Source of the DNA: a virus
Reading direction: 5' to 3' (one strand)
Length of the DNA stretch: 57,702 nucleotides
Virus record (IMG/VR): IMGVR_UViG_3300028802_000206
Location: 1-57,702 of that record
Positions 1-57,702 of the stretch are shown here, piece by piece; position 1 is the stretch's first letter, and the number at the start of each line of letters is the position of its first letter. A program made the position numbers and the translations under genes. The notes under the pieces were generated by a model. That model was not told where the DNA came from, ran no database searches, and saw only the letters and a program-made list of their open reading frames with translations.

Positions 1-1
1 G

Positions 2-523
2 TCTGCCATCACTGGGCAGTTCGCGAACGGCGACGACATCAATGTCACGCCATACACGTCTGGCTTCCTGCGTAACTTCCTGACTGGCCTTGGCGACGTC
101 AACGTCACCTTCGGCGTGGCCGTAGACATCAACACGGCTGGCGGGGCCAATGGCGGAAAGGAGACGTTGACCGAGTTCCGCTTGATCGACCTCGACCAGA
201 TTGGGCAGGGCCCGCTTGGCAGTGCGGTGATCTTCGATCTGTCGGGATCGTTCCTGCTGCCGGACCGTTTCAACGGCAACGGCAAGGGCGACTACCTGAT
301 CAGCGGGTTCGACCTGTCTGGCGTTGATCCGACCCATCGCCTGCTGTTCCAGGCGACGTGGGATCACGCCACGGACGGCGGAGAGAGCTTCTATCTCGTG
401 CCGATCATCACGGCTGCCGTCCCCGGCCCGATCGTTGGCGCAGGCTTGCCGGGACTGATCGCCGCGGGTCTGTTCATGGTCGGCCTCGCCAAACGTCGCC
501 GCAACCGATCAGCTCAGGCCTGA
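2..523 (+). CDS. PEP-CTERM sorted surface protein, C-terminal part (5' end outside window)
   Basis: The frame is open from base 2 to the stop at 521-523, so the gene starts before the window. The C-terminus has a VPGPIVGAGLPGLIAAG segment, a hydrophobic stretch and a basic tail AKRRRNR: the classical PEP-CTERM layout of an exosortase recognition motif, membrane segment and Arg/Lys anchor. Known family role: export by Sec, then processing by exosortase and delivery to the envelope or exopolysaccharide. The preceding sequence is Gly/Asp/Asn-rich and beta-like. The matching N-terminal half with a signal peptide lies at 57484-57702, and the two read as one protein of about 245 residues if two bases (modulo three) are restored at the join. 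Confidence 0.8.
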   Translation, partial: SAITGQFANGDDINVTPYTSGFLRNFLTGLGDVNVTFGVAVDINTAGGANGGKETLTEFRLIDLDQIGQGPLGSAVIFDLSGSFLLPDRFNGNGKGDYLISGFDLSGVDPTHRLLFQATWDHATDGGESFYLVPIITAAVPGPIVGAGLPGLIAAGLFMVGLAKRRRNRSAQA

Positions 524-553
524 CGGGCCCTCTGCCCTCTGCCCTCCCGTCAG
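520..553 (+). terminator. Hairpin at the end of the PEP-CTERM gene
   Basis: The arms CTGACGGG (520-527) and CCCGTCAG (546-553) pair perfectly around an 18-base pyrimidine-rich loop. The left arm overlaps the PEP-CTERM stop codon. No T run follows, so it may be a weak terminator or an mRNA-stabilising hairpin. Confidence 0.4.
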
Positions 554-582
554 CATGAGGGCGCGTGCGGGTCTATGTGCCG

Positions 583-599
583 CGTCCCGCACGCGCATC
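583..599 (+). repeat. 17-bp direct repeat, copy 1
   Basis: CGTCCCGCACGCGCATC is repeated exactly at 1267-1283. The two copies bracket the split Acb2-like locus, and each lies shortly upstream of a small gene (starts at 631 and 1306). It could be a shared upstream control element, a trace of segmental duplication, or a recombination core. Its closeness to the integrase makes an att role conceivable but unproven. Confidence 0.6.
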
Positions 600-630
600 C
601 TGCAACGGCACGCGTACCTGGAGAAACCCG

Positions 631-846
631 ATGCACCAAAGCACTTATGAATACCTGGCACCGACCGACGAACAGAAAGCCCAGATGATGCACTTGCGCA
701 CTGCCGCCAAGATCTATGCCGACATGCTGGAAACCCTGCTGCCAGACGGCCCCGACAAGACCCATACGCTGTGGCTGCACCGCACCACGGCGATGTGGGC
801 GAATGTAAGCATAACCAGGCTCCCAGATGGGACACCGAGGGAATGA
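631..846 (+). CDS. Acb2/Tad1-like small protein, copy 1 (C-terminus supplied by inserted element)
   Basis: This 71-residue protein starts at the ATG at 631 and resembles phage Acb2/Tad1 hairpin-family proteins, which bind cyclic nucleotide or gcADPR signals and so blunt CBASS or Thoeris defence. The visible signature is a helical N-terminus, then LPDGPDKTHTLWLHRTTAMW and NVSITRLPDGTPRE. A paralogue lies at 3004-3225. The last 14 codons (802-843) are recoded with AT-richer synonymous codons compared with the displaced original end at 1211-1255. The stop overlaps the start of the homing gene (ATGA). The family assignment comes from motif memory only; sponge function and ligand are inferences. 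Confidence 0.6.
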   Translation: MHQSTYEYLAPTDEQKAQMMHLRTAAKIYADMLETLLPDGPDKTHTLWLHRTTAMWANVSITRLPDGTPRE

Positions 847-1163
847 GCTGGCAGGAAACAGAGTTAGCTTACCTTGCAGGTTTTGTTGACGGCGAAGGGT
901 CGATCACGATCTTTCGTTCTGGCAAGCGCTACCATCTTCGTTTCGACATCTTCAACACGAACGAGGACGTGTTGCGCTGGATACAAGTTACATTCGGCGG
1001 CTGCGTTCGCCGGGTTACTAGCCGCTGCAAGGAAACATGGAAACCAGAGTTTATGTGGTACGTCGGCCAGCAGCAGGCGTCAGACATTCTGTCGGCGTGC
1101 CTTCCGTACTTGAAGGTCAAGCGGCTACAGGAAAACCGATACCCGATAACATTCGTGTCCTAA
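843..1163 (+). CDS. LAGLIDADG homing endonuclease
   Basis: This 106-residue protein carries the single-motif signature LAYLAGFVDGEGSITI near residues 8-23, followed by a beta-rich segment and the late conserved SACLPYLKVKRLQ. Single-motif LAGLIDADG enzymes act as homodimers, cutting a long DNA site to drive their own spread. The ATG at 843 overlaps the stop of the upstream Acb2-like gene (ATGA), so translation is probably coupled. Base composition is visibly more AT-rich than the neighbours. The element (about 802-1210) sits inside the Acb2-like gene between the Ala and Asn codons of its MWAN motif. Confidence 0.85.
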   Translation: MSWQETELAYLAGFVDGEGSITIFRSGKRYHLRFDIFNTNEDVLRWIQVTFGGCVRRVTSRCKETWKPEFMWYVGQQQASDILSACLPYLKVKRLQENRYPITFVS

Positions 1164-1210
1164 GAGCCAACCTCGTCACTCAAATTCAAAGACTGAACCG
1201 AAAGGGCACC

Positions 1211-1255
1211 AACGTCGCCATCACCCGGCAGCCCGACGGCACGCCGCGGCCATGA
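1211..1255 (+). pseudogene. Displaced original 3' end of the Acb2-like gene
   Basis: These 45 bases encode NVAITRQPDGTPRP and a stop, homologous to the last 14 residues of the gene at 631-846 (NVSITRLPDGTPRE) and of the paralogue at 3004-3225. There is no start codon or upstream coding for the rest of the protein. It is best explained as the native gene end pushed downstream when the homing element inserted at 802. Confidence 0.7.
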
Positions 1256-1266
1256 CCGATCCCCCA

Positions 1267-1283
1267 CGTCCCGCACGCGCATC
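1267..1283 (+). repeat. 17-bp direct repeat, copy 2
   Basis: Exact copy of the repeat at 583-599. It lies about 20 bases upstream of the small membrane protein gene at 1306. Confidence 0.6.
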
Positions 1284-1305
1284 ATGCTCTGCTGGAGCTG
1301 CCCGC

Positions 1306-1431
1306 ATGATCGAACATGAGTTCATGACGATGGGGCAAATCCCGTTTGGCACTATCGCCGGCTTTGGGATCGCCGTGCTGGCGCTGGTGGCGCTGGCTGT
1401 CTACGGGTGGTTCGTCGCGGTGGCCAAATGA
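1306..1431 (+). CDS. Small single-pass membrane protein
   Basis: This 41-residue ORF has a short polar N-terminus and one hydrophobic segment (about residues 17-39, IAGFGIAVLALVALAVYGWF) ending in Ala-Lys. The stop overlaps the start of the next gene (ATGA), which supports real, coupled translation. Function unknown. Confidence 0.55.
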   Translation: MIEHEFMTMGQIPFGTIAGFGIAVLALVALAVYGWFVAVAK

Positions 1432-1664
1432 ACCTCAAGATCACGCTGCCCCGCATGCCGGCACGCTTGGCCAAGGCGTTCGATGCGTGGCTGGACTGGG
1501 TCAATGTTCCGATCTGGGGGCGGGTCCGCCGCATCGATGTGCTGCTCGTCGTCCTCGGCGTCATCTGCGGCGTCTACTACTACCTGGAAGGCGGCTGGCT
1601 TGGCGCCGCTCAAGGTGTGGCTTTGTATACGTTCGTCGCCCTTGTCTCGCTGTGGATGTTTTGA
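1428..1664 (+). CDS. Small membrane protein
   Basis: This 78-residue protein starts at the ATG that overlaps the upstream stop. A basic, amphipathic N-terminal third (LPRMPARLAKAFDAWLDW) is followed by two likely membrane segments around residues 38-50 and 60-77 (VLLVVLGVICGVYYY; GVALYTFVALVSLWMF). It sits between another small membrane protein and the excisionase-like gene. Family not recognised. Confidence 0.6.
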   Translation: MNLKITLPRMPARLAKAFDAWLDWVNVPIWGRVRRIDVLLVVLGVICGVYYYLEGGWLGAAQGVALYTFVALVSLWMF

Positions 1665-1665
1665 A

Positions 1666-2049
1666 ATGACCAACGAACCCGCGCGCGCACCATTGTATAC
1701 CGTGGATGATGTGGCCGGGCGCCTTCACAAGAGCCGGCGCTGGTTGCAGGATTTCCTGCGCGGTCGGGACATCGGACGGCTGGCTGGACGCACTCGGCTA
1801 TTCACCGAGATCGACGTCGGCCGACTGATCGAGGCTCTGCCATGCTCAAGCTCAAAGACCCCCGCAAAGGCAAAAGCCCGAACTACTCGATCCGGGGGAC
1901 GTACCGCGGTATCCGCGTGGACAAGAGCTGCGGAACTCACAAACGATCAGTCGCTGTTGCCGAACTCAAGCGACTTGAAGAGGCCATCGAGCGCGGCGAG
2001 TACCCGCCCAAAGAAGCCCCAACTGATCGTGAACAACCAACGTTCCTGA
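1666..2049 (+). CDS. Excisionase-like helix-turn-helix protein
   Basis: The N-terminal 55 residues look like a winged-helix excisionase or MerR-type DNA-binding domain: LYTVDDVAGRLHKSRRWLQD, then an Arg-rich wing (GRTRLFTEIDVGRLIEAL). Its position directly upstream of and overlapping the integrase supports a role as recombination directionality factor (Xis). The remaining 70 or so residues overlap the integrase gene by about 208 bp in another frame and are Ser/Ala/Lys-rich, so the functional part is probably only the first third. Confidence 0.6.
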   Translation: MTNEPARAPLYTVDDVAGRLHKSRRWLQDFLRGRDIGRLAGRTRLFTEIDVGRLIEALPCSSSKTPAKAKARTTRSGGRTAVSAWTRAAELTNDQSLLPNSSDLKRPSSAASTRPKKPQLIVNNQRS

Positions 2050-2891
2050 GTGCAGCCGTTGCGTACATGGAAGCCGGCCGGCGATCGAAGTACGTCGCCA
2101 AACTGATCAAGCATTTCGGAGAGACGCCGCTGACGGAGGTCGACCAGGCCGCGATCGACGCCGCAGCGATTGCGATATGCCCCAACACGACGCCTGGCAC
2201 CCGCAATGCCTGCGTCTACACCCCGGTCTCCGCGATCCTGCACCATGCCGGCATCAAGATCGTGATCCAGCGGCCGAAGGGCGCCAAGGGCCGCGTCGTC
2301 ACCGACTGGATCTCACCAGCGGACGCAACGGCGATCGTTCTTGCCGCCGACACCATCAACCCTCAATTCGGGCTGCTGCTGCGCTACCTGCTCTACACTG
2401 GCCTGCGGCTCAATGAGGCGCTACGGCTGCGCTGGGAAGACTTGCAGCTCAACGAAGCAACGGCCTGGGTCCGCCGCAGCAAGGGCGGGCCAGCGTCACC
2501 CGTGCGGCTGCGTAGCGAGCTCGTCGCCGGGATGGCCGCGCGCCGCCCGCAGGAGCCAGTAGGGCGCGTTTTCACATTCGGCCAGGGTGGACGCCTCAAG
2601 TACCTGCTGGTGCGCTCCAAGCTCGCCGCGCTGGGCCTGCCAGCCCCCATTGAGCGACCGGCCGGCTGGCGCCAGCCGCCGAACCGGCTGCAGTGGCTCA
2701 ACTTCCATTCCTTCAGGCACACATGGGCGACATGGATGCGGCGCGCAGGGGCCGACGTCCAGGGCCTCGTGGCGACCGGGAACTGGCGCGATGCCCGATC
2801 GGCCAGCCGCTACGCCCACGCCGTCCAGCGTGAGGAGTGGAATAGAGTGGACGACCTGCCGAGCGTGGAGAAGCCGGGGAAGGTGGCATGA
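1842..2891 (+). CDS. int: Tyrosine recombinase / phage integrase
   Basis: This 349-residue protein has the full tyrosine-recombinase active site: Arg189 in YTGLRLNEAL, Lys214 in RRSKGG, His289-x-x-Arg292 in HSFRHT, Trp315 in GNW and the nucleophile Tyr324 in SRYAHA. The N-terminal part carries an arm-type DNA-binding segment (residues 1-60) and a core-binding domain (about 65-150). It catalyses site-specific integration and excision between attP and the host attB. An attP would be expected in the flanking non-coding DNA, but I could not identify its core without the host site. Confidence 0.92.
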   Translation: MLKLKDPRKGKSPNYSIRGTYRGIRVDKSCGTHKRSVAVAELKRLEEAIERGEYPPKEAPTDREQPTFLSAAVAYMEAGRRSKYVAKLIKHFGETPLTEVDQAAIDAAAIAICPNTTPGTRNACVYTPVSAILHHAGIKIVIQRPKGAKGRVVTDWISPADATAIVLAADTINPQFGLLLRYLLYTGLRLNEALRLRWEDLQLNEATAWVRRSKGGPASPVRLRSELVAGMAARRPQEPVGRVFTFGQGGRLKYLLVRSKLAALGLPAPIERPAGWRQPPNRLQWLNFHSFRHTWATWMRRAGADVQGLVATGNWRDARSASRYAHAVQREEWNRVDDLPSVEKPGKVA

Positions 2892-3003
2892 ACTTGCGAA
2901 TAAAGCGGGATCACCAAAAACGGGCAGCACGAATTGACGTGCTTCAAACTGTCGGGGCGACTGTAAGCGCCCGCCCGTTACCGCAACGCCGACCAACAGG
3001 GAG

Positions 3004-3225
3004 ATGATGATGCACCGTTCGACGTTCGAGTATCTGTCGCCGACTGATGACCAGCTCTTGCATATGGCGCGCGTGCGCGAGGCGGCCAAGGCTTATTGCG
3101 ATGTGCTGGAGGCCGAGCTGCCGGATGGGCCGGACAAGACGTTCATCATTCGCGCGCATCGGTCCAATGCGATATGGGCTAACGTGGCAATCACGCGGTT
3201 GCCTGATGGGACGCCGAGGGAGTGA
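3004..3225 (+). CDS. Acb2/Tad1-like small protein, copy 2 (intact)
   Basis: This 73-residue protein is paralogous to the protein at 631-846. They share H-x-S-T-[FY]-E-Y-L-x-P-T-D-[DE]-Q near the N-terminus, LPDGPDKT in the middle and the WANVAITRLPDGTPRE end. Three ATG codons in a row begin the ORF, following GGGAG. This copy is uninterrupted and its 3' codons (GAT GGG ACG CCG AGG) resemble those carried by the homing element in copy 1. As for copy 1, cyclic-nucleotide sponge activity against CBASS-type defence is a family-level inference. Confidence 0.62.
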   Translation: MMMHRSTFEYLSPTDDQLLHMARVREAAKAYCDVLEAELPDGPDKTFIIRAHRSNAIWANVAITRLPDGTPRE

Positions 3226-3228
3226 ACG

Positions 3229-3411
3229 ATGGGAGTGAACGATATTAGCGTTACCGAGATTGAACTACGGGCGGCGTTGGATGCGGTCATATCAGAGGAG
3301 AGGCCGGGGCGCTGGATGCAGACGACGCTGGCCAAATTCGCGAGGCAGCCTCACAAGCGCAGTGCCGATGAGTGGAGAAAACGTGGAAGAAGCAAATTCA
3401 GGTTCGGCTAA
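3229..3411 (+). CDS. Small protein paralogous to the N-terminus of the 56802 gene
   Basis: This 60-residue, basic protein begins 3 bases after the Acb2-like gene. Its segment TEIELRAALDAVISEE followed by TTLAKFARQ aligns with TEHDLRAALDGALSVD and LLTKFEELQ of the protein at 56802-57083. The C-terminus is Arg/Lys-rich. Function unknown. Confidence 0.5.
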   Translation: MGVNDISVTEIELRAALDAVISEERPGRWMQTTLAKFARQPHKRSADEWRKRGRSKFRFG

Positions 3412-3773
3412 ATCCAAATGATCAACGGCATCAACAACATAAAATTTCCGTCCCTTCTCTCCCCCCGGAGGCGGGCCGCATCTTTTGTAACCCACAAACC
3501 CTCGCATTTATTGGCCTTGCCGCGCCGGCTCACGACCTTTCGTGACGCAACGGAGCGTGAACGCGTCACTCCGATACGTGGAAAATCCGTGGAATGTGAT
3601 CCCTATCTGTTCACGGCCGTGGCGGGGTCACCGATCGCAATCGTCGGGATTAGCGATGGAAATCATCTGGATCGCGATTGGTGGTGTCTTAGGCGCTGCC
3701 ACGTACTGCCTGCTGATCAGGTTGGGACGCTTCGCTCAGCAATGTTTCCCGTGCAACTCTAGAGGAGCCGCAC
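3412..3773. other. Intergenic stretch with a possible tiny membrane ORF
   Basis: No well-supported gene covers these 362 bases. A frame from 3656 to 3856 would encode a 66-residue product whose first 25 residues are hydrophobic (MEIIWIAIGGVLGAATYCLL), but it has no clear ribosome-binding site and runs into the start of the 3774 gene in another frame. A longer open frame at 3418-3762 has no recognisable features. Confidence 0.35.
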
Positions 3774-4079
3774 ATGGACGACAAAGACGTGCCCCCGAGC
3801 CACCCGAGCCACCCCGACTACAGGGGCAGGGAGCCTCTCCCCGGAGAAGGCGCTAAGCCTGCGGACGCCCCCGACCCGATGGATGATTGGCAGTTGGTGC
3901 CGAAGGTCTTCACCAAAGAAATGATTGAAGCCTATGAGCAACATGCAGGGACCGCATTGATGAGTGGGGCTCTTAAGAGGGCACTCGCAGCCGCCCCCTC
4001 CCCACCAGCTCAATCCAGCGGCTGGCAGGGCGTCCTTCAAGGGCCCGCGCTGGCCGATCCGTTCGACGACGACGCGTGA
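3774..4079 (+). CDS. Small acidic phage protein
   Basis: This 101-residue protein follows a good ribosome-binding site (GAGGAG, 6 bases before ATG). It is Pro/Asp-rich and low-complexity at the N-terminus, with a short helical region (VFTKEMIEAYEQHAG) and an acidic end. It is the last plus-strand gene before the convergent lysis cassette. Family not recognised. Confidence 0.55.
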   Translation: MDDKDVPPSHPSHPDYRGREPLPGEGAKPADAPDPMDDWQLVPKVFTKEMIEAYEQHAGTALMSGALKRALAAAPSPPAQSSGWQGVLQGPALADPFDDDA

Positions 4080-4082
4080 AGA

Positions 4083-4304
4083 TCAGTGGCCGACGATGCG
4101 CCACGTCGGCAGCCCCAGCAGCATCGCAACGATCATGTAGAGAACGACCAGCAGCACCACGAGCAGATACAACCGCTGCACGTTCCAATCGATGCTGTAG
4201 GTGAACCACTTTGCGACCATGACGATGATCGCGCCGACAAGCACCAGGATGGCGGCCACGATGGCGGCGTTTATGATGCCGAGCAGAAGGCCGGTCAGCG
4301 ACAT
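4083..4304 (-). CDS. Putative holin
   Basis: This 73-residue protein has two strong membrane segments (about 5-33 and 44-66) separated by a short charged loop with Trp, Tyr and Asp. It lies directly downstream of the amidase, 3 bases apart. Size, topology and position fit a class II holin that permeabilises the inner membrane to release the endolysin. There is no family-specific motif, so the call depends on context. Confidence 0.6.
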   Translation of the reverse strand: MSLTGLLLGIINAAIVAAILVLVGAIIVMVAKWFTYSIDWNVQRLYLLVVLLVVLYMIVAMLLGLPTWRIVGH

Positions 4305-4307
4305 TGG

Positions 4308-5273
4308 CTATCCTTTCGATGCAACGACGAGTTTCTCCTTGCCCCCCAACACGTCCGCGATGTCCTGGCAGATGTTCTCGAATTTGTTGTCGTAGATGTC
4401 AGCGTCGGTGGGGTTGTCCACGAAGCACACCTCGATCAACACGGCTGGCATCTCGGTGTGGTTAAGCATGTAGAAATCGTCGGTGTACTTGGCGCCACGG
4501 TCAGTGAAGCCGCTCTTGGCGATCGCTGCGCTGAGCTTCGCGGACAGTTCCTCCTGGGTGACGTACCAGACCTCGGTGCCGTGTCCCTCTCCGGTCGAGG
4601 CGTTGAAGTGGACGAACACGTCCAGATCGCGCGTCTGCGCGTTGTGCCAGTCCGCCAGCCGCTTCAAGTTGTCGTCCTGATTGGTGCTCTTGGTATCATG
4701 GAATGTCGCGATCCCGACGCCGCGCGCTTGCAGCTCCTGGGCGACCCGATCGACCACCCGCGTGGCCTCGGCCACCTCGTTGAGGAACGAATTGGCACCC
4801 TGGCACTTTGTCGAGTGCCCTGACGACATGCAGATGCGGTCGTAGGGCCGCCCCTGCCCGCGCTCTGGCCGCTCCTCGCGCTCTGGCTCGAAGCTGACCT
4901 CGACAATGTCATCGGTATCGATGCCGAGCGCCGCCATCAGGCCCGGAGAGAGATCGGCGACCCGGCCAGTGTCCTCGTGCGGACCCCAATCGGCGGGTGT
5001 CGCGAAGTGCTCGCGGCCGGTCTTCTGCGCCCGCACCAGCACCACCATGTCTGGCAACACGTCTTTTGGAGTTTCGTCGTAATCCCAACGGGTCGCGATG
5101 TAGAACACCTCGGGATCGAGCCGCCGCGCGAGCCCGGTGGTGCCGGGTGGCTGCGACGGCAAAAACAGGTGCGGGGCATCCTCAACTGAATAAATAAACG
5201 CTAAATCCTCCGATGGAGAAACCCCAGTATCGTTTGGACCCCCGAACCAGCTTACCTTACCTTTAATTCTCAT
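4308..5273 (-). CDS. N-acetylmuramoyl-L-alanine amidase (Amidase_3 endolysin)
   Basis: I place the start at the ATG at 5273 (product MRIKGKVSWFGG, 321 residues) because GGGGGTTG precedes it; the upstream extension is the end of the overlapping HNH gene. The C-terminal half is a zinc amidase: SSGHS (His ligand), NEVAEA (Glu ligand), DVFVHFNAS (His ligand) and the catalytic Glu in VLIEVCFVDNP. The N-terminal 150 residues carry a separate domain (WFGGPNDTGVSPSEDLAFI) seen in phage lysins of this type. It cuts the MurNAc-L-Ala bond of peptidoglycan. No signal peptide is visible, so it should depend on the adjacent holin. Confidence 0.88.
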   Translation of the reverse strand: MRIKGKVSWFGGPNDTGVSPSEDLAFIYSVEDAPHLFLPSQPPGTTGLARRLDPEVFYIATRWDYDETPKDVLPDMVVLVRAQKTGREHFATPADWGPHEDTGRVADLSPGLMAALGIDTDDIVEVSFEPEREERPERGQGRPYDRICMSSGHSTKCQGANSFLNEVAEATRVVDRVAQELQARGVGIATFHDTKSTNQDDNLKRLADWHNAQTRDLDVFVHFNASTGEGHGTEVWYVTQEELSAKLSAAIAKSGFTDRGAKYTDDFYMLNHTEMPAVLIEVCFVDNPTDADIYDNKFENICQDIADVLGGKEKLVVASKG

Positions 5274-5838
5274 GGTGCAACCCCCAGTAAAACTCGCCAT
5301 GAAGTCTTCGTGCCTCAGCCTCATACGCCGCGCCTGCTTCTTCAGGGGTATCAAACATTCCAAGGTGTTTGTTCTTACCGTAAATGAAAATCTTGGCCTG
5401 CCATCGGTTGCGAATTGGAAAAATCCCGCGATATCCGAATTTGTTGTCGTATCTCAGTTTTCTGTTCCAGCCTTGCTCAAAATGATTTGCTGTCCTGATG
5501 TTGCTCCATACGTTATTTGATGCATTTCCGTCGGCGTGATCGAGATTGTTCCCTGGTTCGATGCCTGTCATCATCTTAAAAATAACGCGATGCTCCCAGT
5601 ACCTGATCCCATCAATACGAACGTGCCGCGAAATCCGGTGGTGGCGTTTATCTTCATGGATCATCCCGGCTCGCTTCCCCGCATTCTTGCTGTTCCACGT
5701 CGCCCATGCCCCTTGCGTGATAAAATGTTCTCTCGGTCGTATTCTCCATCGTAATTCCCCAGTATCGGGAGCGTAGATAAAGCATTCCTGCAACCGTTCG
5801 ACTGACGGCAAAATCTTGATGGGCTTAGCTTTAGTCAT
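5263..5838 (-). CDS. HNH homing endonuclease with AP2 DNA-binding domain
   Basis: The 191-residue protein has an HNH core around residues 82-122 (YWEHRVIFKMMTG, then NNLDHADGNASNN and SNIRTAN) followed by an AP2-type domain (FGYRGIFPIRNRWQAKI, then HLGMFDTPEEAGAAYEAEA). This is the usual architecture of phage free-standing HNH nicking or homing enzymes. It is inserted between the lysis genes; its last 11 bases overlap the start of the amidase. Its AT-richer composition sets it apart from the neighbours. Confidence 0.88.
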   Translation of the reverse strand: MTKAKPIKILPSVERLQECFIYAPDTGELRWRIRPREHFITQGAWATWNSKNAGKRAGMIHEDKRHHRISRHVRIDGIRYWEHRVIFKMMTGIEPGNNLDHADGNASNNVWSNIRTANHFEQGWNRKLRYDNKFGYRGIFPIRNRWQAKIFIYGKNKHLGMFDTPEEAGAAYEAEARRLHGEFYWGLHHEN

Positions 5839-5851
5839 CGGTTTCTTCCGA

Positions 5852-6124
5852 TCATGGATTGATGTTCAGCCGCTTTGTCATCACGTCGACAATTCTGTCG
5901 ATGGACGCTTTGTTGGCCTTGGTCTGCGACTCCAGCACGGTCAATCGATTATCTATCGTCCCAAGGTGCGGCGAGCCGCGCACCTCCAAGGTGTTAACCC
6001 GTGTTTCGAGGCGCACCGCGTAGGCAATGATGCTGATCACGACCGCGCCGATCGCTATCGCCTGGGCGATCAGGAAATAGACCAACGTCGAGTTGTCGCT
6101 GATCCACGACTTGAGATCGGACAT
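5852..6124 (-). CDS. Membrane-anchored coiled-coil protein of the lysis region
   Basis: This 90-residue protein has one transmembrane segment (about 14-35, LVYFLIAQAIAIGAVVISII) followed by a heptad-like region (RLETRVNTLEV, then NRLTVLESQTKANKASIDRI). A strong ribosome-binding site (AAGGAG, 9 bases) precedes the ATG. Topology and location suggest an i-spanin-like or accessory lysis protein, but no lipoprotein partner was seen, so this stays tentative. Confidence 0.6.
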   Translation of the reverse strand: MSDLKSWISDNSTLVYFLIAQAIAIGAVVISIIAYAVRLETRVNTLEVRGSPHLGTIDNRLTVLESQTKANKASIDRIVDVMTKRLNINP

Positions 6125-6215
6125 CCTGCTTTGCTCCTTTGTGGTAGCGCGCGATCCACGTGCGCATCGCGGCCGCCATGCGGCGGCGGCGTTCCTCGCA
6201 AGCTGCGCACGTCAT
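5994..6215 (-). CDS. Small CxxC protein overlapping the lysis-region gene
   Basis: The ATG at 6213-6215 overlaps the stop of the S74 fibre gene (ATGA). The product begins MTCAACEERRRRMAAAMRTW, a Cys-x-x-Cys plus basic helix pattern typical of short phage proteins. It overlaps the 5852-6124 gene by about 130 bases and its second half looks like a shadow of that gene, so only the first 30-35 residues may matter. It is supported mainly by the coupled start. Confidence 0.4.
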   Translation of the reverse strand: MTCAACEERRRRMAAAMRTWIARYHKGAKQDVRSQVVDQRQLDVGLFPDRPGDSDRRGRDQHHCLRGAPRNTG

Positions 6216-7129
6216 CGGCGCGCTGCGCCAGCCTCAAGCGCGCTGACGCGCGCGGACAATTCCTTGACGGCGTTCACGAGCGCGAACACCAGCGCCGTCG
6301 TGTCGAGCACGCGCAGATCATCCACCGGCTCGCCGTCGATGTAGCCCGACTCCGTCGTCACCATCTCTGGCATCGGCACTTCGGCCTGCTGCGCGATCAG
6401 GCCGATAAATTCGCGCTGCTCCTCCGCGAGCCGCTGGTGCGGCGAGGGGTCCGTGGCTTGCCTGGAATAGTTGCCCTTGTAGACATAGCGCACCGGATCG
6501 AGCGCCAACACCTCGGCGAGCCCGTGCGTGTAGTCGCCGAGCACATCCTTGATGCGTTCATCAGACGGCGCCGTCCAGGTGCCGCCACCGGGTTTGTACG
6601 CATTCGCGCTCCCGATGGTGAAATTACAGGTGGCACGCTCGATTATGATCGCCTTGGCGATCAGGCCGCCCGCATCATTAAAGGCCCACAACTCAAGATT
6701 TGAGCCAGCATTACCGCTACTCTCTGCATCCGCTCCATAGAACGTGTCCCAGCGAGCGACTCCATTCTTGCGATACACGACCTGCGCCTGATTGGTTGCG
6801 CCTGAGTTCATAGTGAAAATTGGACTGGCGCTCTGCAATGTCAGGTCGCCCGTCATGGTGTCGCCCGCCTTGGCGACCTTCAGCGCATCCTGTGCATCTA
6901 CATAGATCAAAGACGCCCGCGATGTATCGGTCGGATGGACGTGATCCTGGCGCGAAAACAACAGCGACGTACCGACCACTGCGGGTGTGGCATTCACCAG
7001 CGGCAGCACAGTTGCGGGGCCGCCTGGAATTGGTTTCACCGACCAACGTGGGGCGTTATAAATATATGTCACGCCGCCCGCTGGGGTGAACTCCTGGTTT
7101 TCGGCAGGGGTACTAGGGAAGTCATACAT
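6212..7129 (-). CDS. Tail fibre with C-terminal S74 intramolecular chaperone
   Basis: 305 residues. The C-terminal 110 are an S74 (endosialidase-type) chaperone domain: the Ser nucleophile lies in APSDERIKDV, followed by LDPVRYVYKGN and the EFIGLIAQQAEVPMPEMV segment. Known role: it helps the fibre trimer fold, then cleaves itself off. The first 120 residues are beta-rich with a DHVHPTDTSRAS segment common in tail fibres. Last of a row of fibre genes; it is 3 bases from the gene upstream. Confidence 0.85.
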   Translation of the reverse strand: MYDFPSTPAENQEFTPAGGVTYIYNAPRWSVKPIPGGPATVLPLVNATPAVVGTSLLFSRQDHVHPTDTSRASLIYVDAQDALKVAKAGDTMTGDLTLQSASPIFTMNSGATNQAQVVYRKNGVARWDTFYGADAESSGNAGSNLELWAFNDAGGLIAKAIIIERATCNFTIGSANAYKPGGGTWTAPSDERIKDVLGDYTHGLAEVLALDPVRYVYKGNYSRQATDPSPHQRLAEEQREFIGLIAQQAEVPMPEMVTTESGYIDGEPVDDLRVLDTTALVFALVNAVKELSARVSALEAGAARR

Positions 7130-7132
7130 GGT

Positions 7133-8917
7133 TCAGCTCAGTGTGACTTGTGGATCGATGTAGTAAATGGTGGAAGCTTTGGCGGCGCGAATGCTGGCGT
7201 AGACGTAGCCCTTCATCTGCGGCTGCGGGCTGGTGAGGGTGGCGACGAGCTTGAAAGGGGACCAGCCGGCGCCTGAACCGCCGCCGTTCCAGGTGCTGCC
7301 ATCCGAGGACACCGCCGCGTTGGCCGCTAGCGGATGCGACTTGCACGTCGTCTTGAACGACGCGACCGGCGACCCCGAACTGCCGAGATACTGCACGTCC
7401 ATCCAGATTTCGTCGTTCTTCGGCAACGATGCAGAATTAATCGTGCCGCACACCGTCACCGTTTGATTGGCACCAGTCACATCGCTCCACGTCGCCAGCC
7501 GCAGCATGCGATACGGCGTCAGGAACGTAGCCTGCGCATTGGTGGCGATCTTGATGCTGGTCGGCGTGGTGCCGTCGGTGGCGCCTCCGACACGGGTGAT
7601 CGAGGTCTCGGTGGATTGAGAGCCCGCGTACTCGTCGCGGGTAGCTTTGTAGTTGGTGGCGCCGCTGTCGCAGCGCACGGTTACGACTGGGTCGGCAGCG
7701 TAACCAATTGAACTGGCCAACCCAAGACGTGTCATGCTCGCATTGAATTTACAGTCCTCGAACACATAAGGAGTGGCGCTTCCGGGGGCAACCAAAGTCG
7801 TTGACAACGCCGAAAGATCCAAGCCTCTACATATGAGGGTGTTGGAAAGTGTTGATGATGGAACAAACAACGTCGTTGGAACGGTTCCCTGAATAGCCGA
7901 TGCCGTGTTGCGCCACTCAAAGCCGGCATTTTGCAGCTTGATTGATTGCCCGGCATGACTGAAGTTGACCGTGCAGTTGTCCCACAAAATTTGAGCCGGT
8001 GACGAAGAGCTTGATCCTACGATTATCGTGTTGGCGGTGGCCGCGCCGGCTAAAACAAAACCGCAATTCTTGAAAACATAATTGGCCGTTGCCGTGTTTA
8101 TGTTGATGGCCGCAGCCGTGTTTCCGGCACTGAACGATATTCCTTGATAATAGGATGTCGCCGCAGATCCGCTGACGTTGAGAATAATGTTGTTGGTAGA
8201 CGTCACCGCGATGGCGGCCCCAGTGTTGATGTTGGCCTCGACCGGCGGCAGTGACACAGTACGATCCACGCAAATCGCATAGGTTGGCCCGCCAGCTGCC
8301 GTTGCTGGGCTGGTCAGCGTCAGCGCCGTTGCCTGTGTCTCGGCGTGGTTGTCGGCCAGGAAGAACTTATTCCCGGCCGCGCCCCAAACGTAGGCAACAG
8401 CTAACCGCGCGTGAGGTGCGCCCCAGGCAGGGAAGTTGCCCACTGGACCGAGCGAGGTCCAATTCGTTGCACCGTCTGTCGTCGGAACGCCGGCTGTGTC
8501 GCTGAACGCCGGCTCGGAAGCGCCCTGGGCACCAGCGCCACTTGTATTAATTTGATACGAAACGCCGTTGTTGCGTTTTATGACCGTTCCTAAACCTACA
8601 ACCCCTCCAATAGCTTTGACTTGTGCCCACGTTAGCGTACTTGTTAAGTCGCCGTTGACTGCGGGTTGGCCCGTGCATTCCTGCCACTTTGCTGTCCCAT
8701 CTGTGGTAGTGCCACCGCGCGCTATGTTCCATGTCGCATCGGTGACGTTGGCGGTGGTGCCGGCTTGTGTACAGACAAACACCCGCTCGCTGCCGACCGC
8801 AGGCGCGGTGAACTGCCGAACCAGTTGCCCCGCCACCACCGCAGCGTTCTGAGGACGCGCCGTCACGGCGGCGTACTTGACCGACGAAACGTACCAAGTG
8901 GTGTCGAAAAAGGCCAT
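7133..8917 (-). CDS. Large beta-rich tail fibre/tail spike protein
   Basis: 594 residues, rich in Thr, Ala, Asn and Gly, with many short beta-strand-like segments and repeated turns around 200-420 that resemble a beta-helix. It starts MAFFDTTWYVSSVKY and has an early ERVFVCTQAGTT motif. No catalytic residues were recognised. Its position between the collagen-like protein and the S74 fibre indicates a receptor-contact or adapter component of the tail-fibre assembly. Confidence 0.7.
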   Translation of the reverse strand: MAFFDTTWYVSSVKYAAVTARPQNAAVVAGQLVRQFTAPAVGSERVFVCTQAGTTANVTDATWNIARGGTTTDGTAKWQECTGQPAVNGDLTSTLTWAQVKAIGGVVGLGTVIKRNNGVSYQINTSGAGAQGASEPAFSDTAGVPTTDGATNWTSLGPVGNFPAWGAPHARLAVAYVWGAAGNKFFLADNHAETQATALTLTSPATAAGGPTYAICVDRTVSLPPVEANINTGAAIAVTSTNNIILNVSGSAATSYYQGISFSAGNTAAAININTATANYVFKNCGFVLAGAATANTIIVGSSSSSPAQILWDNCTVNFSHAGQSIKLQNAGFEWRNTASAIQGTVPTTLFVPSSTLSNTLICRGLDLSALSTTLVAPGSATPYVFEDCKFNASMTRLGLASSIGYAADPVVTVRCDSGATNYKATRDEYAGSQSTETSITRVGGATDGTTPTSIKIATNAQATFLTPYRMLRLATWSDVTGANQTVTVCGTINSASLPKNDEIWMDVQYLGSSGSPVASFKTTCKSHPLAANAAVSSDGSTWNGGGSGAGWSPFKLVATLTSPQPQMKGYVYASIRAAKASTIYYIDPQVTLS

Positions 8918-9520
8918 TTACACCAACCCGCTCCCAAGGATCACCGTGCAAGGAGGTCCAGTCGGCCCCGGCGATCCAATCATTGCCGGAACCCACTGAG
9001 TGCTGGTCCCGTCGTAGAACCAAATAAACATATTCCCGCTGTTGCTCTGCCACCAAAGTTGACCAACCGCTGGGCTCGCTGGCGGTGTATCGCCGATGTA
9101 CGTCGCAACGGCACCGCTCGCGACGACGCTCCAGGCCGAACTCTGCCGCGCGTACTGCTGGCCATCGAGCGGTGCCTCTGGCACTGGTCCTGCTGGACCT
9201 GTGGCGCCCGCTGGACCGACCGCCCCCTGCGGCCCGACCGGCCCCTGAATACCCTGGATACCCTGACTACCGGGCGAGCCGGTCGGGCCGGGGTCTCCTT
9301 TCGGGCCCTGCGGACCCGCCGGACCCTGCGGCCCGCCAGCCGGTCCAGGCGGTCCCGCCGGCCCGTCAATTCCGGGCGGTCCAGGCAGTCCAGGCGGCCC
9401 AGCAGCCCCCGGCGGCCCAGGCAATCCAGGCGGTCCCTGCTCAAAGGTCTGGATGAGTGCGATGTCGTCATCTTGAATGACGGAAACTTCGTCAGCGATG
9501 ACCGTCGTGGTGTCAGTCAT
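8918..9520 (-). CDS. Collagen-like tail fibre protein (long)
   Basis: 200 residues. After about 30 N-terminal residues ([10 protein letters not shown]) there is an almost unbroken Gly-X-Y run of about 28 triplets to residue 114, followed by a globular C-terminal part ([21 protein letters not shown]). Phage collagen-like stalks trimerise and act as extended spacers. It is a larger relative of the protein at 10972-11373, with which it shares the xVIQxFxQGPPGLxGPPG opening. Confidence 0.8.
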
Positions 9521-10956
9521 TGCAGCAACTCACCAGGGCCGCGCGGCGCGCGAGGCATGTTCAAGCGCCTCCTGAGTTGATCGACCTCCGCTCTGAGACT
9601 GTCATTGGCGACCTTCAGTTCCCTGATCGCCTCGATGATCGGCGCAACGAGCTTCTGATAATCCGCGCTCTTGGTGCCGTCCTCATCCGTACTGACGAGT
9701 TGCGGGAACACGGCCTCGACAGCCTGCGCCACGACACCGATCTGTGGCCCCGGTCCATACTTGCGCTGATCCTTGAAATGGAAATTGACGCCGCTGATTT
9801 GAAGCAGCTTGTCGAGCGCCCCCGTGATCGGCCCATCTACATCTTTCAAGCGCGCATCTGAAACCGTACAGGTCCCGACCGTGCCGTTGTAAGTGAAAAG
9901 CCCGGTCCCGGTATTGTAGCAGACGGCGCTCGTTGTGGCGGCGTTTGCCATTGTGATGACGCTAAGGGTATTTGCGCGCAATTGATTGGTATACACGTTC
10001 GCCCACCGGAACGACGCATCGCCCAGCGAATAGGTATTATCAATGTCTGGATACAGTTTGCCGGGGTCGAGGTACATGCGATTGACGCCATTTGTAGCCC
10101 ACCCCAGGCCGCCCGCGCCTGGATGCCACATGCCGTCGCCAGTGCCACCGACAAAGGCATACGCAGGCAGTGCTGCGCTGCCAGGACTGGCATAAACCTT
10201 TCCCGCCCCATCAATCTTGAAATAGATGTTTGCGTCGGTACGGTTTGCACGTGCAACCAGCACATTGCTCCAAGCTGGCGACGCTCCAACCCCGGTGTAA
10301 GTATCGGCTCGAAAGGCTGACGTAAGGTTTCCGACCCACGCCTCTGTATTGTAGCCGACGTACTCCGAGCTATCCACGCTCATCAAACCAATGTGCTGAT
10401 GGTTCGCTTGTTGAACCACGCCGCTGCTATCGACAAGGTCTGCGGCAATCTCGGCACCGATAGCCGCCCCTGTTCCCCCATTCGTTTTCCTTGTCCCAGC
10501 AAGGATTGCAGCGGTATCCCCCAGTTTCCCTTGATTGGCGACGACGTAGATGCCGTCTATTTCCCCAAGAATTGCCGAGGTCAGATAATTCTGTTTCTGC
10601 GCCACGATGAACGCGCCGTAGTTGGCATTCGCTGGTCCGTCCGCCGTGCTGCCGACGGCATAGGTGCTGGCTGAAAACGCAGTCTTGGCGTTTCCAGCGT
10701 GGGGCGCATTATCGACGAACGACACCGGAGTGTAGTAAGACAGCCAGTCCCCGCCAAAGGGTACGTTTGGAATGAACATTCCGCTCGGCAGATAGGCAAC
10801 AATTCCAAGGGCGTTTGGTAGCGCAGGCAGTGGGATGTCCTGCCCCGCCGCTGGATTTCCGCATATTGCCCCGGCCGCGAATTGCCCCGTGCATTGCGCC
10901 TGCACCGCAGCCGGGACCGCGCAGCAGAGAATTGCGGCGGTGACTAAGAGACGCAT
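9517..10956 (-). CDS. S74-chaperone tail fibre with an N-terminal signal-like sequence
   Basis: 479 residues. The C-terminus is an S74 domain ([13 protein letters not shown], then [21 protein letters not shown]) followed by a coiled coil ([20 protein letters not shown]). Unusually for a virion protein, the first 20 residues ([20 protein letters not shown]) look like a Sec signal peptide with an AQA cleavage site. Either the fibre is really exported, or a host secreted-protein start was captured, or the hydrophobic end is used in assembly. The stop overlaps the start of the collagen gene downstream. Confidence 0.8.
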
Positions 10957-10971
10957 TATTCATTCCCCCTC

Positions 10972-11373
10972 TTAACCCACAAAGGTCCAATTATTCGACG
11001 GCGTTACGTCCAGGCGAAACGATCCCCAACTGCTCGCGATCTTGAAACTCGCTTTGCCATCTATCTGGTCGCCGCCAACGCAGTTGATCAGGATGTTGTT
11101 GGTTGCCGCCGCCCCGCTCAAGTCCTTCAGAAAGAGAGTGCCGGATGGATTGTTCATTTTCCAAGTGCTGGCGACGGGGAGCGCGATTGCGGCTGCTGTT
11201 GGTATGTTGAAATAAATCGTCGCGGATGTCGGGGCAATCGACGACGGTGTCGCTGTAATTGTATCAACGGTGCCGGTTGGCACCCCAGGCACCCCAGGTG
11301 CCCCAGGCGGCCCGGGCGGCCCCTGCAATCCGGGCGGCCCCTGCGTAAAAGTTTGAATGACCGTCACGCTCAT
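10972..11373 (-). CDS. Short collagen-like tail protein
   Basis: 133 residues beginning MSVTVIQTFTQGPPGLQGPP, with about seven Gly-X-Y triplets, then a beta-rich domain with a WKMNNPSGTLFLKDLSGA segment and a terminal NNWTFVG. It is related at the N-terminus to the 8918-9520 protein, so it is likely a shorter stalk or adapter of the same fibre complex. Confidence 0.7.
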   Translation of the reverse strand: MSVTVIQTFTQGPPGLQGPPGPPGAPGVPGVPTGTVDTITATPSSIAPTSATIYFNIPTAAAIALPVASTWKMNNPSGTLFLKDLSGAAATNNILINCVGGDQIDGKASFKIASSWGSFRLDVTPSNNWTFVG

Positions 11374-11714
11374 CGTGTGGCCCCCGCGTTGTTCGTGAGG
11401 GTGCCCGACCAGATGCGGACCTTGCTGCCGCCGAGCGTCAGGATATTGGAGTGGTCGTAATCGCCCAGGCCGAACCGCTCCAGCGCGCCTTGTGCAATCC
11501 GCACGGTGAACATGCCAGCCACCGGGTCGATCAGGACGATCTCTCCGGTGTCGGTCGCAAGGCGCATCAAGGCTGCCGCATCACTTGCGTGCCGCCGCAA
11601 CATCATTTCCATGACACCGCCGGTCAGGTCGATGGGATCGCCAGCGACGGTCTGATACGCAAACGTGCGGTAGAAGTCCGCGTCGTTGTAGACAATGATG
11701 TTGACGATGGCCAT
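11370..11714 (-). CDS. Tail/baseplate accessory protein
   Basis: 114 residues starting MAIVNIIVYNDADFYRTFAY, with PIDLTGGVMEMMLRR and GMFTVRIAQGALERF. The pattern (strand pairs, then a declared range of values) resembles N-terminal domains of phage baseplate upper proteins (BppU-like). Its stop overlaps the start of the short collagen gene. Function not established. Confidence 0.5.
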   Translation of the reverse strand: MAIVNIIVYNDADFYRTFAYQTVAGDPIDLTGGVMEMMLRRHASDAAALMRLATDTGEIVLIDPVAGMFTVRIAQGALERFGLGDYDHSNILTLGGSKVRIWSGTLTNNAGATR

Positions 11715-11726
11715 CGTCAGCCTCTT

Positions 11727-12338
11727 TTACGGCAAGGTGTTTGAGATCGCGGCATATGCAGTATCGACCTGAGCGACGAGGGTGATCGTGCCGCTGTTGA
11801 TGCTGGCGAGAGTTGTGCTTTCGCACGTAAAGCATTGTTGCACGAACGTCGCCATCTGCTGCAACACATGCGCAAGTCCAGCCTCGTCCAATTGGATAAA
11901 GGTGCCGTCTGCCAGTTTCCAGTCGGTGATGTGGCCGGGGTTCGCCACCGCATAATCATGGGCGCTGCCGACTGTGTTGCGTGAGACAGGGTCGGACAGA
12001 TAGGGCTTGCCGCCGATGGTACAGCCGCCACTTGCCTTGCGCGACCGGGCGTCACCGTTGTAGGCAGCAAGCTGCGGCTTGCTGTACGCCCCGGCCGCCG
12101 GCTGGATGAACGACGGTGCCGCCAACAGCCACGCCGGGAGCGGCGATCCGTTAGCGCGCAGCACCTCCGCCAACTCCGCCACGCTGGCGATGTTTGTCGC
12201 CTGTGCTCCGCGACTTGTCTTCCAGCCGTCATAGGCCGGGTCGCCGATCGGCACCACGGTGTTGCTCTTGCTTTGGTAGACGTCGGTTGTAGAGCTGGCT
12301 ATCGCCCAGTAGTGATCGATGATGTTGATCATGCCCAT
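11727..12338 (-). CDS. DUF4376-type tail fibre-associated protein
   Basis: I choose the ATG at 12338 (MGMINIIDHYW, 203 residues), preceded by GGAGGGCA. The last 100 residues match the DUF4376 pattern found next to tail-fibre genes: YNGDARSRKASGGC, PVSRNTVGSAHDYA, WKLADGTFIQLDE. It overlaps the end of the upstream beta-helix fibre gene by 10 bases. Probably a fibre assembly or attachment protein. Confidence 0.65.
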   Translation of the reverse strand: MGMINIIDHYWAIASSTTDVYQSKSNTVVPIGDPAYDGWKTSRGAQATNIASVAELAEVLRANGSPLPAWLLAAPSFIQPAAGAYSKPQLAAYNGDARSRKASGGCTIGGKPYLSDPVSRNTVGSAHDYAVANPGHITDWKLADGTFIQLDEAGLAHVLQQMATFVQQCFTCESTTLASINSGTITLVAQVDTAYAAISNTLP

Positions 12339-13636
12339 TGCCCTCCGCTCTGGAGAATACCAGCCGAATTTCCCGGCAGGTAGTTGACACCCTGTCCGGC
12401 CGAGTCGATCACGCCGTTCAGCGTAGCCTTGAACTTCGGCCCGGTGACATTCGAGGCACCCGTGATCGAGCTGTAGATCGGCCGGGTCTGACCGCCCTGC
12501 GACGCGCATACGAACCCGGCAGGAAACGCGACCGCAGCCGTGATGGTCAGCAGCGGCGATGCAGGGATGCCGTTGACCAGCACGCCGTTGGTGTAGCCGT
12601 GCAGGTGCGAGCCGACGGTTGACCCGCCGACAATTGTTTGTGGACCGGCAATCAACGCGCTGCCGCCAGGACCCAGCAGGAAGTGGTCGCCATAGCAACT
12701 GTTCCAAGTCGCAGCGCCGAGGGTGATGTTGGCGGCACCCGCCCCCCAGATGCCGTTGCCCTGATCACCGGCCTGTTGATTGGTGGTGCGGAAACTAAAG
12801 CCGTCCAGAGACCAATTGCCGCCCAGCATTATTTTCCATGCCGACCCGGCGGCGGTGTTGAAGATCGAGGCGGCGACCGGGTTGGCGGTGTTGCCGACAA
12901 CATGGACGACGCCCGAACCATTCGGCAGCGGGAACTCGACTGGCGCTGCGTTGGCATAGACGCCGTCCGCAACGTGGATGTAGAAGTCCCAGCCGCCCAG
13001 GTTGTAGCGGGCCATGACGCTGAGCGCCTTCTGCACCGTCCGAAACGGCCCGCCGTGCCCGCCGCTCACCGCCGCTGAAGTGCCGTCGTACAGCGTGTCG
13101 TCGCCGGTACTGGCGTTCACGTAGAGATGCGCAGGCGCTGTCATCGTTACCGTTTGGGTGGGGCTGCCGCCGCCGACCATCTGGAAATTAGTGCCGTCGT
13201 AACAGACCTCGATCAACTGCCCGACCCCCAGCTCGTAGGCCAGCAGTGGCGATAGATCGGAATGCAGCAGCGGCACCGCGCCCAGCCCCGCCAGGGCGAC
13301 GGTCACCTGCGAGGTGTTTTTGTTGCCCACCTTGATGTACATCCGCAGTCCCGGCACATAGGCCGCCACCGGCAGGACCGGCGTCACCGCGATGGCATTC
13401 GGGGCACCGACATCGATGCCGTAGTTGACCCGGCCGATCTGCACCGCCTTCGCGAGCTGCATCAGGTCTGAATTGCTCGGCGTCAGCCCGGTGACGCTGA
13501 CGAAGTTGACGATCTCGCGTTGCGGGTACTCGATGGACGCAGCCGGTGGGATCGATCCCGCCACGCCCGTTTCGGGGTTGCCGTTTACATAACCGGCATC
13601 ATCGTTCGAGTTGCCAAATGGTGCGTTGTATTTCAA
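12329..13636 (-). CDS. Tail fibre with beta-helix (pectate-lyase-like) region
   Basis: 435 residues. The N-terminal 150 (NDDAGYVNGNPETGVAGSIP) resemble prophage tail-fibre N-terminal domains that plug into the baseplate. Residues about 170-380 form a likely right-handed beta-helix, opening with VNASTGDDTLYDG and GGPFRTVQKALSVM, a common signature of phage parallel beta-helix spikes. Enzymatic activity on host surface sugars is possible but no catalytic site was identified. First gene of the fibre cassette after the baseplate. Confidence 0.75.
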   Translation of the reverse strand: MKYNAPFGNSNDDAGYVNGNPETGVAGSIPPAASIEYPQREIVNFVSVTGLTPSNSDLMQLAKAVQIGRVNYGIDVGAPNAIAVTPVLPVAAYVPGLRMYIKVGNKNTSQVTVALAGLGAVPLLHSDLSPLLAYELGVGQLIEVCYDGTNFQMVGGGSPTQTVTMTAPAHLYVNASTGDDTLYDGTSAAVSGGHGGPFRTVQKALSVMARYNLGGWDFYIHVADGVYANAAPVEFPLPNGSGVVHVVGNTANPVAASIFNTAAGSAWKIMLGGNWSLDGFSFRTTNQQAGDQGNGIWGAGAANITLGAATWNSCYGDHFLLGPGGSALIAGPQTIVGGSTVGSHLHGYTNGVLVNGIPASPLLTITAAVAFPAGFVCASQGGQTRPIYSSITGASNVTGPKFKATLNGVIDSAGQGVNYLPGNSAGILQSGGQWA

Positions 13637-13652
13637 GCTGACCTCCTCATTT

Positions 13653-14633
13653 TTAGCCCTCTACGCCAGCGATGAAGATGCGGCAGTGCGGGTCGACTCC
13701 GCATTGATGCTTCGACACCTCGAACCAGACGTGGTCAGGCATCGTGCTCATGCCGGAATAATCGAAGATTATGATGGTGTGCGCTGGCTTCCAGCGGTTC
13801 AGTAAACATTCGAGATCGTCAGCCCTGCCGATGCGCAGATGCGGGTCTATGCCCGTCTGGCCGCCGCCGCTGCCAACGCGGAACCAGATCAGCTTGGTCT
13901 GATCGACGTGCACGGTCCAATAGAAGCGGTTTCCCGGCGGCCCAAGCCCGTAGCTTGGCCATTCCGACAACTGGCCTTCGGCAACAGGAACGCCGCGCGG
14001 GTCGACGATTGGCAGGCCCCACGGATCGAGCGCTGGAAGCTCGGGGGCCGTGCCATAGATGCGGCTATCCCCGCAGCGGTCGATCCCGACAACCCACACC
14101 CGATATTCACTGATCGTGATCACGTACCCGAGCATCGCGGCGATCTGGATGAAGAACTCGCGCGACTGCGCGCCCTGGATCGTCATCCGCATCACGAGCG
14201 CGCGCTGGCGCTCACCAATTGATTGCGGCTCCTCGTAGCAAGGATCGGGCAGGCCCCAATTGCGCTCCCAATCCGGCAATAGCTCGAGCGTTTTGCGCGG
14301 GTCGCTCTCCTGCTCCAGCAGGTCCGCGGCGCGGCTGTCCACCAGCCCCCAGATTTGCGCCAGCCCGCGCACGGTCGCCATGAGGGCGCTGAGCGGATCG
14401 CGCGGCCATGCAGGCCCCAGCGGCAACAGGCTGTTCAGCCCCTCGGCGTAGTCGTCGCCCGTGCGCCGCATGTGGGTGTCGGGCGCGAGCTGCTGCGGAA
14501 CCGCGGAAGTCGGCTCCTCCAGCGCCAAGGGGGGCGGCGTTGGGCGTACCGGGTTTCCAAGCGCGTCCGAATAGGTGTCGCCGTAGAAGTAGCGCTTGCC
14601 TGGGATCGGATTTGTGTACGGGTCGTCGGTCAT
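13653..14633 (-). CDS. Mu gp48-like (YmfQ/DUF2313) tail protein
   Basis: The start at 14633 (MTDDPYTNPIPGKRY, 326 residues) overlaps the stop of the gp47-like gene. The segment YAEGLNSLLPLGPAWPRDP, then LEQESDPRKTLELLPDWER and GLPDPC is the signature of the DUF2313/YmfQ family. In Mu-type tails this protein closes the baseplate and links it to the fibres. Order gp47, gp48, fibre matches Mu. Confidence 0.85.
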   Translation of the reverse strand: MTDDPYTNPIPGKRYFYGDTYSDALGNPVRPTPPPLALEEPTSAVPQQLAPDTHMRRTGDDYAEGLNSLLPLGPAWPRDPLSALMATVRGLAQIWGLVDSRAADLLEQESDPRKTLELLPDWERNWGLPDPCYEEPQSIGERQRALVMRMTIQGAQSREFFIQIAAMLGYVITISEYRVWVVGIDRCGDSRIYGTAPELPALDPWGLPIVDPRGVPVAEGQLSEWPSYGLGPPGNRFYWTVHVDQTKLIWFRVGSGGGQTGIDPHLRIGRADDLECLLNRWKPAHTIIIFDYSGMSTMPDHVWFEVSKHQCGVDPHCRIFIAGVEG

Positions 14634-15700
14634 GGAAAGTAGACCGTTCCCAGCACCGCCATGTGCCCCAGCGACGGCATCACCGCTGTCTCGAAAGTCA
14701 GGTCGTGGTGATCCTCCCCGACCGCGTTGCCAATGGCCTCCTCCACCCACGAGCGATGGATCGTCTGCCCTGGCGCTGCTCGCTGGAACAGCATGTCGAC
14801 GAGCGACTGCACGATGGCGGCGCGGGTGGCGTCGTCGGCCTTCGACAGGTTGCTGATGGTCATGTCGAGGTAGACGATCAGCGGCGCGAACACGTAGCAG
14901 CCCATCACCGTGACCGGCCGCTTCGTGTCGATGTAATCGCTGACCTCCTGCACGTCTTCTGGGGTCGGCCAGCCGCCGCTGTCCGCGCGCAGGTCGTCCA
15001 TCAGAAAGCGCGTCGTGATGGTTCCCGGCCCCTGCTCTGCCGCCGCCCAGGCGCGCGTGACCCCCGGCATCTGCATGGCCCAGACCACGTAGTCCGCCTG
15101 ACTGCCGCCCATTGCGGGGTTCTGGATGCGGAACAGGATGCGCTCGCGGAGTTGCTCGTCACTCTCCTCGTTGATGCCGCCGGTCATGTCGCCGAACAGC
15201 GCTGCGCTCGGAATGCCGGCAATCGGGGTCACGATCCCAATGGTGTCGCCATCCAGCAGGTTGCCGACCGTGCCTGCGGTCAGCGCCACCGCCTCGGCCG
15301 TTCCGGTCCCACCGCTGCCGATCAGCGCCTCGGTTACGGTCTGGTACTGCACCCTGTTCGCACCCAACAACAGCGTGCCGACCGGCGCGACGAAGTTTGG
15401 ATTGCCGGTGAACTGCACGGTGCCGCTGGCGTAAGTCGCCGCCTTGCGTCCCTTCGAGCCATCGGCATTGACCAGCCAAATAACGCCATGTCGGTCGAGC
15501 CATTCACGCTCTGCGGTGTCTGGCAATAGCTGCTTGGCCAGCCAGTCGAGATACAGCAGCGTCAGATTTGCCAGACCGGCCATGGCATCGGACATGATGC
15601 GCAAGGCCGAGTTCGGGATCATGGCCTTGGCGCCAAGCTGACTGAGCACGTAGTCGCGCGTCAGGCGGCGCGTCTCTTTGAGCGTCGGCGTCTGCCACAT
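14630..15700 (-). CDS. Baseplate J family protein (Mu gp47-like)
   Basis: The start at 15700 (MWQTPTLKETRRL, 356 residues) overlaps the upstream stop (ATGA). Family hallmarks are LTRDYVLSQLGAKAMIPNS, the GTLLLGANRVQYQT strand region and NEESDEQLRERILFRIQNP, then GVTRAWAAAEQGPGTI. Baseplate J proteins form the wedge that controls sheath contraction. Confidence 0.9.
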   Translation of the reverse strand: MWQTPTLKETRRLTRDYVLSQLGAKAMIPNSALRIMSDAMAGLANLTLLYLDWLAKQLLPDTAEREWLDRHGVIWLVNADGSKGRKAATYASGTVQFTGNPNFVAPVGTLLLGANRVQYQTVTEALIGSGGTGTAEAVALTAGTVGNLLDGDTIGIVTPIAGIPSAALFGDMTGGINEESDEQLRERILFRIQNPAMGGSQADYVVWAMQMPGVTRAWAAAEQGPGTITTRFLMDDLRADSGGWPTPEDVQEVSDYIDTKRPVTVMGCYVFAPLIVYLDMTISNLSKADDATRAAIVQSLVDMLFQRAAPGQTIHRSWVEEAIGNAVGEDHHDLTFETAVMPSLGHMAVLGTVYFP

Positions 15701-16212
15701 CAGTGGATCCCCTCGATGAGCTGCTGCCAGAGGTCGGCGAACCGCATCTCCACGGCTGGCTCCGGTCCCCGATAGATGACGACGCGAACGTCGATGCGGC
15801 CGATGTCGGTCTGCTCGGCGACCACGTCGATGCGCGAGGCGATTCTGTTGGTGACGAACGGCCGCATGGCATCGCGGGTCCAGCCGTCCACGCGCGTGAC
15901 CGTGGAGCCGCTGCGCGCCCCGGCCCCGGTGATCTTGGCCCTGCGCAACAGCCACAGCAGGCAGCCGACCGGCCAGCCGCCCCACAGTTCTTCTGCGTCC
16001 ATGTCGCCCCACCAGCCGCACCTGTCGGTGGCGTCGGGGTCGGGCAGTTCCTCGGTGACGGGTGCCAGCGCGTTGGTGCCCAGCGCGATGATCACGGCGG
16101 TTTGCAGATCGTAACCGTCCGCGATCAGGTTCTGGTCCGTCAGCAGCCAGTCGAGATTGACCGCGTAGGCGGGAAAATCGAGCTGCTGCAAATAGCGGAT
16201 GTCGCCGATCAC
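15700..16212 (-). CDS. Mu gp46-like baseplate wedge protein
   Basis: 170 residues; GP46-family pattern with LQTAVIIALGTNA, the DPDATDRCGWWGD loop, WLLRRAKIT, and a C-terminal IDVRVVIYRGPEPAVEMRFADLW cut here into pieces (VVIYRGPEPAVEMRF). Equivalent to T4 gp25-like wedge proteins. Stops and starts overlap on both sides, consistent with a tightly coupled baseplate operon. Confidence 0.85.
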   Translation of the reverse strand: MIGDIRYLQQLDFPAYAVNLDWLLTDQNLIADGYDLQTAVIIALGTNALAPVTEELPDPDATDRCGWWGDMDAEELWGGWPVGCLLWLLRRAKITGAGARSGSTVTRVDGWTRDAMRPFVTNRIASRIDVVAEQTDIGRIDVRVVIYRGPEPAVEMRFADLWQQLIEGIH

Positions 16213-17219
16213 GGCCGCGCCTCCAGCACTGCAAGGCGGGCCTCAAGCGCCTCGATGCGCAGCTCCAGCGGATGCTTGATTATCTCCTTGGAGCTTGGGT
16301 CGGCCTTGAGTTCGATCGGCTTGCTCGACCAGATGCCTGCACTGTCGCACCAGAGAACATTGTCGCCGTGCATCATGTGAACGTGCTGGTCGTCCACCTT
16401 GCTGCTTTTCTTCTCGTCGCCGCCAGCCGTGTGCAGCCACCGCTTGTTGTCCTTGTCGTAGTGGCCGACCACGGTGTCCCCGGTCCGAAACTCGACCTTG
16501 CTCTTTGAGGCCCTCATCTCGGTGTTGACCTCGTCCCCCTCGTGTTTGTACTGCTCGCGATTGGGGGAGCGCTCCGCTTCCGCGCGCTCGTCCGCGCTCA
16601 TCGCCCTGATGTCGTAACCGGCGTCAGCCCATGACCGCAGGTTCTGCTCCGGGGTGCCGTTGCTGCGGTCCTGCTTCTTCTTGACAACATGGCGGACTGA
16701 AACGAAGCGCTCCTTCTTCTCGCTTTTGCCGGTCGCGCGCCCCTGCGCGTCACGCAGCATTTTGGCGCCGGGAGCCTGGCCATTTCCGTCATCGTCGAGC
16801 GACATGATGTACGTCGCCGCCGCACGGATCAGCGTGCCCTGGCCCTGGTGGTCGTACTGGAAACTCTCTCCCGGCTTCAGGCCCATCGGGCGGTGCCTGC
16901 GGTCATCGACCCCGATCACCACAGGATGGTTGCGCTGGCCTCCCAGGAAGACCGCAATGCCCTCTGCGGCCTTGCCCTTGATGTTCGACAGCAGGCTGGC
17001 CATGCCGCCCTGCGGGCCGCCCTCCTGCTCGTCGCGCGGCATCGGGATCGCGCTCATGCCGAACGACTGCATGCGCTCGACGATCTTGCGGCCTTCGCTC
17101 GCCATGCCGTCGAAACTCAGCTCCTGCATCATCGGATTGTCGTTGGCCTTGTTCATCGTCAGCCGAACGATCTGGTGCATCGTCCGCCCCGACATCTCCA
17201 ACAGACTGTTCCTGTTCAC
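16209..17219 (-). CDS. Mu gp45-like baseplate spike protein
   Basis: 336 residues. The N-terminal OB-like part (GMSAIPMPRDEQEGGPQGGM, then AAEGIAVFLGGQRNHPVVIG) matches Mu gp45/gpV-type spikes. The middle part is a charged insertion (residues about 165-235), and then a beta-repeat region (VEFRTGDTVVGHYDKDN; VHMMHGDNVLWCDSAG) and a C-terminal helix. The spike tip pierces the outer membrane. Confidence 0.82.
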   Translation of the reverse strand: MNRNSLLEMSGRTMHQIVRLTMNKANDNPMMQELSFDGMASEGRKIVERMQSFGMSAIPMPRDEQEGGPQGGMASLLSNIKGKAAEGIAVFLGGQRNHPVVIGVDDRRHRPMGLKPGESFQYDHQGQGTLIRAAATYIMSLDDDGNGQAPGAKMLRDAQGRATGKSEKKERFVSVRHVVKKKQDRSNGTPEQNLRSWADAGYDIRAMSADERAEAERSPNREQYKHEGDEVNTEMRASKSKVEFRTGDTVVGHYDKDNKRWLHTAGGDEKKSSKVDDQHVHMMHGDNVLWCDSAGIWSSKPIELKADPSSKEIIKHPLELRIEALEARLAVLEARP

Positions 17220-17226
17220 GTCGTCC

Positions 17227-18423
17227 TCACGGCAATTGGCTGTCGATCTGCCGCCGCGCGATGGCTTCGGCCCGCTCCTTGGCGCGAAAGATCACGTTGG
17301 CTTCACGGTAATTGTAGCGCCCGTTCATATGCACGGGCTTGACCATCGTCATCGTGGTCGTGGTGCCGCCGTCGTTCTGCTCGTAGGTGCAGCCCGCGCA
17401 GCCCAGCACCTCGTCGTACATGATCAGCGACGGCGAGGTGACGGCGTAGTATTCGCCAGCGCGCCATATCTCCTCGGACAGGTTTGCGTCCTTGAACCAG
17501 CCCTGCACCGTGATCTGCGCTTCGATCTCGCTGCCTTGCGTAAACACGTATTCCATGTCGGCGCGGCGCTTGATGCCGTGCATCGTGTCGGCCACGTCCG
17601 CCACCACCACCAAGTGCCGATTGCGGGTGGAAGTCCCATCGCGGGTCGCCACCTGCTTGTTCTGTGGGTCGCCGTTGGCTTCGTCGCTCCCGCTGTCCTG
17701 CCCGACCGAGAAGGTGCGCTTGTAGATCTTGTTGTCACGCACCACCGCGTTGGCGCGCAGGATGTTGCCACTCTCGACCAGATAGCCGCTTGTTTGCACC
17801 GGGTGCTCGCCGATCAGCAGCAACCCGCCATTGGCCATCGACCCGATGACGATGCTGCGCATCTTGGCGTAGCGCTCGATGGCTTGCATCGGTGTCTCTC
17901 CAGGCTGCACCTGGATGTTCTTGAACGGCGTGTTGTCCACGTCGCCCTTGGTGTGAATGTTGACGCCGAGATGCGCGGCCAGATCGTTCGCGAGCTGCGT
18001 CACCGACTTGCCGTCGTGGCCATCCAGCTTGTCGAGCGGCACCGACGAGTCGACCAGATCGATGGTGTCGCCGCAGCCGATCAGCCGCACACCGTGGTTG
18101 TTGGCGTCGTAGCCGACGTGGCGCTCGGTGATGTAGCCAAACACCGCCGGATAGCCGCCCAGGAACACCCGCACGATGTCGCCGGGGACGAACTGCGCTC
18201 CCTGGATGGTGAGTGGGACAGAAGCCTCCTCAGTGCACTCGAACTGAAACACCGGGAAGCTCTCGGTCCACTTCTGCTCGACCCGCACCGATGTCCAGTT
18301 GGTGTAAATCTGCCCGCGCACCTCCAGGCTGGCGATCTCCTTGGAGCCTGGGCGGCGGATGATGACCGGATCATCCGGCGTTTCCGCTGGCACTATGGGA
18401 ACTTCGCGGACTGTGATGCCCAT
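17227..18423 (-). CDS. Baseplate hub protein (Mu gp44/P-like)
   Basis: 398 residues. Starts with a beta domain (SLEVRGQIYTNWTSVRVEQ), then FVPGDIVRVFLGGYPAVFGY and a LysM-like middle part (VTQLANDLAAHLGVNI, with PGETPMQAIERYAKMR). This is the pattern of phage late-control D/gp44 hub proteins related to T4 gp27. It sits between the N-like proteins and the spike as in Mu. Confidence 0.85.
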   Translation of the reverse strand: MGITVREVPIVPAETPDDPVIIRRPGSKEIASLEVRGQIYTNWTSVRVEQKWTESFPVFQFECTEEASVPLTIQGAQFVPGDIVRVFLGGYPAVFGYITERHVGYDANNHGVRLIGCGDTIDLVDSSVPLDKLDGHDGKSVTQLANDLAAHLGVNIHTKGDVDNTPFKNIQVQPGETPMQAIERYAKMRSIVIGSMANGGLLLIGEHPVQTSGYLVESGNILRANAVVRDNKIYKRTFSVGQDSGSDEANGDPQNKQVATRDGTSTRNRHLVVVADVADTMHGIKRRADMEYVFTQGSEIEAQITVQGWFKDANLSEEIWRAGEYYAVTSPSLIMYDEVLGCAGCTYEQNDGGTTTTMTMVKPVHMNGRYNYREANVIFRAKERAEAIARRQIDSQLP

Positions 18424-18425
18424 CG

Positions 18426-19088
18426 CTACACCGCCAGCATCTTGCCCGCGCGGGGCATGAAGGCGGGATGGACGACAGAATTTTCGGCAATCAGCTCAAG
18501 GTGGCGCGTCGGGTTTGTGTAGGCGCGCTGCGCCATCCGCAGCGACGGCATCACGGTCTGATAGTTGTAGTTGATGACGCGCGGAAGCAGCCGCCCACGC
18601 ATCGCGAGGTGCTGGGTGACGCTGCCGTGCAGGTTGATCAGCGCCATGTAGGTCGCGGCATCGAGATCGTCGGACGCCACCTCGATGGTCTGCGTGAAGG
18701 CGGCGTTTATCACACCGGCAATGGCATCGACCTCCTCGCGCGAGCGGAATGCCATGTAGACAACGATGCGGGCCTCGGTCGCCAGCGTCAGCCGCACTAT
18801 GGCGAGCACGGTCTGCACCGCTTGCAGGCTGACCGGCCGCTCCGCCAGTGCCGCCTTGCGCACCCGGTCCATGGTGGTCAGCGTGGCCTTGCAGTTGCGC
18901 GCGAGATCGACGCAGACGCTGAAGGCGTAGCAGAAGGTTTCCAGGTCCAGCATGTTGCGGTCGACCACCATCATGCCGACCGCGCGCCGCAACGCCGTGC
19001 CGACGGTGCCGGTCGGCTTCACGGCGGCCGACAGCACGACGGGGCCGATCCGCTTGACGATCCCAACGATTTCATCGTCGTGCATCAT
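18426..19088 (-). CDS. Tail protein, probable C-terminal half of a Mu N-like protein
   Basis: 220 mostly helical residues with no clear motif (LETFCYAFSVCVDLARNCK; SVTQHLAMRGRLLPRVINY). The gene begins inside the stop of the DNA-circularisation-domain gene and precedes the hub. In Mu one long gene N occupies this place; the two coupled genes here (215 and 220 residues) together approach its length. I infer a split N protein. Confidence 0.6.
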   Translation of the reverse strand: MMHDDEIVGIVKRIGPVVLSAAVKPTGTVGTALRRAVGMMVVDRNMLDLETFCYAFSVCVDLARNCKATLTTMDRVRKAALAERPVSLQAVQTVLAIVRLTLATEARIVVYMAFRSREEVDAIAGVINAAFTQTIEVASDDLDAATYMALINLHGSVTQHLAMRGRLLPRVINYNYQTVMPSLRMAQRAYTNPTRHLELIAENSVVHPAFMPRAGKMLAV

Positions 19089-19732
19089 GGTTGCTGGACG
19101 ATTATCTGGCCGCTGGAATTGCGCATTGCGAAGTTGCCGGCGGGCGTGAGGCGGTTCATTCGCCCCTCCAAACTTGCGTTCATCTCCCCGGCGCTCTTTT
19201 TCACCAGCGCGTAGCCCAGCATGTCCCCGATCTGCTTGTCGGTCTTGCGCGCGGGCGGCCCGATCAGTTGATCCTCAAGTTGGAATGCATCGTCCTCGAC
19301 CTGCCCCGATGTCGAAACCTCGCGCCGGAATTCTGGGTCGCCATACTCGACGAAGTCCATCTCCACCGTGCAATAGCCGCCCTTCTCGCGCGCCTCGGTG
19401 ACGGTGTAGGACATCACCATGACCCGCTTGTCCGTCATCTCGAATGGCAGCGGAAGCCGCAGCAGGCCGGGGCCGTCCTTCTCAAGCGCGTCGATCAGCC
19501 GGTTTTTCTGGTCCCAGTAATTCGGCCCGATAAGGTAGCCCTGCACGAGAAAGCGCAGAGCTTTGTGCCCCATGTCCTCGGCGTATGGCGTGTTGCGCTT
19601 CGGGTATTCGTGCACTGCCACGCGCCGCCCGCCCTGCTGCGCATCGCTCTCGACGAAGAACTGCACGTTGCGGAACGCCGCCTCTTGGTAGCGCTTGCGC
19701 CACGGGTTCGGGACCTTGTCCTTGATGCTCAT
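19085..19732 (-). CDS. DNA circularisation N-terminal domain tail protein (Mu N-like)
   Basis: 215 residues opening KDKVPNPWRKRYQEAAFRNV, then RRVAVHEYPKRNTPYAEDMG and FLVQGYLIGPNY: the hallmark of the DNA_circ_N family used by Mu-like and Sf6-like phages for a tail protein between tape measure and hub. The name reflects an old annotation; a structural tail-tip role is more likely. Confidence 0.85.
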   Translation of the reverse strand: MSIKDKVPNPWRKRYQEAAFRNVQFFVESDAQQGGRRVAVHEYPKRNTPYAEDMGHKALRFLVQGYLIGPNYWDQKNRLIDALEKDGPGLLRLPLPFEMTDKRVMVMSYTVTEAREKGGYCTVEMDFVEYGDPEFRREVSTSGQVEDDAFQLEDQLIGPPARKTDKQIGDMLGYALVKKSAGEMNASLEGRMNRLTPAGNFAMRNSSGQIIVQQP

Positions 19733-22155
19733 ATGCTCAAAGTCTCCGCGGCATCCTCGGTGCGCTGCATCTGCTTGTGCTGCCGAACCGTCGTGCCTTG
19801 ATAGAGGTCACCCGCCTCGTTGACCTTGGCGTTGGCCTTGGTGCCGTTGGAATTGACCGTGACGTTGACGTTGCCGTTGACCGATGGCGGGCGGTTGGCG
19901 TTGTCGATGCGGCTGCTGCCCTGTAGTCCCGGCTGCATTCCCGGCGGCAAATTCTTCCCGATCCGCCTGACATGGAAGCCACCGGCCCCGCTTGGGAACG
20001 TGCCTGGACCCCCAGGGTAAAGCTGTGCCGCCGCTGCCGCATTGATGTCCACGCCGACACCGCGCTTCTGCGCGGCCCTGCCGGGACCGACATCGCTCTT
20101 TTTCATGACCATGACCCGCCCGTCAGGCAGCGTCACCTCGTGCCACTCGCCCAGCCCGCCGCGTCCAGGCGTGGCAATGCCGGGATCGGTGTGTGGCAGT
20201 CTGCTCGCCTGCGCGCCCTCGCGGCGTCCAGCTGGGTCGGACCAGCTCCCTATCGGAGCACCTGCGTTGAACCACGTCCCCTTGGTGCCGCCACCACCGG
20301 CCTGCGCAATCGCCGTCGCCCGCCCCGGATCGACACCCTGCTGGATCAGCGCCTGCCGCGCCGCTTCGACACTGCGGATGCCGAAATGGCCGGTGTCGGG
20401 CTTGCGCCAGTTCGCGCCCGAAACAAGCCCCCATTTTTCCGCCAGCTCGTTCTCCGTCCCAACTGGCAGCGACTTGCCGGTGCCGCCGCGAACGCCATAG
20501 CCGACCTGATTGATGTCGATGGCGGCACCAATCGGATGTCCCGATGCGTTGTGCGGGCGAGAGCCAAGCGTGCCAGTCGCGGAACCAAGCGTACCACCGG
20601 CCTTCTCGTAATCGTTGATGAACCCCTGGAAGTTCTGCGCGAACCGCTCATCGACCTGAAACTTCTTGCCGCTCGGGGAGGTGACGGTCGCCAAGCCCTG
20701 TTTCGCGATTGCGGTGCCTGCAGGAGCCGTGATGCCGCCAGTGCCGCCCTGCGAGCCACCGCCAACTCCTTGGCCGTTAGGGTTGCCGGTTGTCGTGCCC
20801 GGAGGGCCTGCCGGTCCTGTGCCAGCGCCAGCGCCCGTGCCTGTTCCGGGTGGCCCACCCGTCCCGCCGGCGCGGAATGCGCGGCCAATCGGGGTGTTGT
20901 CCATGCCCCCAGGCCCCCCCATGCCGCCTGGGCTGTAGGAGGCGTTGGTGAAGCCGCTGCCACCACCCACGCTGCCCCTGCTGCCGCCCGAGAACTCCAC
21001 CAGGGCGTCGTACACGCCGGTCTGCACGATGCGCGATGCCCCGCTGCTCTCGCCGCCGTCGTCGCCAAAGCCGCCGAACGAAATTGGACTGAAGCCACGG
21101 GCGCGGCGCGCGGCGCGCTTCTCCTGCACTGACGGCAAGGGTGGCGCTGGCGCGCTTTCGGCTGGAGTGCCACCCGCGCCGCCGCCCAGCAGCGGGTTCT
21201 TCATCATGTATTCCAGGCTGAACGCGCGACCGGGCAGAGCCAGCCCGAGCATCCACGACGACAACGAGCTTGCCTGATCGCCCTTGCCCGACGCCTTCGA
21301 TGCCCAGTCGTCCAGCTTGCTCAACCCGTCAATCAGCTTGTTCAACTCTCCCAGCTCGTTGGTGAGCGCCGGGATGAGGCGCACGCCGAACTTGACCTTG
21401 AGCAGATCCCAGGTTTCGCCCATGTCGACGAGCATGCCGTTGAATTTTACGGCTGTGGCTATGTCCTCATCGGAAAATGCCTTCTTGGTCTTGACGGTGT
21501 CGGCCCACTGCTCCCACGACAGCCGCGCCGCGACAGCGCCCAGCTTGAGCATGTCAAAGAGCCTTCTGCCCTTTTCTCCCGACGGATCGGACTTGTTGAG
21601 CGCCTCCTTGAAGTCGAACGCCTGCTTGAGGCCATCCAGCATGTCGGTTGACGCCGCAATCCGGTTTACCAAGTCGCCCGCGCCCATCGCGTAAAGCTCG
21701 CCGCGCAGATCGCCTATCCGGTTCTTGAAGTCGGTAAATGTGCCCCGGAACCCCGACAGGCCTGCCATCATGGCCTCGGGCGCGATGCCTGCCTTCTGCG
21801 CCTCGGACGTGAAGGCGCGCAGCGCCTGCTCGCTCAGCCCCAGCTCTTTGCTGGCGTACTTCATCTGGACGATCTTGGATGAGATGTCGCCCAGCGTGCC
21901 GATCAGCGTGCGGGCGGCAACCCCGACGCCAGCCGCGCCCAGGCCGAACGCCCCCAGCGACGGCACCGCCGACTTCAGCTCGCTGCCGACGCCCTTGATG
22001 GTCTTGCCGAGCGAGCTGAAGCTGCTGTTGACCTGCTCGACGCCCTTGCCCGCGCGCGCCGGCACCGCGCCGATCTCGCGACCGATGGCGCGGATGTTCG
22101 CCAGCGCTTCTTCGCTGACGACGGTTGCTCGCAGGCGAAGGACATCATCCGGCAT
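19729..22155 (-). CDS. Tape measure protein with embedded M15-type peptidase domain
   Basis: 808 residues. The first 300 are helical with Gly/Ala-rich hydrophobic parts (LGAFGLGAAGVGVAARTLIG) typical of tape measures. A Gly/Pro-rich linker (about 330-500) leads to a D-Ala-D-Ala-carboxypeptidase-like M15 fold at roughly 520-640, with zinc-ligand motifs SGHPIGAAIDIN (His and Asp) and DTGHFGI (His). Such virion-borne peptidases open the peptidoglycan during DNA entry. The length sets the tail length. A final region repeats VNGNVNVTVNSNGTKANAKV. Confidence 0.85.
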   Translation of the reverse strand: MPDDVLRLRATVVSEEALANIRAIGREIGAVPARAGKGVEQVNSSFSSLGKTIKGVGSELKSAVPSLGAFGLGAAGVGVAARTLIGTLGDISSKIVQMKYASKELGLSEQALRAFTSEAQKAGIAPEAMMAGLSGFRGTFTDFKNRIGDLRGELYAMGAGDLVNRIAASTDMLDGLKQAFDFKEALNKSDPSGEKGRRLFDMLKLGAVAARLSWEQWADTVKTKKAFSDEDIATAVKFNGMLVDMGETWDLLKVKFGVRLIPALTNELGELNKLIDGLSKLDDWASKASGKGDQASSLSSWMLGLALPGRAFSLEYMMKNPLLGGGAGGTPAESAPAPPLPSVQEKRAARRARGFSPISFGGFGDDGGESSGASRIVQTGVYDALVEFSGGSRGSVGGGSGFTNASYSPGGMGGPGGMDNTPIGRAFRAGGTGGPPGTGTGAGAGTGPAGPPGTTTGNPNGQGVGGGSQGGTGGITAPAGTAIAKQGLATVTSPSGKKFQVDERFAQNFQGFINDYEKAGGTLGSATGTLGSRPHNASGHPIGAAIDINQVGYGVRGGTGKSLPVGTENELAEKWGLVSGANWRKPDTGHFGIRSVEAARQALIQQGVDPGRATAIAQAGGGGTKGTWFNAGAPIGSWSDPAGRREGAQASRLPHTDPGIATPGRGGLGEWHEVTLPDGRVMVMKKSDVGPGRAAQKRGVGVDINAAAAAQLYPGGPGTFPSGAGGFHVRRIGKNLPPGMQPGLQGSSRIDNANRPPSVNGNVNVTVNSNGTKANAKVNEAGDLYQGTTVRQHKQMQRTEDAAETLSI

Positions 22156-22164
22156 GGCACTGCC

Positions 22165-22332
22165 TCAGTGCCGCTGCGCCTCCGCAACGGCGAGCATCTT
22201 GTCGGTCCACTCCATGTGCTGCTCGACCTCGTCGAGCGGCATCGCGAGAAATTCCGCCGGGGAACAAGAGTAGACCCGCGCCAGCCGATAGCAGTTCAGA
22301 ACTGCATCGCCTGGGGGCCCGGCGGGAAAAAA
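22165..22332 (-). CDS. -1 frame extension of the tail chaperone (gpE'/GT-like)
   Basis: Reading -1 after TTTTTTC gives an uninterrupted 53-codon extension to the stop at 22165-22167, containing SPAEFLAMPLDEVEQHMEWT, the short helical motif typical of gpE' and GT extensions. Fused to the first 110 codons it makes a product of about 163 residues. It has no good start of its own, which supports translation by frameshift. The tape measure starts 9 bases further on. Confidence 0.8.
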   Translation of the reverse strand, partial: FFPAGPPGDAVLNCYRLARVYSCSPAEFLAMPLDEVEQHMEWTDKMLAVAEAQRH

Positions 22333-22655
22333 CGTATTAACGCATGCGCGCAGGTCGACCAGTCCTCGCTGTCGAGCGCCTTGATGGTCGAGGGCGGCAC
22401 AGCCGCCAGTATGGACATCATCTCCCCCATCACCGCCGGGTTGACCGCGATCGCCCCGATCCGCCAGTCCTGAACGATGGGATAGCCGCTGCCCATCGCC
22501 ATGATGTCGCCGCCGGTCGGCCTGCGGAACACCAGCTTTTTCACCATCTCCCCGTGCGCCTGCACGGGTGTGGTCAGCTCGATGACGATCTCTTTCGGAC
22601 GCACCGGCTTCGGAGGGTCCTCTTGCTCCACCATCTTGACTGCCGCTTCCGCCAT
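22296..22655 (-). CDS. Tail assembly chaperone, zero-frame product (Mu gp41/P2 gpE type)
   Basis: 119 residues. Matches the phage tail assembly E/41/14 family: IELTTPVQAHGEMVKKLVFR and RPTGGDIMAM, then a helical end. It lies between tube and tape measure, where tail assembly chaperones coat the tape measure before tube polymerisation. A slippery heptamer near the 3' end lets a part of the ribosomes continue in the -1 frame (see 22165-22332). Confidence 0.85.
   Translation of the reverse strand: MAEAAVKMVEQEDPPKPVRPKEIVIELTTPVQAHGEMVKKLVFRRPTGGDIMAMGSGYPIVQDWRIGAIAVNPAVMGEMMSILAAVPPSTIKALDSEDWSTCAHALIRFFPPGPQAMQF
22326..22332 (-). promoter_or_regulatory. Programmed -1 frameshift slippery heptamer TTTTTTC
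   Basis: On the minus strand the codons are CGT TTT TTC CCG, giving the X-XXY-YYZ heptamer T-TTT-TTC in the zero frame, nine codons before the zero-frame stop. A GC-rich stretch (CCGCCGGGCCCCC) follows and may slow ribosomes. Confidence 0.8.
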
Positions 22656-22665
22656 TGCGTGCTCC

Positions 22666-23034
22666 TTACGATGTCAGCTCGTCGCCATCGACACCTTCGA
22701 ACCGGATGCGGAACTGGCCGTCGTGGGTGTTGATCTCGACCGGGCCTTTGACCCACGCATTGCGCAACACGTAGGTGTGCCCGTTCACCAGCTCGGCGGT
22801 GACGGTGGCGTCGGTGATGCTTTCCAGAAACTCGGTGCTGACCTCGGGCAAGGTTGAGAGATCGCCCTCGATGTACGGCACGCGCGGCAGCTCCTGGTAG
22901 CCGTGCACGTAATCCTGACCGGCGATGCCGGTGCGCTCGACCTGCGTGATCGACACGGTGAGGCTGCCCTTGAGCGGAAACATCGCTCCGTCAACCTTTA
23001 GATACGCGGTGCCAGCGATAGGCCCTTGCGGCAT
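22666..23034 (-). CDS. Tail tube protein (Mu gpM-like)
   Basis: 122 residues, beginning MPQGPIAGTAYLKVDGAMFP, then GSLTVSITQVERTGIAGQDY and VPYIEGDL. This is the gpM/tail tube family of Mu-like phages; hexameric rings form the inner tube. In Mu the sheath gene is directly upstream; here 1.7 kb of foreign-looking cargo separates them. Confidence 0.85.
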   Translation of the reverse strand: MPQGPIAGTAYLKVDGAMFPLKGSLTVSITQVERTGIAGQDYVHGYQELPRVPYIEGDLSTLPEVSTEFLESITDATVTAELVNGHTYVLRNAWVKGPVEINTHDGQFRIRFEGVDGDELTS

Positions 23035-23348
23035 GCAAGCCTCCCATGGTTAAAGGGGCGTGCCGCACGGCAATCTGGATCGAAACTTTGAGGGGGCAGG
23101 CGCTCAAACGCCGGCCCCTTTTCTTTTATTACCAGTCACCTTTGAAAAACCCAAAGCATCCAAGGTCGTGCAAATGGTTTGCGTGGTTGGAGAGACCTTT
23201 CTCCAAAACTCGCCCAGGTAGTTGGTTGGACTTTCGGGTTGTAATGAAGCGTTACTACGAGCGATGGAACGCGATCACCCGCGCCGCCACGATCGAATAC
23301 AGCCCTGTGTAGGTCCCGGCATCGATAGCCACCAGACCGGGCTGTAAC
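23035..23348. other. Intergenic region between tube gene and sugar cassette
   Basis: No clear gene. A plus-strand terminator-like hairpin lies at 23092-23121. On the minus strand a short frame next to the stop of the 23349 gene could read ELQPGLVAIDAGTYTGLYSI up to a stop near 23260, which looks protein-like but has no convincing start; it may be a remnant of the original gene neighbour. Confidence 0.4.
23092..23121 (+). terminator. Rho-independent terminator-like hairpin
   Basis: Stem GGGGC-A-GGCG (23092-23101), loop CTCAAA, stem CGCC-G-GCCCC (23108-23117), then TTTTCTTTT. It is oriented as a plus-strand terminator although no plus-strand gene precedes it. On the minus strand it would be a hairpin in the leader of the tube gene. 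Confidence 0.55.
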
Positions 23349-23993
23349 TCACTGCCACGCCTCCTGCACCCATGGGATGGCGCAGACTTGCGGCTTGTGG
23401 CTCCCTCCGAAATTGATGACCGCCGCGTGCTTCGGCGGGTGCATTGTCAGGTCGCGGTAATTGCAGAAAAAGTCCCGTGGCATCAGGGCCTGCAGGAACA
23501 GCGCCTCGGGATACAGAAGCTCAATGGCCTTCTGGTCGCCGTAGCGCCAGGACCGCTCAATGTACCAGTCGCGACGGTGGTCGAAGCGCGACCAGATGAA
23601 CCCGCACTGGCCGCCGCCGATCACCATGACGCTGCTACTGTATTTGCAGGGATAGTCGAGTCCCGCGCGCCGCGCCGGATTTTCCAAAATGCTGAACTCG
23701 CCCGGTGCATCCGCAAGTGGTGTGACGTCGTTGATGAGAATGTTGTCGAGATGGAAGTAAACTACTTTTGATCGGCCGCGCCACGTCGGCTCGAACAGAA
23801 GCATCTTGTTCCACCACCCTGGGAGGCCTGCCTCCACCACGTCGATAAAGGTGACGTCGTCACACCGCTCGGGCTGATCTGTCATGCAGACCATCTCGTG
23901 GTCGCGCGACAGGTGACGCCTGATCATGTTGCGCAGCTTGATGACGTAATCGAATCCGTACTCGCTGCCGGTGCGCACGCACGCGACAATCAC
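23349..23993 (-). CDS. Glycosyltransferase-like protein (GT-A type)
   Basis: 214 residues. The pattern MIVACVRTGSEYGFDYVIKL, GWWNKMLLFEP, then KVVYFHLDNILINDV and INFGGSHKP fits phage GT-A glycosyltransferases that usually have a YFDLDT metal-binding motif. Here the first Asp of D-x-D is His (FHLDN), so metal binding or activity may be altered. With the 24011 gene it forms a cassette between tube and sheath. A role in modifying virion or cell-surface glycans is an inference. Confidence 0.65.
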   Translation of the reverse strand: MIVACVRTGSEYGFDYVIKLRNMIRRHLSRDHEMVCMTDQPERCDDVTFIDVVEAGLPGWWNKMLLFEPTWRGRSKVVYFHLDNILINDVTPLADAPGEFSILENPARRAGLDYPCKYSSSVMVIGGGQCGFIWSRFDHRRDWYIERSWRYGDQKAIELLYPEALFLQALMPRDFFCNYRDLTMHPPKHAAVINFGGSHKPQVCAIPWVQEAWQ

Positions 23994-24010
23994 ATCGGGC
24001 TCCCAGGCTG

Positions 24011-24712
24011 TTACCGAGAGAGCATTGCCACGCCGTCATCGAGCGTGACCTTCTGAAAACAGCGAATTGCCGATGTCGGACAGGCATTCGCAATGTGAAC
24101 GCCACGCTTGTTGAGGTGCGGGACGTAGACTTCGAAGTGGCTCGCCCAGACCTTCCAGTTCTCGTGGTTCTGTGCCCGCTTCTTGTCGTGCTGCTGGTTG
24201 TCTTGAAAGGAACCGTCATAGTCGTAGCCGAACAAGATTATGTGCTTGGCCTGCTTGTGCAGGCAGATTTGCAGCGCACCGAACCCGCTGGTGCCGCCGC
24301 CATAGATCGCGCTTGGATCTTCAGACACCGCCTGACCCACCAGCCGCTTGACGAAGGTGACGTTGCGCGATGGCGGCGGACCAGTCTTGGCGAGCTGGTC
24401 CTCGGGAACCGCCCAGTAGACACGCGCCGGCACGTCGGCGAGCTTGTCGCGCCATTCGGCATAGCGCTCTATATCGAGACCGAACCCTGCGTCCGCCCAT
24501 GGGATGTCGAAGATCGACCCCTTGACCGCAAGGATGGTCGCGCCCCGCAGGCGCTCGAAATCAAAACCGATGAGTGAATGCCCGCCGGCGACGATGGCAA
24601 CCGGTTGCTTGTCCCAGTACGGCGATCCCACCTTGCCGTAGGCATCACCCGCGTCAAAGTCCGCATCTGGCGGTGCCGTGACCATGCGCCGGTTGACTCG
24701 TCCTGTCGTCAT
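24011..24712 (-). CDS. Rossmann-like protein of the sugar cassette (DUF115-like)
   Basis: I prefer the ATG at 24712 (MTTGRVNRRMVTAPPD, 233 residues), preceded by GAGGCGG; 24724 is possible. Features: VAIVAGGHSLIGFDFERLRG, ILAVKGSIFDIPWADAGFG and HIILFGYDYDG. This nucleotide-binding-like layout resembles DUF115/motility-accessory-factor and phage sugar-related proteins, but the identity is not certain. It is followed by the glycosyltransferase-like gene after 17 bases. Confidence 0.5.
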   Translation of the reverse strand: MTTGRVNRRMVTAPPDADFDAGDAYGKVGSPYWDKQPVAIVAGGHSLIGFDFERLRGATILAVKGSIFDIPWADAGFGLDIERYAEWRDKLADVPARVYWAVPEDQLAKTGPPPSRNVTFVKRLVGQAVSEDPSAIYGGGTSGFGALQICLHKQAKHIILFGYDYDGSFQDNQQHDKKRAQNHENWKVWASHFEVYVPHLNKRGVHIANACPTSAIRCFQKVTLDDGVAMLSR

Positions 24713-24728
24713 CGTCCGCCTCATTGAA

Positions 24729-24755
24729 GGTGGCGCGCACCGGATGCGCGCCACC
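24729..24755 (-). terminator. Strong hairpin between sheath and sugar cassette
   Basis: Perfect 11-bp arms GGTGGCGCGCA (24729-24739) and TGCGCGCCACC (24745-24755) with a 5-base loop, 8 bases after the sheath stop. No T run follows on the minus strand, so attenuation or mRNA 3'-end protection of the abundant sheath message is as likely as termination. Confidence 0.6.
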
Positions 24756-24763
24756 TCTGCCTG

Positions 24764-26553
24764 TTAGACTGCAATTGCGGTGTCGACTCCTCTATCATAT
24801 TGTAAACGGAATTGTGCCAGAACCGCGAAGATGCGGAGCTGATTGATCAGGTCGGGCGGGTACAGCACATCGATCCGGTTTGCATCGTTGGCGTTGCGTT
24901 CCACGATCAGGTTCTTCTTGAAGGCCTGCGCGTTCTCGACCCGGCCCAGGAACTCGTCGGCCCGGTACTGCGCGACCAGCTCCGCCTTGATGATCTTCGG
25001 CGTCACGATGGCTTGCCCCGCCCCGAACCGCGTGCCGTCGTCCGCCAGCTTGTGACGCGGGTATTTGCTGGTGATTGCGTGCCGCTGCGAACGGAACAGC
25101 GCCGCCAGCGTGGCCAGCGTCGGTACGAGTTCGTAGGCGTCGTCACCCTGGCCGTAGAGGTTCTTCTGGTAGGTGGTGCTCTCCCGCATGATCGCCGGGA
25201 TGCCGTCGTCGTTGACCGACTGGGTGGCTATTCCGACGCCCGCAAGCTGGTTGCACTGCGCCTTGGTGAAGCGCTGATGCTTCGGCGCGGGCAGGCAGCC
25301 CTCCATCGCCAGCGTCTGGAGCGGTCGCGCCGGGTCGTTGAGCAGCGCGCGAGCGGCCTTGGCCGCGTAGGCCGCGGCCCAGTTCCATGAGGGTGTCGGC
25401 GAGCTGTCCTCCACCCCCATGATCGAAAGCACGCCGCTATTGTTGTTTGGGCCGTACTCGATCAGCGTCGTCAGATCGCTCTTGTAGGCGCCGAACACAT
25501 GCCCGTAGAGCTGCCGCATCCAACCCCAGCGACCAGTGTCGGAGAAGCCATATTCGGCCTCCAACTGCATCAGCGAGGTGCTGTCGGAGAAACCGGTGGC
25601 GACATACTCGTAGATCTCATCGCCCAGGTTGACGATTGCCTGCGTGAGATCAACGGTGCCGGTTCCGCCCGCCAGCTTGTTGTCGACGGGCATCGTGATG
25701 GTGAGGCCGATCGGCACGCGCTCCGCTGCGAGCGCCCCGCCATAGGCCAGCCGCACGTCGATCTCGTTGCCCTCCACGCCCTTCCACTTCGCGGTCAGCG
25801 TGATGTCGGGACTGTCGGCCGGCGTCGTGGTCGCGATCACCGGCATCGACGGGTCCTTGTTGATGGCGGCGGCGATCTTGCCGCCGACAACGGCGATAGC
25901 CTCACCGGCCGCGATGCTGACCTGCACTCGGCGTCCCGCGATGTAGACCGGCAGCGTGCCTGCGGCGGTCGCTGGTGCCGTCACCGTCATGGTCGCGGTG
26001 GCGGCAACACCAGCCGTCGCCTCCGCGATTGGCATGACCCACAACTCCTGCGCAAAGTTGTTGCGCGTGAAGGCTTCCACCATGCCGTCGAGCATCGAGC
26101 CGTAGCCGAACAGCAGGCGGGCGTCGGCCTGCGAAGGCACCGGCACGGGCACGTTGGGAATGGCGGTGCCGTCAGCGATCATGGTGCCGATGATGAGCGA
26201 GGTCAGCCGCGAGCGCGGATAACCGGCCATGCTCGAATCCACTTCGACCCAATATAGCGGCCCTTTCCTTCGCAGCGAGGCGCGACGCTCGCTGCCGCCT
26301 TGCGGCTGCTGCATGTTCCCATGCAGAGGAGACTATCTCATCACCCTTTTCAGGGGCCGGGGGCTTCGGGCCGCTTGGCCCTACGATCTTGCGATCTAGT
26401 CGTTACACCTTCCGCATCGCTGCGGCTTGGCTCGGTGTTGTCCGTCCTGGATGTTCACCGAATTCACCCGGTTGTTCAATGCCGATTGCTCGGCAAGGGG
26501 ACCATCTACTTAATCCGCCAATTTGCAGGAATGGATGAGAAACTCACGGGCAT
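24764..26553 (-). CDS. Tail sheath protein (Mu gpL-like), interrupted by a group I intron
   Basis: The coding sequence is split: exon 1 is 26553-26512 (14 codons, MPVSFSSIPANWRI) and exon 2 is 26266-24764 (500 residues, beginning KGPLYWVEVDSSMAGYPRSR). Joined, the N-terminus reads like the conserved start of Mu L-type sheaths (SFxxIPxxxR, then P-x-Y-x-E-x-D-x-S). Total 514 residues. Exon 1 has a good ribosome-binding site (AAGGAG). The long unspliced frame to 26314 is simply intron sequence. Later regions fit sheath proteins (GFSDSTSLMQLEAEYGF; ERNANDANRIDVLYPPDLIN). The sheath contracts to drive the tube into the cell. Confidence 0.88.
26267..26511 (-). ncRNA. Group I intron in the tail sheath gene
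   Basis: 245 nt lacking its own ORF. Exon 1 ends in GGATT (26516-26512), which pairs with intron GGTCC (26503-26499) to form P1 with a terminal U-G pair at the splice site; the intron ends in G before exon 2 (AAAGGGCCG). P7 is formed by GACTA (26401-26397) and TAGTC (26335-26331) in the typical ACGACTAGA and GATGAGATAGTC contexts. A GAATTCGGTGAAC segment resembles the P4-proximal core. Splicing restores the sheath frame. Confidence 0.85.
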
Positions 26554-27104
26554 GGCCGGTTCTCCTTCTTGGTCCGGGGTGTCGCGGCGAAAGCCGCTCT
26601 TACAGCTTCTGCTGTCTTCTGACGCTCGCCCGCCCGGGCATATCTCAGCTTTGTCGCTTCACTTATCGCAGCACGATGCGCAGCAGATTTCGGTACGCCT
26701 CTTGTCGATGCACTATGCTTTGCGCGGGAGGCGTCCGACTGCCGTTTGCCAGTCTGCGCGCGTGACAACTTATCTCGCCACGTAATCTCGCGGCCCTTCA
26801 GTGCTGCGCTTACCTTCGCGCGCGCTTCATCCGAATACGTATAGCCAAGCGTGCGGCCCTGGTTTGGGCCGCCCTTCGTCTTATTCCATCCGATGCCATG
26901 CTGCGGACGCAGCTCCTGCTCGAGCGCAAAGCATTCCTCATCGCTCCCGCTCAGCAGGATCGTGTACTTGAACGGCGGAAACTGCCAGGAACAGCGGTGC
27001 TCCTTCAGCCGGTTAATGAACCGCGCAGAGATGCCGACGTAGCCGTGCAAGCGCGGGCACACGCAGTGATTATCGAACAGCCAATAGACCACGGTCTCGC
27101 TCAT
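26544..27104 (-). CDS. GIY-YIG homing endonuclease with NUMOD3 repeats
   Basis: 186 residues. The N-terminal catalytic module has the GIY-YIG pattern as VVYWLFDN ... GYVGISARFINRLKEHR, with a conserved Glu later (ALEQELRPQHGIGWNKTKGG). The rest has NUMOD3-type DNA-binding motifs (GYTYSDEARAKVSAALKGRE; KHSASTRGVPKSAAHRAAIS). The start overlaps the upstream stop (ATGA) and the last 10 bases overlap the start of sheath exon 1. It is thus free-standing, 32 bp upstream of the intron insertion site, and is the probable mobility partner of the ORF-less intron. Confidence 0.88.
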   Translation of the reverse strand: MSETVVYWLFDNHCVCPRLHGYVGISARFINRLKEHRCSWQFPPFKYTILLSGSDEECFALEQELRPQHGIGWNKTKGGPNQGRTLGYTYSDEARAKVSAALKGREITWRDKLSRAQTGKRQSDASRAKHSASTRGVPKSAAHRAAISEATKLRYARAGERQKTAEAVRAAFAATPRTKKENRPCP

Positions 27105-27724
27105 AGACGCTGTCCGCCATTTCGTCCCGCCTTCAACTGTGCGGCCCTGGCCAAGGCCATGGCGATTTCGTTCTGGGTCAGGTCGTACTGCCTGATGATC
27201 TGCATGACCTCGGCCGGGTCGGTGTCCGCGCGCGGATAGCGCGTCTCGACATGGATCACGTCCAACGTGTCAGGCACCTTCGGATCGAACCAGCCGCTGA
27301 ACTCCATGGTCAGCTCGACCCTGATCTCGAACAGCGTGGTCTCGCCCACCTTGGCGTATTGCGACTGCCGGTCCATGGCGGTGAAGCCCTCGACCAGCCG
27401 CACGAATGTCGAGTCCTCCAGCAGGATCTCATCCAGCTCCGACATAAGCTCTTCCAGTGCGAGGAGCTTGTTCTGATCGGCGGTCTCCGCGTGCACGGCA
27501 CCTGAGAAACCCATGATCAGCTCGTGCTTGAACTTCGGCTCGGCATGATTTGCTGACCCCATCGGCCTGCGCCGCTCGCGCAGGATGTAGACCCCCAACA
27601 ATGGGAGGTCCGTTGGCGTGACCTGCAGCGCGGGCGTGTTGCGGTAGGTCTTGAAGCGCGTGGTGAAGCCAGCCTGCAAGCGCGCCATCGCGGCGGTCTG
27701 CATCATGCTTGCATAGTGGCTCAT
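27101..27724 (-). CDS. Tail terminator/completion protein (Mu gp37 position)
   Basis: 207 residues; helical N-terminus (SMMQTAAMARLQAGF), then VTPTDLPLLGVYILRERRRP and repeated beta strands (VGETTLFEIRVELTMEFSG). Size, fold pattern and place just ahead of the sheath fit Mu gp37-type proteins or tail terminators. It is coupled to the head-tail connector gene upstream by a 4-base overlap. Confidence 0.6.
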   Translation of the reverse strand: MSHYASMMQTAAMARLQAGFTTRFKTYRNTPALQVTPTDLPLLGVYILRERRRPMGSANHAEPKFKHELIMGFSGAVHAETADQNKLLALEELMSELDEILLEDSTFVRLVEGFTAMDRQSQYAKVGETTLFEIRVELTMEFSGWFDPKVPDTLDVIHVETRYPRADTDPAEVMQIIRQYDLTQNEIAMALARAAQLKAGRNGGQRL

Positions 27725-28083
27725 GGCCCGCCCGGTGGCTGCTGGACCCGCAACAGCAGTGCCGCGCCGCCCTGTCCGTCAAAATCCACGTCGCCGATCC
27801 AGAATTTCGACCCGAACGCAGGATGGCTTGCGTCGGTGATCTCGACCAGATCGCCGCGCACTGGAGCCACCGCGAAGTCGCGCAGCCGGATGCCCAGCGA
27901 GGTCTGCTGGTCGCCAAAGATCGTCTCGTCCTGCATCTGCACGTCGATCTGGTTGGACGAGTAGACCCCGCGCGCCACGATCGGAGGTGCACCTGGGTTG
28001 GACGTCAGGAGCGTAAACGTGCACGCGATGGCGAAAATGTCCTCGCATGGGGACAGCACCAATGCGTCGAAATTTACGCCCAC
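27721..28083 (-). CDS. Head-tail joining/connector protein
   Basis: 120 residues, beta-rich (GSKFWIGDVDFDGQGGAALLLR), with a central IDVQMQDETIFGDQQTSLGI loop. The composition and place between head and tail modules fit a head completion or adaptor protein. First gene after the internal terminator at 28098-28129. Confidence 0.55.
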   Translation of the reverse strand: MGVNFDALVLSPCEDIFAIACTFTLLTSNPGAPPIVARGVYSSNQIDVQMQDETIFGDQQTSLGIRLRDFAVAPVRGDLVEITDASHPAFGSKFWIGDVDFDGQGGAALLLRVQQPPGGP

Positions 28084-28097
28084 CGTTTTGGCTCCTC

Positions 28098-28129
28098 AAA
28101 AAAAGCCGGATGCGGCTGCGACCGCATCC
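28098..28129 (-). terminator. Rho-independent terminator between head and tail modules
   Basis: On the minus strand: GGATGCGG (28129-28122), six-base loop, CCGCATCC (28115-28108), then GGC and seven T residues (28104-28098). A textbook structure placed after the 28145 gene and before the connector gene, all in the same direction. Confidence 0.85.
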
Positions 28130-28144
28130 AAGTCTGGGGAGGAA

Positions 28145-28498
28145 TTACGGAGTTGAAATTGCTATTGCCAGTTTGCAGTCGACCTTTTGCAGCGTTGGTC
28201 TATCGCGCGTGCCAGACCGCAGCTTGATGAAGCCCACGGTGCGCGCCCACGTCCTGTCGATCACGATGCCTTGGTTTGCCCGCGCCACGATGACGACTTC
28301 GTGCCCTTCGTCGTCGAACATGTCGTTATAGCCATTGCCGTCCGACGACACCTGGAACGACATTTGGTTCGGCATGTCGCCGTCATTGTACTCCTGAGGC
28401 ACGGTGATGCGGACGATTGTGCCGGCCGAACAATCAGCCCCATCCGAAAGGCTTTCTCCCGCGTGGATGGTTGGGCCGTCGATAATAACAAGCGGCAT
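28145..28498 (-). CDS. Small head-region structural protein
   Basis: 117 residues, acidic and beta-rich: IDGPTIHAGESLSDGADCSA, then GTIVRITVPQEY and TLQKVDCKLAIAIS. It follows the major capsid gene and precedes the terminator. No family recognised; possibly a capsid accessory or decoration protein. Confidence 0.5.
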   Translation of the reverse strand: MPLVIIDGPTIHAGESLSDGADCSAGTIVRITVPQEYNDGDMPNQMSFQVSSDGNGYNDMFDDEGHEVVIVARANQGIVIDRTWARTVGFIKLRSGTRDRPTLQKVDCKLAIAISTP

Positions 28499-28534
28499 TG
28501 GCAGTCCTCCAGATAAAGGGTGGCAGGGTGCAGA

Positions 28535-29548
28535 TCAGGTGTGTGTGCCCTTCAGCAGCGCGAGCGGCCGCGAGCAGAAGTTGAGTGCATTCATCTGCGT
28601 GTCCATGTGGACGCCCTTGTCGTTCGGCATCGCGTACTGCTTGACGTAGCGCGGCAGGCCCATCGTGTTCACGGTCTCGATGTAGTCGGCCGGCGCATAG
28701 ACCGTGGGGAACAGGTTCGGCACGCCTGTTGGATAAAAGTAGGCAGCGTCGGTCTCGATGATCGGCACGCCTTGCGCATAGCCGCGATAATTGGTCCACA
28801 GGATGCCGCCGAACACGAATGAGCCCCAGGTCTGACCGGCACTGATGTAAGCGCTGCGCAATTCGGCAGCGTCCTGCGTTTGGAGGTAGGTCGTTCGCAC
28901 CTCGGCGCACGCGATCAGCGTGTCGAAGAATGCATCGCCGCAGATTGCTTCCACGCCAGTGAAGCCCTGGCCGTCCAGATTGGTGCCCATGGTGCGAATG
29001 ACCTGCGCGCAGATCGCTCGAATGTTGCCGGTCGCAGGCGCCGTGCTGAATGGGAAGTTGATCGCCGCTGGCGGGGTAATTCCGTACTCGTTGAACAAAT
29101 TGAGCGTCGTGCCATCGGCATAGGTGACGATGCCCTTGATCGCGCCAGCGCGAGCGTATTCCTGCGTATATTCCAGCGACTGTCCGGCGACCTGCATCCG
29201 CTCGCCGACTTTCGTCATCACCGCTTCGGTGCCTGTTTCCTGTCCGAAGGCGCGAACGCCCTGGACCTCCTCGGCCATGATGGCGTCGTTGATTTCGAAG
29301 TGTGGGATCGCCAGCATGCGCAGGGCGCGGCGTGGCTTCGGCATCGTGTGGCCGGGAGCGCCGCGCGGCGTCGGTGCTATCAGCATCAAGATGTTGTTGT
29401 TTTCTTCGATCGACACCGCCGTGGTCGCGACGCTGATCTCGTTGAAGATGCCCCTGCTGCTGATGAAGCCTGGTTTGAATTTCAGATTGTTGATTGCGAT
29501 TGAAAGCGGCACCACGCCATAGGCATCGCCGCGAAAGATGTCGAGCAT
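28535..29548 (-). CDS. Major capsid protein (lambda gpE family)
   Basis: 337 residues. Matches the phage_cap_E family: DIFRGDAYGVVPLSIAINNL, the LMLIAPTPRGAPGHTMPKPR segment, ICGDAFFDTLIA, and a C-terminal YFYPTGVPNLFPTVYAPADY. HK97-fold shell protein that forms the head. It is preceded by the gpD-like and protease genes in the order seen in lambda. Confidence 0.9.
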   Translation of the reverse strand: MLDIFRGDAYGVVPLSIAINNLKFKPGFISSRGIFNEISVATTAVSIEENNNILMLIAPTPRGAPGHTMPKPRRALRMLAIPHFEINDAIMAEEVQGVRAFGQETGTEAVMTKVGERMQVAGQSLEYTQEYARAGAIKGIVTYADGTTLNLFNEYGITPPAAINFPFSTAPATGNIRAICAQVIRTMGTNLDGQGFTGVEAICGDAFFDTLIACAEVRTTYLQTQDAAELRSAYISAGQTWGSFVFGGILWTNYRGYAQGVPIIETDAAYFYPTGVPNLFPTVYAPADYIETVNTMGLPRYVKQYAMPNDKGVHMDTQMNALNFCSRPLALLKGTHT

Positions 29549-29601
29549 TTCCGTGATCCTTTGATTAGCTGCCTATCGGCGAGCGGTTGATGGATGCCCG
29601 C

Positions 29602-30438
29602 TTAGTAACGGACGATGATCCCAGCGGCGGCGAGGGTGGTCAGGCCGATGGCCTGCTCTGGTACGGTGATCGAACCCCAGTTGATGCAATAGCCGTTGAT
29701 CTCGCAGTCACGCACCAGCACCGCGATGCGCAGACCGTTGGTCGGATTTGACGCGCCGCCGTAAAGCGCAATTGCGCTGCAGTCAGCGCCAACCGCAGCC
29801 GCAACGAAGGTTCCTGGCGTGGTCGACGTCGGCGCGACCGTCTGCTTCAACGGCTGTCCGACCTTGATGGTGACGGGATCGGCAAGATAGGCATACGCCC
29901 GCGATCGCTGCCCGTTGGCTTCCGTCAGAACCATCTCCGTTGGATGCGCGGTCTCGTTATAGAGCGGATACGATGGAGTCCCGGCGAGCTGGTTGATCTG
30001 GTCCATCTGCTCTGGCGTGACAAAGCCGACAATCCCCTTTTCCTCGTTCTCTTTTGCAATTTCCTCCGGGGTGCGGCTTGCGCGCTTCTCATCTTCTTCA
30101 AGGCGCTCGGCAGGGCTGAGTGCTGCGCGGCGCTCGTCCTCTTTCCTGCGGTCGTCTTGATGCTTCTGGACAAGATCGCGGCGCGCCTTCAGCTCCTTTT
30201 GCGCGTCGGCAAGTCGCTGTTGCTCCGCCTCAAACAGCTTGTCGGCATACTCGCGCGCCTTTTCCCGGTTGCGTTTTTGCAGTTCTTCATTTTCGAGCCG
30301 CATCTTGTCGTCGGCGCGGCGCTGTTCCTCAACGTGGCTTGGATCGCGCGGGTCACTGGTCCCCGCGATAAGACGCTGATTGGGGACCGGGCGGCGTTCG
30401 CCACCCTTCGTGGCGTCTTCCTTAGTGTGGTCGACCAT
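29602..30438 (-). CDS. Head decoration protein (lambda gpD-like) with long charged N-terminal extension
   Basis: 278 residues. The C-terminal 110 are gpD-like: PTEMVLTEANGQRSRAYAYL, GLRIAVLVRDCEINGYCINW and LTTLAAAGIIVRY. The first 150 or so are highly charged and predicted helical (KMRLENEELQKRNREKAREY; RRAALSPAERLEEDEKRASR), unlike canonical gpD of about 110 residues. The extension might be a scaffold-like module, since gpE capsids need one, or project from the capsid surface. Confidence 0.8.
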   Translation of the reverse strand: MVDHTKEDATKGGERRPVPNQRLIAGTSDPRDPSHVEEQRRADDKMRLENEELQKRNREKAREYADKLFEAEQQRLADAQKELKARRDLVQKHQDDRRKEDERRAALSPAERLEEDEKRASRTPEEIAKENEEKGIVGFVTPEQMDQINQLAGTPSYPLYNETAHPTEMVLTEANGQRSRAYAYLADPVTIKVGQPLKQTVAPTSTTPGTFVAAAVGADCSAIALYGGASNPTNGLRIAVLVRDCEINGYCINWGSITVPEQAIGLTTLAAAGIIVRY

Positions 30439-30470
30439 ATCGAAAACTCCTTTTCTACTTGGTGCCGCTT

Positions 30471-31457
30471 CTACTTGGTGCTGCGCGCGTTAAGCTTGTC
30501 GGTGATCTTCCCCCATGCCGATGCTGGCGGCGCTTGCGGTGCGAGCGGATGGTGCGGCATCACCGCGGGGTCCCCCGCTCGCACTGCCAGCAGTTCCTTG
30601 CGGACCTGCTCAACGGGGGTGTTCGCGCGCACATAGGCGCCGACACGCTCCGGTGCTTGCGCCAGTGTGCAAAGGTCGGTCACATCGGTGACGTACTGAC
30701 GATGCTGGTCGATGCCCTGCTGTCTCGCCGCATTCAGATCGACCACCTTGGCAGCTTCGGGCGAAGCCGAAGGAGCCCGCGGGTTGAGCTCCTCCGGCTT
30801 CTGAGGCGCCGGGTCTGAAAGAGGCGGGTCTTTCTCCCCGGCCCCTGTTTCTGCGCGGAAGCGATCGGCCGCCGCCTTTGGCAACAGGCGCAACGAAAAG
30901 TTTGCGGCCATCTTTTTCTCGGCCGTGACTTCATCTGCGAAGCCCCACTCCTTGGCTTCGGTCGCGTCCATCAGGCGATCCTCTTTCATCAGCGCCTTGA
31001 CTTTGTCGGTCGTGCTTTTCGCGCGTGCGACGTAGGTCGCGGTCAGCGAGTTGTCGAGGCGATCGAGGTCGTCGGCGATAGCGTGCATGACATCGGCGTT
31101 GCCCATCGCGAAGCCGGATGCACCGTGGATCAGCAGGAAGGAATTCGTTGGCATCACGATCTTGTCGGCCGCCATGGCAATGAATGACGCGGCAGACGCG
31201 GCGATGCCGTCGATCTGCGCGGTCACCTTGGCCTTGTGGTTCTTCAGCGCGTTGTGGATCGCGACACCATCGAACACATCGCCACCCGGCGAGTTGATCC
31301 GCAGCGTGATGTTGTCGACATCACCCAGCGCGTTCAGGTCATCCAAGAATTGCTTGGCCCCGACGGCATCCTCGTTCCAAAACGACTTTCCAATCTCGTC
31401 GTAGATGACGATCTCGGCGGTGGCTGCTTCTGCCTTCATCGTGTACCATTTACGCAT
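30471..31457 (-). CDS. ClpP-like head maturation protease
   Basis: 328 residues. ClpP/S49-type protease: NSPGGDVFDGVAIHNAL, the nucleophile Ser88 in GIAASAASFIAM, His111 in LLIHGASG. The C-terminal third (from about 205) is Pro/Ala-rich and may act as a scaffold (lambda gpC/Nu3 style). The start at 31457 has a good GGAGGGG ribosome-binding site; an alternative ATG at 31439 overlaps the upstream stop. It matures the portal and scaffold during head assembly. Confidence 0.88.
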   Translation of the reverse strand: MRKWYTMKAEAATAEIVIYDEIGKSFWNEDAVGAKQFLDDLNALGDVDNITLRINSPGGDVFDGVAIHNALKNHKAKVTAQIDGIAASAASFIAMAADKIVMPTNSFLLIHGASGFAMGNADVMHAIADDLDRLDNSLTATYVARAKSTTDKVKALMKEDRLMDATEAKEWGFADEVTAEKKMAANFSLRLLPKAAADRFRAETGAGEKDPPLSDPAPQKPEELNPRAPSASPEAAKVVDLNAARQQGIDQHRQYVTDVTDLCTLAQAPERVGAYVRANTPVEQVRKELLAVRAGDPAVMPHHPLAPQAPPASAWGKITDKLNARSTK

Positions 31458-31666
31458 GGTGAGGCCCCTCCTGCCTTGTGTTGTTCGTCAAGCTCGCCGA
31501 GCATCCATGCAAGGCACTCTGCTTCCGTCGTCCAGTTATCCTCAAGCAGTTTGAACACCGCCGCTATGCGCTTACGCTCTGGTTCGGCTGGCTTATAAAG
31601 TTCAAGGACATCGCCCGTCCTACGGAAAGCCTCAATCGCGCATTTGTCTGCTTTGTTTAATTTCAT
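31436..31666 (-). CDS. Small hypothetical protein in the head operon
   Basis: 76 residues, helical and acidic (CAIEAFRRTGDVLELYKPAE; LLEDNWTTEAECLAWMLGEL). It overlaps the protease start by 22 bases and follows the portal by 8, so it is probably translated in the operon. No family recognised. Confidence 0.5.
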   Translation of the reverse strand: MKLNKADKCAIEAFRRTGDVLELYKPAEPERKRIAAVFKLLEDNWTTEAECLAWMLGELDEQHKAGGASPCVNGTR

Positions 31667-31674
31667 ATCGCCTC

Positions 31675-33264
31675 CTACGCCGCCGCATCCTCTGTGGCAG
31701 CCTGATCCTCCGCTTCCTGCGCGGCCTGATCGGCGGTCTCCTTGTCTTTGGCGTCCTTCTCGGCCTGCTCGCTCGGCGTCAGCGGCTGCGTGGCAGCGGC
31801 GGTGTGAACCGCAAACACCAGATCGAGCCGTTCCGCGCGGGCCTGATCGGCCGCAATTCGCAGATCGTTCTCCTCTGGGTCTGACCCTTCGGCTTCGATC
31901 ACGTCGCTGCGGCTCTTGAAGCCCGCATCGACGGCGAGTTTTTCGGCCTGACGATCCTTCAGCGGATCAACCCAATCGTTGCGCTGGGGTATCCACTTCG
32001 CGCGCTGATAGCGCGACTGGTCGGCCAGATACTCACGCACTCCAATCGGGACGGCCTGCGCCAGCACCGCCGTGTCGAGCCACCGCTTCCAGATCGGGGT
32101 GCACATCTGGAACACGATGATCTGATGCTGGAATTGCTCGAGCTTGCGCCTGTACTCCACGATGGAGCCGCGCAGCGATGAATAGTTTGCGCGGCGAAGG
32201 TCCGACGTGCCGACCGAATATGGAATGCCGAGGGCACCGTATATCGCCAGCTGCTGGCGATACTGATACGCCTCGTAAGTGCCGCCGACATCGGCCGGCT
32301 CGGAAAACTTGATGTCCTCGCCCGGCAGTAGTGTCTGCATGGTGCCCGGCTCCAGACCGGACAATCCGATGTTCTCCTGCGGAGCGCTGGTGTCCAGGCC
32401 ATCGATGGGGACGACGTCCTCGGGGGTCGGGGTCGTGATGAAGCCGGCGAACATCGCCGCAATGCGTTTGCGCTCCAGCTCGGCATCGTCGTACTGGTCG
32501 AGCAGGAACATCCGCACCAGCGCCGGGGTAATCAGCGGCACGCCGCGCATCTGACCGGGCCGCGTGCATTTGAAGATGTGCAGCACCTCGGAGGCCGGAA
32601 TTCGCACCGGGTCGAGCGAGGCCATCTGCACTTCAATCGGCATGTCGCCCGGATGCGTCGGATAGAACCAATACGCTGCACGCTTGCCCAGCAGATCAAG
32701 CTCGATCCCGTTCATGATCCAGTTGCCGTTCGGCGCTTGCTTATTTAACCAGTACGGACACATCTCGCTTTCGAGCAGTTGCACCTGCATCGGCACCACA
32801 TACCCGTCATCCGGCTTGCGATTGCGATAGCGGATGAACACCTCGCCGGCTTCGAATATCGAGCGCGCTGCTATGGTTTGCATTCCGTAAAAGCCGGCAA
32901 TGCCGTCCGCGTCCGTCTGATCCGTCCAGTCCAGCCACGTCTGCATGATGGTCTGACGCAGATCGGCATCGGCCTCGTCGCTCAGCAGTGACGATGGCTT
33001 AATGCCTGTGCCGATCAGATTTGCAACGAAGCTCTCGCAAGCGGCATTGGCGTGCGGGTTGTTGCGCAGTGCATCCCGCGCCCGCGCGCGCAGCACGGCA
33101 CCTGTCGCGGACAGTATGACGTTTGTGGTGTACTGCGTCGGCATCCACGACTTCAGCCGCCGCCGCTGCCCGCCGCCGTCATACTGATTGCGTGCGCTCT
33201 TGCTGGTCTTGGAGATGAACCGCCCCAGAATGCCTTCCGACAGGATGTCGCGCACGGTGCCCAT
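31675..33264 (-). CDS. Portal protein (lambda gpB family)
   Basis: 529 residues. Family pattern: QYTTNVILSATGAVLRARAR, then NPHANAACESFVANLIGTGI and IAARSIFEAGEVFIRYRNRK; later HIFKCTRPGQMRGVPLITPA and LRRANYSSLRGSIVEYRR. The ring-shaped portal is the DNA entry channel and head-tail connector. The C-terminus ends in an acidic Glu/Ala/Asp tail. Confidence 0.92.
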   Translation of the reverse strand: MGTVRDILSEGILGRFISKTSKSARNQYDGGGQRRRLKSWMPTQYTTNVILSATGAVLRARARDALRNNPHANAACESFVANLIGTGIKPSSLLSDEADADLRQTIMQTWLDWTDQTDADGIAGFYGMQTIAARSIFEAGEVFIRYRNRKPDDGYVVPMQVQLLESEMCPYWLNKQAPNGNWIMNGIELDLLGKRAAYWFYPTHPGDMPIEVQMASLDPVRIPASEVLHIFKCTRPGQMRGVPLITPALVRMFLLDQYDDAELERKRIAAMFAGFITTPTPEDVVPIDGLDTSAPQENIGLSGLEPGTMQTLLPGEDIKFSEPADVGGTYEAYQYRQQLAIYGALGIPYSVGTSDLRRANYSSLRGSIVEYRRKLEQFQHQIIVFQMCTPIWKRWLDTAVLAQAVPIGVREYLADQSRYQRAKWIPQRNDWVDPLKDRQAEKLAVDAGFKSRSDVIEAEGSDPEENDLRIAADQARAERLDLVFAVHTAAATQPLTPSEQAEKDAKDKETADQAAQEAEDQAATEDAAA

Positions 33265-33696
33265 CTACAGCCCTTTGTCGGCTGAAGTGGTCATCCTGAT
33301 CTGGCGGATGCGACCGCCCTGACCCAAGGCCGCGGCCAAATCCTCTTCGAGACCATTGAGGATCTGCCGCATCTCGGCGAGCGAGCGGAATTCGGTGCGC
33401 TTGTCTCCGTAGGCAGCGCTGTCGACGCCGGAAACGATGATCGTCTTCAGCGCCGTGATCTGGCTGACGATCTGTTCGGGCGTTTCCCTGCCGGTGCGGC
33501 CGCCCTGCGCAAGCAATCCGCGCACCAGCGCAAACTGCGCGGGGGTTGGCGTTGGTGCTTGTGAGGTCTTCTTGTCAGGCTGAGATGGCGGGGCAATGCC
33601 CGCGACTTCCCGCACAAACAGCGGCGGCTGCGCGAGCTGCGCCTGTAGCGCGGCGACCTGCGCAAGCAGCTCTTCGCGAGTAGGCTCTGAAGGCAC
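33265..33696 (-). CDS. gpW-like head-tail joining protein
   Basis: 143 residues. The last 70 match gpW-type joining proteins: IVSGVDSAAYGDKRTEFRSL followed by AEMRQILNGLEEDLAAAL and basic RIRQIRM. The N-terminal half adds a helix (EELLAQVAALQAQLAQ) and a Pro-rich linker, making it about twice the usual length. Its start is 13 bases from the terminase stop. Confidence 0.75.
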   Translation of the reverse strand: MPSEPTREELLAQVAALQAQLAQPPLFVREVAGIAPPSQPDKKTSQAPTPTPAQFALVRGLLAQGGRTGRETPEQIVSQITALKTIIVSGVDSAAYGDKRTEFRSLAEMRQILNGLEEDLAAALGQGGRIRQIRMTTSADKGL

Positions 33697-33709
33697 GGTG
33701 CGGAGCCCG

Positions 33710-36700
33710 TCAGGCTCCGAGATAGCTCGATCTGATGATGCGTCTACCCCTTCGACCGCGCTGTAAAGACGGCGGGAAGGGTGGCGGATCAGGAGCGGTG
33801 GTCGCTACCTCGGATGCGGTTGCTGGCTGCCTGCCAATGTCCTCCATAGGCGCAAGCTGCTGCTTTTGCAATGGTATGCGCTGCACGTTCAGCAGGTAGC
33901 CTGCCGCCGCCTGCATCGCTTCACAGTTGCCGACGACACACGGCTTGCCATTGCGCCGCGCGATCAGGGTGCCGTTTGGTACGCTGACGCAATGCACGGG
34001 CCCTTCATATGGCACCAGCTCGACGATCGGCGAATTGTCGCTTTGCCGAAGCACTGCCGCCTTAGTTCTGGTTTCAAAAACATGATATTGCGCAACGGCC
34101 TGTCCTGACCTCCCAACGATATTCCAGTGCCCAGGATCGACCACGGTGATGCTGCCGCAATTGCCCAGCTTGATGAAAAGCTCCTGCATGTCGTCGGCCA
34201 TCCGTCGACTGGTGGTCGCATAACTGCGAAACTTGCCCTGGTGCCAACCATCGCCGAGAATTGCGGCCTCGACAAACCGGGCAATCAATTGCCTGGAAGC
34301 GTCTTTCACCAAGCTCGGCGCTTGCATGCGGTAGCCCCCACGCTCATCCCATGGCTGCAGGCAAGTCTCGCAAAGATCGTAGACCTGCCGTGAGGTAACA
34401 ACGACTTGGCGATGCGATGACATTCGCACTCGCCATGGCAGCCGACCCAGCAATGTCTTGATGCGGTCAACTTTAGCCGCAGGAGTTTGCGAGAAGATCA
34501 CAGTCCATGAATCTGCGCTGGCCTGCACCAGATGCCCATTGCTGACAAACCAACCCAGCAACTCCATCAGGTCGCCAGCATCGACATTAACCGCCGGCTC
34601 GCGCTTGTTCGCAGGCAGCGTGAAGGCCGCCGCCGCGTTACCCTGCCATTTCGCAGTCAGCTTGATACGGTGCCAGATCGTCAGGTCGGCCGCTTCGGTA
34701 ATGCGCGGTTCATCCTCGATCGGATTGGATCGATACGTCACCATGCGATGGTTTGGCGTCACCAGCATGTCAATGCGGCGGCCTCTGATCCGCACCATCT
34801 CGCCAGCATGCTGCCGCTCGATGATGTTGGTCGGCTGCTGATATTCAATCAGATCGCTGGCTAGATCAACGGTGGCGAACAACATCTCCGGCCGCGCGCT
34901 TGCGACCGGCACCCAACCGTCTTTGGTCAACAATTCGGTGACTGGGTCAAAGCAGTCAAAAAAATGGTTGTCCCTCGCTCGCTGCACCCACTCCACGCGC
35001 CCGGTCGGCCGCTTCAGCCGCGCTTCTGATACGAGCTGATGGCAGTAGTCGTCGTCCACGCCCTTGAACACATGCCAGCCGCCGACATGGTCTTCCGGCC
35101 AGCGCAGCCGTTCGTGCACCCAGCTTTTCCAGTGGTCGGTGTCGAGCCGCACGAGGTCGAGACCGTACTTGGCCGCCCTGCCATCCTTGCGGTTAACTTC
35201 TATCTTCGAGAACACCAGCGGCGTGCGCATGGGCGACGAGCTGCCCTTGGTCGGTCGCACCCGCCGCATGAAGCGGCGGCAGAATTCATAGATGCGGTTC
35301 ACTGGCAGCGTATCGGTCTTGCCGGGGCGGAAGCCTGAGTCAATGAACGCCAGCCGGATGCTCATGCCGTCAACGGGGGCGGTGACGAGATCGCCGAGCG
35401 CAGCCCAAATGTCCTCCTCCGAAGTATCGCCGCGCAGGTAACCATAGTTGATCAGCCACGAGCTTGCGCGCGCGCCCCAGCCCCTGATCACCCACGGTAT
35501 CGAGTGCCGTTGCACGTCGCAGGCCAGCGTCAGATAGAGCACGTCCTCGGGCACCTCGCCGCGCTTGTAGGTGGCCTTCGCGGACTTCTCCTTGATCTCC
35601 ATCCATTCGGGCACCTCGCCGCCGCCCGGTGAATACAGCTCACCAAACCCGGCGTTGAAAGCCTGCTGCACCATGGCGTCGTCGCCGGACTGTTGCGCCT
35701 CGACCTGCACCGCCACCCGCTCGCCGATGGTGACAAACGGTGAGGCCAAGCCCGAGCACCAGTACGAAGCCGACTTGGTATCGGGCGGCTTGCCCTCGAC
35801 ATTGCCGTCTTTGTCGACGGTCTGCCCTGGGGCGACGTAACGCCCGCGCTCGTTCATCTCGGCCTTGTGACCCTCCTCGATCACGCCATGGCACGACGGG
35901 CACTCCAGGAATGTTTCACGTGACGCCTGCAGCGGGGTTGCCTTCAACGGAAACTTCAACAAGTCGGATCGCGGCACGAAGTATTCGCCGCAGTGCGGGC
36001 AGGGCCAGCACCAGTGATGCCGCGTGCCTTGCTGCCAGAGCTGCCAGACCGGGCTGTCGATGTCCTCGACCGCCGCCGGGTCCCAGAAGAACAGGCCCGA
36101 CGCCGCGTCCTGGACGGCCGCCACCCGCCCGCGCTTCGGCGTTGACGTCACCACGCAAACAAAGTCGGCATAGGTATCGCCGCGCCGCTCGACCAATCCC
36201 AGCGGACCGCCCTGTTCATTCACGTTGTCTCGCATCTCGTCGTATTCATCGACCAGCGCCAGCACGGCAGGATCGGACTTGAGCGCAGCAGACGACCCCG
36301 AATGCGCCAGACGGAACGGTACCCCAGCCACCACCTTGCGAGTTTTGGTCATGCGCTTGCCGCGGCCCACCTTCTCAACCAGCGTTGGCGCCCCATCCAG
36401 CAACGCCATCACGCGCGGCTCGAACTGCTCGGACAAGAATTGCTTGTTGGGTCCAACGTACAAGATTGGTCCGGGACGCTGATCAAGCCGTTGTCCTGCA
36501 ACGTCCAGCAGACATTCCGTTTTTCCAAGCTGACTCGCGAATACCAGCACGACGCGCTTGTATCGACCGGAAGCAATTATGCGCTCCGGCTCAACGATGT
36601 ACGGCGTCAGATACGGATCACGCGGGCCCGGGACTCCCGATGTCTGCGGGTGCGTCCGGTTGAGCACCGCCCAGTGATCCGGCTCCATTGGGCGCGACGG

Positions 36701-36778
36701 ACGAGCCAGCAGCGCGACGCGCTCCCAGAGCTTTTGCCCTTTCGGCGGCAACATCGGCGATTGCATCAAGGATGTCAT
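33710..36778 (-). CDS. Terminase large subunit (lambda gpA family) containing an intein
   Basis: 1022 residues as translated; about 679 after removal of the intein at residues 609-951. The N-terminal ATPase has a Walker A-like VFASQLGKTECLLD (residues 79-92) and acidic motif LALVDEYDEM (173-182); a Cys-rich segment CPHCGEYF ... CPSCHG follows. The nuclease domain carries LAFIDSGFR and, split by the intein, ARDNHFFD / CEAMQAAAGYLL. It overlaps the small subunit by 160 bases, so a later start (36754 or 36688) is possible. Confidence 0.92.
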   Translation of the reverse strand: MTSLMQSPMLPPKGQKLWERVALLARPSRPMEPDHWAVLNRTHPQTSGVPGPRDPYLTPYIVEPERIIASGRYKRVVLVFASQLGKTECLLDVAGQRLDQRPGPILYVGPNKQFLSEQFEPRVMALLDGAPTLVEKVGRGKRMTKTRKVVAGVPFRLAHSGSSAALKSDPAVLALVDEYDEMRDNVNEQGGPLGLVERRGDTYADFVCVVTSTPKRGRVAAVQDAASGLFFWDPAAVEDIDSPVWQLWQQGTRHHWCWPCPHCGEYFVPRSDLLKFPLKATPLQASRETFLECPSCHGVIEEGHKAEMNERGRYVAPGQTVDKDGNVEGKPPDTKSASYWCSGLASPFVTIGERVAVQVEAQQSGDDAMVQQAFNAGFGELYSPGGGEVPEWMEIKEKSAKATYKRGEVPEDVLYLTLACDVQRHSIPWVIRGWGARASSWLINYGYLRGDTSEEDIWAALGDLVTAPVDGMSIRLAFIDSGFRPGKTDTLPVNRIYEFCRRFMRRVRPTKGSSSPMRTPLVFSKIEVNRKDGRAAKYGLDLVRLDTDHWKSWVHERLRWPEDHVGGWHVFKGVDDDYCHQLVSEARLKRPTGRVEWVQRARDNHFFDCFDPVTELLTKDGWVPVASARPEMLFATVDLASDLIEYQQPTNIIERQHAGEMVRIRGRRIDMLVTPNHRMVTYRSNPIEDEPRITEAADLTIWHRIKLTAKWQGNAAAAFTLPANKREPAVNVDAGDLMELLGWFVSNGHLVQASADSWTVIFSQTPAAKVDRIKTLLGRLPWRVRMSSHRQVVVTSRQVYDLCETCLQPWDERGGYRMQAPSLVKDASRQLIARFVEAAILGDGWHQGKFRSYATTSRRMADDMQELFIKLGNCGSITVVDPGHWNIVGRSGQAVAQYHVFETRTKAAVLRQSDNSPIVELVPYEGPVHCVSVPNGTLIARRNGKPCVVGNCEAMQAAAGYLLNVQRIPLQKQQLAPMEDIGRQPATASEVATTAPDPPPFPPSLQRGRRGRRIIRSSYLGA
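33926..34954 (-). mobile_element. Intein with LAGLIDADG-type endonuclease domain in terminase
   Basis: 343 residues, from Cys609 (CFDPVTELLTKDGWVPVA) to Asn951 (NGKPCVVGN), followed by extein Cys952. The Hint fold is shown by the N-terminal block, the VTPNHRMVT block with its His, and the C-terminal VSVPNGTLIARRNG block. The usual penultimate His is Gly here. Central parts DLMELLGWFVSNGH and IARFVEAAILGDGWHQG look like two degenerate LAGLIDADG helices, consistent with a homing domain. It interrupts the conserved nuclease-domain Asp-Cys-Glu, so splicing should be needed for packaging. Confidence 0.88.
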
Positions 36779-37229
36779 TCAAAGCCGTTTCGATGGTGCG
36801 GCGGAATTGCAAATCGCGGGTAACGCGCGCCGCCAAACCAGATAGCTGCGAACGCAGCAAGCCCATGAGCTCCTCTATCACCGCGAGCACCTCTTCCAAA
36901 TCAATCAAACGCCCCTCGCGTTGCGCGTTCTTCAATTCGACCTCGCGCGAGCGCGCGTCCTGAATGCGCGAGTGCGCCGCCATCTTGGAGGTGCGCCGGT
37001 CCTCGTCGTCACGAAAGCGGATATAGCCTTGGACGACGTCGAGCTGCCGGTAGCGACGATCCGACGGCGTGCCCTCCTGCGCGATCCAGCCGGCCTTGGC
37101 GAGCTGCCGCACCCGCTCCGGGTCTTTCATGATCAGCTTGGCAGCCTGCTTGGTATTGACCAACAGGCCCCGGGGATGGTTGGCGCCATCATTGGCTTGA
37201 TCCGCGCCAAGGGTTTGATCTTCGGCCAT
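36618..37229 (-). CDS. Terminase small subunit (Nu1-like)
   Basis: 203 residues from the ATG at 37229 (MAEDQTLGADQ), preceded by GAGG. A winged-helix region (VNTKQAAKLIMKDPERVRQL, then RYRQLDVVQGYIRFRDDEDR) is followed by a helix (DARSREVELKNAQREGRLID) and a C-terminal helical end. It recognises the packaging site and hands it to the large subunit. First gene of the late operon. Confidence 0.8.
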   Translation of the reverse strand: MAEDQTLGADQANDGANHPRGLLVNTKQAAKLIMKDPERVRQLAKAGWIAQEGTPSDRRYRQLDVVQGYIRFRDDEDRRTSKMAAHSRIQDARSREVELKNAQREGRLIDLEEVLAVIEELMGLLRSQLSGLAARVTRDLQFRRTIETALNDILDAIADVAAERAKALGARRAAGSSVAPNGAGSLGGAQPDAPADIGSPGPA

Positions 37230-37303
37230 ATCGCACCTCATTATGGTTACTTGTTTATTCCATCTTCTATTGTGTTTGTCCAAATAATTGCGTGCTAATA
37301 CTA

Positions 37304-37331
37304 TTGAACACTGCCGCGAATACAGTATATT
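37304..37331 (+). promoter_or_regulatory. Sigma70-like promoter for the 37360 gene
   Basis: TTGAAC (37304-37309), a 16-base spacer and TATATT (37326-37331), in an AT-rich stretch 29 bases upstream of the plus-strand start. It lies in the divergent region between terminase and the plus-strand cargo genes. Confidence 0.6.
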
Positions 37332-37359
37332 ACAAGCATTGGAACGAAGGAACACAGAC

Positions 37360-37584
37360 ATGACCAACGCCGCCTACATCGACACCGCCGCCATCAAAGC
37401 TTCCTACGCGCCCTACCACACGCTCCCGGGCTTCGAGACCGGCTACACCGACTACCTCGCCAACCGGTATCGGCATCGGGAATTCCACGGAGTCGACGGT
37501 CAGGCTTACGACAGAGGCCAGAATGCCGCGATGCGGGTCACCCGTGCCCAGCAGTGGGTCGAGCAAAACGTCGGCGCAAACTAA
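37360..37584 (+). CDS. Small soluble hypothetical protein
   Basis: 74 residues; ATG at 37360 follows GAAGGA. Sequence is Tyr/His-rich in the middle (YHTLPGFETGYTDYLANRYR) with a helical end (AAMRVTRAQQWVEQN). It is monocistronic between a promoter-like element and a terminator, suggesting expression independent of the late operon. Family not recognised. Confidence 0.6.
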   Translation: MTNAAYIDTAAIKASYAPYHTLPGFETGYTDYLANRYRHREFHGVDGQAYDRGQNAAMRVTRAQQWVEQNVGAN

Positions 37585-37593
37585 AACTACGGC

Positions 37594-37614
37594 GGGGGCA
37601 ACAAAGCCCCCTTT
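37594..37614 (+). terminator. Terminator after the 37360 gene
   Basis: Stem GGGGGC (37594-37599), loop AACAAA, stem GCCCCC (37606-37611), then TTT. Located 10 bases after the stop of the plus-strand gene. Confidence 0.65.
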
Positions 37615-37743
37615 CCATTTTCACGCCGCCTTCCAGCGGTCCTTGGCTCCAACGCTCAAATGCTTGGCACAAAGTAACAAGTCCCGCACGGTGGTCGAGG
37701 CTATTAACAAGTGGAGCGACCCACAAGTATTGGAGCAAAGCTT

Positions 37744-38034
37744 ATGAAACTCACATCTGTCCTACTAGCTACCACCCTAGTATTGCCAACCGCGGCCCTG
37801 GCCGGCGATGCCGGCGTTGCTGTCGGTCTTGCCACCGTTGGGATGTACGACGCCAACTGCGGAAAGCTGCCCGCGCGCATGATAGACATGGCGAAAGCCG
37901 TGCTGGCCACGATCCCACGCGTCACCATGATCGGCGCGATCAGTGAGGTCAAAACCGAGTACGCCAGCAATCCGAGCAAGTGGTGCGCGGAAAACAAAGC
38001 CAGGATCGACGCGGCCGATGCTGCCACGCGATGA
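37744..38034 (+). CDS. Small secreted/periplasmic protein
   Basis: 96 residues starting at 37744 behind GGAGCAAAGCTT. The first 20 residues form a signal peptide (MKLTSVLLATTLVLPTAALA). The mature part has two Cys (NCGKLP; KWCAEN) that could pair. First of three consecutive secreted proteins. Function unknown. Confidence 0.65.
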   Translation: MKLTSVLLATTLVLPTAALAGDAGVAVGLATVGMYDANCGKLPARMIDMAKAVLATIPRVTMIGAISEVKTEYASNPSKWCAENKARIDAADAATR

Positions 38035-38059
38035 GCAGTCCGATAGGAGAGCAAGCAAA

Positions 38060-38809
38060 GTGAAGCGTGTCATCATTGCCGCAACTCTACTCGCGTCCGT
38101 CGTGCCGACTGCGCATGCTTTGGACGCTCAGGAACGGGCGTATCGTCGCTCCTTCCCGGATTGGGAAGCGCGGGAAGCCCGGGACGCAGTGTTCCGGGAG
38201 CAGGCCGCCCAACGGAAAGCCGCACAGGAAGCACAGCGCGCGGCAGCTGAAGAGCGAAGTAGAGCCGTGCTTCGGGAATATGAAGCCCAGCGGCCTGCCA
38301 GAGAACAGGCGGAGCGTGAAAAGCAGCGTGAAAAGCAGGAAGCCGCTGAGCGCGAGCGACAGGCGCGGGTAAATCAGGCGCAGGCCGAAGCCGCTGAGCG
38401 CGAGCGACGGCGTCAGGAATATGAAGCCCGGGAGTCAGCCAGAAAACAGGCGGCTCAAGAACGGGCTCGCATTGCGGCACTGCCGTCCAATCGCCTGATG
38501 ACCGGCTATGCGGCATTTGCCTATGTGAGCTGGTGCCATGAAGTGCGCGACGGCTATCTCTACAAGTACATCAACGATGCTGACCTTGATCGCGCAAAGA
38601 TTGCCGTGAAAGCCATCGTTGAGCAGACCACAAAAGAAGAACCGGCAATCAACACCGACGAAGTTTGGCAAGATGCCATGAACATGATCGCGCGACGGAT
38701 CACGCCCCGTCACGCAAATCAGAACGGTCAAGTCGAGGTTTGCCAAGACGCATTGCAGCAGTTGCTCCAAATGTCCCCGACGCAGGTTTATTCCGTCGCA
38801 AAGCCATGA
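38060..38809 (+). CDS. Secreted coiled-coil protein
   Basis: 249 residues from a GTG at 38060 with GGAGAG upstream; signal peptide MKRVIIAATLLASVVPTAHA. Residues about 35-145 are an Ala/Glu/Arg/Gln-rich helix with near-repeats (AEAAERERRRQEYEARE). The C-terminal 100 residues are globular with two Cys (YVSWCHEV; VEVCQDALQQ). Possibly an envelope-associated cargo protein expressed in lysogens; inference only. Confidence 0.65.
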   Translation: MKRVIIAATLLASVVPTAHALDAQERAYRRSFPDWEAREARDAVFREQAAQRKAAQEAQRAAAEERSRAVLREYEAQRPAREQAEREKQREKQEAAERERQARVNQAQAEAAERERRRQEYEARESARKQAAQERARIAALPSNRLMTGYAAFAYVSWCHEVRDGYLYKYINDADLDRAKIAVKAIVEQTTKEEPAINTDEVWQDAMNMIARRITPRHANQNGQVEVCQDALQQLLQMSPTQVYSVAKP

Positions 38810-38834
38810 TCGACAGGACTGAGGTGGAAACCAA

Positions 38835-39083
38835 ATGAAACCCGCTGTTGTTGCCCTCGCCCTGTTATTGTCGCTCGCCCCGGTGGCGTTTGCCCAGCAA
38901 TCTACCCTATACGGTTCCGATGGCCGCGTGATCAGCCGCTCCGTCACCGATAGCCAGGGCACCACCACTCATTACGACGCCGCCGGCCGCCGCCTGGGGA
39001 GCACCACGGTCAACCGCAACGGCACCGTCATCTACGCCCAGGATGGCCGCCGCGTCGGTACCGGCACTGGGCCGAAACGCTAG
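38835..39083 (+). CDS. Small secreted protein with YD/RHS-like repeats
   Basis: 82 residues, signal peptide MKPAVVALALLLSLAPVAFA. The mature part has three related units (LYGSDGRVISRSVTDSQG, THYDAAGRRLGSTTVNRNG, IYAQDGRRVGTG), a YD/RHS-like pattern common in small secreted Rhizobiales proteins. Third of the secreted set. Confidence 0.65.
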   Translation: MKPAVVALALLLSLAPVAFAQQSTLYGSDGRVISRSVTDSQGTTTHYDAAGRRLGSTTVNRNGTVIYAQDGRRVGTGTGPKR

Positions 39084-39088
39084 CTGCT

Positions 39089-39550
39089 TCACCCGCGCGG
39101 CCCTATGGCTGCCGCCGGCGCCAGGCGCACGTCAATATCGATGTCGAGCGCCTTGAACGCACTCTCGATCTGATCGGTTCTGGATGCGTGGTCGAGGCGG
39201 AACAGCCGGTCGATCTGCTCGCGCGGCTTGTTCATGCGGCGCGCGAGTTCGGCTCGGTTGCGAATGTGCGACGAATTCCGAAGCGCAAGATAAAGCTCCA
39301 CTTTGAGTGTGGTCATAAGCGGCAGGTGGACCCAACTGTCTCGCCGTGGATCGGCTTTGGCCGTTGATTGAGGTTCCGGGACGGGCCGGCCGTCGTGAAT
39401 TCGTGCGGCTATCGCTTCCTCGATTGCATCGGCCGCATTGCGCTCAATGTCATCTTTGGTTTCGGCAAATGTGGTCACTTCCGGCAGCACCGGACAGGTG
39501 ATCAGGATCGTGCCGTTGTCGTCTGGTACGGTGTGCAGAGGGTAGATCAT
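39089..39550 (-). CDS. hicB: HicB-family antitoxin
   Basis: 153 residues. The N-terminal HicB fold (GTILITCPVLPEVTTFAETK, then NAADAIEEAIAARI) is followed by an XRE/ribbon-type DNA-binding half (NRAELARRMNKPREQIDRLF) for autoregulation. It overlaps the hicA stop by 4 bases in the order toxin then antitoxin. HicB neutralises the HicA mRNA interferase and represses the operon. Confidence 0.85.
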   Translation of the reverse strand: MIYPLHTVPDDNGTILITCPVLPEVTTFAETKDDIERNAADAIEEAIAARIHDGRPVPEPQSTAKADPRRDSWVHLPLMTTLKVELYLALRNSSHIRNRAELARRMNKPREQIDRLFRLDHASRTDQIESAFKALDIDIDVRLAPAAAIGPRG

Positions 39551-39735
39551 TTCAGCCCAAGGTCTTTCTTGATCTTGTTGACCAAGCCGGTGCCAAGTTC
39601 CTTGTGGGAGCCGTGCATCGGCAGTTGTGAGGTGCGCTCGCCCCGACGGACGGTGAGATGGCCGCTGCCGCCTTTATGGGCTTCGAAGGTGCAGCCCTGC
39701 TGGGCCAACCACCGCTTGAGTTCAGCTGCTTTCAC
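39547..39735 (-). CDS. hicA: HicA-family mRNA interferase toxin
   Basis: 62 residues from the GTG at 39735 (VKAAELKRWLAQQGC). HicA signature: GCTFEAHKGGSGHLTVRR with the catalytic His in the GSGH motif, then LPMHGSHKELGTGLVNKIKK. A dsRBD-like fold that cleaves mRNA in ribosome-independent fashion. The ATG-started longer frame would include the promoter. The predicted transcription start lies within a base or two of the GTG, so the mRNA may be leaderless. Confidence 0.82.
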   Translation of the reverse strand: MKAAELKRWLAQQGCTFEAHKGGSGHLTVRRGERTSQLPMHGSHKELGTGLVNKIKKDLGLK

Positions 39736-39742
39736 GTAAGGT

Positions 39743-39771
39743 AGGATATTCCACACTTGTGTGGAAGTCAA
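39743..39771 (-). promoter_or_regulatory. hicAB promoter with palindromic operator
   Basis: On the minus strand: TTGACT (39771-39766), 17-base spacer, TATCCT (39748-39743). The spacer is almost entirely the perfect 18-bp palindrome TTCCACACAAGTGTGGAA (39766-39749), a likely HicB site, so binding would block polymerase. Confidence 0.8.
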
Positions 39772-40095
39772 CAAATGTGTGGAGAGAGGTAGATCCCAGT
39801 GGGGCCCAGGAGGCCACAAGGAAGGCCCCAGGCCCAGGGCCCCGCCCGTGCGCTATTTTTAGGGGGGGGGGCGCAGGGTAGCGCCCCGCCGGCAAAACGC
39901 ACCCGTGGCCGCCCCTGGCCCGGCCCTGCCCTGCGCTGGGCCTTTCCAGAGCCCAAACCAAGCCGGAAAAATTCGGGACCAAATATTTTGAAAGGCCGGG
40001 GTCGCGCGGTCCCCGCGCTTGGCCCGAGCTCCAGAGTACCTTTTTCATGGGCTCGCTCAGCACATGGAGGACCAAGTTCATCGCGCCGGTCGTTG
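39772..40095. other. GC-rich non-coding stretch with homopolymer and inverted repeats
   Basis: No credible gene. Contains a run of ten G (39862-39871), many GGCCC/GGGCC blocks between 39790 and 39850, GCGCTA/TAGCGC arms around the G run, and a CGGGG/CCCCG pair near 39997-40015. Open frames through it are low-complexity and look like shadows. Possible roles include a structured RNA, a packaging or recombination element, or a decayed segment. Confidence 0.5.
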
Positions 40096-40252
40096 TCACT
40101 TGAACAGCCGCGCACGCACTGTGCAGTCCTTCGCCTCCAACAGCTTGCGCAGCGCAACCGTGCGTTCTGGATTGCGCGGCAGCGACTCGACCAGATGCTG
40201 AGCCAAGACCGCGAACGACTTGCTCGTCTCCTGCAGGTGCTCAGTAGCTCAT
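40096..40252 (-). pseudogene. Frameshifted small phage gene
   Basis: The ATG at 40252 overlaps the upstream stop (ATGA) but runs into a stop after three codons. Skipping one base restores a clean frame: MSTEHLQETSKSFAVL and then PRNPERTVALRKLLEAKDCT up to a stop at 40096, 50 residues in all. The ERTVALRKLLEAKD motif occurs in short phage proteins. Either a one-base insertion killed the gene, or the base is a sequencing error, or an unusual start is used. Confidence 0.6.
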
Positions 40253-40839
40253 CGCGCCGTCGCCATTGCCCGAGCCACCGCCAAGGGGATGGTCCTGCGT
40301 AGCTCACGATCCATCGATGCAGCGAAGTCTTCGTAGAACGGCACGCGCTTCGGTATCTTGGTCGACGCCTTGAGCGAGTACAGCAGGCGCAGCTTGCCCT
40401 TCCTGTCCCTGACGTACAGCATGTCACGTATCTTGAACGCTTTGTTGGCGAGGTTCCTGGGACGCAGGTTCGAGGGCACACCGCGCGACGTGCGCTTGAT
40501 CGTGCTGAGCGGCACAGCAAGGTGACCGCCACCCCTTGGCGTTCTGGTTCCACCCTTCGCCTGCTTCTGAAGGTTTCCGCGATCGAGCTTGTCGTAGATC
40601 TCCACCGACAGTGAGGTCTTGCTGGCGCGTGCGTCCTTGGTGGTCAACGACGCTGCGATAAACGACGAGTTGCGCTGCACGACATGGGTCGGCCATGTGT
40701 TCTTGATCAGGAGATTGCGGGTGACGTCGGCGGAACGGTTGAGCGCGAGCGCCAGGGCGAACGGTATTTGGTCGACGCGCGCGTTGAGCTGCTGCGCGTA
40801 CTTCTCCAGCTCGGCATAGTCGAACTCGAGCTTGATCAT
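40249..40839 (-). CDS. Virion morphogenesis/minor tail-like protein
   Basis: 196 residues from the ATG at 40839 (MIKLEFDYAELEKYAQ). Pattern: FALALALNRSADVTRNLLIK and WPTHVVQRNSSFIAASLTT, then basic strands. This resembles lambda Z/gpG-type minor tail or morphogenesis proteins, but the gene lies in the early region well apart from the tail module. Function is therefore unsure. Basic overall. Confidence 0.45.
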   Translation of the reverse strand: MIKLEFDYAELEKYAQQLNARVDQIPFALALALNRSADVTRNLLIKNTWPTHVVQRNSSFIAASLTTKDARASKTSLSVEIYDKLDRGNLQKQAKGGTRTPRGGGHLAVPLSTIKRTSRGVPSNLRPRNLANKAFKIRDMLYVRDRKGKLRLLYSLKASTKIPKRVPFYEDFAASMDRELRRTIPLAVARAMATAR

Positions 40840-41231
40840 CGGTGTTCTCCCGCCTGCGTTTCGCTTGCGAGCCTGACGAGCTTGACGATGTAGCCTTGCC
40901 ACGCTGGCGACAGGCGTGGAAAGGCTGAAGCGATCTCCAGCCCTTCGCGGCTCGACATGAATTTGGTCATCACGGGGTCCGCCTGTGCGCGCACGTCTGT
41001 CATCTCGGGCAGGAAGAACGTGATCGGCCGATTGAGCGCGGTCACCAGCAGGTTGATGCGACCCCCGTTCACGCGATTGGTTCCGGCCTCATATTTTTGG
41101 ACTTGCTGATACGAGATGCCGAGCAGTTGCGCGAGTTCATCCTGAGACATTTTCGCAGCAAGCCTCGCTTCACGGATTCTCTCACCGAAGTAGCGATCGG
41201 CTTGTGTCGACGCTTTCGGATTATTTTTCAT
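40836..41231 (-). CDS. XRE-family transcriptional regulator
   Basis: 131 residues from the ATG at 41231 (MKNNPKASTQADRYFG). A clear helix-turn-helix: RIREARLAAKMSQDELAQLL and ISYQQVQKYEAGTNRVNGG, the variant common in Rhizobiales regulators. The C-terminal half is helical. It overlaps genes on both sides by 4 bases. Confidence 0.8.
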   Translation of the reverse strand: MKNNPKASTQADRYFGERIREARLAAKMSQDELAQLLGISYQQVQKYEAGTNRVNGGRINLLVTALNRPITFFLPEMTDVRAQADPVMTKFMSSREGLEIASAFPRLSPAWQGYIVKLVRLASETQAGEHR

Positions 41232-41344
41232 CGGCTCACCAGCATCGAGATCAGCAGGCCGCTCAGCACGGCCACGTTGAGCCCCAGGCACAGGAGGGCG
41301 AGGGTCAGCAAGTCGTAGTCGCCCATGCGCTGACGATTGTTCAT
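41228..41344 (-). CDS. Tiny membrane protein
   Basis: 38 residues: MNNRQRMGDYDLLTLALLCL then one hydrophobic segment to LLISMLVSR. Coupled to the XRE gene by an ATGA overlap. Function unknown. Confidence 0.5.
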   Translation of the reverse strand: MNNRQRMGDYDLLTLALLCLGLNVAVLSGLLISMLVSR

Positions 41345-41355
41345 GGTTGTTTCCT

Positions 41356-41532
41356 TCATCCACATGTCTGCGGCTGACAGGGGATCATCAGCGTGCGCCG
41401 GCCCTCGAAGGTCAGACAGCGCAGGCACAGCAGTTCGTCACCATCGAGGATCGGCTGCGGGTGTTCACAGTCGTACGGGCAATGGGCATGGGTGCAGCCG
41501 TGGCGCTCGTACCACTCGCGCACTCGGGTCAT
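41356..41532 (-). CDS. Small Cys-rich (zinc-ribbon-like) protein
   Basis: 58 residues with Cys/His pairs GCTHAHCPYDCEHPQP and LLCLRCLTFEGRR, and a final IPCQPQTC. The CPYDCEHPQP motif is frequent in short phage proteins. Starts at the overlap with the tiny gene upstream. Likely binds zinc; function unknown. Confidence 0.55.
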   Translation of the reverse strand: MTRVREWYERHGCTHAHCPYDCEHPQPILDGDELLCLRCLTFEGRRTLMIPCQPQTCG

Positions 41533-41630
41533 GCGGCACCCCAGACCAGCATCGCGACCATGGCGACGGCGGCCAGGGTGGCCAGCACCCACAGCACCCC
41601 GACCATGCGCTCGCGCCTGCGGCTCCTCAT
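41529..41630 (-). CDS. Tiny single-pass membrane protein
   Basis: 33 residues: MRSRRRERMVGVLWVLATLA and then AVAMVAMLVWGAA. A good ribosome-binding site GGGAGG precedes the ATG at 41630 and the stop overlaps the next start. Basic N-terminus followed by a membrane helix. Confidence 0.5.
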   Translation of the reverse strand: MRSRRRERMVGVLWVLATLAAVAMVAMLVWGAA

Positions 41631-41658
41631 TGGGCCTCCCTATGGATTGGTGGGGTGC

Positions 41659-43116
41659 TCATGAGTAAGCCCCGGTGTCGTAATCCGTTGACCGATATTT
41701 CCCCGTCGCGAGGTTGTATTGGAGGCCGAGTTTGCAGGGGTAACCGAGTTCATCGAACCGGGCCTTGCGGTGATAGAGGACAGCCTCGGTTTTGCGGTTC
41801 ACACCGTCGAAAATCTCAGGGCGGTGCACGACGAAGCCCTGGTCGACCATGTTTTCCCAGTGTTTGGCGCCGGCGATGTCTTCGAGGCCTGGGGGTCCGC
41901 CGCGCCGATTGCCATCCATTTTTGCGGGGTGAGCTACGATCTGGACGTGGCAGTTCATGTCATTGGCGAACACGTACAGCGTGCGCAGGCAGCGCGCGAT
42001 GTACTCATCCTCGCGTTCGTTTCGCTCTCGCGAACCCTCGAGGCGGTTCCAGGGGTCGAGGGTGATCACCTTGGCACCGTGGCGCACGATCGCGATTTCG
42101 GCGAGGTCCAGGAACCATTCGAGGGTTTGTCGGTGCTCTGGGTGGACGGCGAAAAGGTAGTGCTCGTTGATCCAGCCGTCGGCCTTGCGCTTGTCATCGT
42201 CGTCAAGATCGCGCTCGTGCCTTCCCATGACGAGCGTACGAAGTTGTTTGCGCATGTGCGGCTTCGGCCGTGTCTCGAAAGTGGCGGCGAACAACACCAG
42301 GCGATAGGCTTGGATGATCTGAAACCAGATTTGCGTCCAGAGCATTGTTTTGCCCATGCCAGCGTGCCCGGTGACGACGGAAAGCGTACGCGGGGCGAGC
42401 CTGATTTTGCTTTCCCACTCCGAAAATCCTGGGTCCCATAGCGTCAGAGCGGGCGGCTCAGGCAGTTCATTTAGGCGGTAGAGCCCAGCGACCGGCCATT
42501 GTAGTGAGCCTTCGGTCACGAGGTCGTGGAGGTCGCGCGCGCCTTCGGTGCGAAGGACATCGTTGGCGTCCTTGCAGCCTTCCGGCCAGTCGACAAACCA
42601 GAACCGCGCCGCACCGAGTAGCCTGGCCATGTCAGCGCGGAGTGACAGGCCGGCATCGTCGCCATCGCCGCACCATATGAACTTCGTGACCCGGTTGAGG
42701 CCAGCCTTCAGAGCGTCATCAACGTAGGAATACCCTCTCAATTCCGATGGCGCTTCGGCGCTGCGCTGCTTGGCCCCGTTTGGAACTGACAGAACGCTGC
42801 CGCGGGGAATTCCGGCCTCGACGAGGGCGCAGCGATCGAGCTCACCCTCGACCAGGAAAATTGTTTCTGGCTGGTCCGCGAGCGCGTCGTCCTCGCCCCA
42901 GAAGCTGAGCTTGAGACCTTTGCCGGCGACGAAGGATTTGTCGGGGACGGCGCGGGCTTTCCAGCCGTCGCGGTAGTGAAAAACGATGCCCTCTGACTTC
43001 CGATTGAGGTCAGGAAAGTAGATGGTACCGGAGGCGACGCCGAGCTGTTCCAAGGTCTCCCGGCTGATGCGGCGCTCGGTTTTGGCCCAGTTGGCGACGT
43101 CGTCCGACAGGGTCAT
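41659..43116 (-). CDS. Primase-helicase (T7 gp4-like), TOPRIM plus DnaB/RecA-like domains
   Basis: 485 residues from the ATG at 43116 (MTLSDDVANWAKTERRISRE). TOPRIM primase core: IFLVEGELDRCALVEAG and WCGDGDDAG. The helicase half has Walker A TGHAGMGKTMLWTQ, the ETRPKP region and Walker B-like AKVITLDPWN, then VQIVAHPAKM. It lacks the N-terminal zinc-binding domain, which sits in the overlapping frame 43010-43315. It primes and unwinds at the fork. Confidence 0.88.
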   Translation of the reverse strand: MTLSDDVANWAKTERRISRETLEQLGVASGTIYFPDLNRKSEGIVFHYRDGWKARAVPDKSFVAGKGLKLSFWGEDDALADQPETIFLVEGELDRCALVEAGIPRGSVLSVPNGAKQRSAEAPSELRGYSYVDDALKAGLNRVTKFIWCGDGDDAGLSLRADMARLLGAARFWFVDWPEGCKDANDVLRTEGARDLHDLVTEGSLQWPVAGLYRLNELPEPPALTLWDPGFSEWESKIRLAPRTLSVVTGHAGMGKTMLWTQIWFQIIQAYRLVLFAATFETRPKPHMRKQLRTLVMGRHERDLDDDDKRKADGWINEHYLFAVHPEHRQTLEWFLDLAEIAIVRHGAKVITLDPWNRLEGSRERNEREDEYIARCLRTLYVFANDMNCHVQIVAHPAKMDGNRRGGPPGLEDIAGAKHWENMVDQGFVVHRPEIFDGVNRKTEAVLYHRKARFDELGYPCKLGLQYNLATGKYRSTDYDTGAYS

Positions 43117-43315
43117 CCGTGACGCCGCCTGCCCAATTGCAGTGGTGGCAGTAGTACAAAAGTTCATTGCCCGTCACCGTGACCGAGAGGCATTTTTGGG
43201 TTTTCTTGCGTCGGGTATGGCTGCACTGAGGGCATCGAAATTGTCGGGTGCCGACGAAGTTTTGGCGGACGCCGACGGTGGCAAGTTGGCGAAGAATGTC
43301 CTCGGAATTTTGCAT
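43010..43315 (-). CDS. Zinc-binding domain of the primase, in a different frame
   Basis: 101 residues from the ATG at 43315. The first 65 residues are a typical T7-like primase zinc domain: FRCPQCSHTRRKKTQKCLSV and LLYYCHHCNWAGG with four Cys. After that the frame degenerates and stops at 43010, whereas the matching continuation (SDDVANWAKTERRISRETLE) is one base forward in the primase-helicase frame. A split gene, a programmed +1 shift or a frameshift mutation would all explain this. Confidence 0.75.
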   Translation of the reverse strand: MQNSEDILRQLATVGVRQNFVGTRQFRCPQCSHTRRKKTQKCLSVTVTGNELLYYCHHCNWAGGVTDDPVGRRRQLGQNRAPHQPGDLGTARRRLRYHLLS

Positions 43316-43316
43316 T

Positions 43317-44042
43317 TCACCAAGCATCTCCGTGCAATCTGAGGACTTCTTTGGCCGTGAGGTCAGGGTCGCCGCGCATGACGGCACCGATGTATTCGCG
43401 GGGATCTTGCTTGGTTGAAGCGGTTTCAATCGCGGCCCTTGCGAGGGCTACGTTGCCGCCTTTTGCTTTGATAAGATTGGAGATTAATCCGCCGGCGTTG
43501 TTGCCGAGTACGGCTTTCCCGCGCTTGAAAAGCTCGGCTTCCGGCGTTGGTGGTGCAGTTCCGTTTTCAAAATTCGGTGCCGCGTCAGCGGCCGCGGAAG
43601 CGGCATCTTTCTTACTAAAAGGATAAGAAGGTGATTGTGAAGGTGAAGGTAGGGCTTGCCCGATCGTTGGCGGATCGTTCGACGGTCGTTCAACGATCGT
43701 TGGCGGATCGTTGGTAGATCGTTGCCCTTTCCGAGCCCTGGCGGAGGCGAGCCCTCCGGCCCTCCCCGCCTTCGAAATTCGATCGGATTCCGTCAATTCA
43801 AACTCGACCCGCTTGTGCTTCCACCCTTCCACGAAAAACGATTGGATGTTCGGCTTGGCTTTCTTCCATTCCCGCTCGGACATGCGGGCAATCCGGCCAA
43901 GCTGGCGGTCATCAGTCGGCACACTACCGTTCATCCAGTAGTGCATAATAAGGAGCAGGTAGGCCCCATGTTCAGCCGTCGTCAGGTGCCCAGTGTCGGC
44001 TAGGTAGTCAGCTGGGTATAACGGCATCCAGGGGCGGTTCAT
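43317..44042 (-). CDS. DUF1376 replication initiation-like protein containing iterons
   Basis: 241 residues. N-terminal DUF1376 signature MNRPWMPLYPADYLADTGHL and TTAEHGAYLLLIMHYWMNG, with basic SKAGRAGGLASARARKG after it. The middle is low-complexity (NDPPTIVERPSNDPPTI) because it encodes a DNA repeat array. The C-terminal part (GLISNLIKAKGGNVALARAA) is helical. By analogy with lambda O, an origin inside an initiator gene is plausible. Confidence 0.75.
   Translation of the reverse strand: MNRPWMPLYPADYLADTGHLTTAEHGAYLLLIMHYWMNGSVPTDDRQLGRIARMSEREWKKAKPNIQSFFVEGWKHKRVEFELTESDRISKAGRAGGLASARARKGQRSTNDPPTIVERPSNDPPTIGQALPSPSQSPSYPFSKKDAASAAADAAPNFENGTAPPTPEAELFKRGKAVLGNNAGGLISNLIKAKGGNVALARAAIETASTKQDPREYIGAVMRGDPDLTAKEVLRLHGDAW
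43662..43723. repeat. Six iterons with 11-bp period (candidate replication origin)
   Basis: GATCGTT starts at 43662, 43673, 43695, 43706 and 43717, with GGTCGTT at 43684: six units, each exactly 11 bp apart. Since 11 is not a multiple of three, the repeat is kept at DNA level in changing codon phases. An AT-richer stretch (43606-43645) flanks it. This resembles the lambda O iteron layout. Confidence 0.75.
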
Positions 44043-44857
44043 TTGTCCGCCTCGCGCTGAGACTTAATGTAGGTTTCGAGCAACCTCCTAAAAGCCTCCC
44101 AATCCCTCACGTTCTTTGCAATCCGTTCAACCGAATTCAAATCAACATCCAAAATTGCGGCGTCCTCGATGAGGGCAAGAGCCTCCTTTCCGTCTAAATA
44201 CGAAAACCTCGTCCGTAGAATTCCGCGGATGTAAAATGCCTGCTTTAGATATGGCTTCTCTACCGAATCTCGAATAACCCTGGCTACGCCGCCGAGCTTT
44301 GAGAATGCGAGGCTTATAGATTCGTCGGTATACTCTTGATTGTCGTCTCTTTGTCCGTAGGTATCCATAGATTCGGACATCGCACGAAGAATAAGATCAA
44401 GGCCAAATGTCTTGATAAATTTTCTAAGTTTGTCCTTTCCTGTCGGCGATAGTGTCCATTGCCCTTCCGTCATCACGGACCAATGTGCAGCGGCGCTTTC
44501 AATCGTCTCCGTCTGGATGTCGGCAAGTCCGGCTCGCCATTCAATCATCATTTCCAGTTGTTCGCGGCGTTCTTGCAATTCAGCCAGTTGGTCAACCTGC
44601 TTTGCCATCACCGTCTGGTCGGAAAGATCACGCTTGCCCTTCCCGGAATTACAATCGAAACAAGCGGTGATCAGATTTAATATGTCCGTAGCACCGCCGA
44701 TCGCCACGGACCTAATGTGATCGCAGTGCAAAACAACATCCGGAGCCTTGCGCCCGCAGTATTGGCAAGCGAAAGAATCCCGCTTGAATATCTCAAAGCG
44801 GAGTTTCTTTGAAAGATGACCACGGGCTGGTTTACTATCAGGGTCGCGCGCGCTCAT
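44039..44857 (-). CDS. HNH endonuclease-domain protein
   Basis: 272 residues from the ATG at 44857 (MSARDPDSKPARGHLSKKLR). HNH domain: FACQYCGRKAPDVVLHCDHI, then GGATDILNLITACFDCNSGK with zinc-binding Cys pairs. The C-terminal 170 residues are helical and unknown. It starts next to the initiator gene and could be either a resident phage nuclease or another homing-type insertion; the AT-rich composition and position favour the latter slightly. Confidence 0.8.
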   Translation of the reverse strand: MSARDPDSKPARGHLSKKLRFEIFKRDSFACQYCGRKAPDVVLHCDHIRSVAIGGATDILNLITACFDCNSGKGKRDLSDQTVMAKQVDQLAELQERREQLEMMIEWRAGLADIQTETIESAAAHWSVMTEGQWTLSPTGKDKLRKFIKTFGLDLILRAMSESMDTYGQRDDNQEYTDESISLAFSKLGGVARVIRDSVEKPYLKQAFYIRGILRTRFSYLDGKEALALIEDAAILDVDLNSVERIAKNVRDWEAFRRLLETYIKSQREADK

Positions 44858-45045
44858 AGCAGCCGCTCCCCCTTTGCCGCCGCAACGTAGTCCTGCACGA
44901 TTGCAGCCATGCAGGCGATCTCGTGAGCGGCTTTTGCGGCGGACATTTTGCCTTCCGTAACCCACCGCTCATAAACGCGCGTTCGCACTTTCAATTCGCG
45001 TTCAGCGCAAGCGAGCTTGTCGGCCGCGGTGATGGTATCGGTCAT
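44854..45045 (-). CDS. Small helical phage protein
   Basis: 63 residues from the ATG at 45045 (MTDTITAADKLACAERELKV) with an AAGGGGGG ribosome-binding site. Contains RTRVYERWVTEGKMSAAKA, a pattern found in short helical phage proteins. Overlaps neighbours by 4 bases. Confidence 0.6.
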   Translation of the reverse strand: MTDTITAADKLACAERELKVRTRVYERWVTEGKMSAAKAAHEIACMAAIVQDYVAAAKGERLL

Positions 45046-45545
45046 GCGGCCCCCCTTCGAACGATAGATTCCGGCCACGCAAATTTGAGGTGACCAACGA
45101 CGCGCCGACCATTGATGCGCACGCCGAAATCATCATCAGTCGCAACGCCCCCCACAATCGACGACAGAATTGTATAGCCGGAAGGGAATTTCGAAAGTTC
45201 GCGCGCGCTCCCTTTGGCTTGCAGATGCGGACATTTTTTCAAGGAAAGTTCGGCGCAGGCGTGGTGAACCGGCGCTTCCGTCGTCATAAACCACCCTTCA
45301 CGGAATTCGCCCAGTTGAAACCACCATCGATTACCAGGCAGCGTCGGCTCTCCGCAGACCGTGCAAAGGAACTGCGCTATCGACCTCCTCTGTCTAACCA
45401 TGTGCGGCTTGGCAAAGATGGGACGGCCGCTGCCAGGAGCATGGGGAGACCATAACGCCAGCGCGCCCCCGACCCATCGGCACGGCCTCACTTCGTATCG
45501 CTCCTCGCTTGACCACGAAGCATTCCATGGGACCAGCAGCGTCAT
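45042..45545 (-). CDS. Hypothetical protein with Cys/His zinc-binding pattern
   Basis: 167 residues from 45545 (MTLLVPWNASWSSEERYEVR). FLCTVCGEPTLPGNRWWFQL, then VHHACAELSLKKCPHLQ suggests a zinc knuckle. Overlaps the RusA gene by 4 bases. No family recognised. Confidence 0.6.
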   Translation of the reverse strand: MTLLVPWNASWSSEERYEVRPCRWVGGALALWSPHAPGSGRPIFAKPHMVRQRRSIAQFLCTVCGEPTLPGNRWWFQLGEFREGWFMTTEAPVHHACAELSLKKCPHLQAKGSARELSKFPSGYTILSSIVGGVATDDDFGVRINGRRVVGHLKFAWPESIVRRGAA

Positions 45546-46036
45546 GCGGCCCCCCTCGCCTGCTCGCCCCACAGGAGCGGCTCGGTCGCCAGGTCGGCAA
45601 TGCTGATAGCCCCCTGCACCTCGATCAGCAGCCCGGGCTTGTCGGCGTAGGACTTTGACACGAAGCCCTGCACGATCTGGCTATCGTCGCGCCACACGAT
45701 GCCATTAAGCGCATCGAGCATCTTGACGAGGTTGTCCCAATCGGGACGCCCAGTGGGGCGCACGATGCCGCGCAGCGCCTGCTCGCGTTTCTTTCGGCTC
45801 CAGCTTTGCGGGACCGAAAAGAACGCAGCGACTTTCACCTTCAGCGGGCCATCGCACAGGGGCTGGCCAGCCATGGCCTGTTGCGCGGCATCGCGAAGCA
45901 GCGACTCGTAGGAGCGGGTAGCAGCGTCGGTGTAGATTGTGACGAACTGCGCCCCAGCCCTCGACCTAGCGATGCGCGCGCGCGGGCGGCCTTTACCGCG
46001 CGGCTCCCCAGGAAGCGTGATGGTGATGCGGGTCAT
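45542..46036 (-). CDS. rusA: RusA-family Holliday junction resolvase
   Basis: 164 residues from 46036 (MTRITITLPGEPRGKGRPRA). RusA hallmarks: GEPRGKGRPR near the N-terminus, GRPDWDNLVKMLDALNGIVW and DDSQIV with the catalytic Asp residues. It cuts four-way junctions made during replication and recombination. Confidence 0.9.
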   Translation of the reverse strand: MTRITITLPGEPRGKGRPRARIARSRAGAQFVTIYTDAATRSYESLLRDAAQQAMAGQPLCDGPLKVKVAAFFSVPQSWSRKKREQALRGIVRPTGRPDWDNLVKMLDALNGIVWRDDSQIVQGFVSKSYADKPGLLIEVQGAISIADLATEPLLWGEQARGAA

Positions 46037-46182
46037 GGCGCCGTCACCTCTTTGCATTCGCAAATCCAAGCCATGAGAACGGACCAATGACCATGCGGCG
46101 TACCCTCAAGGGTATCGACAACCATCCACCCAAGACGGGCGTGGTCGAGGACCGCGTGGTGGCGAATAAAGCGGTAGGTCAT
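46033..46182 (-). CDS. Small hypothetical protein
   Basis: 49 residues from 46182 (MTYRFIRHHAVLDHARLGWM) with a GGAGGCGG ribosome-binding site. Start and stop overlap the methyltransferase and RusA genes. It ends MAWICECKEVTAP. Function unknown. Confidence 0.6.
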   Translation of the reverse strand: MTYRFIRHHAVLDHARLGWMVVDTLEGTPHGHWSVLMAWICECKEVTAP

Positions 46183-47063
46183 TCCGCCGCCTCCGCGAAT
46201 AACGCGCCCTGCCTGTCCTCGGCGTCGAGGTTTTTGCACGCTTGGCGCCAATAGCTTTCTTTGAGTTCCACGCCAAAGAACTTGCGGCCAAGTTTTAGCG
46301 ACACGACGCCCTCGCTTCCGATGCCCATGAATGGCGAAAGCACGATGTCGTTCGGGTTGCTCCACATCACGACGGCGCGCTCGATTACGTCGAGTTGCAG
46401 TGGGCATAGGTGGCGCTCATCGCCTGGCGTGCGCGCAGCCTTGACGTTAAGCACCTTGGATTGATTGACGCTCATCCATACCGGCGATGCCCATTCCTGC
46501 CACTGGTCGAGCGGGAAATCAGCGGGCGTGTGCGCAATCAGGCGCGGATTATCTCCTGGCTTGATAAAGGTCAGCAGATAGTCCGGCATTCCGCCGCGTG
46601 ACTTGCTGCTATCCTTTTGCAACTGCTTGTAGAGCAAGCCAACATGCTTAGTTCGGGTCATCTCGACGACAGGGCATTTCCAGATTGTGCGGCGCCCGTG
46701 AAAAATCCATCCAGCCTCTTCGTGCGTCTTGATGATCTGTCCGGAAAAATCCTTGATGCCGACAGCGCCATCCTTCCATTTCGTCATCGGGAGGTCTGAG
46801 CAATGCACGGCGGTCAGCCGTCCAGGCATCGTGACGCGGAGTTTTTCGCGCACCAGCCAAGCATAGTGCTGCGCAAATTCATCGTCCGTCGAATTACCCA
46901 TGTCGGCCGCACTTTCGGAATAAACGAACAGCGATCCGAACGGAGGCGAATATACTGACAAGCCAATACTGTCAGGCGGAACCTGCGACAGCACGTCCAC
47001 ACAATCACCGTGCACGGCTTGCCAAGTATTACCATGGTCTGAATTCAAGCAGCGGATATCCAT
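46179..47063 (-). CDS. Orphan DNA methyltransferase (beta-class, N4/N6)
   Basis: 294 residues from 47063 (MDIRCLNSDHGNTWQAVHGD). Motif IV is SPPFGS (about residues 39-44) and motif I is FMGIGSEG near the C-terminus, so the order IV-then-I indicates class beta. SPP[FYW] rather than DPPY suggests N4-cytosine methylation, though this is not certain. No restriction enzyme is adjacent, so it is likely an anti-restriction or regulatory methylase. Overlaps the helicase by 19 bases. Confidence 0.85.
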   Translation of the reverse strand: MDIRCLNSDHGNTWQAVHGDCVDVLSQVPPDSIGLSVYSPPFGSLFVYSESAADMGNSTDDEFAQHYAWLVREKLRVTMPGRLTAVHCSDLPMTKWKDGAVGIKDFSGQIIKTHEEAGWIFHGRRTIWKCPVVEMTRTKHVGLLYKQLQKDSSKSRGGMPDYLLTFIKPGDNPRLIAHTPADFPLDQWQEWASPVWMSVNQSKVLNVKAARTPGDERHLCPLQLDVIERAVVMWSNPNDIVLSPFMGIGSEGVVSLKLGRKFFGVELKESYWRQACKNLDAEDRQGALFAEAAE

Positions 47064-48439
47064 GGTGCAAGCCTCGCTTGATGTTTCGGGAAATACGGGG
47101 TTTTGACGATGCCCGCCTCGGACGTGGCGCGGCGCATGGCATCGCGCATCGCGGATTTCATCATGGCGTGATCTGTGGCCTTGCGGTCGACGACGCGGCC
47201 AATCTGCGCTTCGCCTTCCGCGACGATGATGTGAACCTTGACTGTTTTCTTTTGACCGAAGCGCCAGCAACGCCGAACGGCTTGATACCAAGTCTCGTAA
47301 GAGTAGGAACGGCCGACGAATGCCATTCGTGCGCAGTGCGACCAATCGAGCCCGAACCCGCAAGCTGACGGCTTTGCGATTAGGCATGGGTTGCCTACCT
47401 CAAATGCGGCAATCCTCGATTCCTTTTCATCAATAGATTGCGACCCGCGGATTTCGAGGGCATTAGGTACCTGCGCTCGAACGGCGTCTGCTTCGTAGTC
47501 TGTGTCACACCATATAATCCAAGGCTGCGCAGGCTCTGCCGCAACAATGGACGCTGCGGTTTCTGCACGCGCCTCACTCGTCTGCCGCTTGATGGTGTGT
47601 AGGTTTGTCGCTGATAAAGATGGCAGGCCGAACATATCGGAAAGCTCTTGATCAACTTTGCTGTCACGCGCCCGGTGCCGGATTATCTCGAATGGAGGCA
47701 ACACAAACCTGTCATCGGTTTCTTGGTCGCCCAGGTCAGACGGTCGCTCTGCCATCCGACAAAATGACGACATCCAATCCCAAAACGAATTGACGGCATG
47801 TTGCTTTAGACGCCATTCATGCGAAGCCGTAGACGTGTCGTTAATAAAAAACCGCGACAGCATCTCATTCGCGGCCATGACCTCCAGAAACTCGGAATAG
47901 TTGCCAAGCTCCATGTGGTCATTCGGTGCTGGCGTCGCGGTCGCCACCAGCTTGAAACGCTGCCCCTTGAATATCTCGATCAGTTTGCGCGTCGTCTTGC
48001 CGGTGAAGCTCTTGAGGATCGATGCCTCGTCCAGCGAAATTGCCGAGAACACTGACGGGTCCAGCTTATCAATGCGGTCATAGTTGCAAATGTTGATACC
48101 GGAGCCGGCGTCAGACTGTTCGCGGATAACTCTGGCCTTGTACCCCCATCGATCCGCACGGCGCTTGGTCTGCCCGGCTACGGCAAGCGGCGTGAGGATA
48201 AGCGCGCGGCCGTTAGTCTCTTCGATAACCCTTTGGCTCCATTCTAACTGACATTCAGTCTTACCGAGTCCAGTATCGAGAAAAAGTCCGGTGCATCCAG
48301 CGCGCAGCGCAAAGTCCACGCTATGCCGCTGGAACGGGAACAGATGCGGGGCAAGTTCCGGCACACGCGCGAGCCCGCGCTCTGTGGCGCGAATGGCCTT
48401 GCTCGCAAGGAAAGCCTCATATTCGACGGAATGGATCAC
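47045..48439 (-). CDS. SNF2/DEAD-type helicase
   Basis: 464 residues. Motif I LDTGLGKTECQLEW (Walker A), LTPLAVAGQTKRRADRWGYK, motif II as SLDEASILKS, motif III VATATPAPND, and C-terminal motif VI in YQAVRRCWRFGQKK. A superfamily 2 ATP-dependent translocase, common next to a phage methyltransferase. Probably acts in replication or recombination. Confidence 0.88.
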   Translation of the reverse strand: MIHSVEYEAFLASKAIRATERGLARVPELAPHLFPFQRHSVDFALRAGCTGLFLDTGLGKTECQLEWSQRVIEETNGRALILTPLAVAGQTKRRADRWGYKARVIREQSDAGSGINICNYDRIDKLDPSVFSAISLDEASILKSFTGKTTRKLIEIFKGQRFKLVATATPAPNDHMELGNYSEFLEVMAANEMLSRFFINDTSTASHEWRLKQHAVNSFWDWMSSFCRMAERPSDLGDQETDDRFVLPPFEIIRHRARDSKVDQELSDMFGLPSLSATNLHTIKRQTSEARAETAASIVAAEPAQPWIIWCDTDYEADAVRAQVPNALEIRGSQSIDEKESRIAAFEVGNPCLIAKPSACGFGLDWSHCARMAFVGRSYSYETWYQAVRRCWRFGQKKTVKVHIIVAEGEAQIGRVVDRKATDHAMMKSAMRDAMRRATSEAGIVKTPYFPKHQARLAPWISAA

Positions 48440-48451
48440 GTCGTTCCCCCG

Positions 48452-49054
48452 TCAGTGCGCCTGCGCCTCGACCACCTTATGCGTCGCCGGCGCGCCGCCG
48501 ATGCCCGCCTTCTCCGCGTCAGCGCGCTGCATGAAGCCCGGGCGCAGGTCGCGCTCGTCGCCATCAGCAAGTGGCTTGATGCCTTTTGCCAAAATGGATT
48601 GGCCCTCATGGAAGCCATCCATGTATTTGCGGTACTGCTCGAGCTCCGGAGCGTAATCCGGCTTGCACGGGTCGCCCGCGAGCCCGTCACGTTTCCCCTC
48701 AGCGTAGGCGCGGTCGACTGACGGCGTGCGGTCCTCTCCGAAAAGCTCCGCTTGCGTGCCCATGGCCAATCCGAGCCAGCGGGCAATACGCATCTGCGCC
48801 TCGATCTTTTCCTTGAGCTTCTCCTCGCCGTTCTCGTCCTTCAGCAGCGCCCAGGTGCGGATATCGCGCACGGCGTGCTTGCCAAGCTTGGCCTTGGCTT
48901 CCTCCTCGAGGATCGCAAGCGTGTCCTTCGCGGCTTGCCAGCGCTTGGCGAAGCCAAAGAAAGTCATCGCCTTGACGTCATCGTCCTGGTGATTGCCGTT
49001 CGTCGGCGGCAACGGGCCGCCGGTTTTCTCGCTCGCGGATTTTTTCGGGCCCAT
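48452..49054 (-). CDS. Phage protein with ribosome-modulation-factor-like end
   Basis: 200 residues from 49054 (MGPKKSASEKTGGPLPPTNG). An amphipathic helical body (GFAKRWQAAKDTLAILEEEA) is followed by AYAEGKRDGLAGDPCKP then YRKYMDGFHEGQ, which resembles the RMF motif seen in Rhizobiales phage proteins. Function unproven. Confidence 0.6.
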   Translation of the reverse strand: MGPKKSASEKTGGPLPPTNGNHQDDDVKAMTFFGFAKRWQAAKDTLAILEEEAKAKLGKHAVRDIRTWALLKDENGEEKLKEKIEAQMRIARWLGLAMGTQAELFGEDRTPSVDRAYAEGKRDGLAGDPCKPDYAPELEQYRKYMDGFHEGQSILAKGIKPLADGDERDLRPGFMQRADAEKAGIGGAPATHKVVEAQAH

Positions 49055-49065
49055 TGAGGTTCTCC

Positions 49066-49548
49066 TCACGCTGCGCGATTGGATTTGGCGGCGATGCCTG
49101 GGCAGCACAGGGCAAAATGTTCGCCGCAGTAAGACCGGTTAGGCAGCGCCTCGGCGGCACAAAAGACAAAGCTCTGTTCGCCGAATGGGAAACGGCAATC
49201 GCTCTCTTTGAGCTCGAAGAACTGCTTGCGCCGTCGTTGGGGCCTGCGCGGGACCGCCTCGGCCGGGAGCGCTGGCGCCGGCGGCCTCATCGGCTCTTGC
49301 TTCAGTTTCCTGTTGATGCGGCCAGCGATGCTGTTATCGCCGCCGGCCTGACGGGGCCGCGGCCTTGTCTTCTCCGGTTTCGTCCGCGCGGCGAGCGACA
49401 GTCCGAGGCGGTGTATTCGCCCGATCACGGCGTTGCGGGTCAGCCCGCAGTCGAGCTCGATGGCGATCCGGCCCGCAGACAAACCCTCGGCGTGCAGACG
49501 CCTTAGGGCCTCGTCCCGCTCGGCGTGCCAAACAGTGCTAAACGCCAT
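49066..49548 (-). CDS. gcrA: GcrA-family cell-cycle regulator
   Basis: 160 residues from 49548 (MAFSTVWHAERDEALRRLHA). GcrA pattern: GLSAGRIAIELDCGLTRNAV, IGRIHRLGLSLAAR, and a Cys-rich end (DCRFPFGEQSFVFC; SYCGEHFALCC). In Caulobacter GcrA binds sigma70-RNA polymerase at promoters with methylated GANTC sites and drives cell-cycle genes. A phage copy may retune host or phage transcription. Confidence 0.85.
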   Translation of the reverse strand: MAFSTVWHAERDEALRRLHAEGLSAGRIAIELDCGLTRNAVIGRIHRLGLSLAARTKPEKTRPRPRQAGGDNSIAGRINRKLKQEPMRPPAPALPAEAVPRRPQRRRKQFFELKESDCRFPFGEQSFVFCAAEALPNRSYCGEHFALCCPGIAAKSNRAA

Positions 49549-49577
49549 GCCGTCCCCCATCCTAACGCGGTTTGGTT

Positions 49578-49928
49578 TTACGTGCCTTTCAGGAGTGCCG
49601 AGACCGCCGCCAAGTGCGTTTCAATCGCGCCGATATGCTGCGAAGCAGGGTGATCGCCGCCCTGCCGAGCCAAGTCCAACTCATGCGCCAGCCTCGCGTG
49701 TTCGGCCTCCAGCTCACGAATGAGCAACGCCTGCAGGCGGTCCTTAACCCAGTCGTCAATGTGCTTTACGCGGGCACGGGCGATGTTTTCGAATGTGCCG
49801 ATACCGATCGCCAGGCGACGGGCAAGGGTGGTGCGCGCGGCTTCGATTGAACCCGCCCGCGCCTTCTCTATGCGCTGTAACGACAACGCAAAACTCTGCG
49901 CTCGCTTGACCGAAGCGCTGGCGTTCAT
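49578..49928 (-). CDS. Hypothetical helical protein
   Basis: 116 residues from 49928 (MNASASVKRAQSFALSLQRI) behind AAGGAG. Helical, Ala/Arg-rich (RELEAEHARLAHELDLARQG). The phrase ARRLAIGIGTFENIARARVK suggests a DNA-contacting helix. Family not recognised. Confidence 0.6.
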   Translation of the reverse strand: MNASASVKRAQSFALSLQRIEKARAGSIEAARTTLARRLAIGIGTFENIARARVKHIDDWVKDRLQALLIRELEAEHARLAHELDLARQGGDHPASQHIGAIETHLAAVSALLKGT

Positions 49929-50170
49929 CGGCGGCGCTCCTTCCGGCATACATCTCCCGGCTTTCGGGGTGACCATGACGCTAACTCCCATGCACATTGC
50001 TGACATCGAACGACAGCAAGTCGGCGCTTGGCGGCGCCGGTGCAGAGGAGTGAATCGATGAACGGCAAAAAGCCCACGCGGGCAGGACCGGCGACCTCAC
50101 GGAAGCCGGCCCGCCGCGGGGCCGTCGAGACGCGAGACCAGGGCTCGATGGGTGTGGAGGGACAAGTCAT
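49925..50170 (-). CDS. Possible small basic protein
   Basis: 81 residues with ATGA overlaps at both ends (to cro and to the 49928 gene), which is the main support. The sequence is Arg/Pro/Cys-rich and looks atypical (RCQQCAWELASWSPRKPGDV). A plus-strand frame at 50058 with a good GAGGAG site competes for the same DNA. Confidence 0.35.
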   Translation of the reverse strand: MTCPSTPIEPWSRVSTAPRRAGFREVAGPARVGFLPFIDSLLCTGAAKRRLAVVRCQQCAWELASWSPRKPGDVCRKERRR

Positions 50171-50415
50171 TTGGCGCTAACCGATGTGCGTGATGGCATG
50201 TCGGGCGCAAATCTCGTGTCGCGCAAACTCCGCAGCAACTTCCAGTCCAGGCCATCAATCCCGCGTTCTGGCGCAGCTTCAATGATCGGTCCCCAATACT
50301 CAGGGGGGATCGAATCCCGAGCTTTCATCGTGCGGATATGACTGTCCTCAACGCCGAGGATGGATGACAGCGGTCCGATTCCAAACTTGTCGATTACTTC
50401 GCTGAAAGTCTTCAT
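50167..50415 (-). CDS. Cro-like repressor
   Basis: 82 residues from 50415 (MKTFSEVIDKFGIGPLSSIL). HTH: GPLSSILGVEDSHIRTMKAR, followed by DSIPPEYWGPIIEAAPERG as in Cro-like proteins that begin early operons. The promoter at 50424-50452 places transcription start about 2 bases upstream of the ATG, suggesting a leaderless message. Divergent from the CI-like repressor. Confidence 0.8.
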   Translation of the reverse strand: MKTFSEVIDKFGIGPLSSILGVEDSHIRTMKARDSIPPEYWGPIIEAAPERGIDGLDWKLLRSLRDTRFAPDMPSRTSVSAK

Positions 50416-50423
50416 GGATGAAA

Positions 50424-50452
50424 TCGCTACGCCAAGTAGCGACATCAGTCAA
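50424..50452 (-). promoter_or_regulatory. cro promoter overlapping an inverted-repeat operator
   Basis: Minus strand: TTGACT (50452-50447), 17-base spacer, TAGCGA (50429-50424). The inverted repeat TCGCTAC-N5-GTAGCGA (50424-50442) occupies the -10 and half the spacer. The same arrangement recurs at 52492-52520. Confidence 0.75.
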
Positions 50453-50472
50453 TACGGCACGTAGCTTTTGCG

Positions 50473-50491
50473 TCGCTACGCTGCGTATCGT
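50473..50491 (+). promoter_or_regulatory. Second operator-like site at the repressor start
   Basis: TCGCTAC (50473-50479), 5-base spacer, GTATCGT (50485-50491). Left half identical to the cro operator, right half matches only in GTA and C. It touches the repressor GTG start, so it may allow autorepression. Confidence 0.5.
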
Positions 50492-51152
50492 GGATAAGGA
50501 TCAGGAAAAGCGCCGCGTACAGGGTGAACGACTGCGCGCCGCGCGCGCCGCCGCCGGTTATCGGTCCGGGCGGGAGGCCGCGCTATCGAATTCATGGCCC
50601 GAAAGCACCTATCGAGCCCATGAGGGCGGCACACGAACCATCGGGCAAGACGATGCCGAGCGGTATGCTCGGCGCTTCCGAGCAGCTGGTGCCAATATCA
50701 CGGCGCAGATAATTCTGTTCGGAACACTGCCGGCAACGCCGACTGAGCCGGCGGACCGATCGAAACTGATACAGGTCCCGCTGCTATCCTGGGTCAGTGC
50801 CGGTGAACTGGTCGACGCGGACTCCCAAGTCCAGATAGCTGATGTCCCGCTGCTGGCCTTCGCGGATCTTGGGCCTGGGGAATATTTCGCTTTGCGGGTG
50901 GACGGCGATTCGATGGATCGCCTATCGCCAGATGGTTCCGTGATCGTGGTCAACCGTGTGGATCGAGACCTAGTGCCAGACCGCTGCTACGTATTCTCCA
51001 GACGCGGAGAGGCCACTTACAAGCTTTGGCAACCGGATCCTCCACACTTGGCGCCGTACTCGACAAATCCTGCGCACAAGCCGGTATTCGTCAAGGGGAA
51101 GAAGGACTTCGAGATCGTCGGCCGTGTCCGGCGGACCGTTCTGGACTTGTGA
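50490..51152 (+). CDS. CI/LexA-like repressor with S24 peptidase domain
   Basis: 220 residues from a GTG at 50490 (DKDQEKRRVQGERLRAARAA). N-terminal HTH (about 12-60: GYRSGREAALSNSWPESTYR), then the S24 domain: AG cleavage site in WVSAGELVD, Ser in GDSMDRLSPDG and Lys in EATYKLWQ. A SOS-inducible lysogeny repressor; RecA-stimulated self-cleavage is a family property. The longer ATG frame from 50418 would cover operators and is unlikely. Confidence 0.85.
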   Translation: MDKDQEKRRVQGERLRAARAAAGYRSGREAALSNSWPESTYRAHEGGTRTIGQDDAERYARRFRAAGANITAQIILFGTLPATPTEPADRSKLIQVPLLSWVSAGELVDADSQVQIADVPLLAFADLGPGEYFALRVDGDSMDRLSPDGSVIVVNRVDRDLVPDRCYVFSRRGEATYKLWQPDPPHLAPYSTNPAHKPVFVKGKKDFEIVGRVRRTVLDL

Positions 51153-51272
51153 GGATCATCGCCGGCGGGGCGGTCGGGCGGGCCGCGCGCGTGAAGCATG
51201 TAGCTTTTTGCCTTGCTAACGCGCGCAAGCATCGGATATGGGTGCTTACGGTCGTTAGAAAGGTGATTCGCT

Positions 51273-52316
51273 ATGGAAGCGAGCCAAAGCAAGGCGGGTA
51301 AGGCGTCAGCAATCAAGCTATCGAAGGCGCAGCGTCGCGCCCGTGCCGCTGCGGGCGCCCAGGCCCGATGGGCCAAAGCGGACCCCAGTCGGAATCAATT
51401 GCTTCGGGTGATCTGCGGATCGCAGGACCGTCCACTGCGGATAGGGGATATCTCGATCCCCTGCTATGTCCTGGCCGACGAAACCCGTGTGCTGACGGTC
51501 GCCGGAATGGGCGACGGAATGGGTCTTGCGCGCGGCGGGTCAATGATTGCGGGGATGAATCGTCTTGAGCTTTTCATATCCCGAAATCGCATTAATCCCT
51601 TTGTAAGCAGCGACTTAACCGAGAGAATCCGAACTCCTATCGTATTCCTCACCCCTACAGGCGGCAAGGCATACGGGTATGATGCAGAAATCCTCGTTGA
51701 GCTTTGCGAAGTAGTTCTCAAAGCCCGACAAGCAGGAGTGTTGCAAACACAGCAATTAAGGATCGCACAGCAATGCGAAATTCTGACGCGCGGCCTTGCC
51801 AGACTTGGCATTGTTGGACTTGTTGATGAGGCTACCGGCTATCAATATGTTCGCGCTCGCAATGCGCTGGAAAAAATACTCGATCAGTGGCTTACAAAAG
51901 AACTTCAGCCTTGGAAGAAGCAATTTCCCGATGATTTCTATCGACGGATTTTTGAGCTCAATGAATGGGAGTACGATCCATCATCCGTTAAACGACCGGG
52001 CGTCATCGGGACTTGGACTAATGATCTTGTTTATGACCGACTTGGTCCCGGTCTGCGCGAGGAATTAGAAGACTACGCGGGGCGCGGAGAGAAGGGTCGG
52101 CTTAAGCATCGACTTCATCAGTACCTGACGTCCACTCACGGCATCCCCGAGTTGCAAAACCATCTCTCCGGAGTAGTGGCGCTCATGCGCGCCGCGACCA
52201 ATTGGAAGCAGTTCAAGGAAATGCTGCAACGGGCCTATCCGAAGCCCCAAACCACGCTGAGCATGGCCTTTGACGACCTTGAGCAGATCGGTCGCTCAAC
52301 TGAACTTTCTACTTGA
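51273..52316 (+). CDS. P63C-domain protein
   Basis: 347 residues. N-terminal basic segment (KAQRRARAAAGAQARWAKAD), a domain with RPLRIGDISIPCYVLADETR, and the P63C signature near the end: FYRRIFELNEWEYDPSSVKR, then RPGVIGTWTNDLVYDRLGPG and HQYLTSTHGIPELQNHLSGV. P63C proteins occur in phages and mobile elements; function is unclear, some are antirepressor-like. It lies between the repressor and the rightward promoter. Confidence 0.8.
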   Translation: MEASQSKAGKASAIKLSKAQRRARAAAGAQARWAKADPSRNQLLRVICGSQDRPLRIGDISIPCYVLADETRVLTVAGMGDGMGLARGGSMIAGMNRLELFISRNRINPFVSSDLTERIRTPIVFLTPTGGKAYGYDAEILVELCEVVLKARQAGVLQTQQLRIAQQCEILTRGLARLGIVGLVDEATGYQYVRARNALEKILDQWLTKELQPWKKQFPDDFYRRIFELNEWEYDPSSVKRPGVIGTWTNDLVYDRLGPGLREELEDYAGRGEKGRLKHRLHQYLTSTHGIPELQNHLSGVVALMRAATNWKQFKEMLQRAYPKPQTTLSMAFDDLEQIGRSTELST

Positions 52317-52476
52317 CGCTTTCGCCCCCGTGCCGGGCTTGTCGCCTCGGGCCAAACATTTGTTCGTTGCTGATGGTGGCTGGCCGCGGGCACCGAGCGT
52401 CCGGGCCTGGCTGGTAATTCCCCCACCGCCATTGTCCTAAGTACCTGACCTCTGCCCGATTTAGATAGCAACCAAA

Positions 52477-52520
52477 TCGCTACATGGCGTATTGACACAT
52501 ATCGCTACGCAGTGTAGCCA
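52477..52520 (+). promoter_or_regulatory. Rightward early promoter with two operator sites
   Basis: TTGACA (52492-52497), 17-base spacer, TAGCCA (52515-52520). Operator TCGCTAC-N5-GTAGCCA lies at 52502-52520 and a degenerate copy (TCGCTAC-N5-GTATTGA) at 52477-52495. A 52547 ATG follows with GGGAGGG. Likely drives recombination and lysogeny genes under CI control. Confidence 0.75.
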
Positions 52521-52546
52521 CAGGTCATCCTTTTGGGAGGGACCAC

Positions 52547-52777
52547 ATGCCGAAACTCCACGACCTCGAAATCTTCGTCTGCCTCAACGAGGGCGGCGAT
52601 TACGTCGTCGCTACCGACGCCGATGACGCGCTGTCCGAGTGCCAGGACAGCATGGGCGGCCAAGCGTTCCGGACCGTGAAATTGATGGTGACCATGGCGG
52701 CGCCCGAAATCGCCGCCGTCGCCGTCCGGGTGCCGGACGAGGCGGGTCAGACCGTCGCCGCCGAAGCGGAGGCGTAG
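52547..52777 (+). CDS. Small early protein
   Basis: 76 residues behind GGGAGGG (5 bases). Acidic (MPKLHDLEIFVCLNEGGDYV; TDADDALSECQDSMGG), ending in an Ala/Glu tail. First gene of the rightward operon. Function unknown. Confidence 0.65.
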   Translation: MPKLHDLEIFVCLNEGGDYVVATDADDALSECQDSMGGQAFRTVKLMVTMAAPEIAAVAVRVPDEAGQTVAAEAEA

Positions 52778-52781
52778 GGCC

Positions 52782-53534
52782 ATGAACACCGCCACCAACA
52801 TCGCTCAGGTCACCGTCGACGCGGAACGTCTCGCCACCATCACGACGCTCTACAGCGGCTCCCACGACCCGAACGGCCGCATGTGCGCGATGGAAGCGGT
52901 CGCCTATGTCGCGCGCGAGAAATGGTCCGACCATCCCGAGTGCGCGTGCCCGGTCATCGGCGCGTTCATGCGCGGATTGAACGACGGGCTGCCCGACGAT
53001 GAGCGGACCACGCTCCTGTTGCCATTGATCCCGCGCCTGGTCGGTACGCGCGGCAGCGAGGCACTGCAGGAACGGCGCGCGCTGATGGCCGCCGATTGGC
53101 TGGTGCGGGTGAATACCCCAGCATGGTTGCGGTTGGCCGGGCTCACCGTGCATGCCGACGCGCTCGCGTCTCTTCCGGAGATCGTCTCGCTCAAACAAGT
53201 CTCGTCGATCAAAGGGCCGATCGAAGCCGCGCGTGTAGATGCGGCCGCAGCGAGGGCCGCAGCGTGGGCCGCAGCGTGGGACGCAGCGTGGGCCGCAGCG
53301 TTGGACGCAGCGTGGGCCGCAGCGTTGGACGTAGCGTGGGCCGCAGCGAGGGCCGCAGCGTGGGACGCAGCGTGGGACGCAGCGTGGGACGCAGCGTGGG
53401 ACGCAGCGAGGGCCGCAGCGTTGGACGCAGCGTGGGACGCAGCGACCAAAAAACTCGCGCCCGTCAAAGCTGAGTTGCAGCAGTCAGCCGTCAAACTGAT
53501 CGAGCGCATGATTGCAGCCAAGGAGGCGGCGTGA
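52782..53534 (+). CDS. Hypothetical protein with Ala-Trp tetrad repeats
   Basis: 250 residues. The N-terminal 145 ([39 protein letters not shown]) form an unknown domain. Residues about 152-222 are near-perfect [W/L/R]-[A/D]-A-A tetrads made from a 12-bp DNA repeat. The short C-terminus is helical. Such Ala-Trp tetrads occur in some phage and actinobacterial proteins; role unknown. Confidence 0.75.
53239..53447 (+). repeat. 12-bp minisatellite encoding AW tetrads
   Basis: About 17 copies of a GCAGCG-[TGG/AGG/TTG]-[GAC/GCC] unit, open in several frames (other frames read RSVG or HAAS repeats). In-frame expansion or contraction would change copy number without frameshift. Confidence 0.85.
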
Positions 53535-53938
53535 TGGCCTCCTATGATCGCTGGAAGGCGACAAATCCCGCCGACGAGCTGCTCGGCCCCGAGCCACAGC
53601 CGGTGCGCCCCGCGCGCCCCGCCCTATCGCCGCTGCATCAGGCGCACGCCGACCTGATCGCCAAGCTCGCGGCGGCGAAGCCCTCTGTCATTCGCACCGA
53701 ACGCGGCGCCGACGAAACCGACATCGGGCTGCGCGAGATGCATGTCCGCGCCGTCACTGCAAATTACCTGCGCTACCTCCAGGCGGTCATCGAGGACATG
53801 AACCAGCACCTCGTCGCCGGCGAGAAGGTCGCCTTCGAGCAATTCACCGCAGCCTTTGTCGATGTCGCCGCCGACTATCTCTACGCGCCAATACGCGCGG
53901 CTGCCAACGCGACCGAAGCCGAGCGGGAGTGGGCATGA
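53534..53938 (+). CDS. Hypothetical early protein
   Basis: 134 residues from the ATG at 53534 ([20 protein letters not shown]), which overlaps the upstream stop and follows AGGAGG; a GTG lies one codon earlier. Pro-rich N-terminus, then helical (REMHVRAVTANYLRYLQAVI). Function unknown. Confidence 0.65.
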   Translation: MASYDRWKATNPADELLGPEPQPVRPARPALSPLHQAHADLIAKLAAAKPSVIRTERGADETDIGLREMHVRAVTANYLRYLQAVIEDMNQHLVAGEKVAFEQFTAAFVDVAADYLYAPIRAAANATEAEREWA

Positions 53939-54888
53939 TGTCGATTGAACGCCATGCCATCGTCTCACGCGACCAATGGCTCAACGAACTTCGCCCCCCC
54001 TTTGTTACGGCCAGCGTTGCCGGCGCCACGATTGATGTACACGACTTCATCACGCCTTTCGAATTATGGAGCTTGAAATCCGGCCTGATTACCGATGATC
54101 CGGAAGTTACGCCGGCCATGGAGCGCGGCACCATTCTGGAAGGGCCGGCCTTTGAGCTACTGAAGCGCGACTTTCCAGAACTTCAAATCCGATGGAACGG
54201 AACCCCAGGAAAGGTTGACGGCGAGTTCTTCTGCGATCCCGTCGACCGCATCGGCGCCACGCCCGATGCTTTCGCGACGTGTCCGCAGCGCGGGCCCGGG
54301 ACTATTCAGGTGAAGTCCGTTGAAGCCTCGGCCTTTCGTAAAAAGTGGACCGACCCGAATACGGGCGACGTGGCGCCGCCGCTGGGAATAGCCATCCAAA
54401 CAATCTTAGAAGCCCACTTGACCAACAGCAATTGGTGCGCCGTCGCCGCGCTCGTAGTTAGCCACGGCATCGACCTCCACATGGTTCCAGTGCCGATCCA
54501 CCAGGGCGTGATTGATCGTATTCGTGTCGCCGTCACCGAGTTCTGGAAGATGGTCGCCGAGGGACGGCCACCACCGGTGGATTATGCGCGCGATGGCGAA
54601 TTGCTCGCCCGCCTCTATCCCCAGGACAATGGGGCGGAGATCGACCTCACCAGCGACAACCACGCTCCGCAGCTCGTGGCCGACCTCGAGCGCGCGCGCG
54701 CCGACAAGAAGGATGCCGAGACGCGCGAGAAGGTCGCCAAAACCGGCATCAACGAGAAGATGGGCCCTGCCCGCTTCGCGCGCCTCGCCGACGGCCGGCG
54801 CATCAGCAACGCCACCATAGACCGCAAAGCGTTCGAGGTCGCGGCGACGAGTTTCCGGATGATCAAAATTTTGGGGAGGGCAGCATGA
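53935..54888 (+). CDS. YqaJ-like viral recombinase/exonuclease
   Basis: 317 residues from the ATG at 53935. PD-(D/E)xK nuclease pattern: RGTILEGPAFELLKRDFPEL, GATPDAFATCPQ and GTIQVKSVEASAFRKKW. Such YqaJ/lambda-type exonucleases resect double strands for annealing. It precedes the RecT-like gene, as expected for a phage recombination pair. Confidence 0.82.
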   Translation: MMSIERHAIVSRDQWLNELRPPFVTASVAGATIDVHDFITPFELWSLKSGLITDDPEVTPAMERGTILEGPAFELLKRDFPELQIRWNGTPGKVDGEFFCDPVDRIGATPDAFATCPQRGPGTIQVKSVEASAFRKKWTDPNTGDVAPPLGIAIQTILEAHLTNSNWCAVAALVVSHGIDLHMVPVPIHQGVIDRIRVAVTEFWKMVAEGRPPPVDYARDGELLARLYPQDNGAEIDLTSDNHAPQLVADLERARADKKDAETREKVAKTGINEKMGPARFARLADGRRISNATIDRKAFEVAATSFRMIKILGRAA

Positions 54889-55793
54889 ACGCGCCAATCA
54901 AGACGCCGGCGATTGGCGACAACCGGCCCGCGCTAATCACCGTCGACCAGCTGGCGAAGGACTTCGCGCACATTGAGGCATTCGTCGCAGGGCTTGAGGC
55001 TGCAGCGAAGGACGTTGCCCCCGTCGTTGAAGACGACGACGACCTCGCAATCGTCAATGCGCTGGTGCCCGAACTTCGCAATGGCGCCAAGCGTTGCGAC
55101 GAGGTGCGAGAGGCGGAGAAGCGGCCCTACCTCGACGCCGGCACCACGGTGCAAACCTTCTTCAAGGCGTTTGAAACCCGGCTCTTGACACTCAAGACCG
55201 ATCTCGAGAGCCGCGGCGGCCGATACCTCAAGAAGAAGGCCGACGCCGAGCGCATCGCGCGCGAGGAAGAAGCCCGCAAAGCCCGCGAGGAAGAAGCTCG
55301 CCAGCGCGCTGCAGCCGAAGCCGCGGAGGCCGCAGCACGGCGCGCGCGCGAAGCCGCTGAGAAGGCGGAGGCTGACCGCGCCAAGGCCGCAGCGATGGCC
55401 GATGCGAGGGCGCTGGAGAAAGCAGCACAGGCGAAGGCCGCAGCTGATGCTGAGGTCGCCGCAGCGACGGCGCGCGCGCAGGCCGAGCAGAAAGCCGCCC
55501 GCGAAGCGACGGCCCAGACCGCGGCGACAGAAAAGGCCGCAACGGCAAAGCCCGCGGACCTCGCACGTACGCACACCGCCGGCGGGACGAGCACCTTGCT
55601 CGAAGCCTTCGAGCCGAAGGTCGCCGACTTCACGAAGGTCGATTTGCTCGCGATCCGGGCCTTCATTCGAGAAGACGAGATCATGTTGGCGCTACGCGCC
55701 TACGCGCGCGCGAACAAGGACGAGCTCAAAGCCGGCCGCGCCAAGATCGACGGCGTGACGTTCGTGCTCACCACGAAAGGAAGTTTTCGATGA
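54885..55793 (+). CDS. Coiled-coil protein of the recombination operon
   Basis: 302 residues. The central part (about 115-225) is an Ala/Glu/Arg helix with heptad-like repeats (REEEARKAREEEARQRAAAE). N-terminal and C-terminal parts are globular (IVNALVPELRNGAKRCDEVR; LLAIRAFIREDEIMLALRAY). It sits between exonuclease and RecT with overlaps. Its ends resemble phage proteins often found beside RecT. Confidence 0.7.
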   Translation: MNAPIKTPAIGDNRPALITVDQLAKDFAHIEAFVAGLEAAAKDVAPVVEDDDDLAIVNALVPELRNGAKRCDEVREAEKRPYLDAGTTVQTFFKAFETRLLTLKTDLESRGGRYLKKKADAERIAREEEARKAREEEARQRAAAEAAEAAARRAREAAEKAEADRAKAAAMADARALEKAAQAKAAADAEVAAATARAQAEQKAAREATAQTAATEKAATAKPADLARTHTAGGTSTLLEAFEPKVADFTKVDLLAIRAFIREDEIMLALRAYARANKDELKAGRAKIDGVTFVLTTKGSFR

Positions 55794-56785
55794 CCACCAC
55801 CGAAGTCGCAGTCCAGCAGCCTAGCAACGTCGCAGCGTTGCCGACGCGCCATCTCGTGCCATCAACCGATCTGTTCTCCGACCCAGCGGCCTTCGAACAC
55901 GCGCAGCGAGTTGCCAAGGTCTTTGCCTCGTCAAAACTCGTCCCGCAACACATGCAGGGCAACACGGCCGACTGTCTTATTGCGCTCCAGATCGCACGCA
56001 GGCTCAACGAAGAGCCTCTGACGGTCATGCAGCAAATCTACATCGTGAACGGCCGCCCCGGTTGGTACACGAGCTACATGATTTCGCGCGTCAACCGCGC
56101 GGGGATATTCAAAGGCCCCATCACATGGGAAGAGGCGGGTGAGGGCGACGCGCTCACTGTGACTGCAAAGGCAGTGCTCGCAGCCACTGGAGAAGAAATC
56201 CGCGCGTCTGCGGACATGCGTATGGCGGCCGCCGAGGGATGGACCAAAAACGCCAAATATCGGTCGATGCCGGCCCACATGCTTCGCTGGCGCTCGGCCG
56301 CGATGCTGATCCGCCTTTACGCCCCCGAGGTCATGCTCGGCATGCCGGCCGTCGAAGAACTCGAGACGATGCCGAAGATGCGGGACGTGACGCCTGCGAA
56401 AAACCTCGCCGATAAACTCGACGAGCTCGCCAAAATCCCCGCCAAGGCCGAGACGCACGACCCCGACACCGGCGAAATCACCGACGAGCAAGGTTCGGAG
56501 CAGGAAGCGCCGAACGCACCTGCGACGGGCCAGCCGGCTTCCGATCCTGATCCCTCCCAAAGGAAATCAGAACAACCGGGAGCCGGCGCGGCCTCTGCTG
56601 CTGCCTATCTGCAAGACACGCAAGCATGGATCGAAAACCTGCTCGACGCCGATGCTGGCGAGAAGCGATGGAAAGCCGAGAAGGCGCAGCGGAACAAGCT
56701 GAACGTCGATCCTGACGACCGCGACCGGCTCGACGCCAAGCTCAAGGCAAAAATCGCATCGCTACGCATCGGGGCCGCGTACTGA
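55790..56785 (+). CDS. recT: RecT-family single-strand annealing protein
   Basis: 331 residues. RecT signature: TADCLIALQIARRLNEEPLT, VMQQIYIVNGRPGWYTSYMI and KAKYRSMPAHMLRWRSAAML with the last stretch near MPAHMLRWRSAAMLIRLYAP. It anneals complementary strands after resection. The C-terminus is acidic and has a helix rich in Lys and Asp. Confidence 0.9.
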   Translation: MTTTEVAVQQPSNVAALPTRHLVPSTDLFSDPAAFEHAQRVAKVFASSKLVPQHMQGNTADCLIALQIARRLNEEPLTVMQQIYIVNGRPGWYTSYMISRVNRAGIFKGPITWEEAGEGDALTVTAKAVLAATGEEIRASADMRMAAAEGWTKNAKYRSMPAHMLRWRSAAMLIRLYAPEVMLGMPAVEELETMPKMRDVTPAKNLADKLDELAKIPAKAETHDPDTGEITDEQGSEQEAPNAPATGQPASDPDPSQRKSEQPGAGAASAAAYLQDTQAWIENLLDADAGEKRWKAEKAQRNKLNVDPDDRDRLDAKLKAKIASLRIGAAY

Positions 56786-56801
56786 ATCGGTGGGTGCTGC
56801 G

Positions 56802-57083
56802 ATGACCGAACATGATCTGCGAGCGGCATTGGACGGGGCACTGTCGGTCGACAGACCATTTTTGCGAACGTTGCTCACCAAATTCGAGGAACTTCAGTTT
56901 CTGCTTAACGACTCGGTGCTGCGCTGCGCCAGCCTGCGCGGGAGACGGCTAACTGGCGACGGTGAACTGGCGGTGTATCTCTCGCCCGGCGGCCGAGTGC
57001 TGAAGGTAGCAGCGCTGTTTAGTGACCCCGACTTCAGAACAACCGTGACCTACCGACTGCCACCCGAGTATTGGCCGAAATGA
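56802..57083 (+). CDS. Hypothetical protein related to the 3229 gene
   Basis: 93 residues from 56802 (MTEHDLRAALDGALSVDRPF). The first 35 residues parallel the protein at 3229-3411; the remaining part has a strand-rich region (GDGELAVYLSPGGRVLKVAA). Overlaps the next gene by 4 bases. Function unknown. Confidence 0.6.
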   Translation: MTEHDLRAALDGALSVDRPFLRTLLTKFEELQFLLNDSVLRCASLRGRRLTGDGELAVYLSPGGRVLKVAALFSDPDFRTTVTYRLPPEYWPK

Positions 57084-57487
57084 CCGAACCCACGAACATG
57101 CGCACGCCCTACGTGACAGTCATTGTGCTCGCCCTGATCCCGCTCGGGCTGTTCGCGATCGGGAGCTACGGCAAGCCGCAGAAGCCACCGGTGCCGATCG
57201 AGCAGGCGACCATACTGCGCGCGGTCAAGACCGACAGCTTTCGCGCGCCGCCAGCAGTCACCGCCACACCGTTCACGCCGGTCCTAGTCGATCGTCCGGT
57301 CGTGACGGAGGAGGCCCGGTCCATCCCCGCCCCCGGACCTCCTCCACCTCAGTCAGTCAAGAAGAAGGTCCGGCTGGCATACCGGTCGGACGATATCTGC
57401 ACGAAGCACGGCCTCCGCCGCGTGGATTACGGCCGCCGCTGGCGGTGTAGAAAGATAATTCAACCCAGAAGGACTATCACCCCATGA
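57080..57487 (+). CDS. Membrane-anchored Pro-rich protein
   Basis: 135 residues from the ATG at 57080 (MTEPTNMRTPYVTVIVLALI); a signal-anchor helix TVIVLALIPLGLFAIGS is followed by a Pro-rich periplasmic linker and a basic C-terminus (YRSDDICTKHGLRRVDYGRR, then WRCRK) with two Cys. The end resembles many Bradyrhizobium small proteins. The stop overlaps the PEP-CTERM start (ATGA). Confidence 0.7.
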   Translation: MTEPTNMRTPYVTVIVLALIPLGLFAIGSYGKPQKPPVPIEQATILRAVKTDSFRAPPAVTATPFTPVLVDRPVVTEEARSIPAPGPPPPQSVKKKVRLAYRSDDICTKHGLRRVDYGRRWRCRKIIQPRRTITP

Positions 57488-57702
57488 GAAACCTACTCGC
57501 TACCACAGCCGTCTTACTCGCCATGGCGGCACCCGCGAAGGCCGACGCCGTCAACAACCTGACCATCAGTGCGCTGCCAAACCCGGTGCCGCAGTCGCAG
57601 TCGAACCCGTGCGTGATCTGCGCGACCATGAGCCAGCAGCCCGCTGGCTTTGGTTTCAACAACTTCAACTCGACCGGCAACGATAGCAGCTTCAACCTGT
57701 TC
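57484..57702 (+). CDS. PEP-CTERM protein, N-terminal part (3' end outside window)
   Basis: 73 residues to the window end. Signal peptide MRNLLATTAVLLAMAAPAKA is followed by a mature start ADAVNNLTISALPNPVPQSQ with one Cys pair (CVIC) and an Asn/Phe-rich segment GFNNFNSTGNDSSFNLF. It is in the same frame style as the C-terminal half at 2-523. The start overlaps the upstream stop. Confidence 0.75.
   Translation, partial: MRNLLATTAVLLAMAAPAKADAVNNLTISALPNPVPQSQSNPCVICATMSQQPAGFGFNNFNSTGNDSSFNLF

Follow-up and report, generated by a model that had tools for sequence, protein, structure and literature searches.

The window analysed here, a 57.7-kb virus record taken at its full length, carries the genome of a soil phage with a Mu-like contractile-tail module; the relatives of its tail sheath gene include those of Bradyrhizobium prophages. 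On the minus strand, an upstream phage gene is followed by a GIY-YIG-type gene, sheath exon 1, an intron and sheath exon 2 (Table 1). Read unspliced, the sheath frame runs into a stop after 15 codons because of the intron. A preliminary description of this locus had correctly placed the GIY-YIG gene immediately upstream of the intron-bearing gene, with its end inside exon 1; the stop codon is 31 nt from the intron. Between the sheath and tube genes (nt 24011–24754) lies a gene matching the PHROG alpha-2,3-sialyltransferase, which is present in most relatives at a variable distance.

Table 1. Features of the sheath locus (coordinates of the window)
Feature	Position (nt)	Strand	Details
Sheath exon 1	26513–26553	−	41 nt, MPVSFSSIPANWR plus bases 1–2 of the M codon; N-terminus contiguous in >50 intronless relatives
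ORF-less group I intron	26262–26512	−	251 nt, ends ...AAAGG with terminal G; RF00028, 58.9 bits; 251-nt gap versus L002
P1 exon side, GGAU	26513–26516	−	U at 5' splice site; predicted four pairs with guide GUCC, U.G at splice site
Internal guide sequence GUCC, P1 intron side	26499–26502	−	
P3 5' strand, CCGGG	26467–26471	−	Covariation with partner, 44 introns, 100% paired
P7 5' strand, GACUA (guanosine-binding helix)	26397–26401	−	Covariation, 44 introns
P3 3' strand, CCCGG	26357–26361	−	Covariation, 44 introns
P7 3' strand, UAGUC	26331–26335	−	Covariation, 44 introns
Sheath exon 2 (encodes the tail sheath protein; begins with base 3 of the M codon)	24764–26261	−	Pfam PF04984/PF17481/PF17482; PHROG 165, E = 2e-159
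Putative free-standing homing endonuclease gene, GIY-YIG motif and NUMOD3, 186 aa	26544–27104	−	Stop codon inside sheath exon 1; NUMOD3, PHROG 314, motif residues
Upstream phage gene	27101–27724	−	Overlaps endonuclease start codon; 86% identical in L002

The group I intron and its ends

The covariance-model scan proposed in the preliminary description returned RF00028 as the sole RNA family match within the window (nt 26309–26522, minus strand; 58.9 bits, E-value 1.9e-12, curated cut-off 50 bits). A family-specific model, of which the window intron is one of the 44 seed sequences, scored it at 161 bits, and the group I intron proposed for the sheath gene is confirmed by these scores. It contains no ORF, as had been stated. 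It is a member of a large family of ORF-less phage introns; its core pattern matched at least 119 contigs and a longer pattern 39.

An alignment of 44 cores has 98.8% of its pair cells paired, with 262 double-change cells observed versus 71 in shuffles. P3 and the P7 pseudoknot are 100% paired in the 44 introns, with double changes; in P7, the GACTA/TAGTC pairing already recognised in the window, these fall at two pairs. The P1 helix likewise stands, as GGAU/GUCC. Two extra helices lie between P7 and P3, an arrangement typical of subgroup IA.

The ends were placed by comparison with 67 sheath relatives, nearly all of which carry MPVSFNSIPANWRMPLYWVEVD or a variant of it unbroken. Since intronless relatives read through the junction (...TGGCGGATGCCGCTATATTGGGTC...) and the alignment to L002 leaves a gap of exactly 251 nt, the intron extends from nt 26512 to nt 26262, with the junction CGGAU/.../GCCG (slashes mark splice sites). 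The T before the intron and the terminal G reported earlier are retained, while the length of 245 nt is revised to 251 nt. Exon 2 had been read from KGPLYW (WRI-KGPLYW), which is off by 6 nt; intronless relatives give WRMPLYW. Splicing would restore the M codon, and with it WRMPLYW, to give MPVSFSSIPANWRMPLYWVEVD...; the ligated RNA is predicted to read ...GGCGGAU/GCCGCUAU... at the junction. A 516-aa ORF beginning in the intron (nt 26314) was considered as an alternative sheath start and rejected as an accident of reading, because the intron of L059 does not keep this frame open.

The neighbouring endonuclease

The 186-aa protein encoded upstream of exon 1 contains NUMOD3 above the cut-off and matches PHROG 314 (homing endonuclease, 4e-12). 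The GIY-YIG motif residues Y7, Y22, R32, H36, E62 and N74 occur in canonical order and are invariant or conserved to at least 90% in 36 relatives. A Pfam search of the window protein gave no match to PF01541; among the relatives, L094 scored above the cut-off for this family (23.7 versus 22.6), and L251 and L136 scored below it. The structure model shows a beta-beta-alpha-beta-alpha order. Foldseek searches for a GIY-YIG structure with the full model and with the N-terminal domain matched no entry, and a PDB profile search with the window enzyme returned no GIY-YIG match. The family assignment rests on sequence, because the structure searches were empty and the PF01541 cut-off was reached only in L094; by this assignment, the neighbour is classed as an intact, free-standing GIY-YIG-type homing endonuclease.

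Exact peptide patterns recovered only one weak locus as a close relative of the enzyme, and alignment was therefore used. Relatives were searched by motif, blind to introns, although six alignment seeds were intron-linked. Almost all of them either flank a sheath gene on its 5' side, in both orientations, or occupy the sheath/tube junction, and approximately 80% of the loci carry no intron. The endonuclease tree tracks the slot occupied (7 changes versus 23.4 when shuffled), intron presence on the same tree takes 9 changes over 10 positives, and the nearest relatives of the window enzyme (L202, L204 and L205) are intronless.

Divergence and introns at the sheath 5' end

An empty site is seen in L002, whose sheath protein is 96% identical to that of the window. 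It has neither intron nor endonuclease, and an uninterrupted sheath gene comes directly after its upstream gene. Identity between the two is ~95% away from the inserts, drops to 73% at the junction and is regained within ~500 nt in both directions, a trough around both inserts as after homing. A wider comparison used 12 pairs of phages with and without the endonuclease (GIY+/GIY−) and 34 GIY−/GIY− pairs, with background identities of 0.908 and 0.899, respectively; only five GIY+ sequences contribute to the former. Identity was 0.779 versus 0.901 over sheath nt 1–35, 0.753 versus 0.882 over nt 36–66 and 0.833 versus 0.889 over nt 67–105, and about equal beyond. The divergence over nt 1–105 is significant (permutation p = 0.0012) and persists when the window is excluded, whereas nt 106–210 show no significant difference between the two kinds of pairs (permutation p = 0.21). 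Such divergence is predicted by co-conversion and by target escape alike. It is also present in intronless GIY+ phages, and is therefore a sign that the endonuclease has homed, but not necessarily that the intron has.

Related ORF-less introns have entered the sheath gene at six points spanning 27 nt (nt 36–63), inside the stretch that is diverged in GIY+ phages. They follow nt 36 in L254 (window-frame numbering; nt 39 in its own gene), nt 41 in the window and L130, nt 47 (site D47) in L088, L109 and L194, nt 49 in L255, nt 56 in L059, L094 and L211, and nt 63 in L136. No sheath intron was found outside nt 36–63 of the ~1500-nt gene. Each internal guide pairs with its own local exon, leaving U.G at the splice site, and in 8 of 11 cases no second site ending in U within the part of the spliced exons that was checked would suit it; the window guide could also pair at nt 56, via G.U. 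The intron tree, built on a short alignment with modest support values, does not allow all sheath introns to share a single origin (p-AU 0.0235). It also rejects the local sliding of one sheath intron between sites, except that the three D47 introns form one clade. The closest neighbours of the window intron in the tree are introns of another gene (88%).

Longer sheath genes in L056/L057 and L064 were considered as carriers of introns elsewhere and rejected. In L056 the sheath protein is extended in frame by roughly 80 codons close to its start (L056:1634–2120), an insert that close relatives lack, and in L064 the C-terminal stretch of the sheath is duplicated behind the stop codon (L064:1700–2300). 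In L254 (4000–4130), exon 2 is apparently frameshifted just past the intron (WVSRRFHG, where WVEVD is expected), by sequencing error or decay. Introns of the family can also be crowded: one short tube gene of L199 (3535–3941) holds two group I introns with cores ~110 nt apart, and three same-family introns occur in less than 2 kb in L081 (580–1345) and L121 (1808–3475).

The co-occurrence of introns and endonucleases was counted in several ways. Introns were present in 5 of 33 non-seed GIY loci versus 0 of 116 GIY-less sheath loci with enough flanking sequence (p = 4e-4). When sheath introns were found by intron sequence alone, with the window excluded, an intact GIY gene adjoined 4 of 7, versus 10 of 126 intronless loci (p = 0.002). 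If the count is limited to intact genes on the 5' side, 2 of these 7 have the enzyme and the excess is not significant (p = 0.12); with the L130 remnant added the count is 3 of 7 (p = 0.02). Among loci ascertained by the sheath gene the association is weak, with introns in 1 of 12 with the enzyme versus 0 of 137 without (Fisher p = 0.08). The intron is absent from nearly all close relatives sharing the window sheath gene, and the only matches in a genome collection, two Bradyrhizobium prophages, are both intronless.

A similar association is seen in the tube gene, where the enzyme immediately precedes the intron-bearing gene in all three cases of a MAQRIAG-site intron with intact neighbours (L092, L155 and L251), and a remnant of it is present in the fourth; tube introns at deeper positions were not found to have this enzyme next to them. 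L130 has ORF-less introns in both genes, the sheath intron being at the window's site, each preceded by an adjoining GIY-YIG remnant with an internal deletion (L130:2100–2560 and L130:3850–4420). In L005, which has no intron, the C-terminal portion of an enzyme like that of the window (64% identical) is retained.

Probable collaborative homing and its alternatives

The likeliest reading of the locus, to which we give a probability of about 0.7, is collaborative homing, as defined by F-CphI and psbA (PMC6083498) and reviewed in PMC3984707. The free-standing endonuclease, whose gene separates the upstream gene from the sheath gene, would cut the sheath 5' end in co-infecting phages without it, and repair from the window genome would copy the endonuclease gene, the flanking exon and the ORF-less intron into the recipient. 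By interrupting the target, the intron would protect the carrier's own sheath gene, and it would remove itself by self-splicing to give the uninterrupted sheath sequence. Collaborative homing had already been suggested in the preliminary description, and it agrees with the empty L002 site, the identity trough, sheath 5' divergence only in endonuclease-bearing phages and the repeated association of ORF-less introns with one endonuclease clade. The accompanying proposal, that the locus is an intermediate on the way to an intron with its own endonuclease gene, finds no support: no ORF or visible remnant of one occurs in any sheath intron found, and the later stages (L130 and intronless L005) are those of endonuclease gene decay.

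The present data favour an order in which the enzyme came first and the intron later. The endonuclease would have been established in this phage group, and introns from a common pool would then have colonised the target stretch several times. More tentatively, and with less than even odds, the endonuclease break itself may act as a landing pad, at which ORF-less introns of the shared pool are captured repeatedly at slightly different points, with only those whose guides fit the local exon surviving. If so, collaborative homing would start from intronless homing and not from the loss of an intron-encoded enzyme.

Intron and endonuclease might instead invade tail genes as independent hitchhikers, the enzyme homing alone and the intron arriving by reverse splicing or through a past enzyme of its own. 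The large intronless share of endonuclease loci is in line with this, as are the many introns of the window family that lie in other genes and lack this enzyme, and the D47 sheath intron of L088, beside which no endonuclease was found. Separate invasion is nevertheless unlikely given the absence of introns from GIY-less sheath loci, the confinement of all sheath introns to the 27-nt stretch diverged in GIY+ phages, and the pairing of intron and enzyme at the MAQRIAG site but not deeper in the tube gene. An alternative raised for ICP1 (PMC10448857) is turnover, in which the intron's own endonuclease was purged and a new free-standing one acquired later. HNH-like reading frames do precede the core in other introns that match its pattern, so ORF-bearing relatives exist. 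The sheath introns carry no trace of such a frame, though, the remnants in L130 and L005 belong to the free-standing gene outside the intron, and same-slot enzyme lineages are mostly intronless, which together make turnover improbable here. Least credible of all is a domesticated arrangement, with the intron kept to regulate sheath expression and the nuclease nearby incidental. Splicing would indeed gate expression, since the sheath frame is stopped so early, but nearly all close relatives that share this sheath gene lack the intron, and sites and introns turn over.

The arrangement at the sheath gene has several known counterparts. In cyanophage S-PM2, F-CphI cuts intronless psbA and a group I intron blocks self-cleavage (PMC6083498); as in the window, a free-standing endonuclease gene adjoins the intron-bearing gene. 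F-CphI has an EndoVII motif and its cleavage has been shown, whereas the window enzyme is a GIY-YIG-type protein with a predicted activity, and several intron sites fall in one target. ICP1 terL is similar in that a free-standing GIY-YIG-related nuclease (the T5orf172 gene) lies beside a spliced essential phage gene; splicing was demonstrated by RT-PCR in ICP1, while the comparison made here is broader, covering sheath and tube genes and enzyme-only relatives (PMC10448857). T4 mobE, as cited in PMC3984707, is a free-standing enzyme that promotes homing of the I-TevIII intron in trans; by that citation the intron holds a defunct endonuclease, unlike the compact, ORF-less intron of the window. 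The Seg-like GIY-YIG enzymes of T4-like phages, which mediate intronless homing, are also free-standing and NUMOD3-bearing, and cultured-phage matches of the window enzyme (<40% identity) are annotated as homing endonuclease or Seg-like. The window enzyme family differs in being fixed to sheath/tube flanks, where it is sometimes joined by an intron of the neighbouring gene.

One gene end displays every stage: the empty site (L002), the enzyme only (L202, L219 and L264), enzyme with intron at several positions (the window, L059, L211, L136 and L254), intron with decayed enzyme (L130) and decayed enzyme with no intron (L005). A single target and a single set of enzymes would therefore suffice to test the order of events. 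In L109, which has a D47 sheath intron, an HNH gene stands in place of the GIY-YIG enzyme; this antisense endonuclease gene (phrog_374) lies between intron-bearing sheath and tube genes (L109:5377–8290). In L129 (1081–2150), a free-standing EndoVII/HNH-like gene (phrog_1035) directly precedes an intron-bearing tube gene, possibly a second kind of collaborative pair, and the two cases suggest that nucleases of other families may fill this role.
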